NCBI GenBank assembly: GCA_038049695.1
Contig: CP142456.1
Location: 79,569,422-79,633,421 of the forward strand
Reading direction: 5' to 3'
DNA: 64,000 nt
Source of the DNA: Cinnamomum chago
Lineage: Eukaryota > Streptophyta > Magnoliopsida > Laurales > Lauraceae
This document shows positions 1 to 64,000 of this stretch, one piece after another; position 1 is the first letter of the stretch; each line of letters begins with the position of its first letter. The notes below the pieces were generated by a model. It was given only the letters and a program-made list of their open reading frames with translations. It ran no database searches and was not told the origin of the DNA. The position numbers were made by a program, and so were the translations under genes.

Positions 1-63
1 ACATGCCATAACCTAGGAAATGAGCAAATTATCTCAAAATGGCTGGTCAGAACATGTAGTTAC

Positions 64-1601
64 CAGCTTGTATCTACAGTTCAAATAAAGAATTGCGATT
101 CATTTGTATCAGGACCAGCATTTGCCATTGATATATCTCCTGTAAAATAAAAATAAAAATGAAAGGGGTTCAATTCAGCTGCATGCCAAGTTAGCTTGCC
201 TTGGTTTAAAAAGCCAAATACAGTAAAGTGCTGCTACTCACCTGGACCAGTACTGTGTTTCAGTTTGAAGTTATCACCACCCTGGACCATAAAGTCGTGA
301 ATGATTCTATGAAATATGCTGTGCCCTTGTAGTGAAGAGGCTTCCCACTTTTTGCCAATACCCTTTTCACCTGCAATGGGAAGTGTGACTTACGAGTCTC
401 ATGGTTCTGCTTCTGATGGGCTTCAACCCATCAAAAGGTCTCATGTACGGTAATGGTGTAAGTTCTACATATAATCCCATTTATTTATCCTTCTATAGTC
501 GATGTGGGACTCCGGGGTGTCACATGGACAGCCTGCGCGCGGGGGGGGGGAGGATTCCTCATATGATCCCGATTATGTATCAACCCTAACAAGTTTATTT
601 TAGGATAAGACTTCTAAAACTGAGTATCTAGACGCTATAAATTCAAGTGTTAGCCAATAAATTAAAGGAAAGGGGACGTGATATTGGCTGACCCGTGCAA
701 AGTGCTCAAAAATTTTCTGAAACATAAATTAAAAGAAAAATACCAATCAGTTCAAAACCCAAACGAGATCACTGCTAATGTCAAAGGGTCATAGTGCCAA
801 GGAGAATGAGGAATGGAACACAAGAAATTCATGAAATGCACCAGCTTGCCTACTGTCCTAGGCACGGTTTTCCCAAAGAGCCCCATAACAATACGACCTG
901 GAAGAAATCAAACCATCGGGCTCTCACCACACAAATTATGTTAGTTCAATACACACTCACAAAAATGATGTATTGGAATGAGCAAAAATATATCAGCAGG
1001 CTTGCCAGCAATCTCAATATCAAAATAAACTTTATTTGTCACTACTGTCAAATCATCCGTTGGCTGAAATTAAAACATGAAATAATGACAATGGACACTT
1101 CAACATCTTCCATACTACTTGGCAAATTAAAACACAAGCAATTCCGAATTGATTGCTCTGGAAGAAATGAGGACTCCTCTAAAACTAAAAGCACAACTTG
1201 CTTCTTCTATTAAATTGTGTAACTTTAGACAAGACTGCGTGGCATGCTGGAAACTTATCGTTATTGCAATCTTGAGATTGCGGATTCAAGTCAAGTTAAT
1301 AACTTTAAATGCATGTCGGCAGAACTGTTAAAAGGAGTAGTTGATCTCTACTTTCTAAATCAAGCCAACAGCTTTAATGCAAACAGGAAAACTGAAAGGC
1401 CAAGAAATATTTATCAGAATTCCGAAAAACCAATCCACATTCAATCATATAATATACTTTTGGTGAAATTACTAGCAAGGGGAGGCACCATAAGAAAGAA
1501 GGGAAATAGAGTAATTGTAGTGGATGTGGTACCTGAATGAGAGTGAGGGTAATGAAGAAAAGGAAGAACCAGATAAGCGCAGCAGAAATTATCTGCTTCA
1601 T
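64..1601 (-). pseudogene. Decayed ER/secretory-type cyclophilin (peptidyl-prolyl isomerase) gene, continuing past the left edge
   Basis: Six exon remnants can be read on the minus strand. Exon 1 (1601-1533) encodes a 23-residue hydrophobic signal starting MKQIISAALIWFF. Exon 2 (1063-994) encodes DDLTVVTNKVYFDIEIAGKP. Exon 3 (897-850) encodes RIVMGLFGKTVPRTV. Exon 4 (716-693) reads ENF-stop-ALCTG. Exon 5 (370-242) holds EKGIGK, SGKPLHYKG, FHRIIHDFMVQGGD and NFKLKH. Exon 6 (139-64) holds SMANAGPDTNESQFFI, then a stop, then TV. Order and motifs match plant secretory cyclophilins of the CYP20-1/CYP19-4 kind, which catalyse proline isomerisation in the ER. Damage: an Arg codon became TGA in exon 4, two frameshifts lie in exon 5, about 20 residues between GGD and NFKLKH are missing, a TGA lies in exon 6, the exon 2 donor reads AT, and the exon 3 donor reads GC. 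Most splice borders survive, so this is a decayed intron-containing copy and not a processed one. The 3' exons lie outside the window. Confidence 0.88.
391..524. repeat. Short LTR remnant related to the solo LTR at 55411
   Basis: This stretch lies in intron 4 of the cyclophilin pseudogene. It shares blocks with the solo LTR at 55411-55574: the CATCAAAAGG(T/C)CTCATG block, the CTACATATAA block, the GATGTGGGACTC block and the terminal CACA. The left end is diverged or missing and no target duplication is evident, so only the right boundary is well placed. Confidence 0.5.
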
Positions 1602-1890
1602 CTTTCTTTTATCTTCTTTCGCCCTCAACCTGTGGTGCAACTGCAATCACTTCAAGTGGTTACCATAGAAAAATTTATTTTAAGATCATGGAAAAATAAA
1701 AATCTCAACTATAGTTTAAACAAACCATAAAAAAATGTTCATGATACTATAAACATTAATTAACAATGAACGTGCTTAAACTGTACCCATAATTGTCAAG
1801 TTGATGGCAATGATAAAGTTGAAAAGTGGCAGATGGGATCGATAAGATTTAGAAATTATTTATAATTAATAATGAAAACCATATGAGCCC
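1602..1890. other. AT-rich sequence 5' of the cyclophilin pseudogene
   Basis: This would be the promoter side of the minus-strand pseudogene. I see no convincing TATA box or coding signal. Confidence 0.4.
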
Positions 1891-2150
1891 ATTTGTTTGC
1901 ATCGAATAGAATCCCTAAGAATTCTAACAAATGTGTTTATAAAAATAGCTAAAAATTAATGAAATAAAGGTGAATATCCATGAACGTCTAACAAATAATA
2001 TCTATGAAAAATGTATTGACTATTGAGGGGATAAGAAGGATATTATTTGATAGCCATTTATGAATATTCACCGGTAGCCACTAGTAAAAATACTTTTTTT
2101 TTTCCAAAATTCTTAGGAATTCAATTCCATGGGACAAATATATGTAAATT
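1890..2150. repeat. Foldback MITE-like element
   Basis: Imperfect terminal inverted repeats of about 24 bp face each other. The left one (about 1907-1928) contains CCCTAAGAATTCT and the right one (about 2105-2129) contains its inverse AATTCTTAGGAATTC. The interior is AT-rich and non-coding. The ends and target duplication are not resolved. Confidence 0.45.
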
Positions 2151-2251
2151 GCAATAAAACTAACCAAGTAAACTCATCTAATAGTTTCATCATTGGTTAT
2201 TCCTCTGACCTTTTCACATTATGCAAGTGGACCAAGTGCCACTTTATTAAC

Positions 2252-2279
2252 AAAAAAAAAAAAAAAAAAAAAAAAAAAA
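2252..2279. repeat. Poly(A) run (28 A)
   Basis: An uninterrupted homopolymer of 28 A. It could be the tail of an old retroposed sequence or simple slippage; no source element is recognisable beside it. Confidence 0.8.
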
Positions 2280-2753
2280 CCAAAATGTGTTCAAGGTGAC
2301 ACCTTTGACCCGAAAGATGCTTGCTATAAAATCTTGATTTTTAGTTATCTTCTAGCAGTTGATATACAACCCATTTCTTCATTTTTCTAGAGTAACTGTC
2401 CAAACCAAAACCCTAATCAAACTCCCCAAATCAAAACCCCTCATCAAAATCTAGATCAAAACCGTAATATAATAAAAACGTAACCATAATTACAATGAGA
2501 TCTAAGAACAATGAAAATTTATGGAGAGACAGAGATAATCGAATAGAAATAGTACCTGATCTGTTAGAGGAAGGAGACGGGGTTAGAGGTTTGGATTGGA
2601 ATTTATTTGATAGGGAGATATTTTACAAGTAGGCCCCTTATGCTTTCTATCAATCCGTCAAAACTCCCTCATCAATTTTGGCTATTTTGGTCTCTCCTCT
2701 CCCTTTTCTCGTAACCTCCTTGGAACACTTTGACCGGATATTGGTCTCATTGT

Positions 2754-3182
2754 TAGAGATGGCAATGCGGCGGGTTTGGTATGGGCCAGGGGTAAGCCCA
2801 AATGCGACCTGTTTTAATTTTTTTTTCATCCAAACCTAATCCGCCTCATGATGATACCATTCCCGCGCGGTTTGGAATCGAGATAGGTTGAATTTGAAGC
2901 TTCTAATTTTTAAAATATATAAATTTCATGGAAATGGGTGTGGTTGAGATGAGATTGAAGACGCCACCTTCTCCTCTACACAAGTTAACACCATGGCTAC
3001 CTTCTCCGTATGAGTATTGTTTTTATTAAAGAAATATATATGATATATGGATTTCGTGGATTGGAACATCTAAACCAAAAGACCTGACATGAATAAAAGA
3101 AAATCACAGATACCAAACCCACTCCTAATAGGAATTGGTTCGGGGATGCCTCCAATTTATACTCGAACCATTGCCATCCATG
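2754..3182. mobile_element. Non-autonomous hAT element (429 bp), target duplication CTCATTGT
   Basis: The left end reads TAGAGATGGCAATG and the right end, inverted, reads CATGGATGGCAATG, giving imperfect terminal inverted repeats. The 8 bp CTCATTGT occur immediately outside both ends (2746-2753 and 3183-3190). An 8-bp duplication is the hAT signature. There is no transposase coding, so it must have been moved in trans. The interior has the GGGCC/GCCC wording common to several repeats in this window. Confidence 0.82.
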
Positions 3183-3190
3183 CTCATTGT

Positions 3191-4439
3191 AGGATTGTAG
3201 CTGGGAATGGACCGGCTAGCTCGTCAAGCCTTGAAAATAAAGCTATATTAAAACAAGGGCTGAGTTTGGGCTTTGAAGTCACCATTGGATTGAGTTAAAA
3301 AAATAAATTAAATCTATGGTTAAGATGTCATTAGATTTTAAAAGAGTTAATTTAATGGTTAGGATAATCTGGTGGGGCTGGTTTTTCAGATTTTCCTTGT
3401 TTATAAGGAGACCTGTCATCTTTTGATTTGGAAATGTATATCTAAGTGGGCCCCATGAGCCGTAATATGTTGTCTGCTAGAGGAGAACACTGTCCTTGAA
3501 AATTAACTTCTTCTTTTCTTTCTTTTTTTTGGTAGGAGAAGATTAACTTAAACAAGTTAAGCTTGTTTTTATCCCACAATGAGTCCATCCGAGTGGGCCG
3601 CACAAGGGGTTGAGAATTGAGATAGTTACCTTCAACTGTATGGAGTTAATATACTATGCTTTGATCTGGCCCATTGAGGATTTTGGGTCCTAAACATGGA
3701 TCCAGCTCCGCCCCTTTGGAACCAAATGTGGGTCCAGGCCCACCTAAACAGACCTGGATCAGGGTGGAATTCAAGCCCATGGACTTCTTTAGTCAAAACT
3801 TTATTTTTTGGCTGCATAATACACCTTAACTTTTTATATAGAGGTAGCAACAGAATGGGTTGCATTGGGTCAAGTTAGGGTTGGTTTAACTGGTCTAGTC
3901 GCCTAAGCTTAACTCAATCTGTTTACCAATCGGGTCAGATATATCAACCCAAATTGAACCTGAGGAAGTTACAAAGATAAATTCAAACTGATTTTCTGGG
4001 TTGGGCAAAGGCCTGGTTGGTGGGGCAAAATGCAATCAGTTGGGCTGTGTTGGGTCCTGATTGAGGTGATGGACGAAAAAGAAAGTATGGGTCCCACCCA
4101 ATTACAACCCATTTATTAATAAGGTTGGTAATGTCAAACCAGACTTAATGTTTAAGACCCTGTTTGATTCATCTAATTGAATTCCCAGTATTTCTTTTAC
4201 TTATTTCTAGAAGTAGAAGGTGAATATCCAAAACTGGCCAATATATTTAATCTCCTCTCCAATTAGAAATGAGTTAAGGAGAGATGGGAATTGATCCCTG
4301 CCATCACCAAGGTCCCATCTACATCTTGACCTTTTATGTCCTTCACTACTTACCCTTTCAATAATTTTTTGTCCCAGCCCGTTTGACAATGAATTTCTAT
4401 GCATTCAATGTTCCTTGAAAAAAGACGTGCCCTGGGTAA
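3191..4439. other. Intergenic DNA without recognisable gene
   Basis: Translations of this stretch match nothing I know. The part at about 3845-4140 carries GGGTTGGGC-type wording like the hAT elements on either side, but I could not find matching ends or a target duplication. Confidence 0.4.
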
Positions 4440-4447
4440 ATTGGGTC

Positions 4448-4732
4448 TATGGTGTTCATAGGCTGGGCTGCTTCGGGCTGAGGCACATCCAGGCCCAACC
4501 CTATGCCAAGCCCAAGACCGCCCATTTTGTCAACCTGTCTGGGCTGAACCGGTCTTTTGATCATAATTTTATGGGCTTTCTACACTCCTTATATCAACAG
4601 GCCAGGCCGGGCTTTGGGGTTTCTTTCACCTATCCAAGGCAGGCCCAATTATTGAGCAGGCCCAAATTACATATCCAAGACCAAGTGACCAACCAAAAGC
4701 AGGCTGTTGAGCCCGGCCCATGAACACCCCTA
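4448..4732. mobile_element. Non-autonomous hAT element (285 bp), target duplication ATTGGGTC
   Basis: The ends are TATGGTGTTCATAGGCTGGGC-like on the left and, inverted on the right, TAGGGGTGTTCATGGGCCGGGC-like. The flanking 8 bp ATTGGGTC are identical on both sides (4440-4447 and 4733-4740). The interior is full of short GGGC/GCCC words in both orientations, which may be subterminal transposase-binding repeats. No coding capacity. Confidence 0.85.
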
Positions 4733-5162
4733 ATTGGGTCGACCTAAAGTGTGAAATTCATAGTAAGATTAGGGTTGGGTTCACATTCTGGGTCAAGGTC
4801 TGCCACCCAGTTAGTAGTTCTGATAATATAAACCAAACCACCCAAGAAACCAACATACCAAGAAGCCAAAAGAATAGAAAAACTGATATCCCATTGTTAC
4901 AATTGTTCTATTACTAGGAACATGATCTTTCTGTCATCACATACAAGAGCTGAAACAGTGGTTTAAACCATTAAACATGCTACATCCATACAAGAGCCTT
5001 ACATGCAAGTGTGCAACAAATTGCAAGGAGTGCTTATTGACAAAAATAGCAAAAGAGGAAACTCAGCCAACACAAATCAAATACAAGAGAAAGAATGCAA
5101 ACATGAAAGAAAAATACATCTCCCAGTTCGAGTTACAAGTTGCAACATAAATGTCTCTCTCG

Positions 5163-5372
5163 TCAGCCTATGTAGACATGAATGTGAACAGCTAACAAGA
5201 AGATGCACATGAAGGCAAAGTAGAGGATCGAGTGCACCAGTATTGAGATCCCACTCGTTTGGAAATTCCCGAATTGGATGAATCTGCCTCGACCGGGGAG
5301 CTGAAAGATGAGCCCCGGCGAAAGGAGTATGAAGAGAGAAACAGCGACGAAAACAGGTCCCCAATCCGACAT
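5163..5372 (-). CDS. DUF3339 family small membrane protein, copy 1 (69 aa)
   Basis: A single-exon frame starts MSDWGPVFVAVSLFILLSPG and keeps the family core LLSPGL-FQLPG, the (V/I)(E/Q)FGNFQTSG block and a C-terminal VHIHVYIG. Two hydrophobic segments, at about residues 5-22 and 44-65, flank the conserved loop, so it is probably a two-pass membrane protein. DUF3339 proteins are about 70-residue plant-specific proteins of unknown biochemical role; I assign no function. The length is complete for the family. This copy is the most diverged of the four here (RGRFIQF replaces the usual RVVEF, and the second helix differs). Its 5' UTR is pyrimidine-rich in the sense strand, and a TATA-like palindrome lies about 300 bp upstream. 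It is paralogous to the genes at 8587, 24685 and 28166. Confidence 0.9.
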   Translation of the reverse strand: MSDWGPVFVAVSLFILLSPGLIFQLPGRGRFIQFGNFQTSGISILVHSILYFAFMCIFLLAVHIHVYIG

Positions 5373-5676
5373 TGTAATGCAAGCACTTATAAGGACTTTC
5401 TCTTAAAGAAGAAGATGAAGAGATGAAAGAGAGATGTGGAGAAGTGAGAGAGAAAGATATGATGCGTGGTTGATGTGTGGAGAGATGTTTTAAAGCTGAT
5501 TTTGGAGGGAGGGAAAAGATTGAGATGAGAGAGAATGTGTTGGAAAGTAGAGCAAGTTTAGGGAATCAAGTTTCTTCCATCTTTCTCTTAACTAACCTGG
5601 AGTTTTCCCTTTCTTAAAGCAACGTAAAGATTCCTATGGTCCACACATGAGAGGAATTACAAAATCATGGCCCATC

Positions 5677-5684
5677 TATATATA
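5677..5684 (-). promoter_or_regulatory. Candidate TATA box of the first DUF3339 gene
   Basis: A TATATATA core within CTATATATAG lies about 305 bp upstream of the start codon of the minus-strand DUF3339 gene. The spacing would imply a 5' UTR of roughly 270 nt, consistent with the pyrimidine-rich leader. It is palindromic, so its orientation is not proven. Confidence 0.4.
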
Positions 5685-5740
5685 GAATCCAAACCTTTAT
5701 CATAATAATAATAATAATTGGGTGTTGATTATGATTATGA

Positions 5741-5768
5741 TATATATATATATATATATTTTTTTGGG

Positions 5769-5799
<31 letters not shown>
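5741..5799. repeat. (TA)n next to a 30-base G homopolymer
   Basis: Alternating TA (5741-5759) is followed by T's, GGGC, and then 30 consecutive G (5770-5799). Such a long G run is rare in plant DNA and could form G-quadruplex structure; its exact length may be uncertain in the assembly. Confidence 0.8.
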
Positions 5800-5801
<2 letters not shown>

Positions 5802-6255
5802 TGAAAAACTTTATGGGCTGGGTTTGGAACAGAACAGAACGAGCCCAACCTGCCAGTTCAACCTAACCCAGTGGAAAGAATGGTTCAAAGGAGGCCTGGG
5901 ACAACTGGCGGGAAGGGAACCTCGATTGGGGGAGAGACGCTCCATGACTCTGTAGCACGTTCGTCACCCAGTCAGGATACGAAAGGTGAGAACGTGTGCT
6001 AAGGGAGACTAGGAACTAGGAGAGATGGCATAAGAGGAAGAGAGCATCTAATGACGAGGTAGGCAAAAATCTTAATCAAAGAGAGATAGAGAAATTCTCT
6101 GAGACCCATCGCTGACTTAAGCATCGGAGGGACCTTGATCGGACCATCCGATTGAATTTGTTTCTTTTGAAACAAGGGACATGCTCAGATGATTGACACC
6201 GCAGTTCTCAAAACTTCCTGCCACCAAGTTGTCTTTTGAGTTTCTCTAAACTTTA
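5800..6255. other. Intergenic DNA, no gene recognised
   Basis: The first 150 bp carry GGGCTGGG/GCCCAACC wording typical of degraded non-autonomous hAT sequences. I see no exon or RNA gene. Confidence 0.4.
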
Positions 6256-6389
6256 TTAATTTCTTTTTAAAGTTCGTAGGTGTCTTTAAAGTTCTTAAGA
6301 AGTCTACCTAGTTAATTGTAGTCAAAGTCTTGTTAATTTCTTTTTAAAGTTCTTAAGAAGTCTACCTAGTTAGTTGTAGTCAAAGTCTT
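6256..6389. repeat. Two-copy tandem duplication
   Basis: Copy 1 (6256-6332) and copy 2 (6333-6389) share TTAATTTCTTTTTAAAGTTC and then TTAAGAAGTCTACCTAGTTA with TGTAGTCAAAGTC. Copy 1 contains an extra internal repeat of about 20 bp. It lies in what looks like an old LTR-type sequence extending to about 6780. Confidence 0.75.
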
Positions 6390-8586
6390 TAATTTCATTT
6401 AATTCTAGCTTTGAAAATCTAATTGTATTTTTCCTATGTTGGAGGGATGTTCCAACAAGTCCTATATATATCCATTGCTATGAATGAAATCAGTAGAGAG
6501 TGTCTTTTGATTTAGCCTTTGGCTTGTGAGAAGATATTTCTTCTTGTTAACTCTTATCCTTTGGTGGATTCCGATAGGTGGTGAGTTTTTCGTTTTCGTA
6601 TCTCATAGGTGGATTCTTTAGAGTGGTGAGCGGTTCCCTATCCCTGTATCCCTTGTTAACTCCTCGGGTGGTGTTATTCTGCATCCCATTGCGTTTTAAT
6701 TTGGGTGGTGAGCTTTATCATTTTATTCTTTTTTACTTTTCTCCTTTCCCAACTGTAAAATCCGGTATCAAGGATTGCGCGGGGAAAACAGAAGGGGGAC
6801 TGACATCGCATAGAGAGATCGAGCCCACCTATCCAACTTCTGACCCATGCAAAAACTGATCATAGAATTATGATTATGATTATGGTGGTTGCTTTATAAG
6901 GATGTGACTATGTCAGCCCTTCATGAGATGTCCCACGTGACTAACTACCTCTCCCTCTTTATTCTGTGCAATTCTGATTTTCCCACTGCTCTTTGGGAGC
7001 AGAAACTTTGGACTTTCATGGCGTTTTGAGGGACAAGAAGGACAAAGGTTGTGTAAAATAGTGTATAGAATAAAATTAAAATAAAACTGTTTGGATTCAT
7101 TTTCACTTCCCATGAGTCCCTCTCACTATTTCTTAAATTAGACTTGAGATGTGAGGAGTGGTTCCTCATTTTCATCATCCTTCAACAGATTAGTTTGAGA
7201 AGAAAGTGTGAGAAATCTGACCGTTGAAAATTAAATTTCTTCTTCATATATCAACGATGAGGATCTGCTTATTACCCCCAACTCTGCTTCCATTGGCACA
7301 CCGAACAACACCATGTTGCAAGTGAACTAGCACCTTCTTATTTATACATGCAATAGTTTATCACCTATTCAAGTAGGTTAATAATTACTTAAAAAGTCAT
7401 TTATACAGTATTTTCACACATTATTTATGAATATAAATTATAAATCAGCGTGGATTAACTTGATCAATCAATCAAAAGCATCTTCGTGATGAGATCAAAG
7501 GATTGGCTTTTCAAGAGACCAGCTGGGATGAATGCAGTTTGGGCTAGTGTTGTGTCTGTACTCTATAGAGGTCAACGTCCACCATCGCTCATGAACGGTC
7601 AAAATTGTAATCGAGCCCTCGCCCTCACCATAAAATTATTGTTGTATCGTTTCCTATCACCAATTATTTTTGAAATAAGTGGTACCTCAATGGGGTATAA
7701 GATCTTAGATCTACTATTGTACTTGGAACCAAAATTACTAATAGGGACTTTTTTCTTTTTGGGTAAAGTACTGATAGGTGTTGGAAGTCCATTTGGAACT
7801 CACACTATACCTCAATAAACGTTAAAGACTCGTCTACCATAAATAAATAAATAAAGGATAAAGATTCAATCCTGGATCCGGATCAAAATCAAGAGCTTAT
7901 ATCTGGGCCAAATTGAGCACAAATAGTTTTATTCTGATATAAATATTACAATCTGTTTTTTTTTTTTTTTTTTTCCCATCAACACCATTGCTATCATCAC
8001 AATCTGGATCAAGTCCCCATACCCTTTTTTCTGTTATTTCCTTCTTCTTCTTCTTTCGTTTTTTCCATTTTCCCCCTTTTCAGTTTGTGCTATATCCCCT
8101 TTTGGATACCCATTTTCATTCCTAAGATCAAGTTCCCCCTCTCCAGTTGGCAATTGCAACATGTGACCTTTTAAAAGGAAATATAATCTAAGCATGCCCT
8201 AGCGTATTGAAATTAAGCTTCCCAACCGAAGGCATTGTTATTTGTTATTTTCTCTTCTTCCCCTATGACAATATTATTATTTCAGTTAGCACTCAGGTAT
8301 TGGGTTTTCCAGTGGACCCTTTTTCACCCCTGCACTCAATTCCACTGCTGAAGTCTATGACCTGTCACTATTCTAATCAAAGCCAACAGTATCAAATTCT
8401 GTGCTCCATGGAGAAGCAACCCAACCTTATTTCTTCCCCTACAATTGATTCTAAAGTCCAAACAAGTGAATCTGTCTGTATTGCTTCCTTGACTCACCAG
8501 CCTAAAGCCTTCAATCCACTCATTAATTCAGTTCTGATCACAGTTTGGTGTTGCATTGGTTGTGTGATCATAGTCAAAAGATTGCA
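6390..8586. other. Intergenic DNA, probable retrotransposon remnant then promoter of the second DUF3339 gene
   Basis: From about 6430 to 6780 the text (TGTTGGAGGGATGTTCC start, CCGGTATCAAGG near the end) resembles an LTR followed by a primer-site-like sequence, but no second LTR was found. From 6850 to 8200 I recognise nothing. The last 300 bp are probably promoter and 5' UTR of the plus-strand DUF3339 gene. Confidence 0.35.
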
Positions 8587-8796
8587 ATGGCAGACTGGGC
8601 ACCTATTGTCATTGGGTTGTTACTCTTCATACTCCTCTCACCTGGGCTTCTCTTCCAGCTTCCGGGTCACGCCCGACGCGTGGAGTTTGGCGGCTTACAG
8701 ACCAATGGCAAGGCCATTGCTATCCACGCACTCATCTTCTTTATCATCTTCACCATCCTCATCTTGGCCGTTGGTTTTCACATCTATGCTGGTTAA
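8587..8796 (+). CDS. DUF3339 family small membrane protein, copy 2 (69 aa)
   Basis: A single-exon frame starts MADWAPIVIGLLLFILLSPG and continues with LLFQLPGHARRVEFGG, QTNGKAIAIHALIFF and a VGFHIYAG end. The MADW start, the LLSPGLLFQLPG core and the HIYAG-type C-terminus identify DUF3339. Two hydrophobic helices flank the loop. I start at this ATG, not at the longer overlapping frame beginning at 8207, because the family starts here and the upstream frame is unrelated to it. The loop differs from copies 3 and 4 (GGLQTNGKAIAIHA instead of NFQTSGLSILVHT), so it belongs to a separate subgroup. The biochemical role of the family is unknown. Confidence 0.92.
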   Translation: MADWAPIVIGLLLFILLSPGLLFQLPGHARRVEFGGLQTNGKAIAIHALIFFIIFTILILAVGFHIYAG

Positions 8797-10600
8797 TTGA
8801 TACAGTAATTCTTGAAGGGTCCCCTGCTGTTTTCTGTTGTTATTGGTTTGGTTTGGTGTGTGTATTTTGGTTTTCTTCTTCTTCTCATAATTTGTTGTTG
8901 TTGTGTTGGTTTTTTGTTTTTGTTTCTTTCTTCTTCTTCTTTTTTTTTCAACTTTTGGCAGTGAATTGGGTTGATAGGTAGCCTGCTGTAGTGATTTTTT
9001 AAAGGAGAATTTACATATAATAAGATCTTTCTTTTTGACAATTGCAAATAGACATGTGCTTTGTTATCTTACAATCAAAGGTCTGCCCGTTAAATATTAT
9101 TCGATGTATTTTAGTTTATTGGATAAGGATGAAAGTTCCATGGAAATCTAACTTGATTAACATTGAGCAAGGATCTTAATTGCAATCATATCGACTTGGA
9201 TTTAATTATACTCTTTATGCCAGTGTCTCAAATTTATTTTTTTACACAGAGAGAGATAGAGGGAAAATTATGATAGAAGAATGGAAATTTATTTTGGAAG
9301 AAACTATGATTTTGTCTATGCACTAAAAAAATTGAATCATAGCTCAGCCTTTCTAGGACTGCTCATTTCTAATCAAAAGCGTGCCATTTAGATTTACATG
9401 CAGCAAGTATAAGATGCTTCCTTGTCGAGATGTTGATAAAATTCAGACTGTCAGTTTATTGGGTGTGGATTGGGACTAAATCAAAACTCAGTTTGATAGG
9501 AAAATTTCCCCATGACAGACAGGCAGTACCATGCAACTGCTCTAACAGTAGTTTAATATGGAGGTATAGAAATGGGAATAAAAAGGTTGGTTCCCGGTTA
9601 GGTGAATGGAAGTCCATTGATTAGAAGGATAGATGGTCCAAACATGGCCAAATTCTCATTGGCGGATAATCTGCAGGAATATATTATTTAGATCAATGTA
9701 TCAATGTGGTCAACTGTAGCAAAATCCTCCCCTACAGGAGTACTGCGTGTGCACGATTTTCAATCCCGACTATCCAAAAAAATTAAACACCACAAATTGC
9801 AGGTATCAATAGGAAAAAAAAAAAAAAAAAACCCCTCTGCATAGAGGGTTCCCATAGGAAATCCCCACCAACTATATATGGCACACATTTTTTTTTATTT
9901 TATATCTTGAGGCTTTATTAGAGCTAAAGTAGGCCAGGCCAAGGCATGGTCCAAACCAAACCTTTGGACTGGATTTTAGGGCTGTATAGCTCTACATTGT
10001 AGGGCCTCATTATTGGGCCAAGCTACAAGATTGGCAGAACCAGGGCCAATTTTCACTAATGAAAGTACAATATATGGCCTGGTCAGACCTATCTATCAAT
10101 AATAGACATTACAAGTGACTCGAAATGCTGGCCTGAGCCTCACTCTGATCAGGCATGTGGGCTGAAGCTCAGCCCATATATTGGAATTAAAACATCATCT
10201 AAAACTTGGCATGCATCACAAATCAGAGGGTGCTGGTCTATTTGCAACCTACGAAGTTGCTTGGATGAAGGGAAAAGTGGAATGGTGAGGTTTTTATTTA
10301 TTTATTTAGGAAACCTCTTTTCTCTTGTTAAGAATTTGCTTTTAGAGGAGAAGTACTACAAACATGCTTATTACTCTCGTAAATCAAATCCAAAGAAAGT
10401 CCACATTTAATCTATATTTCCACCGTATTTCAGCCACTCCTCACAAACATATCTAGTGGAACCCATTTCACTATGAACTGTAGCTATATCAAAGTCGCGA
10501 AAGCTTTGGATTGAGTGCCACGTGTCTGCAATAATAAACGGAATTGATTTACACAAAGGATGGTATCGTGTATCGGCAAGAGGCCCAGAGCAAATTTACT
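8797..10600. other. 3' flank of DUF3339 copy 2 and intergenic DNA
   Basis: A T-rich 3' UTR-like stretch runs to about 9060. After that the DNA is AT-rich with no recognisable gene. From 9900 to 10180 it carries GGCCC-word repeats like those in the hAT elements, without definable ends. Confidence 0.4.
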
Positions 10601-10604
10601 AGAA

Positions 10605-10775
10605 ATCATCCTACTCTAATATTCACTCCTTATTATCCACTGGCTTTGATGAGCTAACTAAAAAAAGGACTGATTGCATATCAAGAATGGCTTCATCCTA
10701 CTCTAATCGCTCCTTATTATCCACCGGCTTTGATGAGCTTACTAAAGAAAGACTGATTGCATCTCAACAATGGCT
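10605..10775 (+). repeat. Tandem duplication of about 85 bp
   Basis: The segment containing TCCTACTCTAAT, TCCTTATTATCCAC and GGCTTTGATGAGCT occurs at about 10609-10686 and again at 10693-10775. The second copy contains the ATG at 10687 of the interrupted frame described at 10687-22009. Confidence 0.75.
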
Positions 10776-12396
10776 TCTTCCACTTACCAATTCTATTTCC
10801 TCAAAGGTTTCTTACTTGGTCAAGACACGGATAATGGAAGGAAGTGAAGAAGATGGTGATTACTGTCATGCCCCCAAACGTGAAACCAGGGTTATACGTG
10901 AGATTATGGCCAATTTAAAACTTTTTCCAACAATAATCAAATGTAACTTGCCCTAATCATGTCCCATAGGATCGTAAGTCCGCGGTGAGGTATAAATATT
11001 TCCTCGGTAACTGTAAAACACAGCGGAACATCATAATTAAATAGATGGTACAATATAACATTTCAGAGTATGCATATCTTTCTTTTCTATAGTTTCAGTT
11101 TAGCAAAAGATAACAAAAGTATATTAATTAATGGCCTCTAACAAAACCTAAGCCAAAAAGGGAATAAATACGACTAACCAAAGTATGAAGGCACTCGTGT
11201 GCTGGTCATGACAACAATACCGTCGACACACAACTCGTACTCACCATCAGGCTAAATTGCCCGAAGCGACGCCTCCACTTTCCCAAAAGTAGATGTACCC
11301 GGTACCCATGCACCAAGAGTAGCATCATCAACACAACGGATGACAAGACAATAGATATATTAATCACCATAGATATGCAGTACTAAAGAGAGTAAACGAT
11401 AAACATGATTATAACACTCTGATGGTAAGAGATGACGTGCATTCGAATCATAAATAAACTATCAAAGTAGGCGGTCCACATATGCCAATATATATATCAT
11501 CAATTGGGATAAAACCCAGTATCCAATATCCAAACAACCCGTAGCTCAAGTAGCTTCGGCTCCGTGAGCTCTGGCTCTATCTTGCTCCGAGGATCAAACG
11601 ACTCGAGGAACAAACAACTCTCAGCTCAAGTAGCTCGGGCTCCGTGAGCTCTGGCTCTATCTCGCTTCGAGGAACAAACAACCCGAGGATAGTAACAGTC
11701 CTCTTCACAGATGGTGCCCCAACTGTGTTGAACGTTAACAGCTGAGTGGTGCTTGACACAAAGAATCCTAAAACATCGGTGAAGGGCTAGGCTCTTGTGC
11801 GAACAAGATTCGATAACACTAGAGAACTACTTTATTCCAAATCAAATCAAACTTCAAACAAATACCAATAGTAGTCCTCTTTAAGCCTGACAATCAAACT
11901 CCCTAGCCTCGACACTTCAAACGAACATCGAAACAAATGAAACAACAAAAGGGGATCCTAAGTCCAACATCTAAGTTCTCAAAAGGATCATCTAATAAAG
12001 TAAAACAAACGAAACTAAAGAACATGCTCATCACATGTAGAAGATAGTACCCGAAGGTACCATTCAGAATCGAAAACAATAAACAATCCAATCCTAAGTA
12101 TAATGTCAATCCTGTAGCATCGTACAACCTATTCAGTCAACGAAAGGGTTAGGGTTAGCGATACTCAGACGAACAATCTTCGTGCATAGATTTAAAGAAG
12201 AGTATCCCGTCGTCCCATACCATTCAAGATTGAACGAAGTTGAATTCCAATACAACCGAATCAACAGTGACGAATGTCGGCTCAAGACGTCCTCACAATA
12301 AGTCAAATGAGTCCAAAAAGGGGTAATCAAGGTTCCATCAAAGTCCATCTAAAAATGGGGAGAATTCCTTCCCAGAAGGAATTCTGCAGAAGGCTC

Positions 12397-12514
12397 GGTC
12401 GACCTGCCCCTTGGCCGGTCGACCTGGTACAAAGGGGGTCCGGTCGACCTGCAGGAGCCAGGTCGACCTGCCTTCCTGTTTGCCAGGTCGACCTGCCCCT
12501 TGGCCGGTCGACCG
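12397..12514. repeat. GGTCGACC minisatellite in the left gypsy LTR
   Basis: Six occurrences of the palindromic octamer GGTCGACC are spaced 15-37 bp apart by variable GC-rich spacers. The right-hand LTR has a shorter version at 19836-19928. Confidence 0.9.
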
Positions 12515-13137
12515 GGTGACCTGCGGAAACAGAGTACAGGCTCTGTTTCTGCACTTAAATGGAGCATTTCCATTTTATTTCTTCTTGGACTTGATAACAA
12601 TTCATATAAGGATAAAAGCAACTTAATTGCAATACCCCAAACTAACTAATCAAGCTATCCACCTCCAAATCCATTCCATTCAACTAATAAGCCATATTAT
12701 CATGTTTTAATCTTCTAAGGTATCAATTGAGCAATTACAATCTAGAACATGATTTTCTCATACAAAGCAAGGAGGGCAAACATATCCAGTATTAATATAG
12801 CTATTTACTTTCCTTTGGTTGAAATTGCACAAATCCACAAATCCTAGCTCCACAGTCCAACAAACCAAGCCTAAGGGATAAACAACAAAATAAAACTAAA
12901 TTAAATATAAACTTACTAGAGGGGAAGCTCTAAGCTACCAAACACATTTCTACACCCAAAGTGTATTAACCCAAACCTAAGGGGAATGAGAGCTTACCAA
13001 ACAAATGGGTGGATGGAGTGGTGTCTTGCAAATTGGAGATGATTGAGCTTGCGGGGTCCACGCGGAGATGATAATGATCATCGGAGGTTATGGGGCCCAC
13101 TTGATTGGTGGCCCAACTGATTAGTGGTGATATGGCT

Positions 13138-16020
13138 CTTGGTGGTCCATTGACAAGAAGGAGAGTGAAGATAGAAAGAAATAAAGAATGGAGAAATAAA
13201 GAGGGATAAAGAAACAAAGAATGAATTAGAGAGAGAAAGTGAGATGTTGAGATGGGTGAGTGGGGGGAAAAGTCAACGTGAATGACAGTGAGTGTAGTGA
13301 GGGGAGGGAGAGGTGAGATGAGATGAGATGAGAGGGAAAGAGAGGAAGAAATAAAGAAAGAGAAACAAGAAGGAAAACAGAGAACGGGAGAGAGAAATGT
13401 TTGAGAATTTTTCCGCAAGTATACGGTTGTCTCAAGTAATATAGACTATGAAAGTCCGAATATCGTTCCCACGAAGATCGTTACAAGAGAAATAACAATG
13501 ATTAATGAAAAGGAGTATCAACTCAAATATAACTAACAAATGCAAATGGAAACAAGAAACAAGATAATAACAAAGGAAATAAAAAAAATGCAAACTAAAA
13601 GAAAACAAGAAACTAGATAACAAATAGATGTAAATAGAAATAGAAGAACTCAAAGAAGAAGAAGGTTAGTAACAAGTTAGTAACAAATTTAATGACAAAA
13701 GAAAAATAACAAAGTTAATAACAAGAACAAATGAACAATGTTAGATGGATCAAATGAGTAAGTGTGTGAAGATAAGTGAAAGATCAAGATAGAAATAAAC
13801 TAAAAGCATCCATGAAAACTAACTAATAAAGAGAACAAGATAGAAAATGAGTGGATGGAGATAAAAAGAAATGTGCTAAAAGTGTAAAATCAAAGGAGGA
13901 ATAAAAACAAACACACAGAAGGTATGAACAAATAAGCTAATGGATATGATGGTGTGGATAGAGAAATGGAGTGTGGGATTAAAACAAGTGAATAAGTGTG
14001 TGAGAATGTGAATACAATTAAACTAAAGCAAGTAAAATAAGCAACAAGCAATACTAATGAATAGATTGAATCATCTAGAATCCACTAAGTGACACTAATC
14101 TAATGCTAATGCTCTTCTATTTTTCCAAACAAATACTCAAATCTAATGACAAATCAATGCTTAGATTTGAAAAATATAACTTTAAAGCTCTAAGATAGAA
14201 ATTAATAATCTAATAGCTAAGATTTTCTTCCCTTCATAAAAGAAAAGATTCCTAATGACTATTTATCAAAAGTAAGCATAAACCATCAAAAGATATTAAC
14301 TCCTAAGCATGATTTATCAAACCTAAGCATAAATAGTAAAAAGAATGCTAGGAATTAAAATAAGCATGGAAGGTAGCACATTGCAATGAAGAAAAATCTA
14401 TTCTAGCATGTTAAGCACACAAAGGGAATTAAGAGCATAAGCAAAAGGAAAAGTATTAACTTAGCTTCATCTAGAAGATCCAATCAAAGTGATTAGCCAC
14501 CCATTGGAGAAGACAAAGCTTTCATTATAAATCTTCAAATTTTACAAGGCTTTCCTCACTTTCTCTCTACAATTGCTCTCAATTACATGAATAACTTAAG
14601 TAAAGAGGAAGAGGCTCTCCTTGCTTGTGTATTTAATGCCTAGAGCTCCCTTCCTTATATAGAGATATTTGCCTTGCTCTTTTTGGTTTCTTTCCGATGT
14701 GGGACTTCACAAGAATGGAAATATGAACATATGAATGTAATTCTCGTGTTAGAAAACAGTCCCCAGATTGATGTGCAATTTTGACCCCCGGAACGTCCGA
14801 ATTGGGAAAAATGTTGTGAAACATGATTTGTAGATATTAGAACAAGCTTTCCAATGCTTCTGAGATCACCTCAATTGGACATCTGAGTGAAAAGATATGG
14901 TAAAAATACCAACCCAGGTCTTTCATTTTTCTTCTTATTGTTGGCCTATCTTTGTCATTTCTTCATCCAATTGTCTTCCAAACTTAGCCTTACTCTCTTT
15001 AACTCTTGAATCTCAACTTTAATCTTCAAATTAATCTTCAATTAACACCTACAAAGAGAAATTAACATAATTGAGAGTATTTTTTAACATATTTTGTATG
15101 GAGGCCATTGGAACTCATATAAATGCATAAAAATGGCTATCTATAATGGAAAGATATGAGCAAAGCATGATGGGGAGGAAATTTATTATTTTTATGCTAA
15201 AAATAGTGTTTTGAGTTCTTTTATCTTTGAAACCTCATAAAATAATGCTATGAAAGTGTATTTTTTGTGAACTCATCAAGAAACAGCTTGGTAGTCCATT
15301 GATAAGAAGGAGAGTGAAGATAGAAAGAAATAAAGAATGGAGAAATAAAGAGGGATAAGAAATAGAGAATGAATTAGAGAGAGAAAGTGAGATGTTGAGA
15401 TGGGTGAGGGGGGGGGGAAGTCAACGTGAATGACAGTGAGTGTAGTGAGGTGAGGGAGAGGTGAGATGAGATGGGATGAGAGGGAAAGAGAGGACGAAAT
15501 AAAGAAAGAGAAACAAGAAGGAAAACAGAGAACGGGAGAGAGAAACAGAGAAGGGGGAAAGAAATAAAGAAATGAAGAGAGAAATGGTGAGATGGGTTCA
15601 GTGGTGGTGGGCAGTGAGTGAGGTGAGATGAGGGAGAAGAGAAAGGGGAAAAAGAAAGAGGGATGGGCTGCTGTGAGCTGGGAAGAGGTAGAGATAAGTG
15701 AGAGAAATGAGTGATGAGATGAGAGAGTGGAGAAGAGAATGGAGAGCTTGGTGTTGGTGGTGGTGATCGCCGGAGATGGGGAGCTCGGCGACGATGGAAG
15801 CACGCCATGAAGGAGGGAGAACGAGAGATGAGAGAAATAGAGGGAGGGGGGGTTGTTGTGTGGAGTGAATGAGAAGAGGAGGGAAATGAAGATAATGGAG
15901 AAGGAAAGAAAGAATAAAGGAAGAGAGGGGGCAGCTGGCTATGCACGTGGAGTGAGGGGAGAGAAGGGAATGAGTGAGGAGAGAGAGGGAGGAATGAGGA
16001 GACAGAAAGGGAAGTTTAAA
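13138..16020. repeat. Purine-rich (GAGA) repeats of the left LTR, interrupted by the nested element
   Basis: A unit of about 260 bp beginning CTTGGTGGTCCATTGA and rich in GAGA/GGGA occurs at about 13138-13397 and again from about 15285. Purine-rich sequence then continues to about 16020. Translations of this stretch are Ser/Pro/His/Leu-rich artefacts of the repeat and not genes. Confidence 0.8.
13398..15278. mobile_element. Nested LTR-type insertion of 1881 bp (solo LTR or LARD), target duplication AGAAA
   Basis: The insert begins TGTTTGAGAA and ends GAACTCATCA in the plus strand, TG...CA as for an LTR. AGAAA flanks it at 13393-13397 and 15279-15283. The homologous place in the other LTR (about 20806-20816) reads straight through GAGAGAAACAGCTTGG, an intact empty site. 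The insert holds no recognised coding domain and is AT-rich. The stretch near its left end (GCAAGTATACGG, AATATCGTTCCCACGA) is a wording common in plant gypsy LTRs. I cannot tell a solo LTR from a LARD. Confidence 0.85.
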
Positions 16021-16339
16021 TGGGTTTGGGTCTGGTCACGTTTTGGGTCGGGTTCGAGGGTTCGGATCGAGGTGCAACAGAAGGATAAAGTCCGAAAAAT
16101 TAGGTGATCTGCTCGATGGTGTCAAAATCTCGAAAAGTGGAAAATATTAAAAAGCCCTCGTAACTTTCCGGAAATAACGACACACACCCCTACTGTACCC
16201 AAACGGGCTCGGATCTCAACCCAACTTCGCATGCGCAACCCTAAAGATTAATCGGACCTGTTTGACTTATAACGAGCTTAATTAGCTAAAAACAGAATTA
16301 ACTAAGCTAATTACATCCTTGGAATTTCGGGATGTTACA

Positions 16340-18290
16340 TCCTTCCCTCCTTAAAACATTTGGTCCTCCAAATTACTAAATCTATTACAGGTAAAGGATT
16401 TGGTTATTCTAACTAAACTCTATCTCTAAAATCTGAAGGTGGTAAGCTGCGGTGAAATTCTGGATAGTGCTCAAGCTGCTTGCAATCTGACGCACAATTT
16501 GTTCACAACTTCGAAACTCTGCTTGACATAACAAACATCTAACACAAACCCTGCTATCTCAGTCTTCATACTATCTCATCAGTAGTGACTCCTCGTGTAC
16601 ATCTGTCACACAAAATGCCCTGACAAAACAGCACACCTTCCACGAGTCTGAACTCTGGCCTGTTTGCAATCTTCTCTATCATTGGACCGACTCTAGGTCA
16701 TTTCTCTGACTATCCTTGTTTCTGCCCAAAATGTCAACTCTTATCGTAACAAGCTATCAATCACCCACTAGATGATATCTCTGCTCAATACATCTGCCTC
16801 TGCTGTCTCAAGTTTAGATCCTTCTGCAAAACAAGTACTATAGGTTTCTATGCTCTGAGTTCAAATTTCTCCCAATACAATGAGTGCATCCACATCTCTA
16901 AAGCTAAGACAGCCACTGCAATCTTTACGTCATGGTCAATATATCTCTTTTCATGCTTTTTCAGCTATTTGGACCCATAGGTCGTTATCTTTTTTCCCAT
17001 TCTGCATTAGCACCAATCTCGATAAAATTCCTAAAACACAAGTAAAATTCACAAAACTGTCTTTCTGATCAACACAGTCTGTAGTCAACCTCTACTTCGA
17101 TTGCCCAAAACTGATCTCACACTGCTCGCTGACCATACCATCAAAACACATTTCCATGTCAACTTGTTCAACTAGCTGCAAATGTAGAAAAATCCTTCAC
17201 AAACTATCTGTAATATCATGTCCATTTAAGAAACTTCTAATTTCAAACGCTGTCTTCGGCTTTCCCAACTGACCACTGCTTCCACTGACGCTGGATCTAC
17301 TGTCAATCCCTCTTTATCACAAAAGAATTGGTGCAAGAATCAGTGCACCTCATGTTAACACACTTGATTTCACCAAACTTCTGTCTAACATATCTTACAA
17401 CTGCACTTCCAATTTTCTCAACTCTGCTGAAGCCTTGCTGTACACAATCTTGGATATCAGTGTTGTCCCTGACACAAGCTCAATAGTGAAGTCAATCTTT
17501 CTAACTGGTGATGAATCTAGTATTTCCTCCGGAAAGACATCCATGCATTCACATATCATAGGTACATCATAACCTTCACACCTACTTCGAATCAACCTGT
17601 CTGATCTCAAAGCTGAAATAACTCTGGTACATAGGCTTCTTTTGTCTTACAAACTCAACATTTGCCACTTGCAACTATACAATCTCGATCTAACTCCCGA
17701 AACATCACAAAACTGTCGGTAATATCTGAAGTCAAATTTCTTCCTCAAGACTTATCTCACACTTGTCTAACCACACAAAAGTACAACTTACCTGATCAAC
17801 TCTGCCAACTATTTTGCACTCGAAGGAAAACCCTGAACAAATCTTCCACTAAAGTCTACAACTTGAGAAAACTCTGAATCTCTGACACTAACGTAGAACT
17901 GAATAACAAGAACAACTCTAACTTCAACAAGATCTGCTACAAAGTCCACTTCACCGAACTGGAAAAATCTCAAGATAGGTGTAACTCCTCGAATAAAACT
18001 AAGAAAGAAACTAGCTAAATTTAAGAAACTCTTATTCTAGCACAACTGCGATACTGAAACCACAAACAGTGGGTAACGAGACATTACATTCTCTCCCCAC
18101 TAACAAGGAATTTGGTCCCCAAATTCATTTCTATGGGAGAAATTACTAAACACCTGAAGTACTAACAAACAATACTATAGGATCCATACATATATAGTAC
18201 AGATGCCAACTACCGAATCGAATTTCTCACACGCGTCCTCTTGTTTCTATTAGATTTTATTTCTAAAAACGTGCCTCCTCTGATACCAAC
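16340..18290 (-). mobile_element. Internal region of the gypsy-type element, mostly degenerate
   Basis: These 1.95 kb lie between polypurine tract and primer site. Only one stretch (17610-17395) still resembles coding sequence. No gag zinc knuckle, protease or integrase could be recognised, and many stops occur in all minus-strand frames. Confidence 0.75.
17395..17610 (-). pseudogene. Remnant of gypsy polymerase just N-terminal to the reverse transcriptase
   Basis: A 71-codon frame contains the pattern DVFPEEIL, then IDFTIELVSGTTLISK, then AELRKLEVQL. In Ty3/gypsy polyproteins this corresponds to the conserved VFPEELPG / IELVPGT.PISK.PYRM.P.EL.EL..QL lead-in to the RT domain. The PYRM.P part is altered, and no RT catalytic motif follows. 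Confidence 0.7.
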
Positions 18291-19835
18291 TAGACACGCC
18301 CCCAAACGTGAAACCAGGGTTATACGTGAGATTAGGGCCAATTAAAAACTTTTTCCAACATTAATCAAATGTAACTTGCCCTAATCATGTCCCATAGCAT
18401 CGTAAGTCCGCGGTGAGGTATAAATATTTCCTCGGTAACCGTAAAACACAGCGGAACATCATAATTAAACAGATGGTACAATATAACATTTCAGAGTATG
18501 CACATCTTTCTTTTCTATAGTTTCAGTTTAGCAAAAGATAACAAAAGTATATTAATTAATTGCCTCTAACAAAACCTAAGCCAAAAAGGGAATAAATACG
18601 ACTAACCAAAGTATTAAGGCACTCGTGTGCTGGTCATGACGACAATAACGTCGACACACAACTCGTACTCACCATCAGGCTAAATTGCCCGAAGCGACGC
18701 CTTCACTTTTCCAAAAGTAGATGTACCCGGTATCCATGCACCAAGAGTAGCATCATCAACACAACGGATGGCAAGACAATAGATATATTAATCACCATAG
18801 ATATGCAGTACTAAAGAGAGTAAACGTATAACATGATTATAAGATATGCATAGCACTCTGATCGTAAGAGATGCCGTGCATTCGAATCATAAATAAACTA
18901 TCAAAGTAGGCGGTCCACATATGCCAATATATATATCATCAATTGGGATAAAACCCAGTATCCAATATCCAAACAACCCGTAGCTCAAATAGCTCCGGCT
19001 CCGTGAGCTCTGGCTCTATCTTGCTCCGAGGATCAAACGACTCGAGGAACAAACAACTCTCAGCTCAAGTAGCTCGGGCTCCGTGAGCTCTGGCTCTATC
19101 TCGCTTCGAGGAACAAACAACCCGAGGATAGTAACAGTCCTCTCCACAGATGGTGCCCCAACTGTGTTGAACGTTAACAGCTGAGTGGTGCCTGACACAA
19201 AGAATCCTAAAACATCGGTGAAGGGCTAGGCTCTTGTGCGAACAAGATTCGATAACACTAGAGAACTACTTTATTCCAAATCAAATCAAACTTCAAACAA
19301 ATACCAATAGTAGTCCTCTTTAAGCCTGACAATCAAACTCCCTAGCCTCGACACTTCAAACGAACATCGAAACAAACGAAACAACAAAAGGGGATCCTAA
19401 GTCCAACATCTAAGTTCTCAAAAGGATCCTCTAATAAAGTAAAACAAACGAAACTAAAGAACATGCTCATCACATGTAAAAGATAGTACCCGAAGGTACC
19501 ATTCAGAATCGAAAATAATAAACAATCCAATCCTAAGTATAATGTCAATCCTGTAGCATCGTACAATCTATTCAGTCAACGAAGGGGTTAGGGTTCGCGA
19601 TACTCAGACGAACAATCTTCGTGCATAGATTTAAAGAAGAGTATCCCGTCGTCCCATACCATTCAAGATTGAACGAAGTTGAATTCCAATACAACCGAAT
19701 CAACAGTGACGAACGTCGGCTCAAGACGTCCTTACAATAAGTCAAATGAGTCCAAAAAGGGGTAACCAAGGTTCCATCAAAGTCCATCTAAAAATGGGGA
19801 GAATTCCTTCCCAGAAGGAATTCTGCAGAAGGCTC

Positions 19836-19928
19836 GGTCGAACTGCCCCTTGGCCGGTCGACCTAGTACAAAGGGGGTCCGGTCGACCTGCAGGAGCCAG
19901 GTCGACCTGCCTCTTGGCTAGTCGATCG
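19836..19928. repeat. GGTCGACC minisatellite in the right gypsy LTR
   Basis: Five sites in the same order as in the left LTR, but the first (GGTCGAAC) and last (AGTCGATC) are mutated and one unit of about 25-37 bp is missing. Confidence 0.85.
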
Positions 19929-20551
19929 GGTGACCTGCGGAAACAGAGTACAGGCTCTGTTTCTGCACTTAAATGGAGCATTTCCATTTTATTTCTTCTT
20001 GGACCTGATAACAATTAATATAAGGATAAAAGCAACTTAATTGCAATACCCCAAACTAACTAATCAAGCTATCCACCTCCAAATCCATTCCATTCAACTA
20101 ATAAGCCAAATTATCATGTTTTAATCTTCTAAGGTATCAATTGAGCAATTACAATCTAGAACATGATTTTCTCATACAAAGCAAGGAGGGCAAACATATC
20201 CAGTATTAATATAGCTATTTACTTGCCTTTGGTTGAAATTGCACAAATCCACAAATCCTAGCTCCACAGTCCAACAAACCAAGCCTAAGGGATAAACAAC
20301 AAAATAAAACTAAATTAAATATAAACTTACTAGAGGGGAAGCTCTAAGCTACTAAACACATTTCTACACCCAAAGTGTATTAACCCAAACCTAAGGGGAA
20401 TGAGAGCTTACCAAACAAATGGGTGGATGGAGTGGTGTCTTGCAAATTGGAGATGATTGAGCTTGCGGGGTCCACGCGGAGATGATAATGATCATCGGAG
20501 GTTATGGGGCCCACTTGATTGGTGGCCCAACTGATTAGTGGTGATATGGCT

Positions 20552-21530
20552 CTTGGTGGTCCATTGACAAGAAGGAGAGTGAAGATAGAAAAAAATAAAG
20601 AATGGAGAAATAAAGAGGGATAAAGAAACAGAGAATGAATTAGAGAGAGAAAGTGAGATGTTGAGATGGGTGAGTGGGGGGAAAAGTCAACGTGAATGAC
20701 AGTGAGTGTAGTGAGGTGAGGGAGAGGTGAGATGAGATGAGATGAGAGGGAAAGAGAGGAAGAAATAAAGAAAGAGAAACAAGAAGGAAAACATAGAACG
20801 GGAGAGAGAAACAGCTTGGTGGTCCATTGACAAGAAGGAGAGTGAAGATAGAAAAAAATAAAGAATGGAGAAATAAAGAGGGATAAAGAAATAGAGAATG
20901 AGTTAGAGAGAGAAAGTGAGATGTTGAGATGGGTGAGGGGGGGGGGGGGAGTCAACGTGAATGAGGGAGAGGTGAGATGAGATGGGATGAGAGGGAAAGA
21001 GAGGAAGAAATAAAGAAAGAGAAACAAGAAGGAAAACAGAGAACGGGAGAGAGAAACAGAGAAGGGGGAAAGAAATAAAGAAATGAAGAGAGAAATGGTG
21101 AGATGGGTTCAGTGGTGGTGGGCAGTGAGTGAGGTGAGATGAGGGAGAAGAGAAAGGGGAAAAAGAAAGAGGGATGGGCTGCTGTGAGCTGGTAAGAGGG
21201 AGAGATAAGTGAGAGAAATGAGTGATGAGATGAGAGAGCGGAGAAGAGAATGGAGAGCTTGGTGTTGGTGGTGGTGATCACCGGAGATGGGGAGCTCGGC
21301 GACGATGGAAGCACGCCATGAAGGAGGGAGAACGAGAGATGAGAGAAATAGAGGGAGGGGGGGTTGTTGTGTGGAGTGAATGAGAAGAGGAGGGAAATGA
21401 AGATAAGGGAGAAGGAAAAAAAGAATAAAGGAAGAGAGGGGGCAGCTGGCTATGCACGTGGAGTGAGGGGAGAGAAGGAAATGAGTGAGGAGAGAGAGAG
21501 GAATGAGGAGAGAGAAAGGGAAGTTTAAAT
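20552..21530. repeat. Purine-rich GAGA repeats of the right LTR
   Basis: Two tandem units (about 20552-20813 and from 20814) are followed by GAGA-rich DNA, as in the left LTR. Unit 2 lacks a segment of about 27 bp after GTCAACGTGAATGA that its left-LTR counterpart retains. Confidence 0.8.
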
Positions 21531-22009
21531 GGGTTTGGGTCTGGTCACGTTTTGGGTCGGGTTCGAGGGTTCGGATCGAGGTGCAACAGAAGGATAAAGT
21601 CCGGAAAATTAGGTGATCTGCTCGATGGTGTCAAAATCTCGAAAAGTGGAAAATATTAAAAAGCCCTCGTAACTTTTCGGAAATAACGACACACACCCCT
21701 ACTGTACCCAAACGGGCTCGGATCTCAACCCAACTTCGCACGCGCAACCCTAAAGATTAATCGGACCTGTTTGGCTTATAACGAGCTTAATTAGCTAAAA
21801 ACACAATTAACTAAGCTAATTATATCCTTGGAATTTCGGGATGTGACAATTACTGTGTACCTTTCTTCTTCCTCACCTTTTTCTTACACAAGCAATGGAA
21901 GAAGGCTACTTCAGGAGAAATAATCGAGGCATCTTTTTCCTCTTCAATGAGGAAACTGAAGGTACCCTCTTTATCTACTAGAATGGTTGTTAGTCCCAAA
22001 AATCAATGA

Positions 22010-24684
22010 GGAATCTTTTATGTGGATAGGATTTCTACGTAAAAGATTGTGTATGCCTTCTTGTAGTGTGGGATTGGTAGATTTGATTGCTAGTCAAATC
22101 AATCACTATTGGACGGTTATAAGATATACTTACAACTCTTTTTTTCAATCAGTACATCGACCTAAGGATTGTAGTTATTGTAGTTATGCTTGCACAACTC
22201 TTCACTGCCACGATTACTCGTTGCACACTTTGAGAATCAAGATGCTCAGATCTTCTACAAGGAATTAGAAGCCAACAAATCTTTTAAACAACTCTTCAGA
22301 AAATTTTTCCCAATGATGGCTCTAGAGAAGAATTTTCTCTATTAGATTTCTCTTGCTCAGAACAATGAGAGACATAATGTCTTTTTCGGGTTGAGAGAAA
22401 CACCCAATATATAACCTTAAATTCGTGCTTTAGGTTTCCAGTTTGAGTGGAATAAAAAAAAACAGTGTGAATTCAATTGGGAAAGAACGCCTAATTCTCA
22501 CAGGCACAAAATACTAGGCTCGCTATAGCAAGGCCCCTTTCTGCCTCGGGCCTCCATTATACCTTCGCTCTAGCGAAGCTGATGTTCTCTATAGCGATCA
22601 TAGGTTTTGGCTTGGTCCGTTTTAGCGCTGGAGCCTAACTATCTTCCGACTTTTCTTCTCTGTTTTCACTTTTGATCTTCTGGCGACACAATCATAGTCC
22701 ATTCTAAAAGAAATATAAAATTATAACTTTATGGACTCAGAGTTTTGTCCAACCCATGAATTAGCCAACACAATGAAATTTCTAATCGAAACGAGTTAGG
22801 AAGAAACTCTCTTCGTAATTAATAGTGAGGGGCATTTTGCTCTTTTAAGTAGTTGTAGCCAATATCTGGTGATGTTGCAAATTAAGGGCCCCTCTTTAAG
22901 TCAACATGAACTCGAAGGGACCAAAAGTGCAGTTCCCTCCAAGCAAAGGGGCCATTTGCCATGACAAAGTTATGATTTCTAGAACTTTTTGTAAGATATT
23001 TTTTCTCATACAGAGTTTTCTTTGGTAAACTTAAAACACAACGAATAGCCGATAGAATGGGGGCAAGAGGAGCTTCCACCTTCAAATCCCTGCTTATTTC
23101 TCCACTGGATGGTAACTCTTCACCTGTCAATTTGTCTTCATACAAACAAACCTTAAGCTTTACAAAATGCAATGATGAAGTGACATGAATCATCTAAGAT
23201 GCGGCAATGCTAGAGCATGTACCATCCAAATTGATTTTTTTCTCTTTAATGAAGTGGGCATTTGTGGGGTCTTTGACCCAACATGACTATTCCTTCGATG
23301 ACGCATGCTAAATCCACACAAACGCATACATGACAAATCTGACACAATTTTTGAATATAAGACATGGGCGCAAATCAATGCCTTAAGCCACTCCACCAAC
23401 TCCAAATTGGGTTCCAGATTTCTTGATTATATTATTCGTTTTAAAGAAGAAGCGTGCGCTTATTCACCTTAAATGCGCCTAGTAAGCATGGCATGCTCTG
23501 TATGATTTCAATTTTTATCGGATGTCTTCAACGAGGCATGGAAAACTAGTGAACCCATGTTTGGACCATGACACCAAATCAGGCGCTTTACCATTATTAA
23601 TGAGTGCACATCATGAGACTCTAAGCATAATTTATCAATTGATGCTCAATTTATCATTGTTTTAGCCATCCACATTCACAATTTAAACTAGGTCAATACC
23701 GAGCCCAGCCCGCTCAAGTTGCACCCCTAACAATGTGGGCCTTGATACGTACACAGATAAGCCCAACCATAGCAATTTTTTACTAATATTTCAGGCCAAT
23801 TATTTTCCTTCAATCTTGTCATGTAGATCATCTCCATAGAAGAGTTGCCATGTCCTACAAGCAGATATGTCCTGCTCACCTGTTTGACAAGTGGACCCTC
23901 ATCACTTTTTAAGGACCCTCATCACTTTTTAAATCCAATATGTAAATCACCACTCGAGCCCAAGTTGTTTTGATTATTTTACCCACATTTCGCAGCAATC
24001 ACCAGGACTAATTAATGTAAGGCATGATCTCACAATATAATGTACACTTTCTCACTATGTTTCAACTTGTTTCTTTTAAGAGTATACTAGCTCTAAATAG
24101 AGCTTGGTTTCTTTTTAGAGGTCTTCCATCCAAGAGGGAGAGGTCCACATGCACAAATATATTTGTGAGGACCACTCTCATGTGAATCCACATGCTCATT
24201 CCGAAATTCAGCGCTTGACATCAGGTAGGACCAGATAGATACTAGATGGAAACCCGATTAATGGTTTTGATCTTGCACACAGATGCAGATGATTTGAAAC
24301 ATCTTAACCTCATTGTAATTAATGCATCGGTTGAGATCTTACCAGATCTCATAACATTAAGTAACATCAAAACATTTTTTTACGCCAATGTCTTCAACAT
24401 CATTCTCATGTGCGTAGAGGGCCGTTAATCAATGAAGGCACAAAAGAAACTAGAACATAAATAAAACTCTTCAAGGAAGTTTACCTTCCACAGTTCCATA
24501 GCCATGTTAGAATTTGGAAGTCGAACAATCCATGGTTTCAAGCCATCTTATTTACATTCCATCAAAGAAAAAGCTCACAAACATATGCCGCAAAAGATTC
24601 CTTGTAGAAAATAAGAGTAATAACTACAAACCCAAATGAAATAAGTAAGGTCATTTGTCTTGAGAGATTATAAAGATCATCAGG
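22010..24684. other. Intergenic DNA with undefined repeats
   Basis: I recognise no gene. The frames at 22882-23193 and 23190-23405 (minus) have no family resemblance I can name. Around 22500-22640 short inverted words (CGCTATAGCAAG, TAGCGAAG, TATAGCGATC) resemble the LTR of an unidentified retrotransposon. Around 23690-23760 is a degraded hAT-like end (TGCACCCCTAA). Confidence 0.35.
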
Positions 24685-24897
24685 TTAACCTGTGTGTATA
24701 TGCACACCAATGGCTATGACCAAGATAGTGAGGACACCAAAGAAAATGATGGTGTGGACTAGAATGGAGAGGCCACTGGTGCTCATGTTCCCGAATTCGA
24801 CCACCCTCGTTCTCCCAGGCAGCTGAATCAAGAGCCCTGGAGACAGGAGAATGAAGAGAATAACTGCTATAACGACGGGTCCCCAGTCTGCCGACAT
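24685..24897 (-). CDS. DUF3339 family small membrane protein, copy 3 (70 aa)
   Basis: The frame starts MSADWGPVVIAVILFILLSP, continues with GLLIQLPGRTRVVEFGN and TSGLSILVHTIIFFG, and ends IGVHIHTG. The usual MADWGP start is extended by one residue. An open frame continues upstream to 25011, but that part is translation of a GA repeat, so I start at the methionine at 24897. Two hydrophobic helices at about residues 6-23 and 47-66 flank the conserved loop. A (CT)15 tract (plus strand, 24981-25009) lies about 85-110 bp upstream and would be a GA repeat in the leader or promoter. It is closest to copy 4 at 28166. The cellular role of the family is not established. Confidence 0.93.
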   Translation of the reverse strand: MSADWGPVVIAVILFILLSPGLLIQLPGRTRVVEFGNMSTSGLSILVHTIIFFGVLTILVIAIGVHIHTG

Positions 24898-24978
24898 CAC
24901 TCTGCTTGTGTTGGTTGGCTCCGGGAGAGTTTCTGGTGCCTCAAATGACCCAAATGGAGTCTGGATGTAGCCCAAACG

Positions 24979-24980
<2 letters not shown>

Positions 24981-25009
<29 letters not shown>
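24981..25009. repeat. (CT)n / (GA)n microsatellite in the leader of DUF3339 copy 3
   Basis: A perfect dinucleotide run of about 29 bp. On the gene's sense strand it is (GA)n, the kind of sequence bound by plant GAGA/BPC factors; a regulatory role is inference only. Confidence 0.85.
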
Positions 25010-25012
<3 letters not shown>

Positions 25013-26754
25013 GATTACTAAAAGGAATGGGGGGTTAAACTCTTGGTATAGAGCTGATGATTGGTGTATTAAGAATATATGTTTTTTTAAACCTTTTTTG
25101 ATTGAGAGAGGATTCCAAACTTGAGGAGGAAGAAGCCGGGTGTTCATGGACAAGTGGTAGCTTGTTCAAGCCCAGACCTTCTAGTTATTGGACCTAATAT
25201 TCACGCCGGGATAAGACTATGGCCCTGAAAGTCAGGCTTAGGCCCAGCCCATTTGGATTTTGTTGTTGTTGTTGCTGCTTGTGTGCTAAATACATATGTA
25301 AGGCAGTGCAGGCTTTTAAGCATACATAGGGCGAGACCGAGTCCGCTGACCAATCAGGTCAGAAAATTAATCTCAGGCTCAGCCCACAGGTTAAAAGATA
25401 GCCCATATCCAGCCCAAAGGGGGACAGTTCAGGCTAACCCGGACCATGGCCATCCCCGGGAAAGAGATTACAAAGGTTTTAAAGGGGAAAGGGAAATGCT
25501 GTGGGGTGGCTGCTTTTATGGTCGGAATATATTCTTTAAACCTTGACAGGTTACTCCTTGCTTAAGTTTGTCCAATTCCATGAAAGAAGAATATCAGCTT
25601 TTCCCTATTGTGAAGAATATATGGGCAAATGAAAAGGTGGAAGGCAATCTTGAGTGGGTCTGGGATGCCTGATAGTGTGGTTGTAAAATATGTGGGAGGT
25701 ATAAATCTTATGATTAGGACTACAAACCAAAGCTGAAATGGAGATTGTGGGTTTTGGGTTTTGGTTGTTTCAAAAATCCAAAACCACTTTACTTTGAAAA
25801 GAAGTTTTGTGTTTTTTCTCACTTTGTGGGTAGTGCAGGAATTATGAAATACATGGGATCCCGTGTTGCTCAAGTCCATTATTTTCGCTCAAATACACTT
25901 TATGTTGTTTTGGACTCTTTTACCCCAAGTCCTATGCGCTCGCACAAGCTGGCTTGGCCCGGGGGCTGGATATGGAAACCATTTAACCGGGAAGTATCCG
26001 CGACGCGCATCATGCATCATTATCGCACTTAGGGGGTTGCAAATCCAGCCCAACCTAGCCTAGAGGGACCCATATTCTGATATATTGCAGAAATTTCAAA
26101 TCTTTTTTTTTTTTTTTTGGTATTCTAGATTTAGTGTGTGATCATTTGTGAAGGCTGTTGTATTCTAAGGGTAGTTCTTGCAAAAATCATTTTTCAAATC
26201 TTCAGTCGATTTCCACCTATAAGGCATTCTCCACAAATTGCAGGCCGGTACCATTGTTTCAATTTCAATTTTATCATCAGTTCTGTAGCCTTAATTCCAA
26301 AAGGTGGGGCCATTAATCTGCAACAGCCATTAACCTACGAAGGTGAGAAACATGTCCCACTTAAATAACATTGGGTTCAGGTCTGGTGGTGCAACCAAAC
26401 CCACCTGGTTCTATAGCCTTAACCAATGTACTAGATCTACATGTCAGAGACTATGTGAAGATACAACCGTTCATCTGATCACATTGATGTCTTACTACTT
26501 TGGACGATCATGAAGCTCATGCGCATCCAGAAAGTCTTGAACCAGTCTTAAGCTGTGCGCGCCTGATACTCAAGTGGCACATCGCTCCTGAATGGAACCT
26601 GCTTGGAGATGTATAGATACATGGTACATGTACCCAAATGCATCCAACACTGTGACTTCTGTTAAATTTAAGAATTTTGTGAGTTTCTGAACTGCAAGAA
26701 CTTTCCGCAGCCGATGACCTTAATATTGAGAAGTGGGCTCCATCCAAGGGGGAA
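25010..26754. other. Intergenic DNA with degraded hAT-like words
   Basis: GTGTTCATGGACAAG (25139) and TTAGGGGGTTGCAAATCCAGCCC (about 26029) resemble ends of the hAT-type elements elsewhere in the window, but I could not pair them or find a target duplication. No gene seen. Confidence 0.35.
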
Positions 26755-27140
26755 TATTGAAAAGTCTACTAACGCCTTAAGGTTTTGGTAGTAATGGTTA
26801 ACTAAAGAAATTCAAGATGGTATCAGAGCCAATCGGTCGTGAGTTCGAATCCCAGGAGGAACGACTCGGCGCAAAAAAAAAAAATGCGTGTCGCCTCAAG
26901 ATGGTATCAGAGCGGGTTCCGATCCCGTTGTTCTTGTGCAGTCCACGTGGACGCTGTTCTTGTGTAGCCCACGTGACAGGCCCGTTCATGAAATCTGTTG
27001 GGCCTGCACGTGAGGGGGAGAGTGTTGGGAAGTCCCACATCCCACATCACCTAAGTAATAGGCTTGTCATGTCTTAATATACCTGTATGGGCCTTCCACC
27101 TATCAGCTTAAGCTTTTAGGTTGGTATATGGTTCCTTACA
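26755..27140 (+). mobile_element. TRIM-like miniature LTR retrotransposon remnant with two primer-site copies
   Basis: The primer-site sequence TGGTATCAGAGC occurs at 26818 and again at 26902. A polypurine tract TGAGGGGGAGAG (27011-27022) is directly followed by a compact LTR TGTTGGGAAGTCCCACAT...TTACA (27023-27140, 118 bp). A diverged partial 5' LTR (GGGGGAATATTGAAAAGTC and the following 60 bp) precedes the first primer site. There is no coding capacity. Order and size fit a TRIM; the doubled primer site and the short 5' LTR show rearrangement. Confidence 0.7.
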
Positions 27141-27930
27141 TGACCCACTTCTCAATACTTAACCATGAACAAGGTTTCCACTGTGCATCTAAGAAGCAAT
27201 GGACTTTTCAGTCTAAGACATACCGTGTCCTGTTTTCTTGCTAATACTTTAATTTGTTTCCTTGTTAAGATCCCAACATTTATAAGATATATTAGCATTG
27301 TGTCAGCCAGAAGTATGTTCCACCGTTAATTAAATAAGATATCTTAGCATTGTGTTTACTGTTTTTTTTTTTTTTTAAAAAGAAAAAAGTGTTAGGTTTA
27401 CGATCTAAGCATTGTTAAACTAGTGGCCAACCCCAAACTGGTGAGACAAGACTCTGTTGATGACTTAAAACACTTTGATTGGTCAAACATCCTCTAAGAA
27501 CTGACACAGTGCACCACTAGAAGTTCCAACAACACAGAACACAAACACTAGGGGATTTTTGTCTTGAGGTTTGGGTTAAGACGTTGGACTAAAGAGATCA
27601 AAGGAAAAAAAAAAACAGAAAAAGACTACAGCCATCTGCCAATCTCAAACTAATTTGACCAAATTGCAATGATTCAGCTATTTCCAAATTAAAAGTAAGC
27701 AAGACTACAGTCCTTCTGAACTCTAAAGCCAAACAAAGAACCAATTTCATTTCTTCACTTCTAAGTTCCATCTATGCCTTAAGAGCCCGAGTCAGAGTCC
27801 GAGTCCGAATCCGAGTCCCCAATCTTCAAATTCAAACGACCCAACAACATGATCTGAGAGAAACTCCACGTTGTCTTCATATTATTTTCTCATCTTATGT
27901 CCGTCTTGGGCCAGCAAACTCTCTCAGATG
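27141..27930. other. Intergenic DNA upstream of DUF3339 copy 4
   Basis: AT-rich sequence with short A and T runs. No gene recognised; the last part is presumably promoter. Confidence 0.4.
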
Positions 27931-27934
27931 CTGC

Positions 27935-27940
27935 CACGTG
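27935..27940 (+). promoter_or_regulatory. G-box (CACGTG) upstream of DUF3339 copy 4
   Basis: GCCACGTGT is a full G-box core about 230 bp before the start codon. G-boxes are bound by bZIP and bHLH factors in light and ABA responses; use here is inference. Confidence 0.5.
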
Positions 27941-27981
27941 TAGTCTTCATCACGCATCTCGCTCTTAACTCTCTCGAGATG

Positions 27982-27989
27982 GACGTCAT
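27982..27989 (+). promoter_or_regulatory. TGACG/ACGT-type element (GACGTCAT) upstream of DUF3339 copy 4
   Basis: GACGTCAT is a C-box/CRE-like ACGT element 177 bp before the ATG and 42 bp downstream of the G-box, a typical bZIP-site pairing. It is not shown to be functional. Confidence 0.4.
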
Positions 27990-28165
27990 TTCCGAAGCCA
28001 TACTTGTATTTTCTATCGCTTCCACTGACTAACCTCGTTTATTTCTCCCAAGCTGCTCTTCTCTCTCTCTCAAAATCTCTGGATCTTGTGTTCTTTTTCT
28101 TCATCATCTATCTATCATCAAGCCAACTGATCAAGGGAAGATAAAGAGTAGAGAGAGACAGAGAG

Positions 28166-28375
28166 ATGGCTGACTGGGGTCCAGTTGTGATAGCAGTGGT
28201 TCTGTTCGTGTTACTGACTCCTGGTCTGCTGTTTCAGCTGCCCGGAAAGAGCAGGGTGGTGGAGTTCAACAACTTCCAGACCAGTGGTCTGTCGATCCTG
28301 GTCCACACCATCATCTTCTTTGGACTCATCACCATCTTCCTCATTGCCATCGGTGTCCACATCTACACCGGATAA
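28166..28375 (+). CDS. DUF3339 family small membrane protein, copy 4 (69 aa)
   Basis: The frame starts MADWGPVVIAVVLFVLLTPG, continues with LLFQLPGKSRVVEFNNFQTS and ends IGVHIYTG. It fits the family best of the four copies in the window: MADWGP start, L(S/T)PGLLFQLPG core, RVVEF.NFQTSG loop, ILVHTIIFFGL second helix and a GVHIYTG C-terminus. It is a single exon of full family length with two predicted membrane helices (about residues 5-22 and 45-66). A pyrimidine-rich 5' leader with (CT)n and a T-rich 3' UTR surround it as in an expressed gene, and a G-box and an ACGT element lie upstream. The biochemical function of DUF3339 proteins is unknown. Confidence 0.95.
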   Translation: MADWGPVVIAVVLFVLLTPGLLFQLPGKSRVVEFNNFQTSGLSILVHTIIFFGLITIFLIAIGVHIYTG

Positions 28376-29760
28376 CTACTTCAACAACACTCCACTCAGC
28401 TCCACAAAAGCCCACAAAAGACACAGAGAAAGAGCTCTTTCTCTTTCTAGCTAGTTCTTTCTTTGCTTTTTATTGTCATTCTGCTTCATGGGCTTCTCTA
28501 TTTTTTGTTTCTTCTTCATGGGTGTCGGTGTTGGGGTATTGTAGATGACTTCTTTTCTATGGGTGTCAAGTAAAGACGATACACTGGAGTTTTGGTGTAT
28601 TTTCCCCTTTTTTAAATTTTAGTATGCTATTTAGTTTTTATTTTGTGGTTTTGTTGTTGTTTATCTTTTCATTGTAACTGATCTAATCCAATGGTCACCA
28701 GGTTATTTAGGATGCATTTTATATTCTGGTATGAATTAATTGCGTACATCAGTTTATCAGCATTTATACCTTATTTCATTCATGCCCAATATGATTTTGT
28801 ATTTTCATGTATACCGTCCAAAGAAGGCAAGGGTCTCTCCTTACCATGTATATAGATTTTCTAAAGGCCGGATGAGAGGATTTCTGGAAAAACAGATCTC
28901 TACTATTGGTGCAACGTTCATAGAGATTTAGCTGGAGAAGTTTTCGTTTGGCTGAATAAACGGGCTTTTAGGCCCTTGTATGGCCATCATGTGTGGGCCA
29001 CATCCCACATGCCAACAGTCAGCATATGGCAGAGAACTTTAACCAGGGAACTCCCCCTGGCATATGCTGTGTGGGCCACATGCCAACAATCAGCATAAGG
29101 CCTTTTAAATATATAGGCAGCATGTCTGTGGGGCCCACTAGTCCACTGATGGATGAAGAAGGAGGGTGTTTGCTAAGTTACGCATCAAAACTATCATAAT
29201 GAGATCAGATAGAATTTGCAAGACATCTGATGTAGGGCAATCGAACGAACGGTCGAAATATATATATAAACTACTCAGTATAGGGCTCAATTAAAGTTCA
29301 TTGTATCCTTGTTGGAGTATGATTGGGCAAAGTGAAAGGTTGGGTTGCCTTATTTCACCACCCTGGAAAAAGAGATGCTAGAGGGATTTGTATCCAAAAA
29401 TAATAACCAGATCTGGCTCCAGGATCCAAACTGGATTCAGACCCAGAAAGGATTTTAGATCTAGATCTGGACCCACTGAACGCCCAAGTCCAAGCTGCAA
29501 ACCACCTTCCTAAATTGAGGTTAGGCAGCAGGTTTGGTCCAGGTACTAAGAAGAGGTTATGCAGGTTTGGTCCAGGAAAGGGCTGGGTGGCTGATTATTG
29601 TAATGCAGGGGAAATGAGAAACTTTGTGGTGTGCTTCACATCATGGTCTAGCAAATAACTTAATTCCGTGGTTTAGATCATATGCTTGTCTTGCCCAAGT
29701 GATTCTAGTGGCTTTCAAATATGTCTTAACAGGCTGTACCCCCATAAAATTCAATTCTTT
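28376..29760. other. 3' UTR-like sequence and intergenic DNA with a local duplication
   Basis: The first 350 bp are T-rich and probably include the 3' UTR of DUF3339 copy 4. At 28990-29105 the words GTGTGGGCCACAT, CATGCCAACA and CAGCATA occur twice about 75 bp apart, a small direct duplication. No further gene seen. Confidence 0.4.
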
Positions 29761-29955
29761 GGGTTTGTTTGTTTACATTAAAATACATGGGATGGTTAAA
29801 GATGAAGATTAAAATGTGGTTTTACAAAAAAAAAAGAACATCAAAAGAAGAGACTATTTGATAATAATTTTTGAAAATTCACCTTTAATCTTCATTTTTA
29901 ACCACCTTACCTGTTACACTCCTATATAAGTATTTTAATGCAAACAAATAGGGCC
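29761..29955. mobile_element. Foldback MITE (about 195 bp)
   Basis: Long inverted repeats: the left arm has TTGTTTACATTAAAATAC and ATGGTTAAAGATGAAGATTAAA-like sequence, and the right arm has the inverse (TTTAATCTTCATTTTTAACC, then GTATTTTAATGCAAAC). No coding. The superfamily is unresolved because I could not identify a convincing target duplication. Part of the same family recurs at about 54750-54880. Confidence 0.7.
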
Positions 29956-30827
29956 TTAAATTTTTTTTTTATTTTATTCTTTAGAATGGTAGCATCACAA
30001 ACTTCCACCAGAAAGGACTAGCAAGGAGGGATGGATAAGGAGTTTTTGTCCTTCTAATCTGAAGATATTGGTGGAAACAATAAGACTTGGAGAAAATCCA
30101 ATTTTGGTTGACAATTACGTTAGCAAATATATATAAAAGAAAACTATGTATGATGTTGCACCATAATATGCCTATCTGAAAATCTTCTGCTGACAGGATA
30201 ACAGGGTTAGGCCAAAACTGGATATGGATTACATTTTAAGAAAATTCCTTCTACTCTACAATGTGATTTATTTTGGAATCAATGCTCTTTGAAGATTCTC
30301 AACTTTAAGCTTTCACTCACTCTGCCGCGAGAGATCGGAGAAATGGAACTCTATCTAGTGTGGCCTTAGATCATGAGGTTTTTTACCATTGATTTTGGAG
30401 GGTCATTTCTCAATTTAAGATAGATCCATTAGATTTCGAAATCTAACCAATCCCCCTTATTTGAAACTACACTAATAATCTATTGGTTTTGATCGCCAAC
30501 TATCCTAGATGGGCCCCTCAAAAGACAGAAATCACAATAATAGGGAGCACAAGGGCTCAATATATAGATTCTGACTAGAAGCCAAAAAGGGAATAGATTG
30601 CCAAAGATGGTCGATCTTGACATTCCTAGCCAAGGAATGGTCCAGCTTGTGAGTGAGGCCCACCCGCAAATCCCCAAACCATCCACACTTAATGACATTT
30701 CTGGGCCCCAATTGAGCATATAAAATTTGATTCCTCTAATTTCGGCTATTTCTAATGACTAAAGATTGGACAAGTTTGAAGTCCTCAAAACGGCACAGAG
30801 GTGGTTCTCGGTTTTTTGCATCTTGGT
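29956..30827. other. Intergenic DNA, no gene recognised
   Basis: No coding or RNA signal I can support. A minus-strand frame at 30480-30719 has no recognisable family. Confidence 0.4.
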
Positions 30828-31012
30828 GGGAGCAACAAGGATGGTGATTGGTGGCCTAGAAATGCTTGGGTCAAGAATGGTCTCTTATCTCAGTCGCAAG
30901 AGGCGTAAGTTCTTATTTGGTTGTCCAGAGTTCAAACTTGGAACGGTCACCTTCCCCCACCTGAAAGTTGTACTGCCTCTTTTGAACTCTCTTCTCTCAC
31001 CCGAGGGCGCCC
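30828..31012 (+). repeat. 185-bp direct repeat, left copy
   Basis: It runs from GGGAGCAACAAGGATGG to GAGGGCGCCC and matches 34726-34910 with few differences and equal length. It contains GAGTTCAAACTTGG, similar to a pol III B box, so a tRNA-derived SINE is possible but not shown. Confidence 0.85.
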
Positions 31013-31015
31013 TAT

Positions 31016-31555
31016 TGCAGAACAATTAGGAATAACAATATGTGCAATACTAGATTATTGAATAAATGATCAAATACATAAATAAATACAACAAATATAA
31101 AAATAAGAACATTGACTTGAATTTAGATTGAGGATAGCGAAAAGCTACGTCCTATAGCAGAAATTCGCCCCTACTCTTGTGCTTTGTAGTTCAATGAGCG
31201 TCTGCTACCAGGATTCAACAATCTGTAACCAAGAATCGAGCATTTGATTCTTGGTCCTGGCGAATTTACTGGGTGCTTTTTTTCTTTTGGATCAAATTGG
31301 GTAGAAGGTTGAATGTCAGAGAGTTTGATGTTATTATTTCTCTCATCTCATTTTTGGTATTTATAGAATACCAAACAGGGAGTTATCATGAGCAGTTGTG
31401 TTGATCAGACACAACTGTTCAGACAAATCACAACTGTTTTTTTTAACACAACTGTTCAAAAAATTAATTGAAATTGAATAAACGAAATTGACTTAATTAA
31501 AACACATAAAAAGTTTTTCTAAGTCAATGAGACCCAAGGCCCAAGGCCCATCTTT

Positions 31556-31589
<34 letters not shown>

Positions 31590-31740
31590 TATAGCCCAAG
31601 CATATAGCCCATAGCCTAAGCCCATCTATGTTTGTTTATTCAATCTATTAAGTGTGGAGTCCACACTTATAAACTACTCATCCCTTCTATACTTTTTCAA
31701 TGTGGGACTTTCTTCTTATTGCTTATACAAAATCCAACAA
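31016..31740 (-). repeat. 3' LTR of the truncated Copia element
   Basis: The right boundary is firm: AAATCCAACA (31740) followed by ATACCCCACATTTG, which on the minus strand is a polypurine-like tract directly before TGTTGG. The left boundary (TG at 31016) is a guess. It shares the AATTCGCCCC and CCAGGATTCAACAATCTGTA-type core with the LTRs of the Copia element at 42.7 kb. Confidence 0.65.
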
Positions 31741-32307
31741 TACCCCACATTTGTATAGCAAAAAGAGTCATCACAATGTTTTGAATGATCTGAAGAAAAA
31801 CTGGATTTGATATGCATCAGAATAGGTGTCTTTTGGACTTAAACCTTCCTTAGTGAATACTTGTCGGATTTACTGATGAGTCAGTGTGTATAGGAGACAT
31901 TGAAATGTTCACCATATTTAGTAAACCTAGACAACAAGTATCACACACATCAAATCTTTTCACTTTTCAATTCATACGGTTGTGTTCATTTTGGTCCTGA
32001 ACAATCCCGGGTTCGTAGGAGCTTTAGAGAATTTAGCCATATCATTCTCACAAATGCGACCCCACATTACTCCTATATAGGTGACACTTTGAATAAGAAT
32101 ACCCTGCTATATTCTTTTATCTTTTATTAGTGTCATTAAGAATTATTAATAATTCACCCTTCTCATCACAGGTAGCATAAGATTCATATCATAAGAATGA
32201 GCAGAATTATATGCTCTATTCTTTGAGTTTCGCCCAACTAGTTTTCCTTATTGAACCTAGACTTAGAAAAACTAATTTACTAGGTTTGGTTTCCATCAAG
32301 TTACTCC

Positions 32308-34725
32308 TCATTGTGTTGGCTTTAAACCCATTCTCCTCGATAAATATAACACTTGATCTATTGGTATACCCTTTGTAAGTTGATCTGCAATATTCTCCTT
32401 TGATTTCACATAATCAATGGAAATAATGCCATTTGAGAGCATATGTTTTATAGTGTTATGTCGACGTCTTAAGTGCCTTGACTTTCCATTATACATATGA
32501 CTTTTAGCTCTACCAATAGCCGCCATGCAGTCACAATGCACACATATGACCGTTACAGGTTGTGGCCATATTGGAATATCTTCCAAAAAATTCTTAAGTC
32601 ATTCCGTTTCTTCCGCGGTTTTATCTAAGGCTATAAATTCTGATTCCATTGTTGAACGTGCAATATACGTTTGCTTTTGCGATTTCCATGATACAACAGC
32701 CCCTCCAAGTGTAAAAACATAACCACTTGTGGCTTTCTCCGTATCATTCGAAATCCAATTGGCATCACTATATCCTTCCAAAACAGGAGGATATTTTGTA
32801 TAATGCAATCCATGGTTTATTGTATATTTTAAGTATCTTAATACTCTAACCAAAGCTTCCCAATGAGCCTTTGATGGATTGCTTGTATACCTTGCCAATC
32901 TATTTACTGTATATGCAATATCTGGTCTTGTGCGATTTGTAATGTATTGTAGTGTTCCAATGATACGTGAGTATTCCAATTGAGATACACTATCCCCATT
33001 ATTTTTCTTTAAATGATATTTAGGATCATAAGGAGTATTACATGGATTACTATCAAATTGACCAAATTTCCGAAGAACTATTTCCACATAATGTGATTGG
33101 CTAAGTACATAACCATCATTACTCCTTTGAATTCGAATTCCTAAGATAACATCGGCCTTTCCCATGTCTTTCATTTCAAAGGTTGAATTCAATATTTTCT
33201 TCGTGGAATTTATTACATCTAGGTTTGATCCCAAAATGAGCATATCATCCACATATAAACATACAATTACACAAGAGCCATTTAAATTTTTTTTAATATA
33301 AATACATTTATCACATTCATTGATCCGAAATCAATGCGATAACATTGTATGATCGAACTTTTCATGCCATTGTTTAGGTTCTTGTTTAAGTCCATATAAG
33401 GATTTTACAAGTTTACACACCTTTTTCTCTTGCCCTTTCACCACAAAACCTTTAGGTTGTTTCATATAAATTTCTTCATCTAACTCACCATTTAAAAATG
33501 TAGTTTTTACGTCCATTTGGTGTATATCCAAATTGTAAACAGCCGCAATAGCAATTAACATCCTATAGATGTAATTCTAGTTACTAGTGAGTATGTATCA
33601 AAGAAATCTAGCCCTTGTTTTTTACAGTAACCTTTTGCTACTAGTCGTGCTTTATATTTCTCAATACTACCATCAGGCTTCAATTTCTTTTTGAAAATCC
33701 ATTTGTAACCTATTGGTTTGCAACCAGGTGGTAAGTCTACTAACTCCCACGTGTTATTTTGTAAAATGGATTCTATTTTGCTATTTATTGCCTCTTTCCA
33801 ATAAATAGATTCAGATGAATTTATTGCTTCTTTATATGTTTGTGGATCAGCTTCAGTGAGAAAAGTTAGAAAATCAGGTCCAAAGCCTTTTGCAACCTTC
33901 ACTCTTTTTCCTCTTCTTGGTTCTATCTCTTTTCTTTGGGTAGATGGTGTATTTTCATTTGATTCCAAGTCCTTGTCTTGTACTCCAGATGATGAAGCAC
34001 CATCATTATCGTGACTTAAATCATGCAACTTTCTTTTATTTCCATTGAGACTGTCCTTGTATGAAAATATATGCTCAAACCATTCGGCATCATTAGACTC
34101 AATGATGGTATTTACTTGGATATCCGAAATTCCAGATTTAAATACTAGAAATCGGTATGCCGCACTATTATTGGCATATCCAATCAACACACAATCAATA
34201 GTTTTAGGTCCAAGTTTAACTCTCTTTGGTAAAGGAACTTGAACTTTTGCTAAGCAACCCCACACTTTCATAATTTTAAAAGCCAGTGGTTTCTTATACC
34301 ATTTTTCATTTGGAGATTGATCACTCCTTTTTGGTGGAATTCTATTCAAGATTTTGTTAGCAGTAAGTAGAGCTTCACCCCAAAAATTTAATGGTAAGTC
34401 TGAGCTACTAAGCATAGAATTCATCATGTTCTTCAATGTTCTATTTTTACATTCAGCCACCCCATTTTGTTGAGGAGTGTAGGGTGCTATCGTTTGGTGA
34501 ATAATTCCATGAGAAGCACAAGATTCTGCAAAAGCATTGGATTCATATTCTCCACCTCTATCCAATCGCAGTATTTTGATCTTTTTGTTTAATTGATTTT
34601 CCACTTCAGCTTTATATTTCTTAAACATATTCAAAGCTTCATCTTTGCTATGTATTAAATATATGTAACAATATTTACTACTATCATCTATGAAAGTAAT
34701 GTAATAATTCTTTCCTCCACGACTT
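32308..34725 (-). pseudogene. Copia polyprotein remnant: integrase core, RT, RNase H
   Basis: Read right to left. The integrase core has D (FIDDSS), D ([10 protein letters not shown]) and E (QQNGVAEC). The RT has the [24 protein letters not shown] and [10 protein letters not shown] motifs, the last being the YVDD catalytic centre. RNase H has [18 protein letters not shown]-type context, [11 protein letters not shown] and ADQLTKG. Breaks: frameshifts near 33560 and 33300, and a Trp-to-stop change at about 32597 before LKNFLEDIP. Such proteins copy and integrate retrotransposon RNA; this copy cannot make the full product. Confidence 0.9.
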
Positions 34726-34910
34726 GGGAGCAACAAGGATGGTGATTGGTGGCCTAGAAATGCTTGGATCAAGAATGGTCTCTTATCTCAGTCGCAAGAG
34801 GCGTCAATTCTTATTTGGTTGTCTAGAGTTCAAACTTGGAACGGTCACCTTCCCCCACCCAAAGGCTGTACTGCCTCTTTCGAACTCTCTTCCCTCACCC
34901 GAGGGCGCCC
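34726..34910 (+). repeat. 185-bp direct repeat, right copy
   Basis: Same sequence as 30828-31012. Here it continues into CACCTCTTCCGAGG, which is not present after the left copy. Confidence 0.85.
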
Positions 34911-35152
34911 CACCTCTTCCGAGGTCTTCTCCTTTCAGCAAAGGGCTATGGGACCCAACCTCCCTAAGCGGGGATATATATATATATATATATGGTTTTT
35001 TTTTTTTTTTTTTTTGCTAACGGAGAGTTCAGTTTCCGGTCCTTTAGGCTGGACTAGTCTCTCAAACCTAGAGAGAAGCTGAGTAAAACCCCTGCAGCCC
35101 CCAAGTAATAGCACTAGTGGACTCGACCTTCGGTTCCAAACTTCAAAAACTA

Positions 35153-35648
35153 TAGGTGGCAAATGGCTTAGGTCCATAGGTGGGGCCGGGGTCTAGAGTT
35201 TGGAGGCCAACCCAATCCGACCCATTCTTAAAAAGGGAGTCTTGATCACAAACAAGCCCCTCGTGCGGGTCAACCTGACCCTACCCGCTCTAACCCAACA
35301 ACTATGTAGGTCAACTCAGTTAACCTGACGTGACCCGACCCAATTTGTAAAAGCCCATCTCAGGTACAACACTTCAGTTCAAGAACTATATGAGGCCCAC
35401 GCCCACTTTTCTGTCTGTAAGAAGTTACGCCAAAGTACATTAATATTTTCCTAGTCCGTGCACTGAACCAATCAATCTAATTGCTAACCCATTGGAAAAT
35501 TCGGGTCAAGCACGGGCCATGGGCTACTCTCACCTAATTTGTTTTTATAAAGGTCAAGAAAATGTGACCCATACTTTATGTGGGTTGGATTTGGCGGGTC
35601 TTAAATAGGTCCATTTAGTTGGGCCGGTCAAGTTAATTGCCATCCCTA
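35153..35648. repeat. Possible hAT-like non-autonomous element
   Basis: The ends TAGGTGGCAAATGG and, inverted, TAGGGATGGCAATTA resemble the hAT element at 2754, and the interior has GGCCC/GACCC words. No matching target duplication was found, so the call is tentative. Confidence 0.4.
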
Positions 35649-35904
35649 ATTATAAAACCAGGATATAGTTGTTTGAAAATATGCAGTAAGTGAGCTTGGT
35701 CATGGGCCAAGAATAAGTATTAGCTTCCATTGCTATTTGATTCAGTCCAAGACAAGTGGGCTCGTCTTGGACAGACCCAAGTTTCACTCTAGAATTAAAG
35801 GGGTGGGCCCAAGATCAGAACGTCCAGAATCCGGATTGTTGCATGCACCGTGCAATGCATCTATATTACTAAGGGAATGTAGTCTCCATTCGTTTAACCA
35901 CAGA

Positions 35905-36274
35905 GCCCACATCGCATGGGTCCATTACATAATGGGTATCCGGTGGGTCCTCCTTCGGATCCACGGATCGGATGGGTTATCGGGTGGCCCACTTGGGTCC
36001 CGATATCAACGCAATAAACTGAATGGCCCAAACAATGACTGAAACTTAAAAAAAAAAAAAAATTCTCGCTTCTTAACTGTTTCCTAAAACGCGTACTCTT
36101 CATTTCTCTGATCAAACGTTGGATGTTTGGCCCACCTTGCACAGGTCCATCACCTACTGGGTTGCCCATGGGTCCTCCTTCAAATCCACGGATCAGATAG
36201 GTCATCGGGTGGCCCACCTGGGTCATGTATCAACACAAGAAACCGAATGGCCCAAACAATGACTGAAACTTAAA

Positions 36275-36305
<31 letters not shown>

Positions 36306-37637
36306 ATTCTCAATTCTTAATTGTTTTCTAAAACACGTACTCTACCTCTCTCTGATTATAAGCAGGATGGTGGGCCAAACATGGCCCACATCACAAGGGT
36401 CTATCACATAATGGGTCTCCGATAGCTCTTCCTTTGGATCCATGGATCAGATGGGTCATCGGGTGACCCACCTGGGTCCCGGTATCAACGCAAGAGCCCA
36501 TTAAAAAAAAAAATTCTCGCTTCTTAATTGCTTCCTAAAACACATACTATCCCTTTCTCTGATCAGACGTTGGATGGTGGGCTAAACAGGGCCCACCTTG
36601 CACGGGTTCACCACCTACTGGGTCGCCCATGGGTCCTCCTTCGATCCACGGATTAGATGGGTCATTGGGTGGCCCACCTGAGTCCCAGTATTAACGCAAG
36701 AAACTGAATGGCGTAAACAATGACTAAAACTTAAAAAAAAAACAAAAACAAACAAACAAACAAACAAAAATTCCTAATTCTTAATTGTTTCCTAAAACAC
36801 GTCTTGTCCCAATATTAACGCAAGAAACTGAATAGCGTAAACAATGACTAAAACTTAAAAAAAAAAAAAACAAACAAAAATTCTCAATTCTTAATTGTTT
36901 CCTAAAACACGTCCTGTCCTTCTCTCTGATCAGACTCTGGGCCCACCTCGCACGGGTCTACCACTTAATGGGTCCCCGTTGGCTCCTCCTTCGGAGACGC
37001 TGGTTGGCCCACCTCTTAAGGGTCCACCACCTAATGGGTTGCCGGTGGGTCCTCCTTCTGATCCACGGATCAGATAGGTCATCCGGTGGGCCACTTGGGT
37101 CCCGGTATCAAGTATCAACGCAAGAAAATCAAGCGAAACAACTGTATGGTCCAAACAATAACTTAAACTTAAAAAGAAAATTCCAACTTCTTAATTGCTT
37201 CCTAATATAAGTCCTCTCCCTCTCTCATATTAGACGCTGGATGGTGGGCCAAACAGGGCCCAAATTGCACGGGTCCACCACATAATGGGTCCCTAGTGGA
37301 TTCTCCTTCAAATCTACGAATCGGATGGGTCCTCCGGTGGCTTACCTGAGTCCCAGTATCAACGCAAGAAATTAAATAGACCAAACAATAACTGAAACTT
37401 AAAAAAATTAATAAAATTTACACTTCTTAACTGCTTCCTAAAACACGTACTCTCCCTCTCTCTGATCACACACTAGATGGTGGGCCAAACAAGGTTCACC
37501 TCGCACGGGTCCACCACCTACTGAGTTACTTATGGGTCCTCCTTCGGATGCAAGGATCAGATGGGTCATCGGGTGACCCACCTAAATCTCAGTATCAACA
37601 CAAGAATGAACCGTATATAGCACGGGGTATTGCTAGT
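35905..37637 (+). mobile_element. Tandem array of about 200-290-bp units ending in a Helitron-like 3' terminus
   Basis: The marker GGTCCTCCTTCGGATCCACG recurs, with variants, near 35945, 36171, 36428, 36630, 37047, 37311 and 37536, plus an extra partial near 36985. Each unit has a GGTGGGCCAAACA part, a GGGTGGCCCACCTGGGTCCC part, CAACGCAAGAA, an A-run and a CTAAAACACGTACT part. The array stops at CCGTATATAGCACGG (a short hairpin), then GGTATTG, then CTAGT followed by T, which matches the Helitron 3' rule (hairpin, CTRRT, host T). No helicase is encoded and the 5' TC end was not found. Confidence 0.6.
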
Positions 37638-38008
37638 TAGATGGAAGTGGAAGTGGAATTCCTTTCATGGGGCTTTTTGTAAAATAAGTTGGTCTTAGAG
37701 GCATTTGTAGAGGGAAAAGGACAAAAGGCCCTGGCCAACATGTTTTGTCGTGACTTGGCAGTTGATATCATGGTCAGCACCACCGCACTTTCCGCTCAAA
37801 TTTCCAGGAAAAAAGTAGCATAACGTGTCGACACCCGAGTGAAGGCAGGATCCCTCTCTAATCCAACGGTTCATGTTTTTTATGGTTCAGATTTTCTTGT
37901 AACTCAACAATTTTGTCACAATCTCATCTTCCCCAAGTTGACCTGTAATTTTCATTTTGATGGATTAGTTTTCAATTTTTTTTTTCTTACTACTTTGGGT
38001 TACTAGTC
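37638..38008. other. Intergenic DNA, no gene recognised
   Basis: Unremarkable AT-rich sequence between two repeats. Confidence 0.4.
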
Positions 38009-38011
38009 TAA

Positions 38012-38477
38012 CATTATGTTTGAGAAGGGGAAAGGGGAGGGAGGGAAAATTTGAGGGGAAAGAAAAATGAAGGGGAGGGGAGGGAAGAGAAAATTAATTT
38101 TACCTCCTCTTGTTTGGATAGTAAAAAAAGTAGGGAAAATAAAAGTGAAAAAGTGTAATTTTATTTGTTTGTGAGGTAGAGAGATAATTATCATTTTATC
38201 CTTATTTTTGCAAAAGCTTCGAAATTATATTTCACAAATTAATAAAAAAACAAAAGGACAGTTCCGTCATTTGACAAAAATTCCCTTCTTTGCCTCATAT
38301 TTTTCCCCGATTTTGAAGGAAAATTTTTGAAGTGGGCCCCACACTAATTTTACCCTCAAATTCCCCTCCCTCACTTTCCCTCCCCCTTTCCCAAACACTC
38401 TCAATTTCAACATTCCCTTCATTTTCCCCTCTTTTTTTTTTCTTTCCTCTCATTTTACCTCCTTCCCAAACGATATG
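38012..38477. mobile_element. Foldback MITE (466 bp) with TAA target duplication
   Basis: The left end CATTATGTTTGAGAAGG and inverted right end CATATCGTTTGGGAAGG form terminal inverted repeats, and purine-rich/pyrimidine-rich arms (GGGGAGGGAGG versus CCTCCCTCACTTTCCCTCC) extend the foldback. TAA stands on both sides (38009-38011 and 38478-38480). A 3-bp TWA duplication is typical of PIF/Harbinger. No coding. Confidence 0.65.
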
Positions 38478-38480
38478 TAA

Positions 38481-39406
38481 GGGTGTGATACTTCAACATG
38501 AGGATGTTTAATTTTGTTTCATAAACATCTATGGAATTCTAGATATAAAAAAGATTTTTTTAAGTGATTTTCTCTTCCAACAAAAAAAAAAAAAAAAAAG
38601 AATCCGAATCCATCTACTTATAGGATTTGGATCGAGGACAATTATATCCACATATTAAAAACATAAATCTAAGTTTTAAGGTGTCCATTGTTTGTGTATA
38701 TATCCATTTACGTACGTAAGTAGTGAAGATGCTTAATGATATTTGATGATTTAGGGAGCTTTAATCATTAACCATTTAATAGCCTGACTTATACATTTGA
38801 AAATCTTATATTGAAGCGCTTTTATCTAATTCAACTAATTATGCATGGACCTAACCACTACATTACACAATATCGACAAACATATAATCCCTCTTCAGAC
38901 ATATCTCAAAAGTAGTTAGATTGGGCGAGCACCCATGTCATGTGGGGTTATTGTGCTAGTGTTATCTAAAATCAGATCCCCTTTCTTTCAAATTTTGTTT
39001 TTATTTGATGTGATCTGAATACAAACCATAGTTTCCATGTCGGATCCGGGGATATGGCTCCGAGTATTTATCTATGAAGATGGATCCGAGAGAAAATCCC
39101 CCACAGTTTCACCTTAGATCGATGTAATCTGTTTGCATCCGCGACCATTATGGCATTTTGGTAGTTTTCTCTGAAACAAGACTAGTTTTGCAAGCCTGTC
39201 TAGTGCTGTCGAGTCACCGATGTCATGTTGAGAAAGAGTTGCAAAGACGCAAAGGAGGTCATTCTCATCTCAGTCTCATCTCTTCTTATATTCCTTGATC
39301 GTAAAATTCTTCCCCGCAAGACAGTCTTCTCTCTCTGTTATCTTCTCACTACTTACTCTCTTTCTTTCCAAAACCCCATTGCATTCTTAGACAGAAAAGA
39401 GAAAAC
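38481..39406. other. Upstream region of the MADS-box gene
   Basis: No TE with definable ends and no other gene. The last 200 bp are pyrimidine-rich (TCTCATCTC, TTCTCTCTCTG) and probably hold promoter and 5' UTR. No clear CArG box was identified. Confidence 0.45.
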
Positions 39407-39588
39407 ATGGGGAGAGGAAAGGTGGAGCTGAAGAGAATCGAGAACACAACTAGCAGGCAAGTCACCTTCTCCAAGCGTCGCAATGGGCTTCTCAAGAAAG
39501 CCTTCGAGCTCTCTGTTCTATGTGACGCTGAGGTTTCTCTCATCGCCTTCTCCTCTACTGGAAAAGCATACCAGTACTCCAGTCATGA
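39407..39588 (+). CDS. MADS gene exon 1 (MADS domain)
   Basis: 182 nt, the standard first-exon length. It starts at ATG after GAAAAC and ends CATGA before donor GTACGT, splitting a Glu codon completed by exon 2. It encodes the DNA-binding MADS domain, with [15 protein letters not shown] at its end. Confidence 0.97.
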
Positions 39589-41829
39589 GTACGTAAATCT
39601 CTCTCTCTCTCTCTCTCTCGAGCAGTGAAAGGTTCCTGCGGGGGTGAAAATCGAGCAGTGAAAGGTTCCTGCGGGGGTGAAAATCATATCATCAGCATTA
39701 ATTAAAGTCTTGATTTAGTTATGTTGAAATTACCTACATGAATTTTATTTCGCTATTTTAATTTTTACCGAGGCAAATTCACTCGGAAAATAATTATAAA
39801 CACATTTGCGTGTGTGTATGATCAATCATATTGTACTACCTATGTGTCACTCCAGAGCATATGGCATTTTGGTTTTGCAATTTTGATGCAGAATGGAAAG
39901 GACCATTTCTAAATATCGTAGCATGGCCGGGGTACCGGAGGTGAATGTCAGGCATCCAAGAACAATAGAGGTAACTTTGTATCTTTACAAATATATGTTG
40001 CTGATGTGGCTTATATAAATGTACTTGGTATTTCCAGCCTGATTGGCTTATATTGGTTCCTTTATTAACCTATTTCGGAGATATGTAGGGGCGTTACAGG
40101 TGTGAGGTGGGTCATGTCCTGTTGATATCCTGTATTGCATCTGCTTGATATTTAAAGCCATGCTTGAGAAATGATCCATTCTCTTTAGTACCAGCCCACC
40201 TTAGAGGAAAACACTGGATTTCAACCATCCCCTTGGCAGAAAAGAGACGAAATATTGATATCCTCCAAGTGATATTCACCATGGATAGAATCATTTCATG
40301 ATTCAACCCAAGGATATATAAATATCACTCTAATGAAAGGCCTATGATCACTTATCAATAGGTTGGTTATGATCCGATGTGTTCCTCTATCAAAATTTTG
40401 GCCTCAGTCCAAAGACTCAAGAATTTGAAGGGAATACAGGGATGTGTATCTGGGCTCATTCGGATCATTTCTCCTTGCTGATACAACAAAGACCAACACA
40501 GAGTTTTCTAATATCATGTCAAGATCTCATACGATTTTATCCTTATCATGTTAATCAGACCTCATTTTCTTAACTATCTATGACTCAATTCTTTTCTATG
40601 ACTCAAAATATAGTTTGAGAATATCCAGATAACAGAGAAGGAGGAAAATGGATGAAAGGAAAAGAGAAGGTAAAAAGATTTGAGATAGTTGGGCAGGATA
40701 AACGACAATTGGGCATATTGTAAAAGAGATGCATGCTTAACATGAAAGTGTTAAGGTCATCAAAATATTTAAGAATATGAGGTCTGTTTAACATGAAGAG
40801 AAGGATACAAGTGTAAGATTCTTAAATATTTGTTTGATATTGTAATATAAGTGAGTGAATGCTTTCATTTATTATTTGCTTTTTGCCATTTTAGTTTTGG
40901 AGAGCAGAGCTCGACAACTTGAGGAGATTAAAAGATTCCTTGGAAGCAAGACTGAAGTATGCATCACTATCACATTCTCTTTAAGGGCGAAAAAGATAAT
41001 AAGCAAACATTGAACTAACTAATATGATTTTTCCTAGGCATTTGACTGGAGAAGATTTGATGTCACTTAACATGAAAGAGCTAAAGCAGTTGGAACGCCA
41101 AGTGAAGGTTGGAGTCGAACGCATTCGCACTAGAAAGGTAATGGGATTTTTCTCATTGGATCGGATTGATGTTTGTGGAAGTGTGACTTATACAAAACAT
41201 AGTGTAAACACTTAATAATGAATTCTCTGCCCCTCCCACCCTCTCTCTCGGTCTTAGAAAGAGTCTCTGGACCTGAAACTGATATCCTCATGAATAGGCA
41301 TGCAGATGTTTCAACTTTACCCCTTTCGACTGAAAGAAGAAACTTCGAAAATGTTTAGAAAAGTAGACAGAATTTAAAATCTTCGCTTTTAATATGTTTT
41401 AAATGTAAATAACATGATAAAATATAAAGATGAAGAGAAAGGAGTTCAAATAAATTTCAAACTTTCGATTAAACACATTGAAAATTGACATCAGTCATGC
41501 AAGAAACCTCAAAGTATCGAGCGTAACCAACTGTTTTTAATGAGTTTTAAAAGTACATTCTCTCTCTTAATTTATATATATATATACATATATATAGGGG
41601 CCAACACTCCTAAACTGAAACAGTGATGGTCCCATAAATTAAAGACAATTGTCATTGTTTTTTGCATGATCATCATCTACAAAATTAAGATAATTTCAAT
41701 CAAAACTGGATTTTCTAATTCCATCAAACAAAAACCGGATATAATCAACTTTGATTTGTAGGACCAACACTATTCCAACTTAGAATAAGATAAGTTTTTC
41801 CTTTAAAAAGCCCTGCTCATATACATATC

Positions 41830-41864
<35 letters not shown>

Positions 41865-44800
41865 TTAAAAGAAGAATTAAGGGGTGCATCTAGTTACCCA
41901 TGATCCTTTCTTTGTATAATGTATCAAGCATTGATAGGCCACTTTGTAAAATCTAGTCGATTGGGCAATTCTAATCACACAAGTATAGACTCACTAAAAG
42001 AGTGGTTGTTACTAATGTTTTAAGATGCATTATTTATTTATTTTTATAATGAATTTGAAGAAATGCACAGCCACAGTCTTTGATACTAATCTTAATTTTA
42101 TTATTTTTGGGTATAAAACTCAGCAAGATGTCCAAAATCAAAATAACCATATTATATATTAATGACTATTGCTTAACTGGTTAGAGACATACTGTCATTG
42201 TTGCATGTGTTTAAGCCTTTTTTCGAAGGCAAAAAGGAGATTAAGAAAGAAACACTATCAAACAAGGGAAGTTGAACAATAGTACGTACGTACACACACT
42301 CTTACCCTCGTACATTCCATAAGATGACAAAAAGACCAACTCTCATTTCCTCGACGTCCCATGGAGGGGGCGGAGGAAATGGGAGAGTATAGTCCTGAAA
42401 AGGTAGAAAGTAACTTTGTACTTCTATGGACGGAACAATAGCTCTTATTATTATTTGATCCAACTCCATGCATGACTGCACGACGTACATAGCCTCCAGA
42501 GTCTATATGACCTATGACCCTCACTCTCTTTTTTCTAGTAAATCTCTGAAAACAGAACTTCTCTCGAACTTAGATACTCACTAATAAAAAGTTATAAAAC
42601 TAACCAACCACTAAAATCTCTCTATCATTAAACTAAGAACACCAAATAAAACATAAATAGAATGTAATTATTATCGTCAAAAATGTATTTTTGGTCTAGC
42701 TCGTGCTGGGTGTCTAAAGTGTAAGTTCGAGTACAAGTACTTTATCATTTTAGGAGAGCAGTTTATATTAAAACGAAACTAAACAGCACTTTGTTTTTAA
42801 TGTAAAAAGAACTTACAGTTTGAAGGCAGGAAAACAGTGCTCTGATGCTGTAGTTAGTAGATCAGATATTCGCTGATGATCAACGCTAGTGTTAACACTA
42901 TGTCCTTAAGACAAAATTCGCCCCCGCAATGGTGCTTACGAGTTTCAATGGCTTCTGTCTCCCAGGATACAATGATCTGTATCACAACAGTTGCAGCACT
43001 ATAAACTGTGTGTCTGTCGAACCAACTTGTGTATAAATACTCTCTCTTCTTGACTCAATGCAAGTGCAGCAGCAGCAGTGAAAAATGAATGACCAAAACA
43101 GCATGAAACGAGATGAATTTATAGCCTGCAATCAGGTCTCTTCACAGGGGTTGCAACTCTTAGGACTGGTTGCATCTCTTAGGACTAGGGTCACACCCTT
43201 TCATATATGAAAGGGCACACACCCCTTAGGGACACACCTCTTGGGACACACCCCATTTGAAAAAGGAAATTTTATTTATTAAATAAAGTTTCTCCAAAAA
43301 ATTATAAATGGGTAGTGGGCCGAGTCAGGCCCAACTCATGTGTGAAGCCCAAGCCCAAGCCCAGGCCCAGGTTCGGTGCGGGGCGGGGCGGCACGCGCGA
43401 GTGTGTGGTGGTGACCCTACCTTGATCTAGGTCCTCCCTCCCCCACAAAAGTGGGGTGCCCCTTGGGGCTCATCTTATACTACCAAGGTAAGTATATTTA
43501 TACCCAAGGGATGTTTTGCTCACAAGCAATGTGGGATCCAAGTTTACCACTTCCTTTTGTTTCCATGTTTAACATGTTCAAGTAGTGGTGTAAATGAGGC
43601 AATTTCTCATTCATTTCTTAATGGATTAGAGCAACCCAATACATGTTCTCAATCTACTCATGGAGTAGATTACATTCCCATGTATTCCCACCTAAAAAGA
43701 CAAGTGGGTCCCACGTTTATTTTGGCTCACAGATGACCAAAATAATGGGTCTTTCTAACCATTTTTCCAACAATCCCCCACATGAATGAAATTGACCGAA
43801 TGCAATGAAATGATATGCAGACACACAGAGAGAGTACAGTTTGAAATTTTCTGTATAGAGAGAGGTAGCTTGTGGCCTTGAACCTTCCCTTGTGAAGTAT
43901 TATCGGATTTACTGGTTGAACAGTGAACATGATGTCTTGAACTGTTTAGCCTTTTACGTAAATCGAGACAATAGAGTTCACACAGAATCTTTTCGGACAC
44001 AATTGGTTCTCATGATTGTGTTCATTTTGGCCCTGAACAATACCTGGTTTCATGAGTGCTTTAGAGAATTTAGCCTTATTATTCTCATAGAATCGGCCCA
44101 GTTCACACTCACATAGGTGATTCTTATTAAGAGTATCCTGCTATACCCTATCTGATTAACCAAGATATAAGAATCATTAAAAGCTTTGCTTACCCTAATT
44201 ACCGCTACAGGTATCACTTATTAATATCATAGGAATGAGCAGGAGATTTCGTCTCCATAGTGATATCGTTAAGTCACACACAATTCGGTTGTCCCTTTGA
44301 ACCCAGATCTTGGGATCTCCAGTCAACTAGGTTGGGTTACCATTATGGTGACTTTTCATTCGTAGGCTTTAAGCCCATTCCCCTCGATGAACGATTTACT
44401 TGCTCTCTCGTTAATCCTTTGGTTAACGGATTCGCAATGTTATCTTTGGACTTTATGTACTCAATTGTCATAATGCCATTAGAGAGCAGTTGTTTCACGG
44501 AATTATGCCTTCGACGAATATGTCGAGACTTACCGTTATACATTGTACTTTGTGCCCTTCCAATTGCTGATTGACTATCGCAATGAATGCAGATAGGAGG
44601 CACAGGTTTTGACCACATTGGAATACTTCGAGGAATTGACGAAGCCACTCAGCTTCTTCGCCAGCTTTATCCAATGCAATAAACTCAGATTCCATAGTGG
44701 ATCTAACAATGCATGTTTGTTTAGAAGATTTCCATGATACCGCTGCACCACCAAGTGTAAATAGATATCCACTTGTGGACTTTGAATCTTTAATATCTGA

Positions 44801-47800
44801 TATCCAGTTGGCATCACAATAGCCCTCAAGTACAGCTGGATATTTAGAGTAATGTAAACCATAGTTTTGTGTGTATTTTAAATATCTTAAAACCCGAACT
44901 AAGGCCTTCCAGTGGTCTGATCCTGGGTTACTTGTGTATCTACTCAATTTACTAACAGCATATGCAATGTCAGGACGAGTGCAATTCATCACATACATTA
45001 GGCTGCCAATTATTTGAGCATATTCTCGTTGTGATATGCCTTTTCCATTATTCTTGGATAAATGAATACTAATATCTATAGGTGTCCTTGCTGGATTGCT
45101 ATTATCTTGATTATATTTTTTTAGTATACTCTCAATATAGTGTGATTGAGATAATATCAATCCATCTGATGTTTTAGAGATCTTTATCCCGAGTATGACA
45201 TCTGCAACACCTAAATCTTTCATGTCAAACTTATTGTTTAACATTCTCTTGGTAGATTTAATGATATCAGCATTACTACCCATAATGAGCAAATCATCAA
45301 CATATAAACAAATAATGACACAGCCATTGTTAGTGTTCTTGACATATACACATTTGTCACATTCATTGATCTTAAACCCATTTGACATTATCAAGTTGTC
45401 AAATTTCTCATGCCACTGCTTTGGTGCTTGTTTTAATCCATATAGAGATTTGACAAGCTGACAAACTTTCTTAGTTTGACCTGGAACATTAAACCCTTCT
45501 GGTTGTTCCATATATATCTCCTCGTCTAATTCACCATTGAAAAATATTGTCTTTACATCCATTTGATGTATCTCGAGATTGTATATAGCAGCAATTGCTA
45601 TTAACATTCGAATGGATGTTATTCTTGTCACTGGTGAATAAGTATCGAAATAGTCCAAGCCTTCTTTTTGTCTGTACCCTTTAACAACAAGCCTGGCCTT
45701 GTACTTATCGATTGAGCCATCTGCTTTCAACTTTCTCTTGAATATCCACTTGCATCCAAGAGTTTTGCAACCTTGTGGGAGGTCTACAAGTTCCCATGTA
45801 TGGTTTTGCAAAATGGATTCAATTTCACTGTTTATGGCTTCTTTCCAATATGGTGCCGCGGGACTGGACACTGCTTCTCTAAAGCTTTGAGGCGCATCTT
45901 CCAACAGAAATGTTAGAAAATCTGAACCAAACGTTTTTGATGTTCTAGCCCTCTTACTCCGTCTAGGTTTATCAATCTCTTGTTGGTTTTGATTACTGCT
46001 ACTAGCAGTGTCATAAGTTCTTTTATGAGAACTCGTTTCCTTCGATGATTTGTAAGGAAATACATGTTCAAAGAACGATGCATTCCTTGACTCAATAACA
46101 GAGTTCGGATGCATATCGGAAATTTCAGAGTTGTGAATTAGAAACCGATACGCACTACTATTATGAGCATACCCAATGAATACACAGTCTACTGTTTTTG
46201 GTCCTATTTTAACCTTTTTAGGTGTAGGAACGCCACTTTAGCCAAACACCCCCACACTTTTAAGTATTTGTAAGTAGGCATTCTGCCTTTTCACAATTCA
46301 TAGGGGGTTTTATTGGTTTTCTTTTGAGGTATTCGATTGAGAATATAATTTGCAGAGAGGATTGCATCCCCCCACAAATTCTGAGGTAATCCAAAACTTA
46401 TTAACATAGCATTCATCATTTCTTTTAAAGTTCTGTTTTTCCTTTCAGCAACACCATTTTGCTGAGGTGAATAAGGAGCAGTAGTTTGGTGTATAATCCC
46501 ATACTGTGAACAAAATTCACCAAAAGGTGATTCATATTCACCACCTCTATCGCTTCTTATCACCTTAATTTTCTTATCAAGTTGATTCTCAACCTCATTC
46601 TTGTAATATTTGAACATTTCCAAGGCCTCATCTTTACTTCTCAATAAGTAAACATAACAGTATCTTGTGCAGTCATCAATGAATGTAAGAAAATATTTCT
46701 TACCACCTTTAGTTTGAACAAACTTCAGGTCACAAATATCAGAATGAATTAATTGAAGAGGTTCAGAAGTTCTTTCAATAGATTGAAAAGAAGTTCTAGT
46801 AAGTTTAGCTTCTACACATGTTTCACATTTGATATTTGAATCAAAACTACATTTAGGCAAGCATTCCATGTTAATTAATCTACGTAATGCATCATAATTA
46901 ACATGGCCTAATCTACCATGCCACACATTAGAAGACTCAAGCAAATAAGCAGAAGGATTTTTCTTATTACGTACAGTTGTCATTACATTCATTTTGAAGA
47001 GCCAATCGCTCATATACCCTTTTCCCACGTACATCCCAGATTTAGTGAGTACAAACATATCCGACTCAAATACAAGTTTGAAACCCTTCTTACTCGGTAG
47101 TGAGCCTGATACCAGATTCTTACAAATATCAGGTACATGCAGCACATTGTTGAGGGTGAGTTCTTTTCCAGAAGTCATCTTCAATACCACCTGTCCTTGG
47201 CCTTCAACCTTAGAGGTGGCAGAGTTGCCCATGAAGAGTTGTTCTCTAGTTGATGCTTGATAAGTGGAGAACATCTCTTTAATGGAGCAAACATGTCGAG
47301 TGGCCCCTGTGTCCACCCACCATTATCTAGTGTTACCAACCAGATTGACTTCTGAGACCACAGCAGAAACCTTGATGTCTGAAACATCAGTGGAGAGAGT
47401 GTCCAATTCTGTCATGTTGGCCTGCGCAGGTTTCTTACTTGTATTGCCTTTGTCCTTGCGCTTACGACAGTCCTTAGCACGGTGGCCTGGTTTGTCGCAC
47501 ACATAGCATTTCCCTTTGAACTTCTTGTTGTCATTGGGACCTTGTTTTGGACCGTTGGGATTGTTCTTCCTCTTTTTGGGATTCTGCCCATGTTCCACCA
47601 CATTTGCCTTCGCTTCAGTGAAGGTTTTTCCTGCTTTCTTTTCAGAAGCACGATTGTCTTCCTCTATCCTCAATCTTACTATCAGGTCTTCAAGTTTCAT
47701 CTCCTTTCGTTTATGCTTGAGGTAGTTCTTAAAATCCTTCCAAAGTGGTGGCAATTTTTCAATGATTGCTGCCACTTGGAAAGACTCACTAAGAGACATT

Positions 47801-50800
47801 CCTTTTGCATGTATTTCATGGAGGATTACTTGAAGTTCCTGAACTTGATTGATAACCGCTTTGGAATCGTTCATCTTGTAGTCAAGAAATCTGCCAACAA
47901 CGAATTTCTTCATTCCGGCATCTTCAGTCTTGTACTTTTTATCAAGTGAATCTCATAATTCCTTAGCAGTCTTCAATGAACAGTACACATTATATAATGT
48001 GTTGTCTAGTCCATTGAGAATGTAATTTCGACAGAGGAAGTCAGCATCCTTCCAGGCTTCTACAACAGCAACTACTTGCTTGTCTGTTTCGCCTTCTTTC
48101 AAAGCAGGAGCTTCTTTATGGAGGAACCTAGCCAAGTTCAGGGTGGTGAGATAGAACAACATCTTCTGTTGCCATCTCTTGAACTCAGTCCCATTGAATT
48201 TTTCAGGTTTCTCCTCATGGTTCACCATAACAGGGGTAGGGGTAGTGACTGGAGTATTCTTCTCAATACCCATGTCTGTTTTAACATAACAGAAATCACT
48301 TAAAAAGAGTATACTACAGAATTTAAACAACTAATAGTACTGTAAACAGTAACTCAGACTATAGGTAACCTGTAACTGGTTACTGAAGACTGAGGCAAAC
48401 AGAATACAATTTACAGAACAACCTGAAGTTCTGTAACTAAGTGTATATGAAGAATGAAAATCAGTTTTACACTACTAGCTTCAGAAACAGAAGAAGAAGA
48501 AACCAGTAGAAAACTGACACAAACCGAAACCAGAAATACTGAAGTAAACAGAGCACAGAATGTACTCAGAACTTTTAAAGAATTTTTGTCTTAAGATTGT
48601 AAATTCGAGTACAAGTACTTCAGCATTTAAGGAGAGCAGTTTATATTAAAACGAAACTCAACAGCACTTTGTTTTTAATGTAAAAAGAACTTACAGTTTG
48701 AAGGCATGAAAACAGTGCTCTGATGCTGTAGTTAGTAGATCAGAGATTCGCTGATGATCAAGGCTAGTGTTAACACTATGTCCTTAAGACAAAATTCGCC
48801 CCCGCAATGGTGCTTACGAGCTTCAATGGCTTCTGTCTCCCAGGATACAATGATCTGTATCACAACAGTTGCAGCACTACAAACTGTGTGTCTGTCGAAC
48901 CAACTTGTGTATAAATACTCTCTTCTTGACTCAATGCAAGTGCAGCAGCAGCAGTGAAAAATGAATGACCAAAACAGCATGAAACGAGATGAATTTATAG
49001 CCTGCAATCAGGTCTCTTTACAGGGGTTGCAACTCTTAGGACTGGTTGCATCTCTTAGGACTAGGGTCACACCCTTTCATATACGAAAGGGCACACACCT
49101 CTTGGGACACACCCCATTTGAAAAAGGAAATTTTATTTATCAAATAAAATTTCTCCAAAAAATGGGTAGTGGGCTGAGCCAGGCCCAACTCGCGTGTAAA
49201 GCCCAGGCCCAGGCCCAGGCTCGGCCCGATGCGGGGCGGGGCGTGCGTGTGTGGTGGTGACCCTACCTTGATCTAGGTCCTCCCTCCCCCACAAAAGTGG
49301 GGTGCCCCTTGGGGCTCATCTTATACTACCAAGGTAAGTATATTTATACCCAAGGGATGTTTTGCTCCCAAGCAATGTGGGATGCAAGTTTACCACTTCC
49401 TTTTGTTTCCATGTTTAACATGTTCAAGTAGTGGTGTAAATGAGGCAATTTCTCATTCATTTCTTAATGGATTAGAGCAACCCAATACATGTTCTCAATC
49501 TACTCATGGAGTAGATTACATTCCCATGTATTCCCACCAAAAAAGACAAGTGGGTCCCACGTTTATTTTGGCTCAAAAATGACCAAAATAATGGGTCTTT
49601 CTAACCATTTTTCCAACATAAAGTATTTTTGGTTTCATCTTGTATAGACGGCCTAAATAATGACGTGTTTTTGTCTCCAGTTTTATACTTTCCTCTTGTT
49701 GCTTTTGCTTACTGCAGGTCGTCATATGCGTTGTCAAAGTTGGTCCTCTTGCTTGATATTGTTGGAGGTGGAAAGTAATCAATTTTGTATAGAGGGTTTC
49801 CCTACCCTTTTCTCGTGGGGGCTCAGCCCCCTAATCCTCTAGTGAGCAGAGTAAATTTCGGGTGAGGTGGGGGAACCCCCTGGTAAAGGGGAATTGACAT
49901 ATCTAAGTGAAGTAGCACAGCCTTGAGTACTATTTTCATTGAGAATAACCAATCATCATCATTAATCTATGTGTACAACTTTGTTTATCCCATTCAAAGA
50001 TGTGCTTTATACCAACTGATGCTGTGCACTTCATTAAATCATTCCTTGCTCAATACAAATTTCTTCAAGCTGATCTGAACTGTCATGAAATCTTTAATCG
50101 AATAGTCTACCTCGGTTACTAGTGGACTCCATGGGCGACAATTATGCCTCTCTCTGTTTCACAATCTAACTGGTTATTAGGCAATAGATGTATGCTTAAC
50201 ATTGGATTTTGCATTAGAAATTCTCTCTCTCACACACACACATATATGTATGAATATAAGATCAACTAATTCAAGATCCTTGTATATCTATGCAGCGGTG
50301 TATAATATCTGAGCACATCAGCTTGTTGAAAGGGAAGGTGAGATTCTAAACTCTGTAGCCATCAATTTCTGTGAGAAAACATAGCAAACTGAATGAATAA
50401 AAGATGTCCAAGTCGGCCAAAATTGACCTATGAAATGAGCATGGAAAAAACATCTTTATTTTTAAGAATGTTCATTAGTGTTTTCTTTTAAGACTTGTTT
50501 GTACAACAATAGGAATCCAAACTTTAGGGATGACATTTCTCCAACCCCTGGAAATTGATATCCTCTCCATCAAAGAAAATCAATTCGTTTTCTTTTCTCA
50601 CAATGAAAGTGTGTTGCACCATACAATAGAACAATAGGGTACATAGAAAATCAGAATAGTCTTCCTTTTTATTGTGGAATTTCTCATCAAACAAACACGT
50701 CTTTAGTTGCAAATGCACCCCTTTCTTTTTGGCATTTACAAATACACTCGAGTTTTTCACAATCACAAAGACAATTCTTGTTTTTCTTGCATCCTCAAAT

Positions 50801-52468
50801 ACATCTTTCACCAGTTGTCAAAGTGAATTTTAGTTGAAACGACCAAAAAAAGGGGAAAAAAAAAAACCCTCCCTCACTTACTTTTTCAAGAGACAACAAA
50901 AGAAAAGAAGTCGAATAAAAAAATACTCCATTTCAAAAACCACATCTAACTTTTATATAAAAAAAAAAGTTAAAAAATTACTTTTTCATTCCACTAAATG
51001 ACGAAAACTCATGATGCTAAATGAAAAAAGTGAAAAAAGCCACATTCTTATTTTACTAAATGACAAAAGGTCATCACCCCTCTTTATTTTTTGTGTCTTG
51101 ATTTAACCCTTCATCTAGCTTTACTTTAATAGTGAAGTTACTAAACATAAAACCCTTTTACTTTCCCTCTCATCTCTCCTCGTCCTCCTAGTCGTCCCAT
51201 TAATTATGACATTCAAGGTACGCAATTTTTGCAAAACTTGCCTTTCCTTAGACTTAAGACCAATACTATTGTAAAACATGAGTGGGTGGAAGACACGATG
51301 AGCCAAAGGTCCTTACCAAGGCCGGCCCTGAGCAAGGGCAGTAAGTGCCCTTGCCCCGGGCCCGTTTTTCAGGGGGGCATCTTCTCGATGTTGCCAATCC
51401 ACACCGATTTCCAGCCTGTTTATAAAATTAAGGCATCTTCGCAAAATCTGTATCTGTATCTCGTCATTCTTGTGGTGTAAACTGCAATTCGCCCCCTCTT
51501 TTTCTGAACCTCGCCTTCTCCCACATCACTCTCTTTGAGATCTCTCGTCTTGCAGAGGAGTTTTGGAGGTATCTTTTCCCCACGTACTGTCTATTATAGG
51601 GAGATTTTTCTGTGCATTCACCGTGCATGGGGCGATTAGTGAGAAGTAGCATGTGGAGCCCACTTCTGCACTGATCCAAAGTCCAAACCTCCACCACCAA
51701 TGTCACTGAATCCTATGAGTTTGCACCAATTTGAATTGATAGAACTATTGGATGGAGGGTCAATTTGAATTGCACCATAAGTGTTCCAATCCCCCATCTA
51801 GCTTTATTGCTTCTTATTTAAGACTTTTATATTGTCTTCATATATTCTTGCTAGCCAGGCCCGGCCCTGAACAGGGGCTGTAAGTGCCCTTGCCAAGGGC
51901 CCATTTTTCGAGGGGGGAGGGGCCAAAATCCTTCTCCTTCTAGCAGCTACCTTTTATTTTCTTTTCAATCATTTAGTGGGGGTAGGGCTCATCCAATGAA
52001 TTCCATCGTCCTGGGCATCAATAGACCCATCATCAAATCATCTGAGAGTGCTTACTGCATCACTGATTTGAGCATCCTTCAATGGGGCCCACCAATGATA
52101 TTTTATATTTGATGGCTGAAATTCTAAGAAAATCTGGTCGAGCGTTAGGATGATTTGGGGCTTTTTTTTTACAAACAGATCATCAAGCCTTCAGCCCTTC
52201 ACCTGTTCTCCTCATCTGTTAGTGGGGCCCACCAATGATTTTTTATTCCCCATATATGATGCTTAAATTTTGGTCTGATTTCTCTTTCTTCATTTTTTTT
52301 TTCAAATAGTTATACTTGGGCGTCATCAACCCATTGCCAATTTTTCACATCAGTGGGGCCCACCAATGATATTATCATATATGATGGCTGAAGAGGCCTA
52401 ACTTTTACTCTTGCACTGGGCCCTAAAAAATTCAGGACCGGCCCTGGTCCTTACCCCTTTTTCCTTTT

Positions 52469-52508
<40 letters not shown>

Positions 52509-54394
52509 ATTTTACCCTTACAAGGAAATGAGAGAAAATTTGGTGTTACTTTCTCTTCCTTTTTTCCCCTTTTCTTTTAGTGAAAATTAGTGTCACCTTT
52601 TCATCTCCGTATTTGACTTTCATCAGCCACCCCTTTGATTAAGCCGCGATCTTCTATAAACCAATAGAAAAATGTCAAACATGACCAAATAACTAAACTA
52701 TAACTGACTTAGATGATAGAATACCCCAATTATCATCACTAAATTAGCCAAGAGTTTTGACACAATAGAACGTGTTCATATTGCAACTTTAAAGTTGTGG
52801 GTTCAAGTCAAGTTAACCATTAAAAATTAAGTATCATCTCTGAGTTACAATTTAATTTCCTTGTAGCAAAGAGCTCTCCAAGATGAGAATGCGTGCCTGC
52901 AAAGAAAGGTGAGAATCTACATGATTCATACTTCTTGTACACATTAAAAATCTTATACTTTTTACCAGTTATACCCATTTTTTGCTTCTATATTTTGAGG
53001 TTAAGCTGCATGAGACCGACACAAGCTCAAGAAGTTTGGCCAACAATCAACTCGCAATAGATTTCCAAGGTAATCCAGAACCTCACAAAGGAGAAATCAC
53101 TACAATTTTTTTCTCAATTTCTCAAGTTTTCCACCCTTGCATCCTATCTACATACCTTAGATTTTCGTGAAAAACCATGTTGCTAAACACATTTTCAGTT
53201 CTTTATTAGCAACTTAATCTAAACACTAGCCCAATAACCCGTACTTAGCACGGTATCTCCATTGTAAAATAAGTACTCATATATTAAAAACAGTTACCAC
53301 TTTCCATAAGACAAGTTGTATAAAACAAAAATAGAGAAATTAGAACAGAAAGGGAATAGTTACATGAATGAACAATTAAAACATTAATGGTTTGATGAAA
53401 GAAATGAGTGGGTAGTTGCAAAAGTAGTGGAGAGAGAATGTGGAAGCATCACTGTGGGTCAAAATTAAAACTGCCAGTCAAAACTGAATCCAAAAGCACC
53501 ATATCTTAATATAACTTGCACAATAACCCGTGCTCAGCACGGTATCTCCCGACACTACAAAATAAATAATGACATATTAAAAAAAAATTACCTCTTTCCA
53601 TTGGACAAGTTGGATTAATTGGAGAAAAAAATGTTTTGTTACATAGGAACAACCGAAACATGAGTGGTTTGATAGAAAATCAAGTGTGTATAGTTGCATG
53701 AGTAGTTACGTAACCGTCGGTCAAAATTATAACCGACGGTCAAAATTGAAGTCAAAACCTCCTAACTTAATATATTATAATAGAAAAAGTGAACCAATTA
53801 TCTAGAGCAGTGTTTAAATCGATTGGAAAATCCTATTCATTTGGTCGATTGTGTGTCAAGGCCATGGTGTGGACTGGCCCTTTCCCAGAATGGCTTTCCA
53901 GATTCCAGATCCATGCCTGGTGTGTAGTTTTTTTTGCTGTCTTCTGTTTGCTTGGTTGGATTAATGAAAGCTTTCTTTAAGTAAATAAAAACAAAGATTG
54001 TAGGACTTGCAAATGTGGCAAGGATGGAGTTTCGATCAGTACATATTAAGTCTCGGACTGTAACACAGAAAACTGTTATTAGTCTAGTTCCAAAACTTTA
54101 CGTATTTAAAACCATATTTACAATTCTAACATACACACAATCAACCGTATATATACCAAATTAGAATCCATTGAAGAAAGTCCATAACTCAAAGTTTTCA
54201 ATTACAGGAACTGATTGAAATGCCCTTTTATATTTGACACAATGTTTTTGATACATAATAATGTGATTATGGAACAGGAATTGGAAAATCAAGGATGGAT
54301 GGTGTTCCAAATTACACATGATGCAGAAGAAAATCAAGGAAGGATGGGTTCTGAACTTTGTTTGGTGGGTTCAACATTTAAGCCTATGATTTAG
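39407..54394 (+). CDS. MIKC-type MADS-box transcription factor, 8 exons, 214 aa predicted
   Basis: Exons: 39407-39588, 39892-39970, 40895-40956, 41038-41137, 50296-50337, 52867-52908, 53000-53069 and 54327-54394. Lengths 182, 79, 62, 100, 42, 42, 70 and 68 nt follow the MIKC pattern and sum to 645 nt, with phases that agree throughout. Residues 1-60 are the MADS domain ([33 protein letters not shown]) for CArG-box binding and dimerisation. Residues about 61-87 are the I region ([13 protein letters not shown]). Residues about 88-170 are the K domain with [20 protein letters not shown], and a short C-terminal tail ends GSTFKPMI. The protein would act in the nucleus, probably in reproductive development. 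The clade is not certain: the I and K wording resembles the TM8 group from memory, not AP1, SEP or SOC1. Introns 4, 5 and 7 are swollen by transposons. Exons 1-6 are firm; 7 and 8 rest on phase and splice sites. Confidence 0.9.
39618..39683 (+). repeat. Perfect 33-bp tandem duplication in MADS intron 1
   Basis: Two identical copies (39618-39650 and 39651-39683) of a unit beginning TCGAGCAGTGAAAGG sit directly after a (CT)n tract at about 39599-39618. Confidence 0.95.
39892..39970 (+). CDS. MADS gene exon 2 (I region)
   Basis: 79 nt between acceptor TTGATGCAG and donor GTAACT; encodes [18 protein letters not shown] and on to RTIE. Confidence 0.93.
40895..40956 (+). CDS. MADS gene exon 3 (K domain, part 1)
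   Basis: 62 nt, the canonical MIKC length, between acceptor CCATTTTAG and donor GTATGC; encodes [20 protein letters not shown]. Confidence 0.95.
41038..41137 (+). CDS. MADS gene exon 4 (K domain, part 2)
   Basis: 100 nt, canonical, between TTTTTCCTAG and GTAATG; encodes [20 protein letters not shown] and the [10 protein letters not shown] helix end. Confidence 0.95.
42720..43772 (-). repeat. 3' LTR of the intronic Copia element (1053 bp)
   Basis: Bounded TGTAAGTTCG...TTTTTCCAACA in the plus strand. On the element's sense strand, GTATAAATATAC (about 43490-43501) is a TATA candidate. Next to it the sense strand has TGTGGGGGAT, a polypurine tract. Compared with the other LTR it has extra sequence of roughly 18 bp around CCCCTTAGGGACACAC. 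Confidence 0.93.
44343..48273 (-). pseudogene. Copia gag-pol polyprotein with several breaks
   Basis: Order, reading down from 48273: gag (MGIEKN start, [20 protein letters not shown]), a CCHC zinc knuckle ([14 protein letters not shown]), protease ([12 protein letters not shown]), the integrase HHCC finger (HGRLGHVN...CETC), the integrase core ([26 protein letters not shown]), RT ([48 protein letters not shown]) and RNase H ([29 protein letters not shown]). Breaks: Trp-to-TGA at about 47951 and about 46288, TAA at about 47320 just before the protease, and frameshifts near 46230 and 44630. The domain order PR-IN-RT-RH is diagnostic of Copia. Confidence 0.95.
48584..48595 (-). promoter_or_regulatory. 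Candidate self-complementary primer-binding site of the Copia element
   Basis: Two bases inside the 5' LTR the sense (minus) strand reads CTTAAGACAAAA. This is not a tRNA 3'-end complement (no TGG). It is the exact reverse complement of TTTTGTCTTAAG, which is present in the element's own LTR sense strand (plus-strand CTTAAGACAAAA at about 42906-42917 and 48784-48795). A role as primer site is a hypothesis. Confidence 0.45.
48598..49618 (-). repeat. 5' LTR of the intronic Copia element (1021 bp)
   Basis: Same TG...CA bounds as the other copy (TGTAAATTCG...TTCCAACA in the plus strand), followed by the TAAAG target duplication at 49619. Confidence 0.93.
50296..50337 (+). CDS. MADS gene exon 5 (K domain, part 3)
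   Basis: 42 nt, the canonical MIKC length, between ATCTATGCAG and GTGAGA; encodes [14 protein letters not shown], in the position where the family has QLI.E.I..LK.K. It lies beyond the Copia insertion, which shows that the gene spans it. Confidence 0.88.
51317..52446. mobile_element. Non-autonomous hAT element (1130 bp) in MADS intron 5, target duplication GTCCTTAC
   Basis: Ends CAAGGCCGGCCCTGA (left) and, inverted, CAGGGCCGGTCCTGA (right) are terminal inverted repeats. GTCCTTAC flanks both sides (51309-51316 and 52447-52454), the 8-bp hAT signature. A second copy of the left end (CAGGCCCGGCCCTGAACAGG) lies inside at about 51857, so the element is composite or nested. The phrase GTGGGGCCCACCAATGAT occurs several times in the right half. 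No transposase. Confidence 0.88.
52476..52505. repeat. (TA)n microsatellite in MADS intron 5
   Basis: About 30 bp of alternating TA, 360 bp before exon 6. Confidence 0.85.
52867..52908 (+). CDS. MADS gene exon 6 (end of K domain)
   Basis: 42 nt, canonical, between TTCCTTGTAG and GTGAGA; encodes [14 protein letters not shown], a typical K-domain end. Confidence 0.95.
53000..53069 (+). CDS. MADS gene exon 7 (C-terminal region)
   Basis: 70 nt from acceptor TATTTTGAG to donor GTAATC; encodes [20 protein letters not shown] and DFQ. The acceptor could instead be the AAG six bases later without changing the frame. It ends in phase 1. Confidence 0.7.
53225..53784 (-). mobile_element. Two head-to-tail Helitron-like copies in MADS intron 7
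   Basis: On the minus strand the downstream copy (about 53508-53225) ends with hairpin ACCGTGCTAAGTACGGGT, then TATTGGG, then CTAGT. The upstream copy (about 53784-53509) begins TCTATTATAATATATTAAG and ends with hairpin CCGTGCTGAGCACGG and TATTGTG followed by CAAGT. Hairpin plus CTRRT is the Helitron 3' rule. The two copies share order and wording (GGTTTGAT, TAGTTGCA, GGTCAAAATT). No helicase is coded, and the outer flanks are not a clean A/T host dinucleotide. Confidence 0.6.
54327..54394 (+). CDS. MADS gene exon 8 (last coding exon)
   Basis: 68 nt from acceptor ACATGATGCAG to TAG; encodes [20 protein letters not shown] and MI. The phase matches exon 7. An acceptor at 54277 would fit worse because it brings an early TGA in the required phase. 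Confidence 0.65.
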
Positions 54395-55405
54395 CATGGA
54401 GTCCTTTCATATTTTACTGCATGTAAAAATAGAATAAGCTTCAAACATCATCTCAAAGACATGATTGGTTAATGTATGATCTGTAGTTAAGCATTTAGTT
54501 TTATTGAGTACCAAGACTGGCGTACCTTAAACATTAATTACAAGCATGATCTTAAATGAACTAATAGTTTGATAAAAATAAATCTTGGCCCGAGGTGTCC
54601 GTGGACATGGGAGTTAGCTAAATCTCAATCTACTTGGGTCTACTTGTCCGAGTCGAGTTGGTCTTGGTCCTAGGTGAGTCGATTTGTGGGTAAAGGGATG
54701 AAAACAGCCTTGGGTATTCATTTCCCATCTTCATTAGATTTTAACTCCCTAATAAAAGGAAAGGTTATTTGATGCTTACTTTTGGAAATTCACCTTTGAG
54801 CTTCATTTTTAACTAGTTATGGTATAAATCCTACTTGTTCAACTTATATGTATTCTAATGCAAATAAATAGGCCATCAACATATTATTAAAGTGTTTTGA
54901 CAACTAAGGATTGTTCAGTTGGTTGGGAACACATGTGCTACCCAACGAACAATCCTTGGGTATGTCACTCTTCTCACTTTGTAGACTTTCTCTTTCCACT
55001 TGTGTGAGCTCTCATTTCCATTTTATGGGCTTCCTATTCTCACTTGTGTGGGCTCTCTTGGTCCTAACCTCCCTCGGTTGGAGTTTCAAGATTTTTAAAA
55101 AGTACATATGTTTGGACTTGATTTGACTTACTCATCAGGTATTAGTTCTCTTAGTAATTTGGGTTTCGGTCCACCCCAACCACAATCCAAGGTGTATTTA
55201 TCCCTAGATATAACTATCAATAAGTGGGAAGAAGAGAGTAAAAGGGGACTGAAGTTCCTACCTCCACTCTAGTAATTGAAATTAGTTAAATGGTTTGGGT
55301 CCACCCCAAGGTGCAGTATTTATCCCTAGCTATAACTATCAAGTAGGGGGAAGAAGAGAGTACAAGGGGATTGAAAATCCTATCTCCACACTAGTGATTG
55401 AAATG
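54395..55405. other. 3' flank of the MADS gene and intergenic DNA
   Basis: Probable 3' UTR to about 54500, then AT-rich DNA. At about 54750-54880 a partial copy of the MITE at 29761 is visible (CACCTTTGAGCTTCATTTTTAAC, TGTATTCTAATGCAAATAAAT). No gene seen. Confidence 0.45.
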
Positions 55406-55410
55406 AGTTA

Positions 55411-55574
55411 TGTAATGCCCCACACTTCACTCATGCATGATATTGTCCGCTTTGGTCCACGGGCTTTGGCCTCAAATCATCAAAAGGCCTCATGCAAGGG
55501 TAAGATTGTAAACTCTACATATAACCTCATTCACTTTCCTCTCTGTAGTTGATGTGGGACTCTGAGACATCACA
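55411..55574. mobile_element. 164-bp solo LTR, target duplication AGTTA
   Basis: TGTAATGCCCCACACTTC...GAGACATCACA is TG...CA bounded, with AGTTA at 55406-55410 and 55575-55579. The body has the GATATTGTCCGCTTTGG-like and GATGTGGGACTC words common to small plant TRIM LTRs. It is related to 391-524. Confidence 0.82.
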
Positions 55575-55579
55575 AGTTA

Positions 55580-56100
55580 AATGATTTGTATACTTCAACC
55601 TGTTTGGAACAATTGAGACCCATTAACTCAGTCACATTATATATAATTTATTTCATCATGAATTTATATGTATTTAATTCATATATATTTTAATGCAAAC
55701 AAGCCCTTAACATCCCTATTTATATATAATGCAGGATATGAGCATGGGCATTCATATCACTCATTGGTTTTACTTACATTAAAAACTAGACTTGATCGAA
55801 TCCTCCACTGCTTCAGTAGTGGGCCACTCTCTACGGCTTTCAAAATAGGATAAGTGGTTTGGGATTGAGCCACGGAATGGTTTGGGGTACAGATTTTTAA
55901 ATAGAGTTTCTAGGGTCTACTGGTCCAATTGTTACAAGAAGAGAATTGTTACAAGAAGATTTTGGGACTAGGTTTAGTGAGTGCTCTCGGCCCATGATCA
56001 ATCAGATGAAAATAGAGAATAAAGAGTGTTAGCCAGGAATGTTGTTCAAGTTCAAGGCATAATCCGACCCATGATCACCCTTGATTGTCCTTGATATCCC
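55580..56100. other. Intergenic DNA, no gene recognised
   Basis: AT-rich. A TATTTTAATGCAAACAAGCCC stretch near 55690 resembles an end of the MITE family at 29761. Confidence 0.4.
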
Positions 56101-56116
56101 TGAATATATAGTAGTT

Positions 56117-58676
56117 TTTTTTTTTGCTTAAGGGTAAGTGTATTGAAGAGAAAGAGAAAGAATATACAAGGATCAAATAGGATCCCCAAAAACAGAGCTA
56201 AACAAGAGAAAAGCCAAACAGAAGGACAAAAGGAACCTTACAATTTCAAAAAAAGACTTAAAGCCTTGAGCTGGGGACTACTCAGGGGCTTGGAGAAGTT
56301 CTTAAGGGAGAGGGATATAGCTTCCTGCAACTGCACTGTAATTTGGTTGATGGTGAGCTTGAGGTCTTTGTGAATGGAACTATTCCTAGCCATCCAAAGA
56401 GAGTAAATCACTGCCAAGAAAACTGCCGCCATTAGCTTCCTTCCTGAGAAGTCTGTGTCTTTGGAGAGGGAGAGCCATATTGCCGCTGCTGAGTTGAACT
56501 GAGGAGGGGGCAAGTTAACAGCTTTGAAGAGCCAAAGCCAGAGCTGACTAGCTAGGGGGCAGGAGAAGAAGATATGGGGAGCTGTCTCCTCTGCTTGGAG
56601 GCATCCACTGCATCTGGAAGCAATGGCAAGACCCCAGCCTTTGAACAGTGAATCTGTTGGAGTTTTTCTGTGCATCAGACGCCAGCCAAAGCTCTGCATA
56701 TTTGGGGGGGAGAAGGAGTTCCAGATGAGCTTCGGCCAAGGGAGAGGTGAGCCTCTGCTTCTGATAAGATCCCAAGCAGAGCTCATGGTGAGCTGACCAG
56801 TAGGAGAGTCTATCCATCTTAGGGAGTCTTTTACTTCTAGACTGGGAGAGAGCCTGGAGAGTTGACTAGTGAGCTGAGAGTGAACTGCAGGCTGAGTACC
56901 TACTGGGACTGACCAGGAGCCCAACCGAAAGATGGAGGAGAGGGGTTGATCCTGGGGAAAATCCATCAAAGGAAACCGAGCTGAGAGAGGCATATCTCCA
57001 TTCCAAGAGTCCAACCAGAGGTTAATCTCTGTGCCATTACCTACTACCCAAGAAGATCCACTGTGAAGAAGGGGAGCCAGGCCTCTCATCTTTCTCCAAA
57101 TGCAAGAGCCATAGGACGAATTTTGAGGGTGCCATATGGGCCTGAATTTAAAGTATCTGTCCTTGAACCAGACTGTCCAGAGAGAGGAAGCTGTGGAGGC
57201 TTGCCAGCAAAGCTTTAGGAAAGAAGCTTTATTAACTTCTGCTATTTTTCTTATACCTAGGCCTCCTTCATTCTTTGGAAGAGTAACAGAGCCCCAGCTT
57301 ACATAATTTGGTTTTGCTTGAAGAGCATTACCTGACCACAAGAAGGACCTCATCTGTCTCTCAACTGCTTTACATATTGAAACAGGGATTGGTAAGGAAG
57401 CAGCTAAGTGAATTGGCATGCTGGAGATCACATGTTTAACCAGGATGAGACGACCTGCAAATGAAAGAGCTTTTGCCTTCCAAGCACTGAGCTTTGAACT
57501 GACTGAATCTAGAAGCTTGGAGAAGTGGCGCCTTTTTGGAGTTCCAAAACAGAGAGGAATTCCCAAGTAGGTGAACTGGGACAGAGACTCTTTGATGCCG
57601 AGAATGGAGCTTATTCTGTTTTTTCTCCTAGTGCCACATTTTCCTAGAAGAAGCTGGCTCTTATGGAGGTTGAAGAACTGCCCTGCTGCAGCCTGGTAAA
57701 TTTCCAGAAGATCTTGCAAAACTAATACGCTGGTAGTAGCTCCTTTCATGAAGATGAGAATATCGTCTGCATAAAATAGGTGACAAGGGGTTGAGGGGAT
57801 TGAGGAGACCTGTCTAAAGATCCCTTGGTTTTGGAGACTTTGGAGCTGGAGGCTAAGAATTTCCTCTGCTAATATGAAGAGATAGGGAGACAGAGGGTCT
57901 CCTTGCCTTAGCCCACAGGATGAACTGAAGAAACCTTGAGGAGACCGGTTGACGAGCACTGAGCACTTAGAGGTACAGACGCATTCCTTTATAAGATCTA
58001 TCCAATCAGCAGAGAAGTTGAAAAAATGGAGAGCTTTGAAGAGGAAGGACCAGTTAAGCTTATCAAAAGCTTTTGTAATATCTAACTTGAGACAGAAGCT
58101 ACCTTTGGATTGATGAGAGTTCAACTTCTGGAAAAGTTCGAAAGCCAATCCTGAGTGATGTTGGATACTCCTTCCCTTGATGAACGCAGCTTGATGGTTG
58201 GAGATCAGCTTTGGAAGAATTTTTGCAAGTCTGCTGGCTAAGATTTTGGAGATTATTTTGTAAGAGAAATTCAGAAGGCTGATTGGCCTGAAATCAGCAA
58301 AGGTAGAGGGGGACTTGGTTTTGGGGATGAGGGCCAGGAAGAAGGAGTTGGAGGCTCTAAGAATTCTCTTGGAGGTAAAAAAATGCTGCACTGCCTTAGT
58401 TACTGAGTGACCAATAATGCTCCAAGCTGAGGTGTAGAAGACTCCGTTGAAGCCATCCGGACCTGGGCTACTCTGCTGCTTGAGGCTGAAGACTGCTTCT
58501 TTGACTTCTGCTGAGGAAGGGATGGAGGATAAATCCGAATTCTCTGAAGCTGAGACTTTGGGGCTGTCCACTAGAAACAGAGAGGGGCTGTGGAGGCAGT
58601 CCTGAGGCTGGTAAAGGTTTGAGAAGTGATCTACTGTCAGAGTTTGAATTGAAGCTGGGTCTTCAAAGGTCCTGCT
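56117..58676 (-). mobile_element. 5'-truncated LINE (L1-type), 16-bp target duplication
   Basis: TGAATATATAGTAGTT stands at 56101-56116 and again at 58677-58692. The element is on the minus strand: a T-run at 56117-56125 is its poly(A) tail. A single frame is open from the truncation point (58676) to a stop at 56238. The apurinic endonuclease and ORF1 are missing, the usual result of incomplete reverse transcription at the target. The perfect target duplication and unbroken frame point to a recent insertion. Confidence 0.95.
56238..58676 (-). CDS. LINE reverse transcriptase ORF2, 3' part, uninterrupted
   Basis: More than 800 codons without a stop, no initiator at the truncated 5' end. RT domain: SSPGPDGFNGVFY, LIPKTKSP, FRPISLLN-SYKIISKILA, LDITKAFDKLNW (first catalytic Asp), GLRQGDPLSPYLF and FYADDILIF (catalytic DD). 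After it come LGIPLCFG, SAWKAKALSFAGRLILVKHV and SYGSCIWRKM, all typical of plant L1-type ORF2. The C-terminal zf-RVT region has FGWRLMHRKTPTDSLF, CSGC and HIFFSCPLASQLW. Function: copies LINE RNA at nicked target DNA. Without endonuclease and promoter this copy is very unlikely to move itself. An annotation pipeline might mislabel it as a host gene. Confidence 0.95.
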   Translation of the reverse strand, partial: SRTFEDPASIQTLTVDHFSNLYQPQDCLHSPSLFLVDSPKVSASENSDLSSIPSSAEVKEAVFSLKQQSSPGPDGFNGVFYTSAWSIIGHSVTKAVQHFFTSKRILRASNSFFLALIPKTKSPSTFADFRPISLLNFSYKIISKILASRLAKILPKLISNHQAAFIKGRSIQHHSGLAFELFQKLNSHQSKGSFCLKLDITKAFDKLNWSFLFKALHFFNFSADWIDLIKECVCTSKCSVLVNRSPQGFFSSSCGLRQGDPLSPYLFILAEEILSLQLQSLQNQGIFRQVSSIPSTPCHLFYADDILIFMKGATTSVLVLQDLLEIYQAAAGQFFNLHKSQLLLGKCGTRRKNRISSILGIKESLSQFTYLGIPLCFGTPKRRHFSKLLDSVSSKLSAWKAKALSFAGRLILVKHVISSMPIHLAASLPIPVSICKAVERQMRSFLWSGNALQAKPNYVSWGSVTLPKNEGGLGIRKIAEVNKASFLKLCWQASTASSLWTVWFKDRYFKFRPIWHPQNSSYGSCIWRKMRGLAPLLHSGSSWVVGNGTEINLWLDSWNGDMPLSARFPLMDFPQDQPLSSIFRLGSWSVPVGTQPAVHSQLTSQLSRLSPSLEVKDSLRWIDSPTGQLTMSSAWDLIRSRGSPLPWPKLIWNSFSPPNMQSFGWRLMHRKTPTDSLFKGWGLAIASRCSGCLQAEETAPHIFFSCPLASQLWLWLFKAVNLPPPQFNSAAAIWLSLSKDTDFSGRKLMAAVFLAVIYSLWMARNSSIHKDLKLTINQITVQLQEAISLSLKNFSKPLSSPQLKALSLFLKL

Positions 58677-58692
58677 TGAATATATAGTAGTT

Positions 58693-60000
58693 CAATTGGC
58701 ATGTTTGAAAGGGTTCCGAGAATGGTGTGAACTCTCCTTGATAATCAATAATTTCCTTCTTATGTGATTATATTCTTACCCTTTTCAGTAATAATTATGT
58801 GGATTTTTGTGAAAATCCAAGGAGAGGTGTGATCAATTTATAGGCGAGAGAACAGGTCTAGAGGGGTTAAAGCTGCAAAATAGCTACAGAGAACTTTGAA
58901 ATGGGTGGAAGTGATAGGCTCAACACATGTTCTCCATCCAATTGGTCAGCTTAAAGTAAGTAGGTTGCTTGGATGTCTAATAGGAAGTGATACGCTTTCA
59001 TTATTGAAAATGATTCCTTTAATGCGGTTGCTTGGGTGTCTAAATAGGAAGACCTTCCCATGAAAATTTCAATTTCATTTTAATGAAATTACGGAACTTT
59101 CTTCTTCTTTTAATGTTGAGTTCTATCATGAGGTTAGATAAACTAATTCAATGGCTGATTTTTAACTAAGAAGGGGGTTGATAGGTTCTCTCTTTGGGTC
59201 GGTATGGTTTTGTAAGCGTTAGGGATGGGTCTAATTCTCTTGTTCTGTTGCTTTCCTTTGTATTTTGTTCTTCTCCATTCTCTTTTTCAGCTTTATTTTT
59301 TATTTTATTTTTCTCCTTTTAATGACTATTTTTGTAACTAATGAAAAAAAAAAAGTAAGTAGGTCCATTGGGTAGATGACATTCGTTCATCATCCCACAT
59401 GAGAGAGAGAGAGAGAGCTAGTTGATCTGATTAAAAGAGAGAACCATGAGTGATGAGATGACTTCATGAGAGAGAATTGTGACAGGTGACATGGATTCAT
59501 CATTTGGCTAAAGTTGGGTGGTCAAGATGAGTCAGATTATAAAAAAAAAAAAAGGAAAAGATAGTGAGAAGTATGGTCCACCACATAGCATCCATCCATG
59601 ATATCATGTCCGGATTTAAGGAGAGGCAAGGCCATGGACCACTTACCAAGCCATTATCAACAATGGGTGGGAATCTGTCATTCATTCCCAAGAAGCTGTC
59701 TCCAACATTTCTCCATGAAATGCGGATGGGGTGGTACTATACTGGACAGACTATGGCCATTCACCAATGTTAGGAATTAAGAATCTAGATAGCAAGTAGA
59801 TCATTTGAGTAGGGAATGATTCCTGGGCCAAAAAGTCTACATGGACAGACTTTGAAGCCCGAATTTCGAACTAAACCTAGCTAGATGCCGAGCTGGACTC
59901 TAGCTGGGATTTTATTTTAATAATGGACCATATCATTTGGAAGCCCGCCCCAAATTTTTAAAGCCCGCCAAGATCACGAGTAAGAAGAAAAAGGGGAAGG
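58693..60000. other. Intergenic DNA, no gene recognised
   Basis: AT-rich with short GA and A runs (59402-59416, 59540-59551). No feature I can support. Confidence 0.4.
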
Positions 60001-60034
60001 GAATGCCCTAAACAGCTCTCACGTGTCCTGTCTC

Positions 60035-60076
<42 letters not shown>

Positions 60077-60258
60077 ACAAGAAATCTCTCAATCACAAGA
60101 AATCTCACTCCCTAGGATCAGCCCAATCGCAGCAGCACATCCACGTCTCCTCTCTTCGTTCCCATCTCTCTCTAGGTCTCTATCGCAAGAAATTTCACTC
60201 AGAGGATCCGCCCAGGCGTAGCAGCACCGCTCTCTCTGCCTCTTACCTGGGCAGCGCC
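60035..60258 (+). repeat. (CT)n tract and degenerate tandem units
   Basis: After a (CT)n run, the words CAAGAAAT(C/T)TC, GGATC(A/C)GCCCA and GCAGCAGC recur at roughly 75-110-bp intervals, and again after the hAT element at 61147-61225. This was one tandem array before the hAT insertion. It may be part of a pyrimidine-rich leader of a gene, but no gene could be identified. Confidence 0.6.
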
Positions 60259-61115
60259 TAGAGATGTCAAACGGGCCGTGCCGGGCCGGCACGGCCCGCC
60301 CCAACTCCGGCCCACCCGTGCCACGGGCTGGGCTGGCACGGCCCGCCCCAGCTAGCGGGCCGGGCCGGCACGGCCCGCCAGGGAAAACCCCTGGCACGGC
60401 CCGCCATGGGGCGGGCTGGACCGGGCCGGCCCAGGCGGGCCTACTGGGCTGGGCTGTTTTTTTTTTTTTTTTTTTTTTTTCTTTCTTTCTTTCTTTTTTT
60501 TCTTTCTTTCATTCATTCATTCTTTCTTTCTTTTCTTTCTTTCATTCATTCTTTCTTTCTTTCTTTGTTTTTTTTTTCTTTTTTTCTTTCATTCTTTCTT
60601 TCTTTCTTTTTTTTTTCTTTCTTTCATTCTTTCTTTCTTTGTTTTTTTTTCTTTTTTTCATTCTTTCTTTCTTTGTTTTTTTTCTTTCTTTCTTTGTTTT
60701 TTTCTCTTTCTTTCTTTCATTCTTTCTTTGTTTTTTTTTCTTTCTTTCTTTCTTTTTTCTTGCTTTCATTCTTTCATTCTTTGTTTTTTTTTCTTTCTTT
60801 CTTTCTTTCTTTATTTTTTTTCTTTCTTTCTTCCTTTCTTTCTTTTTATTTTTTTATGTTTTCTGTTGGGCTGGCTGGCGGGCTTCGGGCCAGGCGTGCC
60901 CAGCGGGCTGGAGCTCCCAGCCCAGTGGGCTGGCGTGCCTGGCGGGCCAACGGGCCCAGGGACCTTGGCCCAGCACGGCCCGTGTCTCGGGCCGTGCCTT
61001 GTGGGCCGGGCCGTTGACCGGGCCGTGCCGTGCCACGGCCCGTTGACTAGCGTGCTGGGCCGGGCCGAACCGGGCCGGGCCGAACCGGGCCGGCCCGGCC
61101 CATTTGACATCTCTA
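60259..61115. mobile_element. Non-autonomous hAT element (857 bp) with GC-rich arms and a TTTC core, target duplication GCAGCGCC
   Basis: Ends TAGAGATGTCAAACGGGCC and, inverted, TAGAGATGTCAAATGGGCC are near-perfect terminal inverted repeats. GCAGCGCC flanks both ends (60251-60258 and 61116-61123). Each arm of about 200-250 bp consists almost only of words such as GGGCCGTGCCGGG and CCGGCACGGCCCG. The centre (about 60457-60855) is a plus-strand pyrimidine tract of TTTC repeats. No transposase. Open frames across it (Phe/Ser-rich) are repeat artefacts. Confidence 0.93.
60457..60855. repeat. 400-bp TTTC/T polypyrimidine tract
   Basis: Interrupted TTTC tetramers with T-runs and occasional ATTC or GTTT, entirely inside the hAT element. 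Confidence 0.95.
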
Positions 61116-61123
61116 GCAGCGCC

Positions 61124-61148
61124 TCCCCCCATCATTGCAGACCTGGGT

Positions 61149-61180
<32 letters not shown>

Positions 61181-62340
61181 AAGAAATCCCAGCAGATGAT
61201 CCACCCAGGAGCAGCAGCGCCCATTTTTCTCGTCTTCCCTAGCAGTGACCATTTTTTGGTCTTCCCTCTAATAAGGAAATCGAAAGAGGGGAAAACCCCC
61301 AAATCGCTAGGAGATTGCAAACCCTCCTCTCTCGCTCCCTTCATACCTCCGTCACCAGAATCCTCTCCTCTCCCACTCGTCTCGCCCCCCTCTGACCAGA
61401 TTCCACCCTCAAGTTGCTAGATCCATGTGCTGCAACGCCGCGACGCCCAGCAACTTCCCCCTCTCCTCTATGACCAGATTTTTCCCTCTCCTCTCTGGAA
61501 CCCTCTCTCCCAAAGCTCGTCTCTGAAACCCTCTCTATATTCTCTAGAACTCCCTCTCCTAAACTTGAGAACCCTATTCTCTCTCTCGCGAATCCCAGAC
61601 TTGCGACCTGTCTTCACCTGTTTTCATCATCGCTTAGACCGACGTTGTCGAGGAACGTCTGCAGCAAGCTACCTTGCAGTGATAGAATTGAAAGGAAAAA
61701 GAAAGACTTCTCTCTCTTGGCCATGGCAAGAGCAGATCTTAGTCTCTCTCAGCCACGATAGTTGCCGATCTCTGCCCTGCCACTACCCGGCAACGACTAC
61801 GACTTATCTTTCTTTGTTAATATTTTATCTCAATGTAATTCATGTATGCAATTTGGGGGCTGTGTTTCTGTTCGTTTCGGAGATCAAGCCATGGATTTTG
61901 ATGGGTTTGCTCCGTTTTGTGTGATTCTGCATTTTATTTTGCAATTTGGGCTTTTTATTTTTTTATTTTTTTTGGGTTTTCTGGTTATTCTTTTATATTT
62001 GTATGTCTTAGTCCGCTTTATTTCTTCAAAAATGGGTTCTTTGCGGTTGGAAGTTACTGATTTTTACAGGTGTTGATCCAGATGCCAGGGAGGAGAAGAA
62101 GGGTGTGATACTGGAACCCATGATTTGGGGTATTAAAGTTGAATGTATGTGAGACTCTGAGTGCTCATGGGGTTGCCCCTCATGAGGATTGTTTGAGCTT
62201 GGTTATTGTAAGAAATAGTTATTAAGTATTGGAGACAATTACGGTACTCATCAGTTTGACCCAATCAAATTTGGAGATTGCCTTCCTTGCTTGTAGCCAA
62301 GATTTGATTCTTGTTAACTTTATTTTTGGGATTTGATAGT
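61124..62340. other. Pyrimidine-rich, gene-like but unidentified sequence
   Basis: CT-rich and GC-richer than its surroundings to about 61650, like a 5' UTR or first exon. The plus-strand frame at 61427-61924 has no family resemblance and biased composition. From 61800 it is T-rich and intron-like. It may be the 5' part of a disrupted host gene, but I cannot name it. Confidence 0.3.
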
Positions 62341-62519
62341 TGTAAATATACAGTCAATATTCATTGTATAGATATGTTAGCTACAATCTTGGGATTTAAT
62401 TAACTGTTAATATTCATTGTATCAGTCATCTATAAATACCAATTGATTCAGGCTTCTCTGTAATGAAGAGAGAAAGCTATTCAGCAAATCTTCGTTCTTC
62501 TCCATATTCCAATTTTACA
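62341..62519 (+). repeat. Probable 5' LTR of a third Copia element
   Basis: The right end is firm: ATTTTACA at 62519 directly before the primer site. The left end at TGTAAA (62341) is the inverse of the right end TTTACA and gives a 179-bp LTR, but other TG starts are possible. A TATA candidate (CTATAAATACC) lies at about 62429. Confidence 0.55.
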
Positions 62520-62531
62520 TGGTATCAGAGC
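62520..62531 (+). promoter_or_regulatory. Primer-binding site of the third Copia element
   Basis: TGGTATCAGAGC, complementary to the 3' end of initiator tRNA-Met, directly follows the LTR. Confidence 0.9.
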
Positions 62532-62556
62532 AGTAAAAGATCCATCTCTCAAAACA

Positions 62557-63669
62557 ATGGTAGATAAAGAAAGCTCCAGCACCGACGACCAAAGATCAAA
62601 TAATGATCCCTTCTTTGTTCATCATTCTGATAATCCCACTGCAGTTCTGGTCTCTCCACTTCTCACAGGAGACAACTTCAGCACATGGCTTCGCGCCATG
62701 ACAATGGCGCTTCGCGCAAAGAATAAATTTTGCTTCGTTGATGGTACTTCCGAACCACCAAATAACGTCAAAGAGCTACAACAATGGCAGCGATGCAACG
62801 ATTTGGTAAGTTCATGGATTCTCAACTCTACAGAGGGTGAGATTCGTGCAAGCATTCTATATGCTGAGACTGCTAGAGAAATTTGGCTTGATCTTAGCGA
62901 TCGTTTCACTCAAACAAATGCACCAAAAATCTACCAACTCAAACAATCAATTGCATCTTTGAAACAAGAAGATACCTCTGCTTCAACTTATTTTACAAAG
63001 ATGAAGGCACTATGGAATGAATTAAACTCACTTACAGTGGTGAAATCCTGTACTTGTGGACATGGAAAGACAAGCGCCATTCAACAGCAACAGGATCGTG
63101 CAATGGAATTTCTCCAAGGGCTCCATGATCGATTTTCAGCCCTCCGCAGTCAGATCTTACTTATGGATCCCTTTCCAAATGCTACTAAAATCTATGCTCT
63201 AGTTCGTCAAGAAGAAAAACAGCAAGAACTACATTCCCTATCTCCTTCTGTCAATGCACCAGAAGCCGCAGCACTCTCAGTCAATCCAGCAAATGCCAGT
63301 ATTAACAATGTTGACAGTTCTTCAAACCGTGCAAATGTAAGTGCTAATAATGGGCGCCCCTTTCACTCATCCAACCGTTCGAATAATGGCCAACGAAATA
63401 CTGGAAGGGACAATCGCCGTAATGGAAGACCAACTCTGCATTGTGACTACTGTGGTTATAACAACCACACCAAAGATGTATGCTATAGGCTTCATGGTTT
63501 TCCCAATGATCGGTCGCGGAATATCCCCAGGAACCAGAATTTTTCAAGCTCATCTTCTTCAAAGCCTCAACAATCTGATGACCAGGCACTGGTACCTTCA
63601 CCATCCATTACTCAGGAGCAATACAATAAAATCCTTGCTATGCTTTCTTCAGGTAGCATCAATGGGTAA
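62557..63669 (+). CDS. Copia gag (370 aa), stop codon before protease
   Basis: ATG at 62557, 26 nt after the primer site. The N-terminal part has LLTGDNFSTWLRAMTMALRA and FVDGT, then WILNST...A..IWLDLSDRF, IYQLKQSIASLKQ, YFTKMKALWNEL and FLQGLHDRFSALRSQIL, the usual plant Copia gag of the UBN2/retrotran-gag type. Near residues 298-310 is a zinc knuckle, CDYCGYNNHTKDVCYRLHGFP. Gag packages element RNA into particles. The frame closes with TAA at 63667 and then runs on open in the same frame into protease, so the stop separates gag from pol. Confidence 0.93.
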   Translation: MVDKESSSTDDQRSNNDPFFVHHSDNPTAVLVSPLLTGDNFSTWLRAMTMALRAKNKFCFVDGTSEPPNNVKELQQWQRCNDLVSSWILNSTEGEIRASILYAETAREIWLDLSDRFTQTNAPKIYQLKQSIASLKQEDTSASTYFTKMKALWNELNSLTVVKSCTCGHGKTSAIQQQQDRAMEFLQGLHDRFSALRSQILLMDPFPNATKIYALVRQEEKQQELHSLSPSVNAPEAAALSVNPANASINNVDSSSNRANVSANNGRPFHSSNRSNNGQRNTGRDNRRNGRPTLHCDYCGYNNHTKDVCYRLHGFPNDRSRNIPRNQNFSSSSSSKPQQSDDQALVPSPSITQEQYNKILAMLSSGSING

Positions 63670-64000
63670 GCCAATCTAGCAGGTATAGTACTCACCACAT
63701 TAGACTCTGCTTGGATTATTGACACCGGAGCCTCCAATCACATGTGTTCTTCTTTATCCTATTTCTCCTCATATTCATCATGCTCCACTCATGTTCAGTT
63801 ACCAGATGGTTCCCATGCACAAGTCACCCATATTGGCACTGTAAAATTTTCTCCAACCTTTCAAATCGATCATGTATTTCATATACCTTCATTTCGATTC
63901 AATCTCTTATCTATCAGTCAACTCACAAAATCTCACCAATATTCATTGACATTTTTTCATGATCGATGTGTGTTTCAGGACCTGTCCGAGAAGAAGACGA
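63670..64000 (+). pseudogene. Copia protease, in frame after the gag stop, cut by the window edge
   Basis: Same frame as gag with no further stop to 64000: TTLDSAWIIDTGASNHMCSS contains the DTGA active-site motif, followed by VQLPDGSHAQVTHIGTV and VFHIPSFRFNLLSISQLTK, the conserved protease and pre-integrase sequence. Whether TAA 63667 is a mutation or a readthrough stop cannot be told from one copy. Confidence 0.85.

Follow-up and report, generated by a model that had tools for sequence, protein, structure and literature searches.

Joint change of a primer-binding site and an LTR motif in Copia families of Cinnamomum chago predicted to prime from their own RNA

Self-priming has been predicted for TAR, a lineage of plant Copia elements, by Neumann et al. 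2019 (PMC6317226). As given in the accessible text of that paper, the criterion is that the LTR complements, over at least 10 bp, a sequence that begins 0–5 bp past the 5' LTR. In Tf1 and Tj1, a 5' segment of the mRNA that is complementary to the primer-binding site acts as the primer, according to the available part of PMC4600332. The fungal Copia element GalEa is without a primer-binding site, and the portion of PMC5445492 that is available records that no LTR complement to its conserved hairpin site was found. Within the accessible parts of the open-licence literature, no experiment testing plant Copia elements for self-priming was found, and the available TAR text (PMC6317226) yielded no case of related families in which site and LTR motif had changed together. 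Here, we compare with these systems a Copia element from a 64,000-nt stretch of Cinnamomum chago DNA, which is called the window below.

The window element and its borders

The element under study lies on the minus strand and is made up as follows.

42720–49618, minus strand: Copia element under study, target duplication (TSD) TAAAG
48598–49618, minus strand: 5' LTR, 1021 nt, TGTTGG..TTTACA, from the LTR–LTR alignment
42720–43772, minus strand: 3' LTR, 1053 nt, from the LTR–LTR alignment
43773–48597, minus strand: internal part of the element
42715–42719, no strand: TSD TAAAG on the element's 3' side, from the LTR border comparison
49619–49623, no strand: TSD TAAAG on the element's 5' side, from the LTR border comparison
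43773–43784, minus strand: polypurine tract CATGTGGGGGAT preceding the 3' LTR
47323–48273, minus strand: gag region with Retrotran_gag_2 and a CCHC knuckle, broken by an in-frame stop (Pfam)
46291–47322, minus strand: gag-pre-integrase and integrase core (rve) (Pfam)
44495–46237, minus strand: RVT_2 reverse transcriptase region, in a frame that differs from the upstream pieces (Pfam)

The two LTRs are identical at 989 of 1021 aligned positions. The original prediction had set the LTR borders by the TAAAG duplication; both TSD copies and the TG..CA termini were found, and the borders are directly supported. Pfam domains run in the order gag, rve, RVT_2 on the minus strand, with the integrase upstream of the reverse transcriptase (RT), the arrangement that defines Ty1/copia. 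The Ty3 order, RT before integrase, by which Tf1/sushi elements are recognized, is not that of the element. In-frame stops and the use of more than one reading frame in the coding region indicate that the window copy is not intact; it is a degenerate member of a plant Ty1/copia family. No relatives turned up in viral contigs when these were searched at the protein level. Elsewhere in the window, 35812–37605 holds diverged tandem repeats, spaced mostly ~200–250 nt apart with some larger intervals.

Complementarity in the window copy and its relatives

The candidate pairing partners and the sequence around them are listed below.

48596–48597, minus strand: spacer AT, two bases, from the LTR end to the primer-binding site
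48584–48595, minus strand: putative primer-binding site CTTAAGACAAAA; pairing reaches 48579 past a bulged A
48783–48797, minus strand: proposed self-primer GAATTTTGTCTTAAG in the 5' LTR, with GGGGGC before and GACA after, from the sequence and the family alignment
42905–42919, minus strand: 3' LTR copy of the self-primer motif
48765–48778, minus strand: TAGTGT-TA-ACACTA, potential hairpin just 3' of the motif, from the sequence

The exact 12-nt complement of CTTAAGACAAAA, TTTTGTCTTAAG, occupies positions 825–836 of the 5' LTR (48783–48794), 185 nt before its end, and occurs a second time in the 3' LTR (42905–42916). Beyond one bulged A, GAAT/ATTC lengthens the pairing in the window copy. The original prediction had described this complement, its start two bases into the internal part, its distance from the LTR end and the extension past a one-base bulge, and the coordinates and the single bulged A were recovered as described. 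It had also held that no TGG-type tRNA complement follows the 5' LTR. Consistent with this claim, TGGTATCAGAGC, the primer-binding site letters for tRNA-iMet, is absent after the 5' LTR of the window element with up to two mismatches allowed. Two TATA-like sequences lie upstream of the LTR motif and suggest that it is probably inside the transcript leader. Among the copies, the stem letters of TAGTGT-TA-ACACTA vary less than the loop in a by-eye comparison.

Exact TGGTATCAGAGC is present elsewhere in the window, on the plus strand at 26818, 26902, and 62520; at 26818, it is followed by the tRNA-like letters GTTCGAATCCC, and at 62520, it is preceded by TTTTACA, which resembles an LTR end. A gene scan of the 64-kb window returned no tRNA genes.

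A tRNA or half-tRNA could prime this family, as in Bianca, Osser, and Bryco, with the LTR copy being a mimic or an accident. The best candidate tRNA match is presumably the anticodon loop of Leu(UAA) tRNA, with the letters CUUAAGA, which the palindromic CTTAAG would fit. Half-tRNA priming is known in plant Copia elements, as stated in the accessible text of PMC6317226. However, the window element has no iMet site, and if a tRNA were the primer, there would be no reason to expect any complement in the LTR.

The complement might instead reflect chance or the common low complexity of an A+T-rich stretch. First-order Markov LTRs contained a complement of at least 12 nt in 35 of 20,000 cases, or ~0.2% for one element, which leaves chance some room for the window copy. 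Control 20-nt windows of the internal region reached 12 nt in 0 of 957 cases and 11 nt in four. By itself, the complement in the window copy is moderately improbable and suggestive, not decisive; the case is convincing because of the relatives, and it is the family comparison that carries the weight.

The genome (1.06 Gb, 14 contigs) was searched at the DNA level for further copies, and 40 of 776 candidate places were scored. Thirty copies, including that in the window, were fetched as family A. A 3' LTR match was obtained for 24 of the 29 relatives, and a script found an exact 5-bp TSD for 13. The spacer AT stands before the site in all 29 family A copies, right after CA in 27 and after TA in two. 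The complementarity persists in the family: an exact complement of 10–15 nt is present in 20 of the 29 fetched relatives, a count biased toward conserved copies because the query held both sites. Its length is 15 nt in eight relatives, 14 nt in eight, 13 nt in two, 12 nt in one, and 10 nt in one; the shorter complements measure 9 nt (two relatives) and 7 nt (seven). The eight 15-nt complements are uninterrupted, and the bulge of the window copy is not general.

The nine copies with complements below 10 nt fall short because motif or site differs at one or two positions. Three of them (L006, L009, and L029) have an altered motif in the 5' LTR and an intact one in the 3' LTR, which indicates that the 5' motif changed after insertion. 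The site is altered in L012, L015, and L026, and L012 also has an altered first motif base in its 5' LTR; in L024, the 5' LTR motif is altered and the 3' LTR is truncated. L010 and L019 have a mismatched motif in both LTRs and an unchanged site, a pattern implying that, in their latest round, priming and rewriting of the site did not strictly depend on their own motif. A copy can apparently arise with a mismatched motif of its own, which trans priming or repair to the template site would allow. The motif is altered in the 3' LTR only in L005, L008, L013, and L016.

Mean column conservation over the 30 copies is 0.988 for site plus spacer and 0.85 for the next 12 columns; the internal stretch from column 475, which includes those 12 columns, has a value of 0.963. 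Within the aligned internal stretch, variability peaks at the site border that faces the primer's 5' end, as would be expected if the site were rewritten from a primer of limited length. Among 588 12-nt windows of family A, the motif ranks 101 and the site ranks 40 in conservation; neither stands out in a leader block that is well conserved throughout, and conservation by itself does not mark the motif.

Site and motif in a related family and in outgroups

Related elements were sought with an RVT_2 profile. Of 16,771 candidates, 150 were listed, and the RT pieces of 40 were fetched. The RT tree has 42 rows (these 40 pieces plus two from the window, namely the element under study and a second Copia fragment) and covers the elements of one genome. 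One clade, with 96/97 support, unites the window element, the second window fragment, and six elements that we call family B (L075, L076, L079, L094, L096, and L097), whose RT is 68–70% identical to that of the window element. L098 and L099 are the sister group of the clade containing the window element. The six family B elements were selected on RT only.

In all six, the LTR end CA is followed by AT and then by TTTAGGACGA; the LTR borders come from matching 5-bp flanks in L097, L075, L096, and L079. The family B LTR carries the motif TCGTCCTAAA, preceded by GGGGGCGGAAC and located 160–169 nt upstream of the LTR end in the five copies measured; L076 likewise has both site and LTR motif. As in family A, the motif follows a GGGGGCG block, and in an alignment that includes three family B copies, it coincides in position with the family A motif, downstream of a common TTGTATCCTGGG block and the G-run. 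Positions 1–10 are paired in every family B copy. At positions 1, 5, 9, and 12, both sides are changed relative to family A and are still paired in all six, whereas position 11 is mismatched in five of six. The joint replacement of both partners at the homologous place is thus observed directly. In a swap control between the window element and L096, pairing with their own LTRs extends over 12 and 14 nt, respectively, and pairing with exchanged LTRs over 7 and 7 nt. Head-to-tail arrays of RVT_2 matches with ~5.45 kb spacing occur at G000:C5:21564560-21636143 (at least 14 matches) and G000:C7:25056752-25101037 (at least nine). One RT piece was read per array (L076 and L094, respectively), and both belong to family B.

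These comparisons bear on both alternatives raised above. In family B, found through its RT alone, all six copies have a complement of their own at the homologous position, and the 14-nt pairing of L096 was equaled in 0 of 5000 random LTRs. The 10-nt pairings of L097 and L075 were matched by 44 and 37 of 5000, respectively. We therefore consider a chance origin extremely unlikely. Priming by a tRNA or half-tRNA is confronted with a family that has a different site and, at the homologous place, an LTR complement of its own, and we regard it as very unlikely.

Eight elements from the 34 tree rows outside the clade plus the family of the L122 RT piece served as outgroups. Six of the eight (L098, L099, L070, L068, L086, and L093) have an iMet site, allowing one mismatch, and in these six the longest complement to the 600 nt upstream is 5–7 nt; comparison with the 3' LTR confirmed the LTR end of L098 and L099. 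The primer-binding site was unreadable in the fetched stretch of the other two, L122 and L065. Because site and motif changed together in family B, the swap control shortened the pairing, and the iMet outgroups match their upstream sequence over at most 7 nt, the best explanation, which we hold to be probable, is that this Copia family starts reverse transcription from a piece of its own RNA. The central claim of the original prediction, that the element may prime from its own leader, thus gains support from co-variation of site and motif between two families of one clade. The pattern that it had named as contrary evidence, retention of the site with loss of the LTR complement, is not a family pattern in either family, although single mismatched copies exist.

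The second window Copia fragment (30.8–34.7 kb, minus strand) offers a third family. It has no 5' LTR and no site, and its 3' LTR contains the homologous block with GGGGCGAATTTCTGCTATAGGACG. This third motif gives a ready test of self-priming, since it predicts the site of its family: under the self-priming model, CTATAGCAGAAATTC should stand after AT in intact copies, and LTR ends of this family would then be followed by CAATCTATAGCAGAAA. Twenty further RT pieces included no third-family member; 15 belong to family B, two to family A, and three to neither. The fragment, whose RT is ~70% identical to that of the window element, is flanked by a direct repeat of 186 nt (94.6% identical).

30827–31012 and 34725–34910: copies of the 186-nt direct repeat around the second fragment

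The repeat is unlike the fragment's LTR and may be a long duplication from insertion or repair.

Leader folding, proposed mechanism, and known systems

Folding of the leaders was predicted with ViennaRNA. Motif–site pairing in cis had no weight in any of the 30 copies, and its presence in the lowest-energy fold was not supported by the predictions for the 30 leaders. Twenty-one copies, that of the window included, have 12 standard motif–site pairs, and the remaining nine of the 30 were set aside. Forcing these pairs carries an energy cost of 4.1 kcal/mol for the window copy and of 9.0–22.8 kcal/mol for the 20 others. In 20 of 30 copies, the lowest-energy fold instead pairs the motif with a CTGGGAGACA stretch inside the LTR, ~60 nt upstream of the motif at 48783–48797. 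If self-priming is right, annealing would probably depend on a second RNA molecule, on cleavage, or on nucleocapsid acting as a chaperone.

This folding within the LTR also favors a reading in which the pairing serves leader structure, dimerization, packaging, or circularization and the real primer is something else, as do the position of the motif in a conserved leader, the neighboring possible hairpin, and the palindromic CTTAAG. However, one partner lies exactly two bases past the LTR in both families, which is the position required of a primer, and no iMet site occupies that position. The palindrome is missing from TCGTCCTAAA of family B, and dimerization by the palindrome is therefore not a common feature. 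We judge this reading unlikely.

In the self-priming mechanism that we propose, the primer would be a 14–15-nt segment of the LTR-derived leader, GAAUUUUGUCUUAAG, between the G-run and GACA. This segment would anneal to the site two bases past the 5' LTR, cleavage would free the primer 3' end, and the primer would then be elongated across the AU spacer and on into the LTR. Inferred are the role of the pairing in priming, transcription of the leader, the position of the cut, and which RNA molecule, the same or another, supplies the primer. Tentatively, and with more doubt than confidence, we suggest that the internal 14–15-nt leader segment is cut on both sides and acts mostly in trans, such that rewriting of the site from the primer in each round would keep site and LTR motif of a family matched and would let families move to new primer sequences together, independently of tRNA.

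Joint change of both partners is stronger evidence for self-priming in plant Copia elements than a prediction based on complementarity. If self-priming is true, it would point to a replacement of tRNA priming within a Copia clade of this one genome. As far as the available literature goes, the only match for TTAAGACA as a primer-binding site is, by its title, a sugarcane microsatellite paper.

Among the known systems, Tf1/sushi elements resemble the window element in that the primer-binding site has its complement in a stretch of leader, as the accessible text describes them. They are Ty3-type, with the primer at the mRNA 5' end, whereas the window element is Copia-type and its motif probably lies inside the leader. 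The original prediction had cited Tf1-type elements as its precedent; the likeness stands, but they are not the sole precedent, since the available text of PMC6317226 already predicts self-priming for the plant Copia lineage TAR. Bianca, Osser, and Bryco are plant Copia elements that, in the accessible part of PMC6317226, have no site for a tRNA 3' end; the window element shows no iMet site after its 5' LTR. The sites of the three lineages match a half-molecule tRNA, whereas the partner of the window element's site is in its own LTR. The window element resembles TAR (REXdb; including Houba and Osr-1), Ty1/copia elements with predicted self-priming, in the complement, which in the window element spans 12 nt and starts after two bases. 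The window element would therefore belong to a predicted kind of self-priming that is already known, to which the co-variation of site and motif adds evidence.
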